From positions 1 to 42,525 of the forward strand of contig JAVHLY010000007.1 of the NCBI GenBank assembly GCA_031081585.1: 42,525 nt of DNA, in the 5' to 3' direction. Each line of letters begins with the position of its first letter. The stretch's first letter is position 1. The translations under genes and the position numbers were made by a program. The notes under the pieces are model-generated. The model searched no databases and had not been told where the DNA came from. It was given only the letters and a program-made list of their open reading frames with translations. Source of the DNA: Armatimonadota bacterium. GTDB taxonomy: Bacteria; Sysuimicrobiota; Sysuimicrobiia; Sysuimicrobiales; Humicultoraceae. Below are positions 1-42,525 of the stretch, piece after piece.

Positions 1-540
1 GGTGTGCTCCTATGAAGGGAGTGAGTGAGGTGCGTCCGTTGAGAAGAAAGATTCGTCACGAGTCGGCGAGAACCTGCGGTTTTTCAGCACCCTGCTAGGT
101 GTTGCGCTTCCACACAGGCGGCAGCGGCAGCCGGAGCCCGGTTGATCGTGGGGTCGCCTATGGCTTAGCGGTCAAGGGCTCGAAGGTTATGAATTTGGAC
201 TTCCTTTAGGCCGCGCCAGCATGGCGGGGGAGGCACCAAGAATGCCGGTAGGGTCGGCCCCATGCCGATTGGGCTGGGGTCGGACGCCTGCGGAGGTGTT
301 TCACCATGCGTGAGGAAGGGTCGAAGCGTCAACACCTTTCCGAGACTGATATCCTGGACCAAGCGCTGGCGGACGCCCTGGGGGGTGCCGGGAATCATCG
401 ATGCACTGCCGATAGGTCTTGGGAGATCTCACACCTCCTGCAAGAGGCCGAAGAGAGATGCGATGGTGGCGGATTTGCCGATAGACTGTGACCTGCGATC
501 GGCCTAATCTGAAACAGAGCTCTCAGCCTCACGGATCCTG
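1..540. other. no recognisable gene; low-GC flank
   Basis: No convincing gene is visible. Short open frames exist on both strands but none shows a recognisable domain or a consistent start signal. The base composition is visibly less GC-rich than the rest of the window and resembles the kinase-like gene that follows. This may be the eroded end of an acquired segment whose left border lies outside the window. Confidence 0.4.
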
Positions 541-1368
541 ATGACGATTGGTCACCGGGACATGCCGAGAGCCAACTCGGAGTTTGAGTCGGCAATCACA
601 CGTGAACTGACCAGGCTGAAACTACGGCCGGTCGGGGCTCCGGTGGTGGGCAGGAAGACGTTTCGGCTTGTTGTGCAGACTCCGCAGGGAATGAAGGCGT
701 TCTTCAAAGCGCTCACGTCGCGTGAAGATCTGTGGGTCCGAAATTTTCAGCACGAGTTCGATTTCAATATCCTCTTCTCTCAAGTACTCAGGCGCTATTC
801 CAGACACATCGCTCCGGCGCTCATCGATGGCCGGATTGCCACTTCGCCGGGAGAAATTTCCTGGATGTTGTTCGAATACGTTGATGGAGTCCCCCTCGCG
901 AAGGCTCGGGTCCCAGGTCCAGGAGAATTGCGGGAGGACATGGTCGCCCCCTTGATTGACTTGCTGGCGGCCCTTCAGGCTCTCCCAACGAGTCCCTTTT
1001 TGGATTCGGAACGGCATGTGTCAAGGTTTGGTCCCGATCGGCTCATTTGTAAGGTGGCGGGCTATCGACCACTCGTCACAAGAAGATTCCCTCAGCACAC
1101 CGGAACCTTCAGTATCGGGATTGAGCGGTTATCCGTTGCCAAGCGTGCCCTTGGGACAGGACCTCAGGTGCTTGCTCACGGGGATCTCATCGCGCGAAAC
1201 GTATTGAAGACGAACGGGGGATTCTGCCTGGTCGACTGGGAGTACGCGTGTGGCAGTAACGTCGGCCTCGATGCCGCCATCGTGTGGACGACGAATACGT
1301 TCGAACCGGATTGGCGTCGGGACTTTCTCAGGAAGCTGCATCAAACGTGGGCTGGTGCGCGACAATGA
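541..1368 (+). CDS. aminoglycoside phosphotransferase-like kinase, interrupted by TGA
   Basis: A 275-residue APH/choline-kinase-type protein. The phosphotransferase loop HGDLIARN lies at residues 213-220 and the second acidic motif DWE at 232-234; these are the catalytic Asp/Asn and the Mg-binding Asp of the family. The N-lobe is shorter and poorly conserved. The frame stops at TGA (1366-1368) soon after the DWE motif, whereas APH proteins normally continue with a helical C-lobe of roughly 60-100 residues; that piece is present in the same frame right after the TGA (next entry). ATG 541 and ATG 562 are both possible starts, and neither has a strong ribosome site. GC is lower than in the neighbours, suggesting transfer. 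The substrate cannot be predicted; small-molecule kinase or resistance-like activity is inferred from the family only. Confidence 0.7.
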   Translation: MTIGHRDMPRANSEFESAITRELTRLKLRPVGAPVVGRKTFRLVVQTPQGMKAFFKALTSREDLWVRNFQHEFDFNILFSQVLRRYSRHIAPALIDGRIATSPGEISWMLFEYVDGVPLAKARVPGPGELREDMVAPLIDLLAALQALPTSPFLDSERHVSRFGPDRLICKVAGYRPLVTRRFPQHTGTFSIGIERLSVAKRALGTGPQVLAHGDLIARNVLKTNGGFCLVDWEYACGSNVGLDAAIVWTTNTFEPDWRRDFLRKLHQTWAGARQ

Positions 1369-1563
1369 GAGTTCGAGATCGCATTCTCTTGCAGCGTCAT
1401 ACGGTTCGCACTCAGAGAGTTAAACGCCTGGGGGAAGGTTGAGTCGCCGAATCGAGCCAAGCAGATTGAGAGCATCTTCGCTGATCAGTGGAGGTCGATT
1501 TCTACAGCGCTGCGAGCACTTGATGATTTCGAAGAGTTCTTCGCTATGCCGCGAATTTCCTGA
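1369..1563 (+). pseudogene. in-frame C-terminal continuation of the APH-like kinase after TGA
   Basis: Directly after the TGA at 1366-1368 the same frame stays open for 64 codons to a second TGA at 1561-1563. It reads as ordinary helical protein, beginning EFEIAFSCSVIRFALREL and ending EEFFAMPRIS, as expected for the APH C-lobe. With the internal TGA read as an amino acid the product would be about 340 residues, a normal APH length. A single CGA-to-TGA (Arg) or TGG-to-TGA (Trp) change would explain it. A nonsense-mutated gene, a consensus error or stop-codon readthrough are all possible. No SECIS-like hairpin was recognised by eye. Confidence 0.55.
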
Positions 1564-1825
1564 CGCCCTGTGATGGATTCAATGTGTGCCGAGAAGCTTC
1601 GGAGCGACGATGTACGCGCCGTTTGTCGCATGGTGTCAAGGCAGGAGGGAGTCTTCCGCTTTCCTCGGGTCCTTCGGTCTGTTCCATCAGGCTGTCGGCG
1701 TGTGGTTCGACCATGAGATGGCGGGAGCCTCTTTGGATCGTCACCTCGCTCCCTATTTCCACCCGGCACCTCGACCTGGACACCGGGAGATCATGGCAGG
1801 AGGGAGGGTTCGGCGAGCGGATCGC
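1564..1825. other. gap without a recognised gene
   Basis: This stretch lies between the kinase remnant and tRNA-Arg. An open frame on + from 1586 encodes about 70 plausible residues before running into the tRNA, but it matches nothing I know and its downstream part is antisense to the tRNA. No terminator or repeat of the tRNA 3' end was found. Confidence 0.35.
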
Positions 1826-1901
1826 TGGCGCGCCCGGCGGGACTTGAACCCACGACCTTCGGCTCCGCAGGCCGACGCTCTATCCACTGAGCTACGGGCG
1901 C
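1826..1901 (-). tRNA. tRNA-Arg, anticodon GCG
   Basis: Read on the minus strand this folds as a complete 73-nt cloverleaf plus an encoded CCA. The acceptor stem is GCGCCCG with CGGGCGC, the D stem GCTC/GAGC, the anticodon stem TCGGC/GCCGA with loop CTGCGGA, a 5-nt variable loop, and T stem GTGGG/CCCGC with loop TTCAAGT. The anticodon GCG reads CGC (Arg). The discriminator base is G, followed by CCA. It lies at the junction between low-GC DNA and the GC-rich remainder, a common integration position. Confidence 0.95.
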
Positions 1902-1995
1902 GCGACGGAGGACGATCAGGTCTATTCTACCATCCCCAGGGCCCCCGACCAGCCGTCGTCCCCGCGGCTGCTGTGGGCCGGGGAGGGCCTCCCGA

Positions 1996-2574
1996 CTACC
2001 CCGGCTGACGAGCCGGCGAGGCCGTCCCGCCATCCCCCGGCTCCTCGAGTGGCCGGACCACTTCTTCCTGCACGAAGAAGATGAAGTCCAGGTCCTGGGC
2101 GGGGACCCCCAGCTGGCGGAGCATGGCCATCGCCTGCGCCCGGTGGTGCACCTCGTGCAGCAGGAGCTGGGTGGCGATGTCCCGGGCCCGGGCCCGCAGC
2201 GTGGCCACCTGCCGCCTGCCGTAGAGCCTGGTCTCGATGACCCGCTCCCAGTCGCGGTCCTCCGCCAGGGTGGCGCGCGTGCGCGGCCACTCCGCCCGCC
2301 AGGCCGCCTCGAGTTGCGCGAAGGTGGGGAGGGCCCCTTCGTTCAGGGGCAGCCGCTCCAGCCGGAAGGGGCGGGGCATGGGCTCCTCGCGGAGCCGCAT
2401 GGCCAGCCAGAGTTCCGTGGCCGCGATCTCCACCAGGGTGGCGCGCAGCGTGCGGTGGGCGAAGGGGAACTCACGGGTGTAGGCTTCCTGGGGCAGCGGG
2501 CGGATCCAGTCGAACAGGCGCTCGCGCGCCTGCGTGTGGACGTCGTAGACGCGCACCAAGTCCATCATCGTCAC
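1996..2574 (-). CDS. DinB-family four-helix metal-binding protein
   Basis: A 192-residue protein with the DinB/YfiT-like four-helix layout. An N-terminal helix (residues 1-25) carries a conserved His, and a late helix holds LLHEVHHRAQAMAMLRQLG, the characteristic H-x-x-x-H metal site. DinB-fold proteins are often thiol-dependent transferases or damage-induced proteins of unknown substrate; the exact role here is not predictable. The start is GTG 2574, chosen because GTGA overlaps the TGA stop of the upstream mazF, implying translational coupling. The last 20 residues are low-complexity and probably disordered. It is the third gene of a mazE-mazF-dinB transcript, an unusual partner for a toxin-antitoxin pair. 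Confidence 0.82.
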   Translation of the reverse strand: MTMMDLVRVYDVHTQARERLFDWIRPLPQEAYTREFPFAHRTLRATLVEIAATELWLAMRLREEPMPRPFRLERLPLNEGALPTFAQLEAAWRAEWPRTRATLAEDRDWERVIETRLYGRRQVATLRARARDIATQLLLHEVHHRAQAMAMLRQLGVPAQDLDFIFFVQEEVVRPLEEPGDGGTASPARQPG

Positions 2575-2927
2575 GGCTCACCTGCCCCCAGCAGGACCTG
2601 CAGTCTTGCCAGCGTCTCCTCCACCTGCGGGCGAGGGAGCCGGCAGATGAACTCCGCCCTGCGCACCCGCCAGTCGAGGCTCCTGACTTGGTCGGCGAGG
2701 ACGACACCGGTCACGGGGAGCCCGGGCGGGATCGTCACCTCGAACGGGTACTCTTTGGCCCGGCTGGTGATCGGGCAGCACAACGCCAGCCCCACGCGCG
2801 CGTTGTAGGCTCCCGGCGAGAGGACGAGCGCCGGCCGCCGTCCGGCCTGCGCATGTCCCGCCTGCGGCTGGAGCGACAGCCACACGACATCCCCGCGGCG
2901 TGGCGTGTAACGCCGCGGACTCACCAC
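2571..2927 (-). CDS. mazF: MazF/PemK-family endoribonuclease toxin
   Basis: A 118-residue protein of typical MazF length. It opens with the family signature RRGDVVWLSLQPQAGH followed by GRRPALVLSPGAYN, then CPITSRAKEYPFEVTIP and GVVLADQVRSLDWRVR, the latter matching the beta-strand and RNA-binding region of the CcdB/PemK fold. MazF toxins cut mRNA at short sequence motifs and are held inactive by their MazE partner. It begins at GTG 2927, overlapping the last codons of mazE (stop 2923-2921), and its own stop overlaps the start of the DinB gene. The pair is therefore a canonical antitoxin-first operon. The usual Glu in the loop before AGRRP is Ala here (HAQAG), so activity is likely but not certain. 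Confidence 0.88.
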   Translation of the reverse strand: MVSPRRYTPRRGDVVWLSLQPQAGHAQAGRRPALVLSPGAYNARVGLALCCPITSRAKEYPFEVTIPPGLPVTGVVLADQVRSLDWRVRRAEFICRLPRPQVEETLARLQVLLGAGEP

Positions 2928-3163
2928 ACCTCGCGTCCGACGGGCCCTCCGGTCTCGATTTCACCGTGCAGGTTCGCCTTCGTCACCCGAGCCAGCAGGG
3001 TCCTCAGGTGAAACCTCCCGGGTCTGACCGGGGTCAGCACCAGGCGGCCGTCCGCGGCGCGCATGTCGACTCCGGCGCCTTCCTCGAGCCCCGCCTCCGC
3101 GGCGAGAGGTTTGGGGATTCTCACTGCCAGGCTGTTCCCCCACTTTCGCACCCGGGTGCGCAC
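2921..3163 (-). CDS. mazE: MazE/AbrB-type antitoxin
   Basis: An 80-residue antitoxin. The N-terminus MRTRVRKWGNSLAVRIPK is the swapped-hairpin AbrB/MazE DNA-binding domain (residues 1-45), continuing with LAAEAGLEEGAGVDMRAADG. The C-terminal ~35 residues would be the flexible tail that wraps MazF. The start is GTG 3163 because a strong GGAGGGGAG sits about 7 nt upstream. MazE-type antitoxins usually repress their own operon. The upstream gap toward nrdJ (3164-3383) contains AT-rich stretches that could hold the promoter, but I cannot assign one confidently. Confidence 0.88.
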   Translation of the reverse strand: MRTRVRKWGNSLAVRIPKPLAAEAGLEEGAGVDMRAADGRLVLTPVRPGRFHLRTLLARVTKANLHGEIETGGPVGREVW

Positions 3164-3383
3164 CCGTCACTCCCCTCCAGTCCTCGACAAGAACAATTGC
3201 GGATCGACGCTCAGTATCCTCTTTGTATCTACACCTTTAGATATTCACCCTGTTCCCGCGTGACCGTCAAGAGGGCCGGGATGCGCGTATGAGCGGTTCC
3301 AGCCACGCGGAGGGGGGATCCCGGGAAGGGGGGTGCTCGCCGCCGTCAGCTCGCGGGGAATTGCCTGGAATCCGTGAGACGGC

Positions 3384-5285
3384 CTAGCAGGTCGAGTGGC
3401 CGCAAGAGTGGCACTTGCCGCAGGCCTCGGCGAACTCGAACGAGGCCTGGCCGCAGACCGGGCAGACCTCCAGCACCCGGGCCCCGCGCTCGGGCGGGAG
3501 CGTCGGCTTGTCCTCCTCGGGGGCGGGAGCCGAACCTTCGATGGTGCCGATGTCGGTGCCGGCGGGGCGGCCCAGGTTGAGGACCTGCCAGCGCTTGGAC
3601 CGGTCGCGGTAGACCGTGATCCCCTTGCAGCCCAGCTCCCACGCCAGCAGGTAGATGCGGCGTACGTCGTCGGGGGTGGCCCGGTGGGGCAGGTTGATGG
3701 TCTTGCTCACCGCGTTGTCGACGTGCGCCTGAAACGCCGCCTGGTGCCGGACGTGCCAGACGGGGTCGATCTCGTGCGCCGTGCCGAAGAGGCGGTGGAG
3801 CTCCTCGGGGACGTCGGGCAGGCCGCGGCAGCCGCCCCGCTCGACCAGCGCTTCTGCCAGCGCGTCCGACCAGAGGCCCCGCGCCCGCGCCAGCTCCTCG
3901 AAGGCGGGGTTCACCTCGCGCAGGATGGTCCCGTCCAGCACCCGGCGGTAGTAGGCCAGCGCGAAGAGCGGCTCGATGCCGGACGAGCACCCGGCGATGA
4001 TGGAGATCGTGCCCGTGGGGGCGATGGTCGTGCGCGTGGCGTTGCGCATGGGGCGGTTCCACCCCTCCGGGCCGTAGAGCGAGCGCGCCCAGTTGGGGAA
4101 GACGCCGCGCTCCGCCGCCAGCGCCTCCGACGCCGCGTCGGCCTCCTGCTGGATGAAGGCCATCAGGCGGCCGGCCAGGGCCACCGCCTCCTCCGAGTCG
4201 TAGGGCACGCCCAGCCGGACCAGCAGGTCGGCCCAGCCCATGACCCCGAGCCCCACCTTGCGGTTGCCGTGTTTGTGGATGCGTTCGATCTGCGGGACGG
4301 GATAGCGCGACTGCTCGACGGCGTTGTCCAGGAAGCGCACCGCCAGGCGCACCACGTCCCCCAGGCGCGCCCACTCGACCTCGCCGTTGCGCACGAAGTG
4401 CGCCAGGTTCACCGAGCCCAGGACGCAGGCCTCGAAGGGCAGCAGCGGCTGCTCCCCGCACGGGTTGGTGGCCTCGATGCGGCCCAGGAAGGGCGTGGGG
4501 TTGGTGCGCGGCGCGTTGATCCGGTCGAGGAAGACCAGGCCCGGGTCGCCGGTCTCCCAGGCGGCCTGCACGATGCGGTCGAGGACCTCGCCGGCCGAGC
4601 GGCGGGCCACGGCGCGGCCCGTGCGCGGGTTCACCAGGTCGTAGGCCTCACCAGCCACCGCCAGGCGCATCCACGCCTCGGTCACCCCAACGCTGATGTT
4701 GAAGTTGGTCACGCCGCCGGTGCGCTTGCAGTCGATGAACTCCAGGATGTCAGGGTGCGTCACGTCGAGGATGCCCATGTTGGCGCCGCGCCGGAACGAG
4801 CCCTGCTTGATGCGCTCGGTGGCGGCGTCGTAGATCTCCAGGAAGGAGACCGGCCCCGAGGCCACGCCCATGGTCGTGCGGACCAGGTCGCCGCGGGGAC
4901 GCAGGCGGGAGAAGGAGAAGCCGGTGCCGCCTCCCGACTGGTGGATCTTGGCGGTGAGCTTCAGCGTCTCGAAGATCGACTCCAGCGAGTCCTCGATGGG
5001 GAGGACGAAGCAGGCCGCCAGCTGCTGCAGGTCGCGCCCGGCGTTCATCAGCGTGGGGGAGTTGGGCAGGAAGTCCAGCGAGGTCATGAGGGCGTTGAAG
5101 CGCTCGGCCCACCGCTCCACGTCCCCGCCCCAGGCAGCCTCGGCCTCGGCGATGTTGCGGGCGACGCGCCAGAAGAGCTCCTCCGGAGATTCGGCCGGCC
5201 GGCCCTGCGCGTCCCGCTTGAGGTAGCGGCGCTCCAGGACCTGCCGGGCGTTGGGGGTCAGCGGGACGGGCGTGCGGACGGCCAT
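3384..5285 (-). CDS. nrdJ: adenosylcobalamin-dependent (class II) ribonucleoside-diphosphate reductase
   Basis: A 633-residue class II ribonucleotide reductase that converts ribonucleotides to deoxyribonucleotides using the 5'-deoxyadenosyl radical from vitamin B12. Visible features are ACFVLPIEDS (redox Cys92), HQSGGGTGFSFSRLRP (114-130), the catalytic NPCGEQ (Cys276 and Glu278), a conserved APTGTIS segment, and a C-terminal tail with six Cys (CPVCG at 608-612 and CGKCHSCGHSTC at 622-633), a probable Zn ribbon and reducing tail. The frame is open far upstream, but ATG 5285 is chosen because it overlaps the stop of the upstream radical SAM gene (TGATG) and starts just before the conserved N-terminal domain. 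No intein is present here, although RNRs are classical intein hosts. No cobalamin riboswitch was recognised. Confidence 0.95.
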   Translation of the reverse strand: MAVRTPVPLTPNARQVLERRYLKRDAQGRPAESPEELFWRVARNIAEAEAAWGGDVERWAERFNALMTSLDFLPNSPTLMNAGRDLQQLAACFVLPIEDSLESIFETLKLTAKIHQSGGGTGFSFSRLRPRGDLVRTTMGVASGPVSFLEIYDAATERIKQGSFRRGANMGILDVTHPDILEFIDCKRTGGVTNFNISVGVTEAWMRLAVAGEAYDLVNPRTGRAVARRSAGEVLDRIVQAAWETGDPGLVFLDRINAPRTNPTPFLGRIEATNPCGEQPLLPFEACVLGSVNLAHFVRNGEVEWARLGDVVRLAVRFLDNAVEQSRYPVPQIERIHKHGNRKVGLGVMGWADLLVRLGVPYDSEEAVALAGRLMAFIQQEADAASEALAAERGVFPNWARSLYGPEGWNRPMRNATRTTIAPTGTISIIAGCSSGIEPLFALAYYRRVLDGTILREVNPAFEELARARGLWSDALAEALVERGGCRGLPDVPEELHRLFGTAHEIDPVWHVRHQAAFQAHVDNAVSKTINLPHRATPDDVRRIYLLAWELGCKGITVYRDRSKRWQVLNLGRPAGTDIGTIEGSAPAPEEDKPTLPPERGARVLEVCPVCGQASFEFAEACGKCHSCGHSTC

Positions 5286-7645
5286 CACACGGCCGCGGCT
5301 GCCGGCACGGGCTCCCAGCGCACCCAGGGCCGGCGGGGGATGCGCACGTCCAGCCGGACCAGTCCGGCCTCCCGCGCGGCCCGTAGCGCCTCGGCGAACT
5401 CGGCGGGGAAGAGGCGCCGGTTGATGTCCTCGTACTTGGGGTTCTTGCCGACCTGCCCGGCGGGGTAGTACTGGTCCATGACGTTCACGTAGGTCTCCGG
5501 ACCCAGGGTCGTGGCGATCCAGCGCAGGATGGCCCGCGTGTCGTCGAGCGCCCCGGGCATGACCAGGTGGCGGACGATCAGCCCGCGCTTGGCCAGGCCA
5601 TGCTCGTCCAGGCGCAGCGGCCCGACCTGCCGGTGCATCTCCGTGATGACCCGCCGCGCCACCTCGGGGTAGTCGGGCGCCTTCAGGTAGTGGCGGGCCC
5701 GCTCGGGGGTCCAGTACTTGAAGTCGGGCATGTAGATGTCCACGATGCCGTCCAGCAGCCGCAGCGAGTGCATGGAGTCGTACGACGAAGTGTTGTAGAC
5801 GATGGGCAGGCGCAGGCCGTGCTCCACCGCCAGGGGCAGGGCCTCCAGGATCTGCGGTACGACGTGCTCGGGGGTGACGAAGTTGAGGTTGTGGCACCCC
5901 TGGTCCTGCAGGTGGAGCATCATGGCGGCGAGCTGCCGCGGCGTGACCACCCGCCCCTCGCCCAGCTGGCTGATGTCGTAGTTCTGACAGTTGGCGACCG
6001 CGACGCCGTTGACGAGGTAGGAGTGGCTCTCGTCGGCGACCTCCAGGTTGTACACCGGGCCGGTGTAGGGCACCCGCGTGATGCTGCGAATCGGGACGCA
6101 TGCCGGTGCTGGCCGCCGCCCTGCGCTCGGCCCGTGTCCCTCCCAAACATCCCTCCGGCACTTCACCAAGAAGAGCGTTGTGGACTGACGGACCACACGC
6201 TGGCCGATGACCTGCCACGGGGGTCGCGGTGTCGCGTAGAAGTATGGGTGGATGCCGATCCGCAGCAGGAGTCCGGCGAGCCCGTAGGCCAGCTCTTCGG
6301 AGACCGTGGTCGCCGTGATGTACGCGCCCTGCCGGGTCCCGTCGCCAGCCCAGTAGGCTTCCAGGAAGGCCCGGACGATGTGCTCCGGGCTGCGGAAGAG
6401 TACTGCGGGAACATGCTTGCCGTGAGAGCCCTTCCCGCAGAGACCGACCATCAGCAGGGCGAGGGACGCACTACCTACTTCGACGGTCACAGTTGTCTGA
6501 CGCGGATAGACTCTGGCCTCCACCCCGAAGACGGCTCGGAACGGTCCCCGGACTTCTTCGACCAGCGAGGTCTCGTGTCGGCCAAAGGAGAGCACCAGGC
6601 GGTAGGAGTTGGGTCGGCCGGCCACGCGGGCCACGTGGCCTTCGGCACAGTAATAGCCCAGCAACCGGGCCAGTTCCGGAGTGACCGGGAGGGTGGATGG
6701 GACGCCGGCGCCTCTCTCGGTCGTGAATCGGATGCGGTCACCCTCACGGACCAACTCGTTGCGATGTGATCCCTCCTGGGGCCGCAGTCCCCTACGGACC
6801 CGAGCCAGCAGTGCTCGAGCATAGGTCGGATGGTAACCCAGCCGGTCGGCGACCTCTCGCGATGAGGCCAGACCTGCCGATGCCAGCGCTGCCTCCGCTT
6901 GCAGCACGAGGAGCGGTGCGCGGCGCCTGGCCGGCCTGCGGTACGTCCCGACGAACGGCTGGAGCACCGCCTGCGCGTCAATGGCCGGTGGAGGATCCAG
7001 CGCAGGCAGCGGGACCAGCAGTCGGTGGCGTGGAGTGAGCTCGTCGGCCCGAACCCTGTTCATGGTCGGTTGACCGTCGAGACGGGCAAAGAGCTCGTGG
7101 TTGGGGGTGCACGCGATGGCGGGGAGCCCCACCGGCTTGATGACGACCAGCGTCCCCTCGTAGGGGTGCTGGAAGGCTTTGGTGACGGTGGCCAGGCGCC
7201 CCGTGGCCGTGACGACACGCACGCCCCGAGGGAACCGGACCCGGCCCCCGGGGACGACGACTTCGTCTCCGGCCGCCTCGAAGATCTCCTCGATCCGCTG
7301 CATCCCGAGGTCCGTCAGGACCCGCGCCCCAGGCCGGAAGCAGAAGACGCACCGCAGGTTGCACATGCTGAAGAAGATCGTCCCGCTGCCGTTCCACCCC
7401 CGCAGGCAGTCCTCTTCGCCGAAGTGGGCGAAGAAGGAGCCGACGATGGCGTAGCGCCCGGTCTTGCAGAGGGCCCACTTGTCGGCCAGGCGGTCGACGC
7501 GGCAGTCGCGCGGGCAGACGACGCAGGAGCGCAGCAGGTCCAGGGCCTCCTCCGCCCGCCGGCGGAGGTCCGTCAGCCCCAGCTGCAGGTAGGCCGGGGT
7601 GAAGCGGGTGGACGGCAGGAAGAAGGCCTCGGGAATGGCCGGCAT
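5285..7645 (-). CDS. PflX-like radical SAM enzyme (COG1313) containing an intein
   Basis: The 786-residue precursor consists of two halves of a PflX-like radical SAM protein and an internal intein. The N-extein (residues 1-101) has a Cys cluster CVVCPRDC (41-48) with Cys60, then GSGTIFFSMCNLRCVF. The C-extein resumes at CQNYDISQLGEG (553-564), followed by GCHNLNFVTPEHVVPQILEAL and DIYMPDFKYWTPERA, all hallmarks of the pyruvate-formate-lyase-activase-like family. Spliced length would be about 335 residues, the family norm. The SAM-cluster motif CxxxCxxC is C95, C99 and the residue created by splicing. The start is ATG 7645 behind TGAGGTGATC. The gene shares an overlapping stop/start with nrdJ, so the two are cotranscribed. 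The family's substrate is unknown; radical activation of a glycyl or other enzyme is inference. Confidence 0.9.
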   Translation of the reverse strand: MPAIPEAFFLPSTRFTPAYLQLGLTDLRRRAEEALDLLRSCVVCPRDCRVDRLADKWALCKTGRYAIVGSFFAHFGEEDCLRGWNGSGTIFFSMCNLRCVFCFRPGARVLTDLGMQRIEEIFEAAGDEVVVPGGRVRFPRGVRVVTATGRLATVTKAFQHPYEGTLVVIKPVGLPAIACTPNHELFARLDGQPTMNRVRADELTPRHRLLVPLPALDPPPAIDAQAVLQPFVGTYRRPARRRAPLLVLQAEAALASAGLASSREVADRLGYHPTYARALLARVRRGLRPQEGSHRNELVREGDRIRFTTERGAGVPSTLPVTPELARLLGYYCAEGHVARVAGRPNSYRLVLSFGRHETSLVEEVRGPFRAVFGVEARVYPRQTTVTVEVGSASLALLMVGLCGKGSHGKHVPAVLFRSPEHIVRAFLEAYWAGDGTRQGAYITATTVSEELAYGLAGLLLRIGIHPYFYATPRPPWQVIGQRVVRQSTTLFLVKCRRDVWEGHGPSAGRRPAPACVPIRSITRVPYTGPVYNLEVADESHSYLVNGVAVANCQNYDISQLGEGRVVTPRQLAAMMLHLQDQGCHNLNFVTPEHVVPQILEALPLAVEHGLRLPIVYNTSSYDSMHSLRLLDGIVDIYMPDFKYWTPERARHYLKAPDYPEVARRVITEMHRQVGPLRLDEHGLAKRGLIVRHLVMPGALDDTRAILRWIATTLGPETYVNVMDQYYPAGQVGKNPKYEDINRRLFPAEFAEALRAAREAGLVRLDVRIPRRPWVRWEPVPAAAAV
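5990..7342 (-). mobile_element. intein with LAGLIDADG homing-endonuclease domain
   Basis: This is an in-frame insertion of 451 residues (precursor 102-552). Splicing block A starts at Cys102 (CFRPGARVLTDLGMQRIEEI). Block B has TPNH (180-183). The endonuclease motifs are LLGYYCAEGHV (328-338) and FLEAYWAGDGT (427-437). A helix-turn-helix-like segment, REVADRLGYHPTYARALL, lies at 263-280. Block F is VYNLEVADESHSYLVNG (531-547), and block G ends VAVAN before Cys553. The usual penultimate His is Ala551 here, a rarer but documented variation in active inteins. Splicing joins NLRCVF to CQNYDIS. Both LAGLIDADG motifs retain acidic residues (Glu335; Asp435), so the nuclease may be active. The insertion point is the third Cys of the radical SAM motif. 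Confidence 0.93.
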
Positions 7646-7747
7646 CCTGGGATCACCTCAGCCCACCTCCAGCATGGTCCACGAGTGGCGCGAAGTTCAA
7701 GGGCCGGAGGGCACGCGGGCGGCGAGCCCGCACCTGGGGGGGAGTGA

Positions 7748-8662
7748 TCACCTCGTCTCCTCGGTGCGGTAGAACCGGAGGGCTTCGCCGTTACCAACGT
7801 AGAGTGTGACGGTGATCGCCCGGACGTCCTTGCGCTGAAGGAGCTCCTCTGCACGAGCGACGAAGTGGGGCACCTCACGCGAGAAGACCTCCGTGCGCAG
7901 GCTCTGTTGTGCGGTCACCCGCTTCCAGTCGCCGAGGTCCGCTTCCAGAAAGAGGTGCCGGCCGCGTTTGTGCCACCGCAGGCGCGCCCGCTCGACACGG
8001 AACTCCTGCAGGCTGACCGGCACGGGGGCGCTGACCATGCGGGCACCGGGAGGGGCGGGGGGAGGGGGGATCGGTGACGTGGGGATCAGGTGCAGCGCGT
8101 GGGGGGTCGCGGACTGAAGGCTCTGGATGGCGTATTGCACCGGTTGCCGGTCGACGTACCGAAAGTAGACGGGCGCCACCTGCGGGTAGGCGACGAGACC
8201 GATCACTCCACCCAGCATCCCCGCAGCCAGCCTGTGCCAGTACTGCCTCGAACCCGCGCGGGCGACCCGCCGTTGCTCCAGCATCAGGACGACCATGGCG
8301 TACAATACGCCAGGCCACCAGAAGCCGAGGATCTGCGCCAGGAGGACCGTGATCCCGAGCATCTCCCAGTCCTCATACGCCCAGACCCGGAGCCAGTAGT
8401 AACCGGTGACCGCAGCTGCCAGCATCAAGACCAGGAGCGAGAAGGCCCAGGACTCGCGGGGAGCCGCCGCCGCGCCCCGTATGCCCCGCGCCCGCACTCC
8501 CAGGATCGCCGCCACCAGCACGGTCACGATGACTGCCGGGATGGCCAGCAGCCCCAGCGCGACGGAGTGAAGGTGATACATCACGAGCAGAGGCAGGGCG
8601 GCCGGCAGGAGGGCGATGAGGAGGCGCATCGCTACGGGGAATGGTAGGATCGGCTCGGTCAT
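7748..8662 (-). CDS. multi-pass membrane protein of unknown function
   Basis: About 304 residues. Five hydrophobic helices fill the first two thirds: MRLLIALLPAALPLLVMY, a second around ALGLLAIPAVIVTVLVAA, then SLLVLMLAAAVTGYYWLRVW, ITVLLAQILGFWWPGVLYA and GGVIGLVAYPQVAPVYF. A Pro-rich linker (PTSPIPPPPAPPG) follows, then a soluble tail of about 110 residues. I do not recognise the family. The frame opens farther upstream to 8815, but that part is low-complexity; ATG 8662, directly before the first helix, is preferred. It is divergent from the membrane gene at 8940. Confidence 0.6.
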   Translation of the reverse strand: MTEPILPFPVAMRLLIALLPAALPLLVMYHLHSVALGLLAIPAVIVTVLVAAILGVRARGIRGAAAAPRESWAFSLLVLMLAAAVTGYYWLRVWAYEDWEMLGITVLLAQILGFWWPGVLYAMVVLMLEQRRVARAGSRQYWHRLAAGMLGGVIGLVAYPQVAPVYFRYVDRQPVQYAIQSLQSATPHALHLIPTSPIPPPPAPPGARMVSAPVPVSLQEFRVERARLRWHKRGRHLFLEADLGDWKRVTAQQSLRTEVFSREVPHFVARAEELLQRKDVRAITVTLYVGNGEALRFYRTEETR

Positions 8663-8939
8663 CGCTGCTCTACCGATTCCCTGCCCGAACCTGACGGGTC
8701 CAAGGCGCCCTCCCACCTCTGGGCCCCCGGGCCAACTGGCGATGATAGCCGCCCCGGGATGGCCTCTCAGGGCAAGTCGCCCCAGGCGCCGGGCGTCGCC
8801 CGGTCCACGCCGCATGGCTCACCCATCGCCACGCGTGCTAGCATGAGTGATCGATGGCTTCCGCCGTTGTCACCCACCGTTCACGTCACGTCCCCGCCGT
8901 CGTCCAGGTGTTGCGGGTCGGCCTCGAAGGAGGCGGGTG

Positions 8940-9677
8940 GTGAGCAACCGGCCCGTCGTGCTCCAGCTGCCATCACGCACGGTCGGCCTTGGGCTCGCCG
9001 CCATGCAGCTCCTTCTCATGGGGCTGAACGAACTGGCCCATCTCATCCACGCGCGGTACCATACTCCGTTCACGACACAGTTCGTTCTGCTCTTCGACCT
9101 GGGGCGCGAGCGGTCCATCCCCGCCTGGTACACCTCCGTGCTCATGGCCGCCGCCGCGGGGCTGCTCCTCTTCATCGCCACCTGGGCGTGGCGGCACGAG
9201 CGGCAGAGCTTCCCGGGGTGGCTGGTTCTCACCGCCGGCGTGCTCCTCCTCTCCGTGGACGAGATGCTGGCGCTCCACGAGCCGGTGACCGACCGGTTCC
9301 ACGGGGGGGTGCAGGCGCTGGCGGGGCAGACGGGGGTGTGGATCGCCGCGGTTGTTGCTGCTGTCATCGCCGGGTTCTGGATCCTCAGGCTGCTGGTGGT
9401 GCTGCCGGCGCGGGTTTGGGTGCTGCTGGCGCTCGCGGCGGCCTTCTTCGTGGGCGGCGCCCTGGGGGTCGAGTGGTACGAAGGCGTGGCCCACCGCCTC
9501 TACGGCGGCATGAGCCTGCCCTTCCGGGTGGCCGTTCTGGTCGAGGAGCCGATGGAGCTGGCCGGGATGTCGCTCTTCCTCTACACGTTGTGGGTGGTGG
9601 TTGGCGTGAAGATGGGCCGGGTGGAGATTCGCCTGCGCAGGGAGACCACAACTGGGTCCAGGCCATTGGTCTCATGA
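8940..9677 (+). CDS. conserved integral membrane protein with SVDExxxLHE motif
   Basis: About 245 residues and six predicted membrane helices. The pattern RSIPAWYTSVLMAAAAGLLL followed by LLLSVDEMLALHEPV recurs in a family of uncharacterised bacterial membrane proteins; the acidic/His cluster on a helix end hints at metal or proton handling, but no function is known. The start is GTG 8940: AAGGAGG at 8927-8933 lies 6 nt upstream, while the longer frame back to 8847 encodes Arg-rich low-complexity sequence. A possible extended -10 (TGCTAGCAT) lies near 8827-8835 but no good -35 accompanies it. Confidence 0.6.
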   Translation: MSNRPVVLQLPSRTVGLGLAAMQLLLMGLNELAHLIHARYHTPFTTQFVLLFDLGRERSIPAWYTSVLMAAAAGLLLFIATWAWRHERQSFPGWLVLTAGVLLLSVDEMLALHEPVTDRFHGGVQALAGQTGVWIAAVVAAVIAGFWILRLLVVLPARVWVLLALAAAFFVGGALGVEWYEGVAHRLYGGMSLPFRVAVLVEEPMELAGMSLFLYTLWVVVGVKMGRVEIRLRRETTTGSRPLVS

Positions 9678-9734
9678 CGAAAGATCCCTCCGGACCGGGT
9701 CTCCAGCGCCTCCGAGTTGAAGACTCCCGTGAAG

Positions 9735-10505
9735 CTACGGTACGCGGTAATACACGAGGGGCACGACCGGTGCGTCTGTCAGAATCAGTCGTTCAGCCTG
9801 GCGGAGCAGCTCCAGACGTCGGCTTTGGTCGGGTTCCCTCTGAAGATCGGCGATGAGGAGCCCGACGTCGGGGTTGCGATAACCGTAGATATTCTGCGGG
9901 CCACCCGGGAGGAACATTTCCCTGAGGAAGTCGCCGGTGGGACCCGCAACCCACGCCAGCACCGCCATCTGAAAGGCTCCAGGGCTGCCGCTCGGGCCAC
10001 GGCCAACCCGTCGGAAGAAGGCATCGGCCGTGGGTAGACCGACAGCTCTGGCGCGGATTCCGACCGCGGCCAGTTGCATTGTCAGCATCTCGGCCTCAAC
10101 CCGGCGAAACCTGAGGTCCCCCCGATAGAGAATTTCGAACTCCGGGAGGCCGCTTCCATCTGGGAATCCTGCCGTGGCAAGGAGTTCTCTGGCCTTTGGC
10201 GGATCGTACGGATGAATCCGGAGGTCAGGTGTGTGCTGGGGCAGGATAGGCGGAAACCATGAGCCCGCCGGCCCGGGGGAGGACCACCCGGAGGGCAGCG
10301 TAGTTCTGACCGCATCGAAGACGGCCTGCCGATCCACAGCCGAGGCCATCGCCTGGCGGAGCGTGGTGTTGTTTAGGGGCGAGACCTCGACGTTGAAAGC
10401 CAGGTGCTCAATCCACTGTGCGGGCGACACCTGCGCCGATGAAGGCGCAATCACTAGGCCTGCGATGACAAGCAGTCCCAGCGTTGCTATCGCCTTGTGC
10501 CCCAT
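9735..10505 (-). pseudogene. internally deleted ABC-transporter solute-binding protein (family 5)
   Basis: The frame encodes 256 residues. A good signal peptide (MGHKAIATLGLLVIAGLVIAPSSAQ without its last residue) is followed almost at once by FNVEVSPLNNTTLRQAMASA, VDRQAVFDAV, YDPPKARELLATAGFPDG and a late APVVPLVYYRVP end. These are lobe-II motifs of peptide/nickel-binding SBPs, which are normally 500-600 residues. Lobe I, about 250-300 residues, is missing with the frame kept, and the last ~40 residues are also absent. Such a protein could not close on a ligand. The sequence is somewhat less GC-rich than its surroundings. No ABC permease or ATPase genes adjoin it. A decayed gene is most likely; a short specialised protein is less likely. 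Confidence 0.7.
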
Positions 10506-10739
10506 TGAACTCCCCCCATGCCTTACGGACGCCCCCTGTAGTCTTCGCTAAAAAATTGTTACACGAGTTCGGCCCCCTTTGGGGCGTGGTAAGTCAGGTG
10601 GCCGTCCTCCGACCAAAGGGCGATCGCCGGGCCTCCCCGCTCGTCGAATCCCACCCAGCCAGACACGCTTCTGCTCGTCCGCAGGATAGAAGAAGGGCCA
10701 TGCTGCTCCTCCTGACACGGAGCAGACGCTCCAGCGTCC
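10506..10739 (-). other. no intact gene; possible frameshifted coding remnant
   Basis: Between the SBP remnant and the monooxygenase remnant the minus strand reads protein-like in two successive frames: AWPFFYPADEQKRVWLGG in one, then FDERGGPAIALWSEDGHL and THAPKGAELV-like text in the next, ending at TAA 10561-10559. One base change would join them. I cannot name the family. It is offered as a coding-like remnant only. Confidence 0.25.
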
Positions 10740-11018
10740 TCAGTTGAAAGCGGGTATCACTTCTTCGGCAAAGAGCCGAATGGTGTCGAGGGGCTCAATG
10801 CCATGAAGAAGCACAAAGACGAGGGCGAGGCCAAGACAGAGGCGAAGCCGCGTCGTAAAGGCTGCGGCGGCCGCGAAGACGGTCCACGTCTCCAGCATAT
10901 GCCAGAGCGGATGGTCGGCCATGGAACAGGCGTAGAAGCCCAGCCGGTCGGCCTCCTGCCACCGGGCTCGAATCGTGGCAATGTCAGGTCCGCCGCTGTG
11001 CAGGCCGAACCGCATCAT
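10740..11018 (-). pseudogene. internally deleted luciferase-like (LLM) flavin monooxygenase
   Basis: A 92-residue frame joining two ends of an LLM-class F420/FMN-dependent oxidoreductase. The N-terminal end has MMRFGLHSGG, WQEADRLGFYACSMADHP and the WTVFAAAAAFTTRLRL segment. Then, after only ~12 residues, comes the C-terminal signature EPLDTIRLFAEEVIPAF. Normal family members are about 280-350 residues, so some 180-250 residues of the TIM barrel are missing while the frame is kept. It cannot be a functional barrel. The pattern mirrors the neighbouring SBP remnant. Confidence 0.65.
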
Positions 11019-11501
11019 CCTGCGTCACGTCCCTCGACGGACTGCGCGGCGTACTGCCCAGCCGGGGCAGGACCGAAGAGGCCGCGGCGCTGACCGGCTG
11101 CCCTTCCCCAATCAACCAGAGCTAATAGACGAGATCGGTGCCGGGGTCGCGCGGGTCGGCAACGACCGAGGCGCCCCGGTCCCGGGCGGGATCGTAGGAG
11201 CATAGGCACCATAGAGGGCCTTTTGGCCCTTGGCCCTGGAGTCCTCCTGCTAGGGAGAGGAGAGCAACGATGCCGAGCGCCCGACCGCTGCTGCGCGTCT
11301 GAGGGAGTCTCCCATGATAGCTGCGCGTCTGAGAGAGCTTCCCATGATAGAGTGCATGAAGGGAGCTCTCTCGGATTGGAAGGAGGGGTGCCCAACCAGG
11401 AGACGGCACGAGGCACGCCCGCAGGCGCACCGACGGGCCACGTGGCCGGCGGTCAGACCAGCAGGTCCCTCATGAGGCCCACGGAGCCGGCCGGAGGGGG
11501 G
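11019..11501. other. gap without a recognisable gene
   Basis: Open frames on both strands translate to compositionally biased text without recognisable motifs. The only structured element I see is the 30-bp tandem repeat at 11291-11350. The minus strand near 11122-11200 reads DPARDRGASVVADPRDPGTD before a stop, possibly the tail of an unidentified lost gene. Confidence 0.35.
11291..11350. repeat. two-unit 30-bp tandem repeat
   Basis: Two directly adjacent 30-bp units, 11291-11320 and 11321-11350, both begin CTGCGCGTCTGAG and end CCCATGATAG. They differ at three central positions. The downstream sequence does not continue the repeat. It lies in the eroded region between the monooxygenase remnant and the transposase remnant. 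Confidence 0.85.
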
Positions 11502-11706
11502 CTAGGGTGCGTCGGGGCGGGAGATCTCCGTCGAAAGCCCCAGGTGCGCGAGGATCGTGTGGATGACCTGGGAGATCGATGGTCGCGGTGAGGCTCATGC
11601 GGCCGCCACAGCGAGGGCAGGCCAGCACGTCGATGTCGACGCGCGCCGCATCAGGTCGGTGCACGCCTGGCAGTGGAATCTGCTGGCGAGTGGCGGTGCT
11701 CATCAC
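11502..11706 (-). pseudogene. C-terminal remnant of an IS91-type transposase, frameshifted
   Basis: The minus strand reads DIDVLACPRCGGRMSLTATI, the zinc-finger-like tail typical of IS91/Y2-transposase proteins (consensus VDVLxCPRCGGRMxxIAxI). After the next Asp-Leu-Pro the continuing homology is in a different frame: VIHTILAHLGLSTEISRPDA then stop at TAG 11504-11502, matching the family's VIxxILxHLGL ending. One extra base (or two missing) near 11558 separates the two parts. Only about 60 codons remain; the catalytic HUH/Y2 domain is absent. It is evidence of past mobile-element activity in the graveyard region. Confidence 0.65.
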
Positions 11707-11751
11707 CTCCGGACACGCTGTGGGGGAGTAGGCGCCTTGGCGGAGAGAGGG

Positions 11752-12471
11752 CTATGCCGAATAGAGTAGCCACTCGTGGCCGTCCGGATCGCGGACCCTC
11801 GCTAAGGTCCCCTCCAGTGTGTTGACTGCCGAGAGCCCTTCGATGACCGCCGCACTGACCACAACTGTGGCGCGAACATATTCAGGCCGCTCACCTGGTC
11901 GAAGTCGCAACCTCTGGCCGCTGGCCGCGACCAATACGTCGTCGCATACGCCGAAACCGACCTGCTGGTAGAAGAGCTTGAGCCGATCGGGGCGTGACGA
12001 GGCGACTTCGATTTCCAGGAGCCCCGGCGTCTCCCGCACGGTCCGATCTGGATAGAGATAGACCAGCTCAATCGAACGGCCGTCCGGATCGGAGACTTCG
12101 ACGAACAGCGGGGTCTCCAGGAGAGGCCTGACTACCTCAACGTCTTCGGCGAATCGCCTTTTCAGCACCTGGGGCGCCATGCTGGTGCTCCCGAGTTTTC
12201 TGACAAAGGGTAAGAGTCTCCGTTGCGCGAGATCGGCCAGCGCAGTGTCCGCATTTGGAGCAAAGAGCCGGAGCTCAATGTGATGCAGGCCAGCAGTCTG
12301 GCGTGCAAACAAACCCAAGAAATCCTCGCCATCAGACCATCGGAGAAAGGCCTCCCGACCGAAGCTGCCTTCTACCTGGAGGTGCAACGTCTCTGTGTAG
12401 AACTCTACAGAGCGACGAAGATTGGTTACTCGCAGATTGAGGCCGCGAATTCGCCGCACGCCAGACGACAT
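11752..12471 (-). CDS. VOC-superfamily (glyoxalase/extradiol dioxygenase-like) protein
   Basis: A 239-residue protein made of two vicinal-oxygen-chelate modules. The first (about 8-140) has IRGLNLRVTNLRRSVEFYTE, GLHHIELRLF and VSDPDGRSIELVYLY. The second (about 148-238) has LLEIEVASSRPDRLKLFYQQ and ends VRDPDGHEWLLYS. Metal-ligand candidates are His/Glu at the strand ends (HHIELR; SIELVY; HEWLLY), but the first-strand ligand in module 1 (GLNLRV) is Asn rather than His. VOC proteins include dioxygenases, isomerases and resistance proteins, and the reaction cannot be told here. The start is ATG 12471, which sits directly after a palindromic ribosome site. It is monocistronic between the transposase remnant and the acyl-CoA ligase. 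Confidence 0.8.
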   Translation of the reverse strand: MSSGVRRIRGLNLRVTNLRRSVEFYTETLHLQVEGSFGREAFLRWSDGEDFLGLFARQTAGLHHIELRLFAPNADTALADLAQRRLLPFVRKLGSTSMAPQVLKRRFAEDVEVVRPLLETPLFVEVSDPDGRSIELVYLYPDRTVRETPGLLEIEVASSRPDRLKLFYQQVGFGVCDDVLVAASGQRLRLRPGERPEYVRATVVVSAAVIEGLSAVNTLEGTLARVRDPDGHEWLLYSA

Positions 12472-12498
12472 GGGAGGATCCTCCCCAAAAGAGCTCTT
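12472..12498. promoter_or_regulatory. palindromes over the VOC gene ribosome binding site
   Basis: GGGAGGATCCTCCC (12472-12485) is a perfect 14-bp palindrome immediately before the ATG of the VOC gene and contains its Shine-Dalgarno sequence. A second perfect palindrome, AAGAGCTCTT, lies at 12489-12498. In RNA the first forms a GGGAG/CUCCC stem with a GAUC loop that would hide the ribosome site. It could be an operator, a translational switch or chance. Confidence 0.35.
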
Positions 12499-12568
12499 CG
12501 CAGGATGGCCTCGAGCGCAAGCGTCCGCCCCGGACGCTCAACCTCGAGAGCCTGGAGTGCCGACCCCT

Positions 12569-14512
<1,944 letters not shown>

Positions 14513-14709
14513 GCTGTGCTCCCTCCGGTCGTGTGGTCTTCCCGCGCGCCCGGGCCGCCGTCCCGGAGACGCGCGCGAGCCGCCGGTGGCGACCCAGGCG
14601 GCTTCCCGGCGTCCTTCGACGGGGCGGGGGAAGTCCCTCTGCACTCCAGGGTACAGGCGGGAGATGGTGGCGGGTCAATGCCTGCGGGGCCAGCGCGGCA
14701 GGAAGTTTA

Positions 14710-14718
14710 TGGTAAGAT
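14710..14718 (+). promoter_or_regulatory. extended -10 promoter element of tRNA-Ser
   Basis: TGGTAAGAT is an extended -10 (TGn plus TAAGAT), 12 nt before the mature tRNA 5' end. No convincing -35 hexamer is visible at 16-18 nt upstream, which extended -10 promoters can tolerate. Confidence 0.45.
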
Positions 14719-14729
14719 AGCATCGTTGC

Positions 14730-14823
14730 GGAGGGGTGGCCGAGCCTGGTCCAAGGCACCCGGTTGCTAACCGGGGCTCGGTTAGAAGCCGAGCCGTGGG
14801 TTCAAATCCCGCCCCCTCCGCCA
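14730..14823 (+). tRNA. tRNA-Ser, anticodon GCT
   Basis: A long-variable-arm tRNA. The acceptor stem is GGAGGGG with CCCCTCC, the anticodon stem CCCGG/CCGGG with loop TTGCTAA (anticodon GCT, reading AGC), the variable arm GCTCGG/CCGAGC, and the T arm GTGGG TTCAAAT CCCGC. Discriminator G and an encoded CCA close it. The type II variable arm and anticodon make it serine. Confidence 0.95.
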
Positions 14824-14940
14824 CCACCTACTCGTCATCCCCGGTTCCTCGGAAGACCCGCATAGCCCGGCCGAATTGGGATGGTGGTGGAGCCGCATCG
14901 CGATCCGCTCCCGTGCTGCCAGATAGTCCACAAGGTGGAC

Positions 14941-15504
14941 TCAGGTGGAGCCCCTGGCAATGACGAGGGTGAAGTGAGGTCGCTTGAACACCGCCAGCGG
15001 TGTCTCCCCGTCGGAGGGTCCCGCAGGCGGGCTCGTTCCGGCAGGCACGGCCTCGATCCTGAGTTGGCGCAGTGCCACCCCGGGCCGCCCGAACGTCTCC
15101 CGGAGCTGTTCCAGCGCCGCCTCCGTGCCGTAGACCACCACCTGCGGCTCTACCCCGGGCGCCCGCTCGACGGCCGCCAGGCTCGGGGCGGCCGGGTCGA
15201 AGATGCCGATCAGGCTCCGCCGCCAGTCGTCCTGCCTGGAGAGGTTCACCGCCCCGGGCGCACCGAGCAGGAGCGCATTCGCCCACGCCCAGCCGATGGC
15301 GGGCGCCGGCAGGGTGCGCGGGGGAAGAGCCAGCACCACCCGCAGGGCGTCCACCCATTCAGCCGTCGGTTCGTCGGCCGCCGCGAACCACTCCCCCACC
15401 TTCACGTACTCCTCCGGCCCCCGGTGCGGCCCCCGCAGCCTCATGAAACCGCAGGGCTCCAGGTTCAGACTGCGCAGCCACCCTTCCTCCTTCCGCAGCA
15501 CCAC
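14941..15504 (-). CDS. C-terminal part of the DUF309-PCMT protein (downstream of a frameshift)
   Basis: This 187-residue frame begins inside the protein-L-isoaspartate methyltransferase homology. Its start VVLRKEEGWLRSLNLEPCGF, followed by MRLRG, is the segment that follows the catalytic domain in FxLD-type PCMT homologs. In the same frame upstream of its first Met-like codon one reads WLRAGLQAS, which continues GGVLVIP of the upstream frame once one base is added in the run AGAGGGG (15531-15537). It is therefore not an independent gene but the last ~190 residues of a protein starting at 16931. The remaining ~140 residues are unassigned. Confidence 0.7.
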   Translation of the reverse strand: MVLRKEEGWLRSLNLEPCGFMRLRGPHRGPEEYVKVGEWFAAADEPTAEWVDALRVVLALPPRTLPAPAIGWAWANALLLGAPGAVNLSRQDDWRRSLIGIFDPAAPSLAAVERAPGVEPQVVVYGTEAALEQLRETFGRPGVALRQLRIEAVPAGTSPPAGPSDGETPLAVFKRPHFTLVIARGST

Positions 15505-16931
15505 CGAGGCCTGCAGTCCGGCACGCAGCCAGAGGGGATGACCAGCACGCCTCCTTCGCGCAATTGTTCAACCCAGTGCGGTGAGAGATCCCAGACGCCG
15601 ACGGTCGCCACGATCCGGTCGAAGGGGGCGTCCTCCTCGACCCCGAGCCAGCCGTCCCGACAGACGACCTGCGCGGCGAAGCCCGCGTCCGCCAGGTGGG
15701 CCCGCGCCTCCTGCACGATGTCCTCGTCGAGGTCCACCGTGGTCACGCGCCCTGTCGGTCCGGCCAGCGCGGCCAGGAGCGCCGCGTTGTAGCCGGTCCC
15801 CGCACCGATCTCCAGGACGCGGTGCCCGGGCCGGACATCGAGCTGCTCGAGCATGGCCGCCATGATGGCGGGCATGCTGGAGGAACTGATGGGCATCCCC
15901 GAGGGGTCGCGCCGGGTGACCACGGCCTCCTCGCTGTACGCCACCTCCATCGCGACGTGGGGGAGGAAGAGGTGGCGGGGGACGCTGCGGAAAGCCTGTT
16001 CGACGCGTGGTGACCTGACGTAGCCCTGCTCGCGCAATGTTGCCACGAGGCGGTCGAGGAACGGCGCTACCGTGGCGGACGGCCGGGCCGCGGAGGTGGT
16101 GCTTCCGTGGGGGGCGTGCCGGCCCTCTGACAGCAGCACGATGCGGGGCCGGTCGGGCGGAGCGATCGGCCGGCCGGGCTCGGGGGTGCGGAAGCGTTCC
16201 TGCCACGGTTGCAGCGCCGCCAGGAGGGCCTCGACGTCGATGTCGAGGTGCGCCGGTCGGTAGCGTTCCAGCCGCGGCAGGGCCTTCTCCAACGACCGCC
16301 GGGCGCCGAACTGGTTGCCCTTCTCGAAGTGGTAGAAGGCGGCGGCCACCTGGATGATCCCCTGGTAGAAGTCGCGGTCGCCGGGCGGCGCGCGGTGGCG
16401 CCAGACCTCCTCCAGGTACTCGTGGCACTCGAAGTAGAGCCCGGCGTTGAAGAGGATGACGCCGCGCAGCAGCGCCGCCTGGAGGTCCTCCCGGCGCCAC
16501 AGCCCGGCGACGGCGTCCAGCGCCTCCACGGCGTCGGCCAGACGGGCTACCCGCTCGACGAAGTAGGGGGCGTGCGGCCGGAACGCCGGGGGCAGGGCGA
16601 CGGTCCCGTCGGCGGTGACCACGAGGCCGAGGGCCTGCAGCCGTTCCACCGCCTCGCGGAGTGAGATGGCCTCGCCGGCAACCAGGGGCTCCGCGCGCGC
16701 TTCCGTCGGACCGTGCGCCGAGTCTCGCTGCTCCTGTCCCTCTAGCGGCGCCGTCCTTGCCGTTTCTATCGGAGCCGGAACCTGCTCCAGCGCCTCAATC
16801 GACACCGGGCCGCCCGAGGGGGAGAGGGCGACGAAGGCGCGCAGCCAGGGCAGGACGCGCCGTCCGGGCGGCAGCGTGATCGTCTCCAGGACGAGGGTGG
16901 AGAGGGCGTGCTTCAGCCGGACGTAGCTCAC
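15465..16931 (-). CDS. DUF309 fused to protein-L-isoaspartate O-methyltransferase, frameshifted near its end
   Basis: Three regions are visible. Residues 1-140 are unassigned. A DUF309 helical domain spans about 145-240 (FNAGLYFECHEYLEEVWRH; RDFYQGIIQVAAAFYHFEKG). A PCMT-type methyltransferase runs from about 290 (RSVPRHLFLP, SSSSMPAIMAAMLEQL, motif I VLEIGAGTGYNAALLA at 372-387, then VTTVDLD). PCMT repairs isoaspartyl damage in old proteins using SAM. After GGVLVIP (461-467) the frame turns into Cys-rich nonsense, while the natural continuation lies one base away (entry at 14941). The start GTG 16931 is the best near the domain start but has a weak ribosome site. The DUF309-PCMT fusion is uncommon to my knowledge. 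Confidence 0.78.
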   Translation of the reverse strand: MSYVRLKHALSTLVLETITLPPGRRVLPWLRAFVALSPSGGPVSIEALEQVPAPIETARTAPLEGQEQRDSAHGPTEARAEPLVAGEAISLREAVERLQALGLVVTADGTVALPPAFRPHAPYFVERVARLADAVEALDAVAGLWRREDLQAALLRGVILFNAGLYFECHEYLEEVWRHRAPPGDRDFYQGIIQVAAAFYHFEKGNQFGARRSLEKALPRLERYRPAHLDIDVEALLAALQPWQERFRTPEPGRPIAPPDRPRIVLLSEGRHAPHGSTTSAARPSATVAPFLDRLVATLREQGYVRSPRVEQAFRSVPRHLFLPHVAMEVAYSEEAVVTRRDPSGMPISSSSMPAIMAAMLEQLDVRPGHRVLEIGAGTGYNAALLAALAGPTGRVTTVDLDEDIVQEARAHLADAGFAAQVVCRDGWLGVEEDAPFDRIVATVGVWDLSPHWVEQLREGGVLVIPSGCVPDCRPRWCCGRRKGGCAV

Positions 16932-16999
16932 GGACGGATGCGGCTCACGGGGGCGCGGCGGTCCCTGCGCAGGCGAGGGAAGGATTCGGCTGGCGGTCG

Positions 17000-19162
17000 C
17001 TAGCTTCGCCCAAAGCCCTCGATGAGCTGAGCCAGCTCGTCGGGATCGGCGGTGGGAGGGGCGCAGGCTGTCCCCGCGCACACGTAGGCCCGCGTCCCCG
17101 TCGCCGCCGCCACCATGGCGCGCACCGGCGCCGGCAGGATCGCACCGTTCCCGTCGGACGTCACGAGCGTGACGATCTTGTCCGGACGGAAGGTCCGCAG
17201 CGCCCGGTCGTGGAGGGCTGCCGCCAGGGCATCCACCGGCGGACCGCCTGCCACCAGGGCATCCGCCGGCGGGCTGGCTGCAGCTGGGGAGCCCGCGCCG
17301 TCCCGGCCGGCGGCCACCACCACCACGTGGGCCGGCTCGTGGAGGAAGTCGTCCAGGGCGATCACCGCGGTGGAAGCGTACAGTCCGAAGTCGGCCAGCA
17401 CGCCGGCGAAGGCCCGCAGCGTGCGCTCCGCCGCCTGGCGGTAGCGAGGTTCGTCCAGGAGCCGGCTGAGGCGGTTCAGCACCAGGACGGCCACGCCGTT
17501 GGCCGACGGGGTCGGGGAGTCCTGGATCGGCTTGTTCACCGCCGCGAGCACGGGCTCGTCCTGCGCGCGGGCCTCGGCCACCGAGCGAGCCACGTCCACG
17601 AACCCGCCGGACGGGTGCTCGTGCTCGCGCAGCACCACCTCCGCCAGGTCGCGGGCCACCTCGAGGTAGCGCGCCCGCCCGGTGACCTCGAAGGCGTCGA
17701 GGCAGGCGGCGGCCACGTGCACCTGGTCGTCCAGCAGGCCAAAGTGGGCCGGTCCGGCGGGGGCCACGCGGTGCGCCACGCCGACGCCCGGCCGGTAGGC
17801 CTCCGCCAGGACCCGGTCCAGGGCCCGCAGGGCGAGCTCGCGCGCCTCCTCGATGCCCAGCCCCACGGAGGCCTCCAGGCAGGCGCTGGCGGCCATGCCG
17901 TTCCACCCCGCGTAGACGGTCTCGTCGACGGCGGGGCGAGGGCGCTGCGCCCGTGCGGCGGCCAGCCGCTCGCGCGCGGAGGCGAGCAGGGCCACGACGC
18001 GCGCCTCGGGCAGCCCGGTCAGCAGGGCGATGGCATCGGGGTCCCGGGCGATGTGCAGGACGTTCCGGCGCGGGTCGTGCTGCATCGCCCCGCGCTCGCC
18101 GATGTCGTAGTGCAGCACGGCGACGCGGAACTCGTCGTCGGGCAGGACCGCGTGCACCTCGTCGAGCGTCCAGGTGTAGAAGTCGCCGTCGTCGTGCGGC
18201 CCCACGTCGGCGTCCTGGCTGGCGTAGAACCCGCCGCGGTCGCGGTCGGCCAGCACCGTGGTCAGGTAGCGGTAGGTGCCGCGCGCCAGCTCGGCGAGGA
18301 ACGGCCGCTGCGTCAGGCGGTACGCCTGCACCAGGACCCGCAGCAGCGGGGCGTTGTCGTAGAGCATCTTCTCGAAGTGCGGGACGATCCAGCGCGCGTC
18401 CACGCTGTAGCGGTGGAACCCGCCGCCCAGCTGGTCGTAGACGCCCCCCCGCCCCATCTGCTCCAACGTCCGCACGACCATGTCGGTGAGCGTGGCGTCC
18501 CCGGTGCGGTAGGCCCGGCGGATCAGCAGCTCGAGCGTCGTGGGGTGGGGGAATTTGGGCGCGCGCCCGAAGCCGCCGTGCTGCGGGTCGTAGGCGCGGC
18601 GCACCTGCTCCATCGCCCGGTCCACCAGTGTCGGGTCAAGCTCGCCGGGCGCGGTGGCGGCCAGGTCGGGCGCGAGGCGCTGGTGGACCTCCTCGGCGGC
18701 GCGCAGCAGCTCCTCGCGGTGGTCCTCCCAGTACTGGGCGATGTGGCGCAGCAGGCGGGTGAAGGACGGCCGGCCGTACTGGTCCACCGGCGGGAAGTAG
18801 GTCCCGCCGTAGAAGACGCGGCCGTCGGGCGTGAGGAAGGCCGTCAGCGGCCAGCCGCCCTGGCCGGCGATGGCCTGCACCGCGTGCTGGTAGCGGGCGT
18901 CCACGTCCGGGCGCTCGTCGCGGTCGACCTTCACCGGGATGAAGTGCTGGTTGATGATGGCGGCCACCTGGGGGTCATCGTACGACTCCCGGTCGATCAC
19001 GTGACACCAGTGGCACCACGCCGCCCCGATGTCCAGCAGGATGGGCTTCCCCTCGCGGCGGGCCTGCTCGAAGGCCTCCGGCCCCCAGGGATACCAGTCC
19101 ACCGGCTGGTGGGCCGCGGAGCGGAGGTACGGGCTGGCCTGGTCCTTGAGCCGTTCGGCCAC
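17000..19162 (-). CDS. thioredoxin-domain protein of the DUF255 (YyaL/SPATA20) family
   Basis: A 720-residue protein. The N-terminal thioredoxin-like domain carries ASPYLRSAAHQPVDWYPWG and the family motif WCHWCH (residues 49-54), followed by KVDRDERPDVD and GQGGWPLTAFLTPDG with GGTYFPP. The rest is an alpha/alpha-barrel like N-acylglucosamine epimerases/cellobiose epimerases (GGFHRYSVDARWIVPHFEKM; AGWNGMAASACLEAS). The length is typical. The molecular role is unsettled; redox or sugar-related functions have been suggested for relatives. The start is GTG 19162 behind GGAGG. It lies 68 bp upstream of the DUF309-PCMT gene and could share its transcript. Confidence 0.9.
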   Translation of the reverse strand: MAERLKDQASPYLRSAAHQPVDWYPWGPEAFEQARREGKPILLDIGAAWCHWCHVIDRESYDDPQVAAIINQHFIPVKVDRDERPDVDARYQHAVQAIAGQGGWPLTAFLTPDGRVFYGGTYFPPVDQYGRPSFTRLLRHIAQYWEDHREELLRAAEEVHQRLAPDLAATAPGELDPTLVDRAMEQVRRAYDPQHGGFGRAPKFPHPTTLELLIRRAYRTGDATLTDMVVRTLEQMGRGGVYDQLGGGFHRYSVDARWIVPHFEKMLYDNAPLLRVLVQAYRLTQRPFLAELARGTYRYLTTVLADRDRGGFYASQDADVGPHDDGDFYTWTLDEVHAVLPDDEFRVAVLHYDIGERGAMQHDPRRNVLHIARDPDAIALLTGLPEARVVALLASARERLAAARAQRPRPAVDETVYAGWNGMAASACLEASVGLGIEEARELALRALDRVLAEAYRPGVGVAHRVAPAGPAHFGLLDDQVHVAAACLDAFEVTGRARYLEVARDLAEVVLREHEHPSGGFVDVARSVAEARAQDEPVLAAVNKPIQDSPTPSANGVAVLVLNRLSRLLDEPRYRQAAERTLRAFAGVLADFGLYASTAVIALDDFLHEPAHVVVVAAGRDGAGSPAAASPPADALVAGGPPVDALAAALHDRALRTFRPDKIVTLVTSDGNGAILPAPVRAMVAAATGTRAYVCAGTACAPPTADPDELAQLIEGFGRS

Positions 19163-19293
19163 GAGCGGACGCCTCCGGGATCGGCCTCAGCCAGCGCTCC
19201 TGCTCCCGGCCAGGGGCCGGATACCTCCCGGCGCTGCCGGCTAAACCGCACCGATCCCCCTCCAGTCTACCCCTTCGGAACGGAGGGACCGGG

Positions 19294-20208
19294 ATGACCA
19301 CGATGGCGCGGCTGGCCCTGGGGGTGCTCTTCCTGGGAAACCTGACGCTCCTGCTCGGGCTCCGCCTGGATGCCCGCCTGCACGCCCTGGATCCGGGGCT
19401 GGCCGCTCGTGAGGAGGTCTTCACCATGAGCAACCCCGGGCATGCGCTGGCGGGGGTGGGCATCGCCCTGGTCGTCGGCGCGACCGCGCTCCTGCTCCTC
19501 AGCACCGTGCGCCGCCGGGCTGTGCTGGCCGCAACGGCGGCCGTCGCCGCGACCGTCCTGCTCGGGCTCCTGTCGCTCTCCACCGTCCGCCTGACCGTCG
19601 CGCAGAGCGGCGACGACGGGCACCGGCACCACCACCCACCCGCCCCGGCAGGCGGTCCTTCGCCCGCTCCCGGCACCCACGCGCCCGACGGGGCCACCCC
19701 CGAGCAGCGGGCGGCCGCCGAGCGGCTCCTGGCCGAGGTGCGCGCGGCGGCGACCCGCTTCGCCACGGTGGAGGCGGCGGAGGCGGAAGGGTACCGCCGC
19801 ACCACCCCCTTCCTCTTCGGCACCTGGGGGCCGGCGCACTGGCACAACCGCGCCTACAACCGGGACGGCCGCTGGCTCGACCCCCGCTACCCCGAGGGGC
19901 TCGTCTACCTGCGGCTGCGCGACGGGCGGACGGTGCTGCTCGGGGTGATGTTCGTGGCCTTCAAGGGGCAGGGCCCGCGCCCCGGCGGGTCGCTCACGGA
20001 GTGGCACACCCACGAGAACATGTGCATCCGCCCCGACGGCCGCGTGGCGCTGGCCATCGCCCCGGGGCAGTGTCCCCCGGGCAGCACCTTCGTGGGCGAG
20101 GCGGTGGAGATGATGCACGTGTGGCTCTTCGACCATCCGGGCGGACCCTTCGCCCACCATCTCGACGCGGAGGCCCTGCGCGCAGCGCTGCGGCAGTTTG
20201 GGCGGTGA
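19294..20208 (+). CDS. membrane-anchored protein with conserved WHxHE/Cys motif (paralog 1)
   Basis: 304 residues. Three membrane helices (about 5-22, 48-70, 77-98) are followed by a His/Pro-rich linker (DGHRHHHPPAPAGGP) and an outside domain of about 170 residues. In that domain stand GTWGPAHWHN (His182, His184), EGLVYLRLRDGRTVLLGVMF, GQGPRPGGSLTEWHTHENMC (His238, His240, Glu241, Cys244), Cys260, and MMHVWLFDHPGGPFAHH. The conserved His, Glu and Cys look like a metal site; that is inference. I recognise the pattern from uncharacterised bacterial proteins but no named function. It starts at ATG 19294. The gene at 20294 repeats the same outside domain. Confidence 0.6.
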   Translation: MTTMARLALGVLFLGNLTLLLGLRLDARLHALDPGLAAREEVFTMSNPGHALAGVGIALVVGATALLLLSTVRRRAVLAATAAVAATVLLGLLSLSTVRLTVAQSGDDGHRHHHPPAPAGGPSPAPGTHAPDGATPEQRAAAERLLAEVRAAATRFATVEAAEAEGYRRTTPFLFGTWGPAHWHNRAYNRDGRWLDPRYPEGLVYLRLRDGRTVLLGVMFVAFKGQGPRPGGSLTEWHTHENMCIRPDGRVALAIAPGQCPPGSTFVGEAVEMMHVWLFDHPGGPFAHHLDAEALRAALRQFGR

Positions 20209-20293
20209 TCGTAGACGGCGCGTGACGGTACCGACCGGGTGCCCGCCCCGTGACCGCGTGACGAGGGCCAGGAGAGCAAAGGAGGTCGGCAGG

Positions 20294-20944
20294 ATGGTGA
20301 CGGTCAGGACGACGACAGCGAGGATGGCGATGCTCTGCACCCTGGCACTGGGGCTGGCGGCGGCACTGACCGCGGCGGCCCCGGCGTTCCCGGCGCTGGC
20401 CCAGGGTGCCGGACACCAGCACGCTCCGGCTCCGCAGGCCACCCCCGAGCAGCAGGCCGCGGCGGCGCACCTGCTGGCCGCCGTCCGCGCGGGGATCGCC
20501 CGCTTCGCCGACCGCCAGGTCGCCGAAGCGGAAGGGTACCGCCAGTCCGGCCCCTGGCGCTTTCAGACGTGGGGTCCCGCGCACTTCGGCAACCCGCTGT
20601 ACCGCCAGGACGGCCGGCTCCTCGACCCCCAGCGGCCCGAGGGGCTCGTCTACCTGAAGCTGCCCGAAGGCCGGGAAGTGCTCCTGGGGGCCTTCTTCGT
20701 CGCCCCCAGGGGGCAGGGGCCGCGTCCGGGGGGCCCGCTGACCGAGTGGCACAGCCACGAGTGCCTCACCGGCGACGGTCGGCGCCTGCGGTCAGAGGGT
20801 GGCGCCTGCCCGCCGGGGACGGAGCTGCGGCCCGCTCGGGTCGAGATGCTGCACGTGTGGACGTTCGACAACCCCGACGGCCCCTTCGCCCACGCGCTCA
20901 CGCGCCGGGCCATCGAGGCGGCCGTACAGGCGGCCCGGCGCTGA
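20294..20944 (+). CDS. secreted protein with conserved WHxHE/Cys motif (paralog 2)
   Basis: 216 residues. A signal peptide (about 1-37; MAMLCTLALGLAAALTAAAP core, ending PALAQG) replaces the membrane region of paralog 1. The mature domain keeps QTWGPAHFGNPLYRQDGR, EGLVYLKLPEGREVLLGAFF, GQGPRPGGPLTEWHSHEC (His153, His155, Glu156, Cys157), Cys172 and MLHVWTFDNPDGPFAH. ATG 20294 is chosen because AAGGAGG sits at 20279-20285; the open frame back to 20198 overlaps paralog 1 and is not needed. The two genes are a tandem duplication with different anchoring, probably co-expressed. Function unknown. Confidence 0.65.
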   Translation: MVTVRTTTARMAMLCTLALGLAAALTAAAPAFPALAQGAGHQHAPAPQATPEQQAAAAHLLAAVRAGIARFADRQVAEAEGYRQSGPWRFQTWGPAHFGNPLYRQDGRLLDPQRPEGLVYLKLPEGREVLLGAFFVAPRGQGPRPGGPLTEWHSHECLTGDGRRLRSEGGACPPGTELRPARVEMLHVWTFDNPDGPFAHALTRRAIEAAVQAARR

Positions 20945-20989
20945 GCCGAGTACGCCCCCGAGGGGCCACTACCGGCCCGCCGGGTGAGA

Positions 20990-21331
20990 TCAGCGGGGCA
21001 GGGGGATCTCTGCGAGTCTGGTGAGGCGGTCGTCCCGGTGGTACAGGTCCAACCCGTGGATGCGGGCACAGGCAGAGACGAGGAGGTCTGCGGCGGGGAA
21101 GGTCCGTCCGCGGGCGCGGGCCGCACCCGCCAGCCGCCTGGCAGCCTCCCACACGCTATCGTCCGTGGGAACCGTTTCCAGGAGACCTTCCATCCGGCGA
21201 AGCCACTGCCGTTTCGCCTCGCCGATGCCGGCCCACAGCTCCAGGCGGACCCAGTCACAGAACCGGGCCTGGCCATTCCGGATGAGAGCCTGCACCCGGG
21301 TACGCACGGCCTCATCCCCGCCTCGGCGCAC
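20990..21331 (-). pseudogene. N-terminally truncated VapC-like PIN-domain protein
   Basis: The 113-residue frame matches the PIN-domain nuclease of VapC toxins from the second helix onward: AVRTRVQALI, RLELWAG (Glu31), FPAADLLVSACARIHGLDLY (Asp83) and HRDDRLTRLAEI (Asp101/102). The first beta strand with the essential Asp (usually LVDTSVWI) is missing. The DNA upstream in the same frame encodes Pro/Gly/Ala text, so the start has been lost. One of the four active-site acids is thus absent. GTG 21331 overlaps the stop of the DUF1844 gene. No VapB-like antitoxin is adjacent. Probably a degraded toxin. Confidence 0.6.
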
Positions 21332-21789
21332 TACCGCTGCCCCGCCTCCCGGCTGCGCTGCTCGACGTAGTTCAGGCGGAGGTTGGTGAGGAGCGTCTCC
21401 AGCTCCCGCCGGTCCGTCTCGCCCACCCGGCCCCGGACGACTTCCACCAGCGCCGCCGCGGCGTCGATGGCCAGCCGGGCGTCCTCCAAATGGCGCTCGA
21501 TCTTCCCCGACGCCGGGTCCGGGACCAGGCCCAGCGCCGCCCAGGCCTTCTGCCCCAGCAGCGAGATGCAGGTGAGGACGAGGGCGGTGGCGTCGACCTC
21601 GGCCGGCCGCGCGGCGGACTCCTGCGGCGCTTCGGCGGCCTGCGACGCTGCGGGCGTCCGCAGCGGCTCCGCTGCCGGCGACTCCGGCGCCGGCGCCCTC
21701 GGAGAGTCTCCTGCCGGCGGCTGGGTGTCCTGCGGCTCTGGCGTGTCCCCTGGCGTCGCGGTGTCCCGCGGGGTTTCCGCGTCCGTCAT
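21331..21789 (-). CDS. DUF1844-domain protein
   Basis: 152 residues. The first ~60 are Pro/Ala/Glu-rich and disordered. The rest is the DUF1844 domain: VLTCISLLGQKAWAALGLVP, KIERHLEDARLAIDAAAALV and LETLLTNLRLNYVEQRS. The function of the family is unknown. ATG 21789 lies 4 nt after the stop of the TRAP permease gene, with GGAGTGAG spanning that stop as ribosome site, so it is the tail gene of the transporter operon. The usual DUF1844 motif KTKGNL is replaced by RGRVGETD. Confidence 0.75.
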   Translation of the reverse strand: MTDAETPRDTATPGDTPEPQDTQPPAGDSPRAPAPESPAAEPLRTPAASQAAEAPQESAARPAEVDATALVLTCISLLGQKAWAALGLVPDPASGKIERHLEDARLAIDAAAALVEVVRGRVGETDRRELETLLTNLRLNYVEQRSREAGQR

Positions 21790-21793
21790 GGTC

Positions 21794-23986
21794 TCACTCC
21801 GCGGAGAGGGCCTGGGCTACCCGCGGGCGGAGGAGCTGCATCACCACCGCCAGCGCGATCAGCCCCACGGCCATGAGGTCGAGCGCGGTGGCCGGGTAGA
21901 TCAGGAGCAGGCCCCCGACGAGCAGGATCGCCCGCTCCAGGAGGGTGGTCCGGCGCAGCAGCCAGGCGCTGACCCCCGACGCCAGCGCCGCCAGGCCTAC
22001 CAGCGCGGTGAGGGTCACCCTGGCCACGTCCACCCAGTGCGGCGATTCGAGGAGCAGGGCGAGGCCGGAGGGGTGGATGGTGAACATGAGCGGCACCACG
22101 AAGGCCGGGAGCGTGTACTTCCACGCCTGCATCATCGTGCGGAAGGGGTTGCCGCCGGTGAGCGCGGACGCCGCCAGCGGGGAGAGGCCCACCGGCGGTG
22201 AGACCTCCGAGAGGATGGCGTAGTAGAAGATGAACATGTGCGCGGCGAGCTCGGAGACGCCCAGCCGGATGAGCGCGGGCGCCACCATGACCGCGGCGAT
22301 GATGTAGGTGGCGGTGATGGGCAGCGCCAGCCCCAGCACCCACAGCGCCACGCCGGCGAAGAGCAGCGTGAAGAGCAACGTCGTCTCCGGCCACGGGGAG
22401 ACCGCCGCGGCGCTGGTCACGATGATGTCCGAGATCTTCAGCCCCAGGCCGGTCAGGTTCGTCACGCCGACGATGATGCCGGCGGCCGCGGTGGTCACCG
22501 CCACGCCCAGTACCTGGCGGCTGCCGTCCGCCAGCGCGGCCACGCCTTTGGTGGCGTTCACGGTGATCCGTCCGACTCCGAGCCCGTCCCGCACCAGGGC
22601 GGCTACCAGGAAGAAGGCGGAGAGCGCCGCCCACACGGCCGCCGGCGGCCAGGGCATCGCCTGCCGCCATCCGGCGATGATCCAAGTCAGCGCCAGGGCC
22701 AGGATGCTCATGACGAGCCACGGCCAGACCCGGCGCGGCCCTGGCGCTCGCTTCACGACCACGAGCGCCGTCTCCCGCCGGAAGAAGGACGTCACCAGCG
22801 CGATGATGGTCGCCCACAGCACCGCGTTGATGGCGGTGAACCCCAGGACCATGAAGAGCGGGATGACCACCAGCGAGGAGAGCAAGTACCAGTAGCGGGC
22901 GACCAGCGCCAGCGGGTCTTCCGCCTGGATCTCCACCTGGCGCAGGTGGAAGCGGCGGGCGTCGAGCTCGATCATGAAGAAGATGGCCGCGTAGTAGAGC
23001 AGCGTCGGGATGATGGCCATCTTCAGCACCTGCAGGTAGGAGATCTTCAGGATCTCGGCGATGATGAAGGCCGCCGCCCCCAGGATGGGGGGAGAGATGA
23101 CGGCGCCGATGCCGCCCGCGGACAGCAAGCCGCCGGCGGCCTCGCGGTCGTAGCCGGCGCGGCGCAGCAGCGGGTAGGCGATGGCCCCCACCGTGACCGT
23201 GGTGGCCACGCCGCTGCCGGAGGGACCGCCCAGCAGGAACGACGCCACCGTGACCGCCTGCCCGGCGCCCGTGCGCCGGCGCCGCGTCAGGGCAAAGGCC
23301 AGGTCCACGAAGAACTTGCCCGCCCCCGACTGCTCGAGGAAGGCGCCGTAGATCGTGAAGAGGATGATGAAGGTGGACGAGACCTCCAGCGGGACGCCGA
23401 AGATCCCCTCGAGGGTCATGTAGAGCTGGCCGACCACACGGGCCAGGTCGTAGCCGCGGTGGGTGAAGGGTGGGGGCAACCACGGCCCCACGAAGGCGTA
23501 GACCAGGAAGGCGACGACGAGCAGGAGCAGCGCCTTGCCCACGGTGCGCCGCGTCGCCTCCAGCACCAGCAGGATGGTGATGACCCCGAAGGTGATGTCC
23601 AGCGGGGTGGGGATGACCGCGCGGTAGATGAACCCCCGAAAGTCCACGAAGATGTAGCCCAGGGCCAGGACGGCCAGGCCGGCCAGGACGACGTCGCCGG
23701 GGGTGATGCGCGCGAGCGCCGCGCGCCGCGACGGGTAGAGCAGGAAGGTGAGCACCAGGACGAAGAGCAGGTGGATGGCCAGGTGCGCCTGCCGGATGAA
23801 GGTGGCCTGCGCCGCGTACAGGTGGTAGAGGCTCATCAGGACGAGGCCCGCCGTGATGAGCCAGCCGGCCAGCCCGCCGAGCCGCCGGGTCTTGCCCTCG
23901 AACTCCTCGACGATCTCCTCGAGCGCCTGCGCGGACGTCGGCAGCGCTGGCTCGCCGGACCGGGCCGGACGCTCCTTGTCCCTCAC
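21794..23986 (-). CDS. TRAP transporter fused permease (4TM/12TM, TAXI type)
   Basis: About 730 residues, almost entirely hydrophobic, with both TRAP membrane subunits in one chain. After a short cytoplasmic start (LEEIVEEFEGKTRRLGG) come four helices of the small subunit (about 35-190), then the large subunit. Typical segments are FIILFTIYGAFLEQSGAGKF, FLLGGPSGSGVATTVTVG, GGLLSAGGIGAVISPPILGA, LALPITATYIIAAVMVAPAL, FYYAILSEVSPPVGLSPLAA and GGNPFRTMMQAWKYTLPAF. TRAP systems import organic acids using the Na+ gradient and a secreted binding protein. GTG 23986 overlaps the DUF1850 stop (GTGA) and follows GGAGGGACGAGG. The substrate is unknown; TAXI systems often carry C4-C5 dicarboxylates or glutamate-like acids. 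Confidence 0.93.
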   Translation of the reverse strand: MRDKERPARSGEPALPTSAQALEEIVEEFEGKTRRLGGLAGWLITAGLVLMSLYHLYAAQATFIRQAHLAIHLLFVLVLTFLLYPSRRAALARITPGDVVLAGLAVLALGYIFVDFRGFIYRAVIPTPLDITFGVITILLVLEATRRTVGKALLLLVVAFLVYAFVGPWLPPPFTHRGYDLARVVGQLYMTLEGIFGVPLEVSSTFIILFTIYGAFLEQSGAGKFFVDLAFALTRRRRTGAGQAVTVASFLLGGPSGSGVATTVTVGAIAYPLLRRAGYDREAAGGLLSAGGIGAVISPPILGAAAFIIAEILKISYLQVLKMAIIPTLLYYAAIFFMIELDARRFHLRQVEIQAEDPLALVARYWYLLSSLVVIPLFMVLGFTAINAVLWATIIALVTSFFRRETALVVVKRAPGPRRVWPWLVMSILALALTWIIAGWRQAMPWPPAAVWAALSAFFLVAALVRDGLGVGRITVNATKGVAALADGSRQVLGVAVTTAAAGIIVGVTNLTGLGLKISDIIVTSAAAVSPWPETTLLFTLLFAGVALWVLGLALPITATYIIAAVMVAPALIRLGVSELAAHMFIFYYAILSEVSPPVGLSPLAASALTGGNPFRTMMQAWKYTLPAFVVPLMFTIHPSGLALLLESPHWVDVARVTLTALVGLAALASGVSAWLLRRTTLLERAILLVGGLLLIYPATALDLMAVGLIALAVVMQLLRPRVAQALSAE

Positions 23987-24435
23987 CCTCGTCCCTCCGC
24001 CAGCCAGAGGCGCAGGCGCGGCAGGCGTCGCACCTCCACCCGCAGCCCCGTCCCCACCCCGGCGTCGAACAGCGGCAGGCTCGCACCGTCCACGTGCAGT
24101 ACCGGGCGGCCCCGCTCCCCCACGCGCAGCGTGAGCGCGTCCAGCGTCACCCCGGTCACGGGGGCGGCGAGGCGGCCGTCCTCGCGCCGGTAGGGCGCCG
24201 GCAGGCGGTGGTACTCCAGGACCGCCTCCGCCGTGCTCGCCACCTCGACCAGCGCCAGCCGCCCCGAGCGCACGACGAACCGCTCCCAGGTGGGCGCGCC
24301 CCAGATGGAGTTGACGTACTCGAGGACCACGGGGCTCCCCTCCTCGACCGGGACCAGCCACCGGCGCCCCCCGGCCTCATCCGTGACGGTGAGGACAGGG
24401 ACGGGCCGGGCCAGCCCGGCCAGGGCCACGGCCAC
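23983..24435 (-). CDS. DUF1850 protein of TAXI-TRAP operons
   Basis: About 150 residues. The conserved core is EGSPVVLEYVNSIWGAPTWE, ERFVVRSGRLALVEV, AVLEYHRLPAPYRREDG and VGTGLRVEVRRLPRLRLWLA. DUF1850 genes almost always sit between the TAXI binding protein and the TRAP permease, as here; their role is unknown. The start is uncertain. GTG 24435 falls in the middle of a hydrophobic helix (AAALAAVAVGVAVALAG) whose first half lies upstream in frame without any ATG or GTG, so a rarer initiator such as CTG near 24500 may be used. The 3' end overlaps the permease start. Confidence 0.8.
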   Translation of the reverse strand: MAVALAGLARPVPVLTVTDEAGGRRWLVPVEEGSPVVLEYVNSIWGAPTWERFVVRSGRLALVEVASTAEAVLEYHRLPAPYRREDGRLAAPVTGVTLDALTLRVGERGRPVLHVDGASLPLFDAGVGTGLRVEVRRLPRLRLWLAEGRG

Positions 24436-24533
24436 CCCGACCGCGACCGCGGCCAGGGCGGCGGCCCGGGGCCGCGCCGTAAGGCGCAGCCGCCGGGCCC
24501 CCCGCGTCTGCGGTACCGGACTCGCCCGCGCCG

Positions 24534-25520
24534 CTAGAAGCCCTCCACGCCGCGCTCCCGGAAGTACCGCACCGCGCCGGGGTGGAAGGGGAGCGGTGAG
24601 CGGCCGGCGATGCCGACCAGCGTGATGTTCTGCGCCTCGGAGTGCACCTGCGCCAGCTCAGCCCGCCGCTCGAAGATGAGCTTCGTGATCTGGTAGGCCA
24701 GGTCGGCGTTGAAGTCGCGGTGCACCACCAGCAGGTTGGCCACCCCGATGGTCGGCACGGTGGCGGTCATGCCGGGGTAGACGCCGTTGGGGATGCTCAC
24801 GCGGAAGTAGAGGTTGCCGTAGCGCCGCTGGAGGGTCGGCAGCACCGAGTCGAGGGGCACGAGCTTGATGCGCGTGCCCGGCGTGGTGGCCAGGTCGAGG
24901 ACCGCCGGGGTGGGCAGCCCGCCGCTCCAGAAGAAGGCGTCGATCTTCCTGTCGCGCAGCGCGTCCACCGACTGGGCCACCCCCAGTCCTTCCCGTCGGA
25001 TGTCCCGGTCGGGGTGGAGACCGGCGGCCTCGAGGATACGCAGCGCCGTCACCTCGGTGCCGCTGCCCGGCGACCCCACCGAGACGCGCTTGCCCCGCAG
25101 GTCGGCCACCGTGGCAATACCGGTGCCTTCCACCGTCACCAGGTGGTTGAAGTTGTTGTACAGCGGCGTCAGCGTGACGGCGGGCACGGGGGCGCCGCGG
25201 AAGGGCCCCTCCCCCTTGATGGCGTCGACGGCGGTGTCAGCCAGGGTGAAGGCCAGGTCGGCGCGCTTCGCGGCGATGAGGCGCATGTTGTCCACCGACG
25301 CGGAAGTCACCTCGGCGGTGGCCTCGACGTTGGGGATGTGGCGGGAGATCAGCCGGGCCAGGCCGCCTCCCAGCGGGAAGTAGACTCCCCCGGTGCCGCC
25401 GGTGGCGATGGAGAGCCGGACCTGGGGCGCGGCCAGCGCGGACCCCAGCGGGCCCACCAGCAGCGCCAGGGCCAGGGTGAGCATGAGGATGATCCCCGCT
25501 GCACGTCGCACGGTCTGCAT
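24534..25520 (-). CDS. TAXI-family TRAP transporter substrate-binding protein
   Basis: 328 residues. It has a signal peptide (MQTVRRAAGIILMLTLALAL, cleaved near SALAA-PQ), then the TAXI hallmark LSIATGGTGGVYFPLGGGLA, VEATAEVTSASVDNMRLIAA, LRGKRVSVGSPGSGTEVTAL, IDAFFWSGGLPTPAVLDLA, and a C-terminal part ending RYFRERGVEGF. It is the periplasmic/extracytoplasmic binding subunit that presents an organic acid to the permease encoded downstream. The start is ATG 25520 with AAGGAGGG directly before it; the open frame to 25613 is not needed. First gene of the operon binding protein - DUF1850 - permease - DUF1844. Confidence 0.93.
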   Translation of the reverse strand: MQTVRRAAGIILMLTLALALLVGPLGSALAAPQVRLSIATGGTGGVYFPLGGGLARLISRHIPNVEATAEVTSASVDNMRLIAAKRADLAFTLADTAVDAIKGEGPFRGAPVPAVTLTPLYNNFNHLVTVEGTGIATVADLRGKRVSVGSPGSGTEVTALRILEAAGLHPDRDIRREGLGVAQSVDALRDRKIDAFFWSGGLPTPAVLDLATTPGTRIKLVPLDSVLPTLQRRYGNLYFRVSIPNGVYPGMTATVPTIGVANLLVVHRDFNADLAYQITKLIFERRAELAQVHSEAQNITLVGIAGRSPLPFHPGAVRYFRERGVEGF

Positions 25521-25590
25521 CCCTCCTTCGTGAGGGTGGTTCACTGTCCGGCATGGAGACGGACTCGCGACACCAGCGTATCTGCTCCGG

Positions 25591-25706
25591 CGGGCTGGCG
25601 GAAGGGCCCGCATCCTCTGGCGCTACATCCTGCCGAACGTCCTCTCCCCGCTGCGCGTGCACGTCTCCCTCTCCACCGCGGCGCCATCGCGGCTGAGGCG
25701 GTCTAG
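25591..25706 (+). pseudogene. C-terminal remnant of a DppC/OppC-type ABC permease
   Basis: On the plus strand 25606-25680 reads ARILWRYILPNVLSPLRVHV then SLSTA, the EAA-loop region of peptide ABC permeases (consensus RHILPNVLSPLxVxxxL). One base later the next frame continues AIAAEAV and stops at TAG 25706, which is the family's AxAEA pattern. Thus about 35 codons of a permease remain, with a frameshift near 25681 and a premature end. It lies head-to-head with the TAXI operon. It matches the orphan family-5 SBP remnant near 10 kb: pieces of a lost peptide transporter. Confidence 0.6.
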
Positions 25707-26482
25707 GTCCGCTCGGCCCGCGCGACCAGGGTCTCGACGGTGAAGACCACCGGCGCACCGTCCGCCACCTCGATGGCGAAGGCTGTGCGCGCCGCCTCGG
25801 GGGCCCGGAGCAGCCGCTCGCGCACCGCCGCGGCGGTTTCCAGGTCGGCCCCGGCGCGGGCCAGCCATTCCTCCACCGGCTGGCGCTTGCGGCGGACCTC
25901 CCACGCCGTCGGCCGCAGGCCCGCGCCGGGCAGCAGGTCCATCCACTCCTCCACCGTGTAGGCGCGCACGTGGGTGGGGTCGCGCAGGGCGTCCAGGGTG
26001 TTGATGAAGCGGTCGAGGGCCGGCTCGGAGGGCGCCAGGTTGTCCACGACCACGAAGCGCCCGCCCGGCCGCAGCACGCGGGCCACCTCCCGCAGCGCCC
26101 GCGGCACGTCGAGGAAGTGGTGGGGGGCGATGCGACAGGTGACCGCATCGAAGCTCCCGTCGGCGAAGGGCAGGGCCTCGACGTCGGCCAGGATGGGGAG
26201 GACGTTGTCCAGTCGCCGTTCCGCCGCCAGCTCGCGGGTGCGGGCGAGCATCTCCGGGGCGATGTCCAGCGCCACCACCGCCCGCACCAGCGGTGCCACG
26301 GCGGCGGCGGTGAACCCGGCCCCGGTGGCCTCGTCGAGGGCGAGCATCTCCGGGTGCGGGTCCAGCAGGCGCACGAGGACGGCCAGGTCGTCGCCCCGGG
26401 CGAAGGTGGCGCTCTGCGCGTAGGCGCGGGCCTGCCGCCCGAAGTGCTCGGCGAGGCGGCGGCGCGGCGAGGAGGACACCAC
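25703..26482 (-). CDS. class I SAM-dependent methyltransferase
   Basis: 259 residues with the Methyltransf_11/UbiE pattern. It starts RRRLAEHFGRQARAYAQSAT. Motif I is ALDEATGAGFTAAAVAPL (Glu-Ala-Thr-Gly-Ala-Gly in place of the usual VGTGTG), then VVALDIAPEMLARTRE, motif II ILADVEALPFADGSFDAVTC with RIAPHHF, and LREVARVLRPGGRFVVVDN. The C-terminal 90 residues probably form the substrate cap. The substrate is unknown. GTG 26482 is the likely start, without a clear ribosome site. Its 3' end touches the permease remnant. Confidence 0.85.
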   Translation of the reverse strand: MVSSSPRRRLAEHFGRQARAYAQSATFARGDDLAVLVRLLDPHPEMLALDEATGAGFTAAAVAPLVRAVVALDIAPEMLARTRELAAERRLDNVLPILADVEALPFADGSFDAVTCRIAPHHFLDVPRALREVARVLRPGGRFVVVDNLAPSEPALDRFINTLDALRDPTHVRAYTVEEWMDLLPGAGLRPTAWEVRRKRQPVEEWLARAGADLETAAAVRERLLRAPEAARTAFAIEVADGAPVVFTVETLVARAERT

Positions 26483-26630
26483 AAGATCGGCTTCGCGCGC
26501 GTCTGCACGTCCTCCTGTCGGGGGATCCGCCCGGCGTGGACCTCCGGTCCGCGTGGGCCCGTCGGGCTGTGGAGCGCCTGCTCTCCCGGTAGAGGCCCAG
26601 CGGCGCCGCGCGCGGGTCCCGCGGCATCCG

Positions 26631-26659
26631 TCGACAGCGCTCGCCGGATATGCGATAAT
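26631..26659 (+). promoter_or_regulatory. sigma-70-type promoter with extended -10
   Basis: TCGACA (26631-26636), a 17-bp spacer, then GATAAT (26654-26659) preceded by TGC, an extended -10. Transcription would start near 26666 and read the small gene at 26725 and the LAGLIDADG-like gene. It is one of the best promoter matches in this GC-rich window. Confidence 0.6.
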
Positions 26660-26724
26660 AGGCTAGTTTCCGCTCGATGCCTCCCGTGCGTTGGGAGGAC
26701 CACAGACCCGGAAAGGGGACCCGC

Positions 26725-26898
26725 GTGAGGAAACCCAAGGTCGGCGATCGCGTCTGGTGGAAGCAGGCCCAGCAGGCCCAGTCGGGCGTGGTCATCGCGG
26801 TGCGCCGTGACGGGACCACCACGGTCCGGCACGACGACGGGCGCGAGGTCGAAGTCGGGCTCGACCGGATCTACCGGCGCGAGCGCGTCAAGGCATGA
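26725..26898 (+). CDS. small basic protein, likely SH3/KOW-like beta fold
   Basis: 57 residues, rich in Lys/Arg and Val. It reads RKPKVGDRVWWKQAQQAQSG, VVIAVRRDGTTTVRHDDGRE and VEVGLDRIYRRERV. The strand pattern KxGDxV...G.V......T.V..DDG.E.EV.LD.I resembles small SH3-like or KOW-like domains that bind nucleic acid or proteins; this is inference from pattern. GTG 26725 is preferred over ATG 26677 because GGAAAGGGG lies 7 nt upstream of it. The stop overlaps the ATG of the next gene (ATGA type, 26895-26898), so the two are coupled. Confidence 0.6.
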   Translation: MRKPKVGDRVWWKQAQQAQSGVVIAVRRDGTTTVRHDDGREVEVGLDRIYRRERVKA

Positions 26899-27710
26899 AC
26901 ACCCGCCCGGCCCTCGTCACGCTCCGCCCGCAGGAAATCTACGCCATGCACGAGGCCCGCGCCCGCGGCGAGTCGGAGCGCCAGATCGGCGAGCGCTTCG
27001 GGCGCCCGGTCAGCGAGGTGCAGCAGTTCCTGCGCCCTCAGTCGGCCACGCGCATGCCCGTGCCCTACCACCTCCACCACAGCGACCCTGCCGCCGACGT
27101 GCGGGTGGCGATGTACTGGCTGGGGTTCATCACCGGGGCCTGGGGCCGCATCTACCACCGGGCCGTCCCCTACACCCTGGTGCTGCCGGTGGCGCGGGAC
27201 GAGGTGGAGTACCTGCGTGTGCTGCTGCGCGACCTGACGGCGAGCCACGCCACCTACGAGATCTGCCACAGCAGCCGGTTCGGCGACGAGGCTTACGTGC
27301 GCGACCATGCCCTCAGTGCCGCCCTGCTCCAGTGGGGCGTGGCGGAGCAAGCCCCCGCGCCGGTGGCCGTCGAGTACGTCTCCGACGCCGCCCTCCCCCA
27401 CTTCACGCGGGGCCTCCTCGAGGGGCAGCGCGGGCGCGGCGAGGCGCACACCTTTACGGACGGCGGCGACCGGGTGGCGCTGGTGGCGAGCGCGGAGGTG
27501 GTGACCGCGCTGGCCGGCCGGTTGCCGGAGCAGGAGCGCGCCCTCAAGGGGACGGTGGAGGTCGGGACCCCCGAGGGCGCCGCCACGCTGCGCTTCCGCG
27601 GCCCGGCGGCGCGGGCCCTGCTGGCCTGGCTCTACGCCGATCCCGTCCGTTCCAGCCCCCGGGCGCAGCGCCTGGCGGCAGCCTACGGGGCGGCCCGCCA
27701 CACCGGCTAA
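26895..27710 (+). CDS. HTH plus LAGLIDADG-like protein, probably not a nuclease
   Basis: 271 residues. Residues 9-47 form a helix-turn-helix (RPQEIYAMHEARARGESERQ, IGERFGRPVSEVQQFL). Two LAGLIDADG-type repeats follow: MYWLGFITGAWGRIYH (73-88) with YTLVLPVARDEVEYLRVLL, and FTRGLLEGQRGRGE (170-183) ending in ALLAWLYADP and a basic RAQRLAAAYG tail, the arrangement seen in homing-endonuclease folds. The acidic catalytic position of each motif (usually ADG/GDG) is replaced (GAWG; GQRG), so DNA cutting is unlikely. A DNA-binding regulator derived from a homing endonuclease, as with WhiA, is the best inference. It is coupled to the small protein upstream. The 3' end overlaps the convergent desaturase gene. 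Confidence 0.55.
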   Translation: MNTRPALVTLRPQEIYAMHEARARGESERQIGERFGRPVSEVQQFLRPQSATRMPVPYHLHHSDPAADVRVAMYWLGFITGAWGRIYHRAVPYTLVLPVARDEVEYLRVLLRDLTASHATYEICHSSRFGDEAYVRDHALSAALLQWGVAEQAPAPVAVEYVSDAALPHFTRGLLEGQRGRGEAHTFTDGGDRVALVASAEVVTALAGRLPEQERALKGTVEVGTPEGAATLRFRGPAARALLAWLYADPVRSSPRAQRLAAAYGAARHTG

Positions 27711-28732
27711 CCGGCTTCTTCCACCCGCAATCCGTGTCCCAGGACGGGCGAGACGTGCCCGGAGCGGGGGTCGACCAGCCGCACGTTGTCCAGGTAGAGC
27801 CGGGGCGTCCGCCAGAGCAGCCCCAGCGCCCGCCGCAGCGGCATCTCGTGGTAGCGGTGCGGCCAGAGGTCCCGCAGCAGGCGTTTCACCTCGGGGAGGT
27901 AGCGCGCGCTCATGGCCGGGAAGATGTGGTGCTCCGTGTGGTGGCTGAAGTTTCCGTGCAGGACGTCCAGCAGACGGGGCACGGTCACGCTCAGCGACCC
28001 GGCGAGGGGGTCGTCCTCTTCCAGCAGCGGGTTCAGCAGGTGGTTCGTGGCGATGTAGGCCATCACCACGAAGTTCCCCACCAGCAGCGGGATCACGTAG
28101 AAGTACGGGAGGGCGTCCCACCCCAGCCACCATCCCAGGAGCGTCCAGGCCGCCATGGGGCCGGCGAACTGGGTCAACAGCAAGAGGCGTTCGCGCCCAC
28201 GCTCCCGGCGCAGCGCTCCCACCAAGATGATCCAGGAGTGGATGCTTAGCCAGACCGCGAGCATGGCGAAGAACCCGACGCTCCTCACCGGGACCAGCCG
28301 GTGGAGCAGGCGCAGGGCGGGGCGCCGGTGGTACTGCTCCAGGGTGCTGTAGGCGTCGGGGTCGCGTCCGGCGATCTGGGTGTGGCCGTGGTGCTCGACG
28401 TTGTGCCAGCGCCGCCACAGCCGCGGTCCGATGCCGCTGGGGAGGAGGCAGACCGCCCCCAGCAGGTCGCGGACCCAGGGGCGCCGGACCACGCCGCCGT
28501 GGAGGATCTCGTGCCCGAGGAACCCCAGGGAGGCGTAGGCCATGCCGATGGTCACACCCAGGAGGACCCTGGCCGGCACCGGCAGGTCCCACGCGGCGAT
28601 GGCCCAGGTCCCTGCGGCCCCGACCAGGGCATAGGGCAGGATCCAGAGCGCCCGGGCGGGCACGGGGCGGAAGACGTGCGGCGGCAACCGCTTGCGCAGT
28701 TCGCGCACGTAGGTGCGATGGGGGCTCTCCAC
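27707..28732 (-). CDS. membrane fatty acid desaturase
   Basis: 341 residues. All three histidine boxes of the di-iron desaturase/hydroxylase family are present: GHEILHG (HxxxH), RRWHNVEHHGH (HxxxHH) and NFSHHTEHHIFP (HxxHH), with membrane segments between them (ALVGAAGTWAIAAWDLPVPA; LLTQFAGPMAAWTLLGWWLG; YFYVIPLLVGNFVVMAYIA). The enzyme would introduce a double bond into acyl lipids using O2, or modify carotenoids or sterol-like lipids. The start is GTG 28732 with AGGAGG 6 nt upstream. It implies aerobic or microaerobic life alongside the B12-dependent RNR. Confidence 0.88.
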   Translation of the reverse strand: MESPHRTYVRELRKRLPPHVFRPVPARALWILPYALVGAAGTWAIAAWDLPVPARVLLGVTIGMAYASLGFLGHEILHGGVVRRPWVRDLLGAVCLLPSGIGPRLWRRWHNVEHHGHTQIAGRDPDAYSTLEQYHRRPALRLLHRLVPVRSVGFFAMLAVWLSIHSWIILVGALRRERGRERLLLLTQFAGPMAAWTLLGWWLGWDALPYFYVIPLLVGNFVVMAYIATNHLLNPLLEEDDPLAGSLSVTVPRLLDVLHGNFSHHTEHHIFPAMSARYLPEVKRLLRDLWPHRYHEMPLRRALGLLWRTPRLYLDNVRLVDPRSGHVSPVLGHGLRVEEAG

Positions 28733-28944
28733 GTCGGCCTCCTGGGCGAGACGTTGCAGATCGACGTGCGGGACGCGGCCGCGATGTGTGCCTGGGCCGG
28801 GGCCGCGATGAGGAGCACGGTGCGGCCCCGACCAGAGTACCCGGTGCCCAGGGTGGATGCAACCGCTACCTGTGGGGCATCAGGCCATGGGAGGTGTCTG
28901 CTGCGGACCGGCTCTCGCGCCGTGACCCAGCCAGCCCCCATCGG

Positions 28945-28973
28945 TTGACGGTCGGCCGACCCGGGCCTATGAT
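28945..28973 (+). promoter_or_regulatory. promoter of the metal-efflux operon
   Basis: TTGACG (28945-28950), a 17-bp spacer and TATGAT (28968-28973). The predicted start of transcription falls at about 28980, directly at the left arm of the operator-like dyad. It is close to the sigma-70 consensus and is the strongest promoter I see in the window. Confidence 0.75.
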
Positions 28974-28980
28974 GGCGTCT

Positions 28981-29017
28981 GGAAAAGTGCAGAGTTGTGC
29001 ACTCATGCAACTTTTCC
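28981..29017 (+). promoter_or_regulatory. operator dyad for the ArsR/CadC-type repressor
   Basis: GGAAAAGT at 28981-28988 and its exact complement ACTTTTCC at 29010-29017 flank an interior with three TGCA-type steps (GTGCAG, TGTGCACT, CATGCAA). AT-rich imperfect dyads with TGCA and placed at or after the -10 are typical SmtB/CadC operators. The position would block RNA polymerase when the repressor binds and release it with metal. Confidence 0.6.
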
Positions 29018-29046
29018 CGGTCCGGTGGGGAGGGTGGTGAGGCCGT

Positions 29047-29421
29047 ATGGCCGTCAGGGCAGCGTTGCGCCGGGAAGGCACCTGCGAGACCTACCACGTC
29101 GACGAAGCGAAAGTCCGGAAGGTCCGCCGCCAGCTCCAGGATGAGGGTCGCTTCGAGGCGGTCGCCCGGATGTTCCAGGTCCTCGCCGATCCCACGCGCG
29201 CCAAGTTGCTCTTTGCCCTCGCCCAAGAGGAGTTGTGCGTCTGCGACCTGGCCAGCATCGTGGCGCGGAGCCGCCCCGCCGTCTCCCACCAGCTCCGTCT
29301 CCTCAGGGACCTGAAGCTGGTCAAATACCGTCGGCAGGGCCAGATGGCCTACTACGCGCTGGCCGACGAGCACGTCCGGCACCTCATCCAGGAAGGGCTC
29401 GACCACGCCGCGGGCTCCTGA
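29047..29421 (+). CDS. ArsR/SmtB-family metal-sensing repressor, CadC-like
   Basis: 124 residues. The winged HTH spans 38-105 (FQVLADPTRAKLLFALAQEE; SIVARSRPAVSHQLRLLRDL). Metal ligands resemble CadC: Cys13 in the N-terminal TCETYH, and Cys64/Cys66 in the alpha-3 motif ELCVCD. The second N-terminal CadC cysteine corresponds to His17 here, suggesting altered metal preference (Zn, Cd, Pb or Co). Asp107/His109 and His120 match the alpha-5 Zn site. ATG 29047 follows a purine-rich GGGGAGGGTGGTGAGG. It lies after the promoter and dyad and before the P-type ATPase, the usual autoregulated layout. Confidence 0.88.
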   Translation: MAVRAALRREGTCETYHVDEAKVRKVRRQLQDEGRFEAVARMFQVLADPTRAKLLFALAQEELCVCDLASIVARSRPAVSHQLRLLRDLKLVKYRRQGQMAYYALADEHVRHLIQEGLDHAAGS

Positions 29422-29461
29422 TGAGCGCATCGCGGCGCGTGCGGATCACGGCCGCGTCGTC

Positions 29462-31420
29462 GTGATCCACCCCCGGGCCGGGCGACCGCATGACCCCATG
29501 AGCCAGGCGAGCGGCGAGGCAGAAGTCAGCGCCTACGGTGGGGCCTGGTGGCGGTTCCCCGCCATGCGCGATGCGCTGGCGGGCGGAGCGCTCATCGCCC
29601 TGACCTTGGCCCTCTCCCACCTGCTGGGCTTCGGGCGTCTGGAGCCGTTCGGCTACGCCGCGGCCGCGGTCCTGGGAGGGCGCCACTTCGTGAGGGAAGG
29701 GTGGCGCGGGCTGTGGAGCGAGCGCCAGGTGGGCGTCGAGATCTTGATGAGCGCGGCCGCCGTGGGGGCCGCCCTCCTGGGCCTGTGGGACGAGGCCGCC
29801 GTCCTGGTCTTCCTCTACGCCACGGCGGAGGCGCTGGAGGAGTACGCATACGCTCGGACGCGGTACGCCATCCGGGGGCTGCTGGATCTGGCGCCCAGGG
29901 AGGCGCGCCTCCTGCGAGACGGTCGGGAGGTGACGGTCCCGGCGACGCAGCTCCGGCCGGGGGATCGGTTTGTGGTTCGCCCGGGGGAGGCCATCGCCAC
30001 CGATGGGGTGATCCTGGAAGGGACCTCCACGGTGGACGAGTCCCCCGTTACCGGCGAGTCGATGCCGGTGGACAAAGTCCCCGGCACGCAGGTCTTCGCC
30101 GGCAGCCTGAACACACAGGGCGCGCTGGTCGTGGAAGCCACCGCCTCCTGCGAGGACAATACCCTCTCGAAGATCATCCACCTCGTGGAAGAGGCGCACG
30201 AGCAAAAAGGGCGCCTGCAGCGCTTCATCGAGCGCTTCAGCCGGTGGTATTCCCCGACGGTGCTCGTCGCAGCCCTCCTCTTCCTGGTCGTCCCACCGCT
30301 CTTCGGCCAGCCGGTCATGCCCTGGGCGCTGCGGGCCATGGTGCTGCTGGTGGCGGCGGCTCCCTGTGCGCTCGTCATGTCCACGCCGGTCGCCGTCGCG
30401 GCGGGCATCGGCATCGCCGGGCGGAACGGCGTCCTGATCAAGGGCGGGCTTCACCTGGAGAACCTCGGCCGGGTTCGGGTCGTCGCTTTCGACAAGACGG
30501 GCACGCTCACGACAGGGAGGCCGGAGGTTACGGACATCGTGCCGCTCGACCGGATCAGCCCGGCAACCCTGCTGGGTCTGGCCGCGGCGGTCGAGCGCTT
30601 CTCGGAGCATCCGCTGGGGGAGGCCATCGCCAGGCGAGCGGACCAGGAAGGCGCACCGCGCGTGCCGGTGGCGGCGTGCCGGGCGCTGCCTGGCCTGGGC
30701 ATCGAGGCCGAGGTCGACGGCCAGCGGGTCGTCGTGGGCAGCCCCGCCTGGCTCCGGCAACGCGGCATCATCCTGGAGGCCGCGCAGCCCGCCATTGAGG
30801 CGCTCCACCGCCAGGGCAAGACCGTCGTCGGCGTTGCCCGGAACGGCACGCTCCTGGGCCTGTTGGCGATGCGCGACCAGCTTCGCCCGGTCGCCCGGCC
30901 GACGGTCGCTCGCCTCCACCGTCTGGGCGTGAAGGTGGCCATGCTGACCGGCGACCATGCGGACACGGCGGCCGCCATCGCCCGGGAGTTGGGCATCGAC
31001 CACGTCCACGCCGAGTTGCGGCCCGAGGACAAGGTCCGGTACATCAGGGAGCTCGAGGCGCGCGAGGGCGCGGTGGCCATGGTCGGTGACGGGATCAACG
31101 ACGCTCCGGCGCTGGCAGCCGCCACCGTCGGTATCGCCATGGGCGCCGCGGGGACCGATGCGGCCATCGAGGCGGCTGATGTCGCCTTGATGGCGGACGA
31201 CCTGCCGAAGGTCGTCTACGCCATCCGCCTGGGTCGGGCGGCCCGCGCCATCAGCCGTCAGAACATAGTCTTCTCGCTCCTCGTCCTGAGCCTCCTCATC
31301 CCCGGCGCCATCGGTGGCATCGTCACGGTGGTCCTCGCTGTGGTCGTCCATGAAGTGAGCGAACTGCTCGCGGTGGCCAACGGGCTGCGGGTGGCCAGAT
31401 TCCGACCCACCGAGGCCTAG
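29462..31420 (+). CDS. P1B-type heavy-metal efflux ATPase
   Basis: 652 residues from the first GTG (640 from ATG 29498; neither has a good ribosome site). No N-terminal CxxC metal-binding domain is present. The core motifs are intact: TGES in ESPVTGESMPVDKVPGTQ, the phosphorylation site FDKTGTLTTGRPE, SEHPLGEA, TGDHADTA and MVGDGINDAPALAAA. The transmembrane metal motif reads AAAPCALVMSTPVAVAAG, so APC replaces CPC (Zn/Cd/Pb) or SPC (Co). The C-terminus has VVVHEVSELLAVANGLRVAR. It should pump a divalent metal out of the cell, controlled by the adjacent CadC-like repressor. Its stop overlaps the convergent URO-D gene. Confidence 0.93.
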   Translation: MIHPRAGRPHDPMSQASGEAEVSAYGGAWWRFPAMRDALAGGALIALTLALSHLLGFGRLEPFGYAAAAVLGGRHFVREGWRGLWSERQVGVEILMSAAAVGAALLGLWDEAAVLVFLYATAEALEEYAYARTRYAIRGLLDLAPREARLLRDGREVTVPATQLRPGDRFVVRPGEAIATDGVILEGTSTVDESPVTGESMPVDKVPGTQVFAGSLNTQGALVVEATASCEDNTLSKIIHLVEEAHEQKGRLQRFIERFSRWYSPTVLVAALLFLVVPPLFGQPVMPWALRAMVLLVAAAPCALVMSTPVAVAAGIGIAGRNGVLIKGGLHLENLGRVRVVAFDKTGTLTTGRPEVTDIVPLDRISPATLLGLAAAVERFSEHPLGEAIARRADQEGAPRVPVAACRALPGLGIEAEVDGQRVVVGSPAWLRQRGIILEAAQPAIEALHRQGKTVVGVARNGTLLGLLAMRDQLRPVARPTVARLHRLGVKVAMLTGDHADTAAAIARELGIDHVHAELRPEDKVRYIRELEAREGAVAMVGDGINDAPALAAATVGIAMGAAGTDAAIEAADVALMADDLPKVVYAIRLGRAARAISRQNIVFSLLVLSLLIPGAIGGIVTVVLAVVVHEVSELLAVANGLRVARFRPTEA

Positions 31421-32394
31421 GAGGGCTCCACCGCCGCCCGCACCGCCCGCAGGTTCGCCTCCGGCGTGTCGATGAGGATCGTGCAGCCGGGGGCGACGAC
31501 GTGACGGCGCCCCTGGGTCTGCGCCAGCGCGTCCCGGACCTCGGCCGCGCACGCCTCCGGCGTGCCCTGGGCCAGCGTGCCCAGCTCGTCCACGCCGCCG
31601 GCGAGACAGCCGGAGAAGCGGGCGCGGGCCTCGGCCAGCGTGGGGCCGGCACGTCGGTCGTGCCAGTTGAGGGCGTCCACGGGGTACTCGGCGGCCAGGT
31701 CGAACATCACCTGCGGGCCGTGCAGGTGGAGGAGGCGCACCTCGGCGGCGTCGGCGCCGTCCAGGACCTGCAGGTCGTAGGGGCGGCCGAACTCCTCATA
31801 CTCGTCCAGGGTCAGGTAGTCGGTCGTGGCGCACTGGGTGGCGAAGAAGATCCCGTCGGCGCCGGCGGTGAGCGCCTCCTGGGCGAACCGCCGGGTAACG
31901 TCGGTGATGACCGCCAGCCCCGCGTGCAGCGCCTCGGGCTCCTCCCGCAGGTAGCGGACCAGCGCCTGGTCGCCGGCCAGGGTGCGGGCCACGGTGAGCG
32001 GGCTGAAGACCGTGGCCAGGATCACCTCGTCGCGCAGCTCCTGGCGGATCAGGCGGAGGGCGTGCAGCTCGCGGCCGTAGGCGCCGGCGGAGACGTCCAG
32101 GGGCCGCAGGCGCCCCCAGTCGGCCGCCTTCTTGATGGGACGGTCGGTGTAGTGGCGCACCCCCTCGCGGTTCGGCCGGTAACCGGCGCGCAGGCCCCAG
32201 TCGTCGCCGTAGTAGCCGCTGGCCGGCGTCACCTTGAGGAAGTCCCACTCCCAGGCGCGGAAGAAAGCGACGTGGGCGCGGGCCAGGCTCTCGGCGCGGC
32301 TGTCCTCCCGGGGGAAGTGGCGCCACAGGGCCACCGGGGGACGGTCCACCGGGTCGCCGCGCAGCGCCGCCAGCAGCCGCTCGCGCCGCGTCAC
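31417..32394 (-). CDS. uroporphyrinogen decarboxylase (URO-D) family protein
   Basis: 325 residues of the URO-D/methyltransferase barrel family. It begins RRERLLAALRGDPVDRPPVA, continues with WEWDFLKVTPASGYYGDDWG, ILATVFSPLTVARTLAGD, ALTAGADGIFFATQCATTDY, LHLHGPQVMFDLAAEYPVDA, LNWHDRRAGPTLAEARARF and ends near VVAPGCTILIDTPEANLRA. True HemE has MRQAGRYLPEY near the N-terminus; here ALWRHFPREDS stands there, so a heme-pathway role is doubtful and a corrinoid methyltransferase or other lyase is possible. GTG 32394 overlaps the stop of DUF1028 (GTGA). Last gene of the three-gene operon. Confidence 0.82.
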   Translation of the reverse strand: MTRRERLLAALRGDPVDRPPVALWRHFPREDSRAESLARAHVAFFRAWEWDFLKVTPASGYYGDDWGLRAGYRPNREGVRHYTDRPIKKAADWGRLRPLDVSAGAYGRELHALRLIRQELRDEVILATVFSPLTVARTLAGDQALVRYLREEPEALHAGLAVITDVTRRFAQEALTAGADGIFFATQCATTDYLTLDEYEEFGRPYDLQVLDGADAAEVRLLHLHGPQVMFDLAAEYPVDALNWHDRRAGPTLAEARARFSGCLAGGVDELGTLAQGTPEACAAEVRDALAQTQGRRHVVAPGCTILIDTPEANLRAVRAAVEPS

Positions 32395-33341
32395 GGCGTG
32401 GTCCGGGCCTGGCGCCGCAGGTGGAGGAGCACCAGGCGGTCGACGATGTCGTCCTCGCGCCAGCGCTCCTCCAGGTTCTCCACCCCGACCCAGCGGCGGA
32501 AGGCGTCCTTGGTGCGCGCGTCGTAGCGGCCGGTGACCTCGCCCTCGTAGAACCCGCGCCGCCGCAGCGCCTCCTGGATCTCGCGCACCGTCGGCTCGGT
32601 CAGGCGCACGACGTCGGGCACGCCCGGGGGGAAGTAGAAGCGGTGCAGCTCCAGCAGCCGGCGCAGCTCGTCGACGGGGCGCTCGCTGTCGTCCACGCGC
32701 AGGTCGACGTAGCGGTCGAGCACCCCGCCGTAGGCGCCGCGCTCCTTCGCCACGTAGAGGGCGGCGGACTGCCGGCCGCGCCGGTCCCCGCCGGCGGCCT
32801 CCCCCGCGGCCAGCGCCGCCACCAGCCGCTCCGGGAGGGCGCCGTCGGTCCGCGCGAAGGTCTCGGCCATGGCCGCCACCACCTCCGGTCCGGCCAGGAT
32901 GTTGCCCTGGCAGGTGAAGCCCTCGCCGGTGCGGTGGCCGGCCCACTCCAGGCACTCGCGCCCGGTCCATGCCGCCGCCCGGCCGCGCGCGTCCACCACG
33001 CCGAGCTGGCGGTGCTCACGCTGCTCGTCCGCGTCGACGAGCCGGGCCACCACCTCGTCAGCCGCCAGGCCCTGCTCCAGCAGGCGCAGCCCGTCGGGCC
33101 CGTAGCTCAGGTTGGCCCACGCCTGCGTGGCCACCGCGCCCACCCCGGCGCGGGCCCAGGGCACCGCCGCGCCCACGGCCAGGAACTTGCTGGCCACGGC
33201 CACCCCCACCTCGCCTGTGCGCGGGTCCAGGGCAACGATGGAGAAGGTGGCGACGGCCCGGCGCATGGTCCGGGCCGGGCGAACGTCCCTGGCCCGGCGC
33301 GCGCCGTCTGGCTGCTGCTCGGGAGCTGCCCGGTCCTCCAT
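32391..33341 (-). CDS. DUF1028 Ntn-hydrolase-like protein with peptidoglycan-binding-like tail
   Basis: About 316 residues. The conserved DUF1028 core begins TFSIVALDPRTGEVGVAVAS, with FLAVGAAVPWARAGVGAVAT, RQLGVVDARGRAAAWTGREC, EGFTCQGNILAGPEVVAAMA and GGDRRGRQSAALYV; this family has an N-terminal-nucleophile hydrolase fold. After ~residue 240 a PG-binding-like domain follows (VREIQEALRRRGFYEGEVTG). The substrate is unknown. The start ATG 33341 lies 5 nt after the M24 peptidase stop with GAGGGC just before it; ATG 33266, right at the conserved core, is the alternative. Coupled on both sides to its neighbours. Confidence 0.85.
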   Translation of the reverse strand: MEDRAAPEQQPDGARRARDVRPARTMRRAVATFSIVALDPRTGEVGVAVASKFLAVGAAVPWARAGVGAVATQAWANLSYGPDGLRLLEQGLAADEVVARLVDADEQREHRQLGVVDARGRAAAWTGRECLEWAGHRTGEGFTCQGNILAGPEVVAAMAETFARTDGALPERLVAALAAGEAAGGDRRGRQSAALYVAKERGAYGGVLDRYVDLRVDDSERPVDELRRLLELHRFYFPPGVPDVVRLTEPTVREIQEALRRRGFYEGEVTGRYDARTKDAFRRWVGVENLEERWREDDIVDRLVLLHLRRQARTTP

Positions 33342-33346
33342 CGCCC

Positions 33347-34486
33347 TCAGCCCACGATCAGCGAATCGAGGTCCTTGGGGTAGTGGGTGAGGACCTCGCA
33401 CCCGTCCTCGGTGACCACGATGGTGTCGGAGTGGCGGAACCCGCCCACACCCGGCACGTAGATGCCGGGCTCGACCGACAGGACCATGCCCGGCTGCAGC
33501 ACGGTCTCGTCCCCGGGGGCGAAGAAGGGCAGCTCGTGGTAGTCGATGCCGATCCCGTGCCCGGTGCGGTGGATGAAGAACGCCCCGAAGCCCGCTTCCT
33601 CGATGACGGCGCGCGCCGCCCGGTCCACCTCCCGACAGGGGACGCCCGGCCGGATGGCCGCCAGGGCCGCCTGCTGGGCGCGCACCATCACCTCGAAGAG
33701 CCCGCGCTGCTCCGCCGTGGCCTTCTCCACGAAGATGGTCCGCTCGTCCTCGCTGTAGTAGCCGTTCACGGTGCAGCCCGTGCCGTGGATGACCACGTCC
33801 CCGGAGCGCAGCTGACGCCCCGAGGGGATGGAGTGGGGCAGCACCGTCTTCTCGCCGGAGACCGGCCGGGAGCTGGCAGCGACCTCGTCGTCGGAGAAGC
33901 GGCGGGCGGCCTCGCGCAGCATCGCCGCGTTGCCCTCCGCCATGATGGCCACCTCCGCCGCCCCTACCTGGCTCGCGTCCACCTCCACGGCCATGCCGTG
34001 CTCGGCCAGCAGGCAGCCGCGGCGGATCAGCTCCAGCTCCCCCGCGTCCTTGACCATGCGCGGCGCCTCCACCAGCCGCCGGGTGGGCTGCAGCTCCCAG
34101 GGGGCGTGCTCGCGCAGGTAGGCATACCCCTCGAAGGTCAGCCCGCCGGCCTCGAAGCCGACGGGCCCCCGCACTTCCTGGCTGCGCAGGACCTCGATCG
34201 TGAGGTCGAGGGCGAGGTGGACCGGGTGTTTGCCGGCCAGCCCGCCGAGGCCGGTGTCGGCGTAGGTGCGGATATCGCGCACCCGGGAACGGGCCTGGGC
34301 GTGGGCGGCCTCCAGTTCCGGGATGACCAGCACCGGGGAGGCGGTGAGGACCACCACCACCGGCCGGGAGTAGGTGACCGCCCGGAAGCCCGTCAGGTAG
34401 TAGGTGTTGGCCGGGGTGGAGACGATGAGGGCCTGCAGCCCGGCGTCGCGCACCGAACGGTAGACGGTCTCGAGGCGGTCCGTCAT
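33347..34486 (-). CDS. M24-family (Xaa-Pro dipeptidase/creatinase-like) hydrolase with altered metal site
   Basis: 379 residues. The N-terminal creatinase-type domain has ALIVSTPANTYYLTGFRA; the pita-bread domain starts about residue 150. His310 (HRTGHGIGIDYHELPFF) and Glu339 (SVEPGIYVPGVGGF) of the M24 site are present. The usual DxG Asp is His234 (IHGTG), the SDxxRT Asp is Glu246 (SEDERT), and the RxED Glu is Ser353 (RHSD). With three of five metal ligands changed, a metal-free creatinase-like or otherwise specialised reaction is more likely than ordinary dipeptidase activity; this is inference. ATG 34486 is the start. First gene of an operon with DUF1028 and URO-D. Confidence 0.85.
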   Translation of the reverse strand: MTDRLETVYRSVRDAGLQALIVSTPANTYYLTGFRAVTYSRPVVVVLTASPVLVIPELEAAHAQARSRVRDIRTYADTGLGGLAGKHPVHLALDLTIEVLRSQEVRGPVGFEAGGLTFEGYAYLREHAPWELQPTRRLVEAPRMVKDAGELELIRRGCLLAEHGMAVEVDASQVGAAEVAIMAEGNAAMLREAARRFSDDEVAASSRPVSGEKTVLPHSIPSGRQLRSGDVVIHGTGCTVNGYYSEDERTIFVEKATAEQRGLFEVMVRAQQAALAAIRPGVPCREVDRAARAVIEEAGFGAFFIHRTGHGIGIDYHELPFFAPGDETVLQPGMVLSVEPGIYVPGVGGFRHSDTIVVTEDGCEVLTHYPKDLDSLIVG

Positions 34487-34621
34487 CCCTGCATCATTTC
34501 GGGCGGGCGCGCTCGCCTCCCTGTGCGCAATTTTTTCGTGCGGGCACGCTCACCCCTCGATGCGCCCGGCGATGGAGGAGTTCCCCCTGCGGTCGCCTAA
34601 GCGGGCGCGGGGAGACGCGGG

Positions 34622-35857
34622 ATGGCCACGGAGACCGGGGCAACACGGCGAGGCACCGCGGTCGCGCATCCCCGCCAGCGGGCCATGGTCCCGGCCAGGC
34701 TCTGGACGGGCGTCCTCCTGGCAGCCTGGCTCGTCGCCGCCGTGGTGCTGGACGGGTGGGCCCACCACCGCCACCTGGCACACACGCTCGCCCCCCGGAC
34801 GGAGCGGCGCGGCCCGCCGTCCGTGGCGCTCGGCCTCCCCGCCGCCCCCGTTCCCCTGCACCTGCCGTACTTCCTGGGCCTGGGCGCGGTGGCGGTCCTG
34901 ACAGCCGGCCGGCTGGCGCGCCTCGGAGGGCCGGGGCGCGGATCGGCTGGTCGAGCGGTCCAGGAACTGGGCCAGGAGAGCCTCCCGGCGGTGGGCCTGC
35001 TGCTGGTCCTCGGGGGGGTCACCGGGACTTTGTTGCGGCCGGGTCCCTTCCGCGGCCCGAGCCCCCTGACCATCGACGAACCCCTCACCCCGCTCCTCCA
35101 CCCCTTCCAGGTTCTCCACGCCGCCGGGCTCGGGCTCATCCTCCTCGACCCGCTGCGCCGCGCCTGGTGTGCGCCCGCAGGGCGTCGACGGCCCCGGGAC
35201 GCCTTTCCCGCGGTGCTCTCCCTGGGGCTGTTCCTCTTCCTCGTCGGCTACATGGTCCAGTACGCGCACCCGGTGGTGGAGCCGCTGGCGGCCGGCGTGA
35301 GCTACGGGACGCTCGGCACCCCCTCGCGCTACGGGGTCGGCGCGCACATCTACGGTCTCGGGGTGCTGGGCTACCTCGTCCAGAGCGTCTCCCTGACCGG
35401 CGGCCTCCTCCTGCTGTTGCGGCGGTGGCCGCGCCTGCCCTCCGGCGCCGTCACGCTGCTCCTCACCCTGAGTGTTGTCCCTCTCAGCCTCCTGCGCGGC
35501 ACGGTGGTCCTGGTCCCGGGGATCGTCCTGGCCGGCCTGGCGGGAGACCGGCTCGTCGACCGCCTCGGCGGGGGGCAGGGAGGCTCGGACTCGGGTCAGG
35601 TGCGCCTGGTGGCCGCGCTGGTCCCGGCCGCCACCGCCCTCGCCTCTTTCCTGACGCTGGCGGCCCTGCAGGGCGCGCGGGGACACGGATCGCGCGGGGT
35701 CGTCGGGCTGTCCGACCTCTTCCCGGCCTCGCGGGTGGCGTGGAGCGCGGACCTGTGGGTGGGCGTCACCGTGCTCTGCGGCGTGGCCGGCTGGCTGGTG
35801 AGCTATCTCGTCTTCCCGCCGCGCCTGCCGGACGGGGCCGGAGGTGCGGGCGCGTGA
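34622..35857 (+). CDS. polytopic membrane protein of unknown function
   Basis: 411 residues with about nine or ten membrane helices. Notable segments are LDGWAHHRHLAH after the first helix, and TIDEPLTPLLHPFQVLHAAG in a loop that recurs in uncharacterised bacterial membrane proteins with clustered His/Asp. Later helices include LFLFLVGYMVQYAHPVVEPL and GVGAHIYGLGVLGYLVQSVS. Conserved His near membrane edges hint at metal or quinone contact; no function is known. ATG 34622 is used; no strong ribosome site is visible. The 3' end overlaps the convergent acetyltransferase gene by about 55 bp. Confidence 0.65.
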   Translation: MATETGATRRGTAVAHPRQRAMVPARLWTGVLLAAWLVAAVVLDGWAHHRHLAHTLAPRTERRGPPSVALGLPAAPVPLHLPYFLGLGAVAVLTAGRLARLGGPGRGSAGRAVQELGQESLPAVGLLLVLGGVTGTLLRPGPFRGPSPLTIDEPLTPLLHPFQVLHAAGLGLILLDPLRRAWCAPAGRRRPRDAFPAVLSLGLFLFLVGYMVQYAHPVVEPLAAGVSYGTLGTPSRYGVGAHIYGLGVLGYLVQSVSLTGGLLLLLRRWPRLPSGAVTLLLTLSVVPLSLLRGTVVLVPGIVLAGLAGDRLVDRLGGGQGGSDSGQVRLVAALVPAATALASFLTLAALQGARGHGSRGVVGLSDLFPASRVAWSADLWVGVTVLCGVAGWLVSYLVFPPRLPDGAGGAGA

Positions 35858-36330
35858 AGCTGCCGGCGCGCCTGGTGCATGTAGACCCGGAAGCCGAGCC
35901 GCTCCCAGAAGCGCATGGCCTCGGGATTCCCGACGGCCACGGTGAGCTCGACCGTGGCGATGCCCTCTTCCGCCATCCAGGCCAGGAGGTGCTCGACCAG
36001 GCGGGTGGCGATGCCGCGGCGCCGGTAGCGCGGGTGGGTCACCACGTCCTGGATGTACCCGCGGCGCCGGTCGGCGAAGAAGGGCGGGAGGGTGGTGAGG
36101 CGGCCGACGGCAAAGGCCACCACCGTCCCGGCCACGCGGGCCACCAGGACGCGGGCGTCGTCGCGGTGCATCAGGTCGAGCAGGTAGGCTTCGTAGGCGC
36201 TCCGCCAGTGCGGGGCGGGCGCGAAGGCGGGGTCCAGCCCGGCGTGGAAGGCCGCCAGGTCGCCCCACAGCTCGAGGAGGGTGGGGAGGTCGGCAGGGCG
36301 GGCGCGGTCGATCTCCACGGTCGCGGCCAT
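35803..36330 (-). CDS. GNAT-family N-acetyltransferase
   Basis: 175 residues with the GNAT fold. The order is ATVEIDRARPADLPTLLELW, ARVLVARVAGTVVAFAVGRL, YIQDVVTHPRYRRRGIATRL (the R/Q-x-x-G-x-G/A acetyl-CoA loop, here RRRGIA), VEHLLAWMAEEGIATVELTV and NPEAMRFWERLGFRVYM. It would transfer an acetyl group from acetyl-CoA to an amine of unknown identity. The last ~20 residues are basic and low-complexity and overlap the tail of the convergent membrane gene. The start is ATG 36330. Confidence 0.88.
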   Translation of the reverse strand: MAATVEIDRARPADLPTLLELWGDLAAFHAGLDPAFAPAPHWRSAYEAYLLDLMHRDDARVLVARVAGTVVAFAVGRLTTLPPFFADRRRGYIQDVVTHPRYRRRGIATRLVEHLLAWMAEEGIATVELTVAVGNPEAMRFWERLGFRVYMHQARRQLHAPAPPAPSGRRGGKTR

Positions 36331-36398
36331 CTTCGACCGCGCCCCGGCTAAACCTCCGGATGGTGCCGGGTGTCGTAACGGAAGGGGAGGGGTGACCT

Positions 36399-37856
36399 GT
36401 GGCCGAGCCGTCCCTGCGCCGGTTCCGTCCTACCGCCAGTGCCCCCTGGGACGAAGTCCGGGCCGCCCACCTGCTCAACCGGGCCGGCTTCGGCGGGCCG
36501 CCGGAGGAGGTGCGCCGCCTGGTCGCCCTCGGCCCGGACGGCGCCGTCGAGGAGCTGCTCGGCTACGAGCGCACCCCCGAGGCGTTCCCACCGCCCGACT
36601 ACAGCGAGCTCGGCCGCCTGGCCGACGAGGCGGAGGCGCTGCGCCGCACCGGGGCCGACGAGGCCGCCCGCCGCGCCCTGGCCCAGCGCATCGTGCGGTC
36701 GCAGCGGGAGGCGTTGCAGGCCACGCGGGAGTGGTGGGTGGCACGCATGGTGCAGACGCACCGGCCGCTCCAGGAGAAGATGGTCCTCTTCTGGCACGGG
36801 CTGCTGGTCTCCGGCTTCCCCGAGGTGCGCAACCCCGTCCTGCTCTACCAGCAGAACGAGCTCTTCCGCCGCATGGCCCTGGGCAACTTCAAGGCGCTGA
36901 TCCTGGCGATCAGCCGCGACCCGGCCATGCTCACCTACCTGGACAACGCCAGCAACCGCAAGGGCCGCCCCAACGAGAACTACGCCCGGGAACTCCTCGA
37001 GCTCTTCACCATGGGGATCGGCCACTACACCGAGCAGGACGTCAAGGAGGCCGCCCGCGCCTTCACCGGGTGGACCTTCCGGGGCACCGAGTTCGTCTTC
37101 AACCGGGCGCAGCACGACGACGGGGTGAAGACCTTCCTCGGGCGCACCGGGCCTTTCGACGGCACGGACGTCATCGACATCATCTTCGAGCAGCCGGCCA
37201 CGGCGCGCTTCCTGCCGCGCCGCCTCTTCGAGTTCTTCGCCGGCTACCGCCCGCCCGACGGCCTGGTGGAGGAGCTGGCCCGCACCTTCCGCGCCGTCGA
37301 CTTCGAGGTGGGGCCGCTCGTGCGGACCATCCTGCGCTCGGAGGCCTTCTACGCCCCGCAGGCCCTGCGAGCCCAGGTGAAGAGCCCGGCGCAGCTCGTC
37401 ATCGGCACGGCCCGCCTGCTCGGCCTGGGCTCCGAGGCCGCCCGCGCGCTCACGCTGGCGATGGACCTGATGGGCCAGGCGCTGCTGATCCCGCCGCACG
37501 TGGGCGGCTGGCCGAGCGGCGAGGGGTGGATCACCACCTCCACCATCCTGGTCCGCTACAACTTCGCGGGGCTGCTCACCAACGGGCAGATGCCGGGCGT
37601 CCCCCGCCGGGCGGCCGGAGGGCTGCGCCCCGTGGAGGTGGCCGGGCTCCTGGACGGGGCGGAGACGGCCGGGGAGGCGGTGGCGGCGCTCATCCGCCGG
37701 TTCCTGCCGGGCGCGGTCCTCGACCGGAAACGCACCTTCGCCCTGCTGCGGGCCCTCGGGGCGAACCGTCCCACCGACTCTGTCCGGTTCACCCTGCAGC
37801 GGGTCCGTACCGCGCTCCACCTGATCCTGAGCATGCCGGAGTACCAGCTCTGCTGA
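36399..37856 (+). CDS. DUF1800-family protein
   Basis: 485 residues. The DUF1800 pattern is clear: AAHLLNRAGFGGPPEEVRRL, WWVARMVQTHRPLQEKMVLF followed by WHG, NENYARELLELFTMGIGHYT, EAARAFTGWTFRGTEF, FLPRRLFEFFAGYRPPDG and LMGQALLIPPHVGGWPSGEG. No signal peptide is visible. The family is nearly always next to DUF1501, as here, and is thought to act with it in an exported complex of unknown role. The start is GTG 36399 behind GGAAGGGGAGGGG. The DUF1501 gene begins 13 nt after its stop. Confidence 0.9.
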   Translation: MAEPSLRRFRPTASAPWDEVRAAHLLNRAGFGGPPEEVRRLVALGPDGAVEELLGYERTPEAFPPPDYSELGRLADEAEALRRTGADEAARRALAQRIVRSQREALQATREWWVARMVQTHRPLQEKMVLFWHGLLVSGFPEVRNPVLLYQQNELFRRMALGNFKALILAISRDPAMLTYLDNASNRKGRPNENYARELLELFTMGIGHYTEQDVKEAARAFTGWTFRGTEFVFNRAQHDDGVKTFLGRTGPFDGTDVIDIIFEQPATARFLPRRLFEFFAGYRPPDGLVEELARTFRAVDFEVGPLVRTILRSEAFYAPQALRAQVKSPAQLVIGTARLLGLGSEAARALTLAMDLMGQALLIPPHVGGWPSGEGWITTSTILVRYNFAGLLTNGQMPGVPRRAAGGLRPVEVAGLLDGAETAGEAVAALIRRFLPGAVLDRKRTFALLRALGANRPTDSVRFTLQRVRTALHLILSMPEYQLC

Positions 37857-37869
37857 GAGGAGGCCGCCC

Positions 37870-39132
37870 ATGCCGCACGGCATGACCCGGCGCGAGTTCG
37901 TGAAGAAGGGGCTGACCATGGTGGCCGTGGGCGCCACCGCGCCCGCCTTCCTCACCCGCACGGCCCTGGCCATGACCAACCCCTGGGACGTTGCCGAGGT
38001 GCAGAGCCGCCCCGGCGTCCCCGACCAGCGCATCCTGGTGGTCGTGCAGCTCGGCGGCGGGAACGACGGGCTGAACACGGTGGTGCCCTTCGCCGACGAC
38101 GCCTACTACCGGGCGCGCCCCACGCTGGCTGTGCCGCAGAAGGACGTCTTGCGGCTCACCGACTCGCTCGGCCTGCACCCTGCGCTGGCGCGGTTGAAGG
38201 GGCTCTACGATCAGGGTGCGGTGGCCGTCGTGCAGGGGGTGGGCTATCCCAACCCCAGCCGCTCCCACTTCCGCTCCATGGAGATCTGGCACACCGCCGA
38301 CCCGGAGGGCCGGGTGGTGCGCTACGGCTGGATCGGCCGCTACTTCGACAGCCAGTGCCCGGTGTGCGAGCAGCCCACCGTGGGCGTGAACGTGGGGCCC
38401 ACGCTCCCGCTGGCGATGCGGGCCGCCTCCGGGCAGGGGGTGACCCTGGAGTCCCCCGAGGCCTTCCAGTGGATGCCGAGCTTCGAGGGGATCGGCCGGC
38501 AGGAGCAGGTGGAGCTCTTCCGCCTGCTCAACGCCCCGGCGCCCAACGAACCGGGCACCATCGACTTCCTGCGCCACACCGCCATGAACGCCTACGTCTC
38601 GGCGGAGCAGGTGCGCGCGGCGGTGGCGCGCTACCGTGGCGGGACCGGCTACCCCAACAGCCACTTCGCCGCCAGCCTGCGCCTGATCGCCCAGATGATC
38701 GCCGGCGGGCTGCCCACCCGGGTCTACTACGCGCACATGACCGGGTTCGACACCCACGCCGCCCAGCGCGGCGTCCACGAGCGGCTGCTGGCCGAGCTGG
38801 CGGAAGGGGTGGAGGCCTTCTACCGCGACCTGCGCCCCCAAGGCAACGCCGACCGGGTGCTCACGCTGGCCTTCAGCGAGTTCGGGCGGCGGGTGGCGGA
38901 GAACGGCAGCGCCGGCACCGACCACGGGACGGCGGCACCGATGTTCCTCTTCGGGCCGGCGGTCAAGGGCGGTCTCTACGGGCAGCACCCCAGCCTCACC
39001 GACCTGACCGACGGGGACCTCAAGCACGCCATTGACTTCCGCTCCGTCTACGCGACGGTGCTGGAGCGCTGGCTGGGCGCGGACCCGATCAAGATCCTGG
39101 GCGCCCCGTTCGACCGCGTGCCCTTCGTCTAG
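37870..39132 (+). CDS. DUF1501-family protein with Tat signal
   Basis: 420 residues. The N-terminus GMTRREFVKKGLTMVAVGAT followed by APAFLTRTALA is a twin-arginine (Tat) signal with Arg7-Arg8, so it is folded before export. The DUF1501 core follows: RILVVVQLGGGNDGLNTVVP, AVAVVQGVGYPNPSRSHFRS, YYAHMTGFDTHAAQRGVHE and LAFSEFGRRVAENGSAGTDH. The family belongs to the alkaline-phosphatase-like sulfatase superfamily, and Asp/His residues in FDTHA and TDHGTAAP could bind metal. The substrate is unknown. ATG 37870 follows GAGAGGAGG. It is the partner of the DUF1800 gene just upstream. Confidence 0.9.
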   Translation: MPHGMTRREFVKKGLTMVAVGATAPAFLTRTALAMTNPWDVAEVQSRPGVPDQRILVVVQLGGGNDGLNTVVPFADDAYYRARPTLAVPQKDVLRLTDSLGLHPALARLKGLYDQGAVAVVQGVGYPNPSRSHFRSMEIWHTADPEGRVVRYGWIGRYFDSQCPVCEQPTVGVNVGPTLPLAMRAASGQGVTLESPEAFQWMPSFEGIGRQEQVELFRLLNAPAPNEPGTIDFLRHTAMNAYVSAEQVRAAVARYRGGTGYPNSHFAASLRLIAQMIAGGLPTRVYYAHMTGFDTHAAQRGVHERLLAELAEGVEAFYRDLRPQGNADRVLTLAFSEFGRRVAENGSAGTDHGTAAPMFLFGPAVKGGLYGQHPSLTDLTDGDLKHAIDFRSVYATVLERWLGADPIKILGAPFDRVPFV

Positions 39133-39192
39133 TCGCGCCGCCTCGACCGGCAGCCCCTCCACTCCCCCGCCGACGCGGTACAGTAAGGGGAC

Positions 39193-40008
39193 GTGGATGC
39201 CAATCGCACCTTCGAGGACTTCCTGAGCGACCCGTACGCCGCCTTCGCCGTCGACCTGGCCCGGCGGGCCGGCGAGCGTCTCGGGGCCCTCTTCGCCGAG
39301 ACGGCCGCGGACAAGGAGATCCGCCTGAAAGGGCCCGCCAACCTGGTCACCCGGGCCGACCGGGAGGTCGAGGCGTTCCTGCTCCAGGCCGTCACGGCGC
39401 GCTTCCCCGACCACGGCTACCTGGGCGAGGAGGGGGCGCGCCGCCCGGGCGGCGAGTTCCGCTGGGTGGCCGACCCGCTCGACGGCACGACCAACTTCGC
39501 CCACGGGGTGCCGGTCTTCACCGTCTCCCTCGCACTGCAGCGCCGGGAGGAGACCGTTCTGGGGGTGATCTGCGACCCGGTCCTGCGGGAGCTGTTCGTG
39601 GCGGGGCGGGGTCGCGGTGCCTGGGTCCTGCAGGACAGCGGCGCCCCGAGGCGGCTCGAGGTGTCGGTGACGGCGCGGCTGGAGGACGCCCTCCTGGCCA
39701 CGGGGTTCTCCGGGACGAAGGTCCGGCCGGAGCACCTGCGCCCGTTGGGCCGCTTCCTCCAGGTGGTGCACGGGGTACGCAACACGGGGTCGGCCGCCCT
39801 GCACCTGGCCTACGTGGCGGCCGGTCGGCTGGATGCCTTCTGGGAGGCCGGGCTCAACCTCTGGGACGTGGCGGCGGGGCTGCTGCTGGTCGAGGAGGCG
39901 GGCGGGCGCGTCTCCGACATCCACGGCGGGCCGCTGCGCTCGTGGGACGTGCTGGCGAGCAACGGCCACCTGCACGAGGCCGTGGTGGCGGTGCTCAGCG
40001 CTCCGTGA
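39193..40008 (+). CDS. inositol monophosphatase-family phosphatase
   Basis: 271 residues with the Mg-dependent IMPase/FBPase-like site: LVTRADREVEAFLLQAV, YLGEEG (Glu ligand), the signature VADPLDGTTNFAHGVPVFTV, and the C-terminal GLNLWDVAAGLLLVEEAGG, whose Asp completes the three-metal site. The enzyme removes phosphate from inositol-1-phosphate or a related small molecule (fructose-1,6-bisphosphate, histidinol phosphate, PAP); the sequence alone does not decide. The start is GTG 39193 with TAAGGGG just before. The stop lies 21 bp from the convergent NUDIX gene stop. Confidence 0.92.
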   Translation: MDANRTFEDFLSDPYAAFAVDLARRAGERLGALFAETAADKEIRLKGPANLVTRADREVEAFLLQAVTARFPDHGYLGEEGARRPGGEFRWVADPLDGTTNFAHGVPVFTVSLALQRREETVLGVICDPVLRELFVAGRGRGAWVLQDSGAPRRLEVSVTARLEDALLATGFSGTKVRPEHLRPLGRFLQVVHGVRNTGSAALHLAYVAAGRLDAFWEAGLNLWDVAAGLLLVEEAGGRVSDIHGGPLRSWDVLASNGHLHEAVVAVLSAP

Positions 40009-40029
40009 GGGGCGCGGGCAGGCGGCTGC

Positions 40030-40539
40030 TCAGCCGCGGGCGGCCGCCTCGAGGCGGTCCCGGTGTGTCTCCAACAGAGCCCGCTGCTCGGGCCACAACA
40101 TCTCCGGCAGCGAGTCGAGGGGGAACCACCCGCCGAAGGTGGGGTGGTGCGCCGCGTCGGCCGGTATGGCCTCGCGCTGGGTGGTGCGGAAGAGGAAGTA
40201 GTGCGTGGTCTTCCAGCGCGAGCGGTCGAAGCTCAGCCGCTCCACCGCCCCGAGCGGGCCCACCAGCGTCAGGTCGGTGAGGCCGGTCTCCTCGGCCACC
40301 TCGCGGCGGGCGGCCTCCTCCAGGGACTCGCCGGGCGCGACCCGCCCCTTCGGCAGGACGTAGCGCGGCCAGTGGCCCTCGCGCGCCAGCGCGACGTACA
40401 CCCGCCCGCTCTCCAGGCGCACGACGACTCCCCCGGCGGAGGTCTCCTCCGGCACCCCCGGAGGCCTCCTGTACCAGGTCGCGTCGACCGGCGGCGTCGC
40501 GTCGACCGGCGGCGTCTCGTCGATCGGCGGCTCACCCAT
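40030..40539 (-). CDS. NUDIX hydrolase
   Basis: 169 residues. The Nudix box GRVAPGESLEEAARREVAEE followed by TGL is complete. It starts with a Pro-Val-Asp-Ala-Thr repeat (residues 4-21) encoded by three 18-bp DNA units, then ETSAGGVVVRLESGRVYVAL. NUDIX enzymes hydrolyse nucleoside diphosphates linked to another group; the (di)adenosine polyphosphate/8-oxo-dGTP type is plausible from RYVLPKGRV. The start is ATG 40539. Confidence 0.9.
   Translation of the reverse strand: MGEPPIDETPPVDATPPVDATWYRRPPGVPEETSAGGVVVRLESGRVYVALAREGHWPRYVLPKGRVAPGESLEEAARREVAEETGLTDLTLVGPLGAVERLSFDRSRWKTTHYFLFRTTQREAIPADAAHHPTFGGWFPLDSLPEMLWPEQRALLETHRDRLEAAARG
40478..40531. repeat. three 18-bp tandem repeats in the NUDIX gene start
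   Basis: Units at 40478-40495 and 40496-40513 are identical (GTCGCGTCGACCGGCGGC). The third, 40514-40531, differs at two positions. They encode the repeated PPVDAT motif before the NUDIX domain. Copy number may vary by slippage. Confidence 0.9.
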
Positions 40540-40590
40540 GGGCCCCCGGCGGCGTGGCGGGCTGTGTCGACCTCAGCGATCCCCCTCGGC

Positions 40591-41322
40591 TCAGCGGTTC
40601 CCCTCGGCCGGAACGCGCACCCCGTAGGGCCCACGGCCGTAGTCGTACATGAGGCGGGTGAAGCGCTCGGGGCGGGGGATGCCCCGGTGCTCCGGTTTGA
40701 TCTCGGACAGCTGCACCATGAAGCGCACGTCGCCGTTGTCGTAGAAGAAGTACAGCGACCAGCGCTCGTCCCGCTCCAGCACCATGTAGTCGGACGGCAG
40801 GCCGTGGCGGCGCACGTGGTGCCAGGCCGCCGCCAGGTCGTCGACCACGAAGCCGATGTGGTGCACGCGCGAGGGGACGCCGGGGTTGAGCGGGCCCGGC
40901 GCGGCGTCGAAGAGGAAGATCGCGCCCGCCCCCGCCGTCAACACGGTCTGGTGGGCGTCGTCGCGGATGACCCGCAGGCCGAGGACCTCGCTGAAAAAGC
41001 GGCGGGCGTCGGCGCGGTCGTACACGGCCAGGGCGATGTGGTCGAAGCCGACGTTCTGCCAGGACCCCGGCACGGTGCCGAGCGGCTCGCTGGTGACGTG
41101 GAAGGTCCGGGTGCCGAAGTGCGCCACCGTCTCGCCGATGAACATGTCCGGGTAGACGGGGTCGCCGGCGGGAGTGCGGATGGTCAGGCGGCGTCCCACC
41201 CGTAGCCCGTCCGGGAGGAGACGCTCGAGCGCCTCGTGGAAGATGCCGCTGCGCGCAACCGCTCCCTCGTATCGGTGTCCCTCGGTGAGGAAGGTCAGGG
41301 TGACGGTGCTATCGGCGGTCAT
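40591..41322 (-). CDS. VOC-superfamily protein (dioxygenase/glyoxalase-like)
   Basis: About 243 residues. An N-terminal region of ~90 residues (VTLTFLTEGHRYEGAVARSG) precedes a VOC module: VGFDHIALAVYDRADARRFF, LGLRVIRDDAHQTVLTAGAG, VHHIGFVVDDLAAAWHHV and WSLYFFYDNGDVRFMVQLSE. Candidate metal ligands are His in FDHIAL and HHIGFV and acidic residues later on. The reaction is unknown. ATG 41322 is preferred to GTG 41331 because GGGGGAGGGG ends directly at the GTG and is properly spaced for the ATG. The N-terminal part is unusual for a single VOC domain. Confidence 0.82.
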   Translation of the reverse strand: MTADSTVTLTFLTEGHRYEGAVARSGIFHEALERLLPDGLRVGRRLTIRTPAGDPVYPDMFIGETVAHFGTRTFHVTSEPLGTVPGSWQNVGFDHIALAVYDRADARRFFSEVLGLRVIRDDAHQTVLTAGAGAIFLFDAAPGPLNPGVPSRVHHIGFVVDDLAAAWHHVRRHGLPSDYMVLERDERWSLYFFYDNGDVRFMVQLSEIKPEHRGIPRPERFTRLMYDYGRGPYGVRVPAEGNR

Positions 41323-41364
41323 GGGCTGCACCCCTCCCCCTGGGCATGAGAGTATGTCGCAATA

Positions 41365-41378
41365 TTCCTGCGCAGGAA
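41365..41378. promoter_or_regulatory. perfect 14-bp palindrome upstream of the VOC gene
   Basis: TTCCTGCGCAGGAA is a perfect inverted repeat about 43 bp before the VOC start codon. On the minus strand it falls between a poor -35 (TTTCCT) and CATACT at 17-bp spacing, as expected for a repressor site. The promoter itself is weak, so this is tentative. Confidence 0.3.
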
Positions 41379-41494
41379 AGGCTCCTGCACCACCGTAGTC
41401 TCCTCACGACTTCACGCTACAGCCTGAGAGTCTCGTTCAGCGCCTCCGGGGGCGGAGGGAGCCTCGGGCATCCTTCCGCCCCTGGGAGAGGTGG

Positions 41495-42525
41495 GTGGCC
41501 GTGCGGAAGGTCATAGGGGCCTGGACGGGGCTCGTCCTCCTCTGCCTGCTGGCGGCCGCTCCCTCGCTGACGCAGGCCCGGGCGCCGATCGATCCCCGCA
41601 TCTTCGAGCAGATGGGCACGAATCCGACGGGGGAGGCCACCTTCCTGGTGGTCCTGTCGGCACGGCCGCAGCTCGACGGTCTGCCGCCGGCGCCCGACCG
41701 GCTGGCCCGGCGAGAGCGGACGGTCAACCTCCTCAAGGCGACGGCCGCCAGGAGCCAGGCCCCCGTCCTCCACCGGCTCACGCAGCTGCACGCGCAGGGA
41801 CTCGTCAGGGCGTTCCAGGGGTTCTTCTCGACCAACGTGGTCTCGGTGACCGGCGGGCAGCCAGCCGTCTCCACCCTGGCCGCCCTCCCCGGTGTGGACG
41901 CCCTCGAAGCCGACACACCCGTCCAGGTGCAGGGATGGCTCGTCGGCGGCGCCCGCCCTGCCGACGCGGACGTGGGCATCCTGGCGGTGCAGTCGAACAT
42001 CCGGCAGGTGCAGGCACCGGCGGCGTGGGCGCTCGGCTTCCGCGGCCAGGGGGTCGTGGTGGCGGGGATCGATACGGGCGTCCGGCACACGCATGCGGCC
42101 CTGGTCCGGAACTACCGATGTGGCCGCGACGGTCCCCACCGGACCTGCTGGCTCGACGCCGTCGCCGGAGAGCGCGTCCCCTACGACGACCACTTCCACG
42201 GGACCCACACGATGGGGACGGCCGTGGGGCGCCTGGGCCCTGGGCATCGGGGTGGCCAGAAGCGCCAAGTGGATCGCCTGCAAGGCGATGGACGCGGGCG
42301 GGAGGGGCACGCTCACCGACATCCTGGAGTGCTCCGACTTCCTGCTGGGCCTGCCGGCGCGCTCCATGCCGGATACGATCAACAACTCCTGGGGCGCTCC
42401 CCGCGGCAGCACGGCCTTTACCGGCCTGATCGATGCCTGGCTGGCCGCCGGGATCACCCCGGTCTTCTCGGGGGGAACGCCGGGCCGGCCTGTGGGAGCA
42501 CGAGCAGCCCCGGGGAGTACACGCG
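41495..42525 (+). CDS. subtilisin-family (S8) serine protease, partial and frameshifted
   Basis: The gene runs off the window end. It has a signal peptide (RKVIGAWTGLVLLCLLAAAP), an I9-like propeptide (about 40-170) and the start of the S8 domain: VVVAGIDTGVRHTHAAL (catalytic Asp193) and HFHGTHTMGTAVG (His235). Then homology moves one frame over near 42229-42245 and continues ALGIGVARSAKWIACKAMDA, DTINNSWGAPRG and WLAAGITPVF. It returns to the first frame at the G-run 42470-42475 with NAGPACGSTSSPGEYT. The first frame remains open throughout, so about 80 residues would be scrambled. It resembles bacillopeptidase F-type secreted proteases. The catalytic Ser lies beyond the window. GTG 41495 (GGAG 6 nt upstream) is the start. 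Confidence 0.75.
   Translation, partial: MAVRKVIGAWTGLVLLCLLAAAPSLTQARAPIDPRIFEQMGTNPTGEATFLVVLSARPQLDGLPPAPDRLARRERTVNLLKATAARSQAPVLHRLTQLHAQGLVRAFQGFFSTNVVSVTGGQPAVSTLAALPGVDALEADTPVQVQGWLVGGARPADADVGILAVQSNIRQVQAPAAWALGFRGQGVVVAGIDTGVRHTHAALVRNYRCGRDGPHRTCWLDAVAGERVPYDDHFHGTHTMGTAVGRLGPGHRGGQKRQVDRLQGDGRGREGHAHRHPGVLRLPAGPAGALHAGYDQQLLGRSPRQHGLYRPDRCLAGRRDHPGLLGGNAGPACGSTSSPGEYT

Follow-up and report, generated by a model that had tools for sequence, protein, structure and literature searches.

An HTH-LAGLIDADG protein family without catalytic acids in Sysuimicrobiota, very probably a domesticated homing endonuclease

A coupled two-gene unit and its products

The window, that is, the whole 42,525-nucleotide stretch of DNA that was analyzed, contains a promoter, two overlapping genes on the forward strand and a convergent gene, laid out as follows.

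26,631–26,659, + strand: sigma-70-like promoter (TCGACA, 17 nt, TG-extended GATAAT), preceding both genes of the unit
26,725–26,898, + strand: gene for a 57-aa basic protein predicted to form a Tudor/SH3-like barrel (GTG start, pI 10.8)
26,895–27,710, + strand: gene for a 271-aa protein with a predicted helix-turn-helix (HTH) and double LAGLIDADG fold lacking the catalytic acids (fold model, alignment, tree)
26,928–27,032, + strand: N-terminal HTH, residues 12–46 (family HTH matches and model)
27,114–27,146, + strand: first LAGLIDADG motif, YWLGFITGAWG, residues 74–84 (W83 at the catalytic Asp position in the alignment)
27,249–27,305, + strand: repeat-1 beta hairpin, residues 119–137 (S126, G130, Y134 and R136 invariant in the family)
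27,402–27,431, + strand: second LAGLIDADG motif, FTRGLLEGQR(G), residues 170–179 (Q178 at the catalytic position in the alignment)
27,707–28,732, − strand: fatty-acid desaturase (PF00487), convergent and overlapping the stop of the 271-aa gene; the only desaturase of the genome

The initial annotation had described a coupled two-gene unit driven by a strong promoter, and our results agree with the coupling and the promoter. The stop codon of the 57-aa gene overlaps the start codon of the 271-aa gene as ATGA, an overlap that two relatives retain in the form GTGA, and the promoter matches at 10 of 12 positions (0.0 such sites expected by chance), with its −10 region, TGC[GC]ATAATA, kept in two relatives. 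Farther along the window, at 29,047–31,420, an ArsR-type regulator precedes a P-type (E1-E2) ATPase; the two probably form a common pair for metal resistance.

The AlphaFold2 model of the 57-aa protein is a five-stranded barrel (pLDDT 89.8) whose nearest folds are Tudor/Agenet domains, which bears out the earlier reading of a small SH3-like protein. It shares its small size, basic character and five-stranded barrel with the Tudor/SH3-like mini-proteins (Hva1_TUDOR-like, Agenet/Tudor folds) but, in contrast to these, reached no family cut-off; a PDB sequence search likewise gave no significant match. In what follows, f1, f2 and f7 denote host families and g1 (the window genus), g2 and g6 denote genera. 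Orthologues of the 57-aa protein that are 77–82% identical, and coupled too, occur in g2; outside g1 and g2, we found none except one marginal match (E 0.005), and the contig of the sister genus g6 stops short of the partner's position. Thus, of the proposed gene pair, the coupling holds here and in g2, but the small protein is found in two genera against 17 of 22 for the LAGLIDADG protein. We therefore rejected the SH3 protein as the general partner of the family; it is probably a lineage-specific accessory that lies outside the family definition.

For the 271-aa protein, AlphaFold2 produced a model (pLDDT 85, pTM 0.87) with an N-terminal HTH (helices at residues 12–23, 28–35, and 39–46) and two LAGLIDADG-type alpha-beta repeats (approximately residues 67–250); it was run on a mixed alignment that included intact LAGLIDADG enzymes and therefore depends in part on that homology. 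The top Foldseek matches of the model in the PDB were I-Tsp061I (E 6.8e-5), I-DmoI (TM up to 0.70), WhiA (E 3e-3), and other LAGLIDADG proteins, and the maturases bI3 and I-AniI as well as viral endonucleases were also among the matches. Further, hhalign of the family against one phage LAGLIDADG_3 enzyme gave 97.9%, and 27 of 28 members matched PHROG 4645 (annotated "endonuclease"). Structure prediction and profile comparison, which the initial annotation had named as checks on its double LAGLIDADG framework, both brought out LAGLIDADG similarity rather than the lack of it. We assign the window protein to the LAGLIDADG proteins because its relatives and its fold point there, not through a match of its own: searched alone, it matched no LAGLIDADG model by sequence in Pfam, NCBIfam, or PHROG. 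The N-terminal HTH was likewise upheld, by the model helices and by matches of five family members to HTH_23 (best E 3e-4) and of one to IclR-HTH (2.8e-5).

An active enzyme carries one catalytic acid per LAGLIDADG helix. As had been read from the sequence, GAWG and GQRG replace these acids in the window protein, with W83 and Q178 aligned to the two catalytic positions. The position of W83 is A, S, C, or T in relatives, and motif 1 of the window protein carries a one-residue insertion; the position of Q178 is G, S, or N in relatives and occasionally D. Overall, the results indicate that the family almost certainly has a LAGLIDADG fold and has lost its catalytic acids.

Distribution and origin of the family

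Sysuimicrobiota is a little-known phylum of soil and hot-spring bacteria. At the time of its description, the phylum (CSP1-3/ANGP1) was uncultivated (PMC11604079). A profile search located the family in 32 of the 43 genomes of the Sysuimicrobiota (CSP1-3) order, representing 17 of 22 genera, with intact open reading frames at 23–45% identity across these 17 genera and often two family genes per genome in host family f7; a whole-genome search at a loose threshold returned homologues in 34 of 61 genomes. The family has no name in Pfam or NCBIfam, and no member reached the Pfam cut-off of LAGLIDADG_3 (PF14528). A single-sequence scan of the genome contig collection and a tblastn search of phage records returned no relative; the pattern scan of the genome contigs used a narrower alignment (A4), the first alignment being too diverse. 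Most members are strongly basic. The family motifs read YWxGF/Y[IL]xA[ASCT]GR, then [FV]RGYLEG[GSQ] or GYxDGx, and the motif-1 acid is missing from every aligned member; the motif-2 acid occurs in a minority, the f7 members L019, L022, L023, and L026 having kept D.

Several loci show irregularities or additional small genes. In G035, the family member (L021; G035:C36:3951-4666) falls into two overlapping frames, and the one in G026 (L025; G026:C176) has no HTH, through sequencing error, frameshift, or real truncation. On G022 contigs C95, C96, C140, and C149 (L138–L141), two family genes are each interrupted by contig ends and lack their middle third, a pattern that would arise if assembly had collapsed a central part identical in two paralogues. 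A small Lys/Arg-rich protein, NYxxxKRxxELKxKAKRxAKLARxxAR, adjoins f7 genes (L135:7154-7351, L136:670-918, L126:8673-8987), the one copy examined having no Pfam match, and a winged-helix-like small protein with a weak HVO_A0261_N match lies directly upstream of some f7 members (L125:8698-8928, L137:1865-2101).

Iterated searches led to phage, archaeal, and bacterial contigs with LAGLIDADG proteins, many of them with an N-terminal HTH and with both motifs intact (YWLGFIAADG and RGYFDGDG). Unlike the family members, these relatives (L031, L041, L043, and others) match LAGLIDADG_3: eight of the nine intact ones examined pass its cut-off, and the ninth falls just below. In a maximum-likelihood tree, the inactive members formed one clade against all intact ones (support 100/100), the subclades of which largely track host families; the window protein is divergent, with a terminal branch of 0.96. 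The DG motifs are kept in the three profile matches outside the order and in the weaker matches inside it. No acid-less relative outside the order was found among the viral contigs and other genomes examined, and candidates beyond the order were set aside because those examined keep the DG motifs. Within the family, dN/dS values of 0.06–0.28 in close pairs indicate purifying selection. Because the inactive proteins form one clade, the DG motifs persist outside it and dN/dS is low, the catalytic loss is most simply a single event in the common ancestor of the family or earlier, with retention under selection thereafter.

Separately, the window genome (G000) carries LAGLIDADG_3 domains inside open reading frames of 1004 and 1364 aa (G000:C14:62500-67500, L128, and G000:C2:134226-134711), with motifs intact in the 1004-aa frame; these are probably inteins, and insertions of this kind seem to be frequent in the phylum. 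In two viral-contig LAGLIDADG_3 endonucleases (L031:3551-4588 and L059:2282-3403), a cysteine-rich repeated N-terminal region replaces the HTH.

Taken together, the family retains the double LAGLIDADG fold of homing endonucleases (model, Foldseek, hhalign). Where a mobile enzyme would be expected to show patchy spread, residence in an intron or intein, or free-standing insertion, the family forms one clade following host families. We conclude that the family is very probably a domesticated homing endonuclease that no longer cuts.

Neighboring genes and possible function

Established genes of cold adaptation in bacteria include those for CspA, RRM proteins, DEAD-box helicases, and desaturases. 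A CspA gene lies within 600 bp of the family gene in 8 genomes and within 1.2 kb in 9, compared with 0.06–0.12 expected under random placement, a model that ignores shared descent and operon clustering; counting the three or four independent CspA arrangements only, P = 3.5e-5 to 5e-7 (600 bp). Each of the ten f2 genomes has exactly one RRM gene, which adjoins a whole or fragmentary family gene in nine; in the tenth, G023, the family gene was not found. At the f2 loci, a DEAD-box helicase gene typically comes after the RRM gene. Clear desaturases occur in just 8 of the 43 genomes, and in three f1 genomes, from g1 (the window), g2 (one of its two genomes), and g6, the sole desaturase adjoins the family gene convergently; in g6, a CspA gene precedes the convergent desaturase. 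In the window, the desaturase is convergent and not co-transcribed with the family gene. Cold-type neighbors are missing at several loci (e.g. L116, L121, and L124), the lineages that show them are not independent of one another, and thermophily proxies separate the host families with and without the gene too weakly to count in its favor. A literature search returned nothing relevant that joins LAGLIDADG homing endonucleases with cold shock. These neighbors, which the initial annotation did not mention, are more informative than the SH3 partner. The association, which is one of gene neighborhood, is correlative, and we regard a cold or RNA-stress context for the family gene as evenly balanced between true and false.

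Conservation within the protein bears on what it might bind. Conservation is higher in the repeat-1 hairpin than in the HTH recognition helix (mean top frequency 0.75 versus 0.45), which suggests the hairpin as a candidate ligand-contact surface. Because conservation peaks there and not at the recognition helix, the saddle may still touch a constant ligand, and DNA recognition through the HTH is no obvious candidate for the function that stays constant in the family.

The explanation that we favor, with moderate confidence, is a domestication independent of but similar to that of WhiA, giving rise to a regulator, probably of transcription, that would bind nucleic acid and be linked to cold adaptation. 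Under this explanation, a phage- or mobile-type HTH and LAGLIDADG_3 homing endonuclease in an ancestor within Sysuimicrobiota would have lost the acid that binds metal in motif 1, and as a rule the one in motif 2 too, and would then have been retained as a chromosomal gene. Its descendants, unable to cut, would have kept the ability to bind nucleic acid by way of the N-terminal HTH, the LAGLIDADG saddle, or both, and would most likely act as sequence-specific, WhiA-like transcriptional regulators of nearby and related genes. The recurrent CspA, RRM and DEAD-box, and desaturase neighbors would make adaptation to cold or RNA-structure stress the putative regulon, and in the window genome and g2, translational coupling would have added the Tudor/SH3-like mini-protein as a lineage-specific accessory. 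That the family is a DNA-binding regulator of some kind appears likely. Of the homing endonuclease turned regulator proposed initially, the origin is thus supported by the fold, the HTH, the link to intact enzymes, the acid loss, vertical inheritance, and selection, and the analogy with WhiA and the gene neighborhood make the regulatory role plausible. The most specific version, a second independent LAGLIDADG domestication besides WhiA, from a phage-type HTH-LAGLIDADG_3 enzyme, as a cold-response regulator acting on DNA or RNA, is put forward tentatively and is somewhat less probable than its negation.

It is quite possible that the CspA, RRM, and desaturase neighborhood is incidental and that the protein regulates other things, for example general chromosome or cell-cycle functions of the kind that WhiA is reported to have. 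Such neighbors are missing beside several members, and arrangement and orientation vary; against this, the enrichment is far over expectation, comes in several arrangements and involves three cold-type gene families. Alternatively, the saddle might bind RNA, so that the protein would serve as an RNA chaperone or a maturase-like factor that acts on structured RNA together with CspA, RRM, and DEAD-box proteins. Some organellar LAGLIDADG maturases act on introns, and such a role would agree with the RNA-remodeling neighbors, the structural matches to bI3 and I-AniI, and the higher conservation of the saddle hairpin. We nevertheless consider it unlikely, as a module for DNA binding, the HTH, is conserved at the N terminus and adjacency does not reveal a substrate. 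An atypical nuclease or nickase that uses other acids, or one active just in the f7 branch, is very improbable: the four f7 members with D at the motif-2 catalytic position and the E or D that is common two residues before it would allow for one, but no member has a motif-1 acid, the canonical LAGLIDADG mechanism uses one acid from each motif, and the family is inherited vertically as a clade rather than with patchy mobility. Finally, a decaying, functionless relic is scarcely credible, since the divergence and motif-1 insertion of the window protein, the missing HTH in G026, and the split frame in G035 have to be set against dN/dS values that show purifying selection in every close pair, intact frames throughout the 17 genera, and conserved fold residues, promoter, and coupling; a pseudogene reading was rejected on the same dN/dS values.

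Comparison with known systems

The regulator that we favor has its closest known counterpart in WhiA, a transcription factor in actinomycetes that combines an HTH with a LAGLIDADG domain without catalytic residues; the role of this degenerate endonuclease domain has been stated as unknown (PMC3781837). WhiA (DUF199; PF14527 LAGLIDADG_WhiA and PF02650 HTH_WhiA) and the present family both join a degenerate double LAGLIDADG domain to an HTH and are chromosomal and vertically inherited, and the WhiA structures 3hyj and 3hyi match the window-protein model in Foldseek. However, the HTH is N-terminal and homeodomain/sigma-r4-like in the family but C-terminal in WhiA, no family member matched the LAGLIDADG_WhiA or HTH_WhiA models by sequence, and the closest sequence relatives are the phage and archaeal HTH-LAGLIDADG_3 enzymes, not WhiA. 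Orthology with WhiA was rejected because HTH_WhiA was found in none of the 43 genomes; since domain order and sequence also differ, we class the family as an independent WhiA-like domestication.

The HTH-LAGLIDADG_3 (PF14528) enzymes (for example L052, L053, and L043) share the domain order, with the homeodomain-like HTH first, the YWLGF.. motif next and the RG..DG.. motif last, and are alignable over nearly the full length. They keep Asp in both motifs, whereas the family has A, S, C, T, or W in the first and mostly G, S, Q, or N in the second, stays short of the LAGLIDADG_3 cut-off and makes up a separate clade from these phage, archaeal, and bacterial enzymes. The monomeric I-DmoI and I-Tsp061I have the duplicated LAGLIDADG alpha-beta repeat that is predicted in the family (TM up to 0.70 to I-DmoI); the family differs from them in the absence of catalytic acids, in the extra N-terminal HTH and in sequence (about 12–15% identity).

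The family thus provides a first regulatory lead in Sysuimicrobiota. Together with its intact relatives, it can show by which route selfish nucleases turn into genes of the host and whether a dead saddle serves DNA, RNA, or protein contact. Among bacteria, WhiA has been the familiar example of a transcription factor derived from a homing endonuclease, and the present family, whose HTH lies at the opposite end, offers a comparison.
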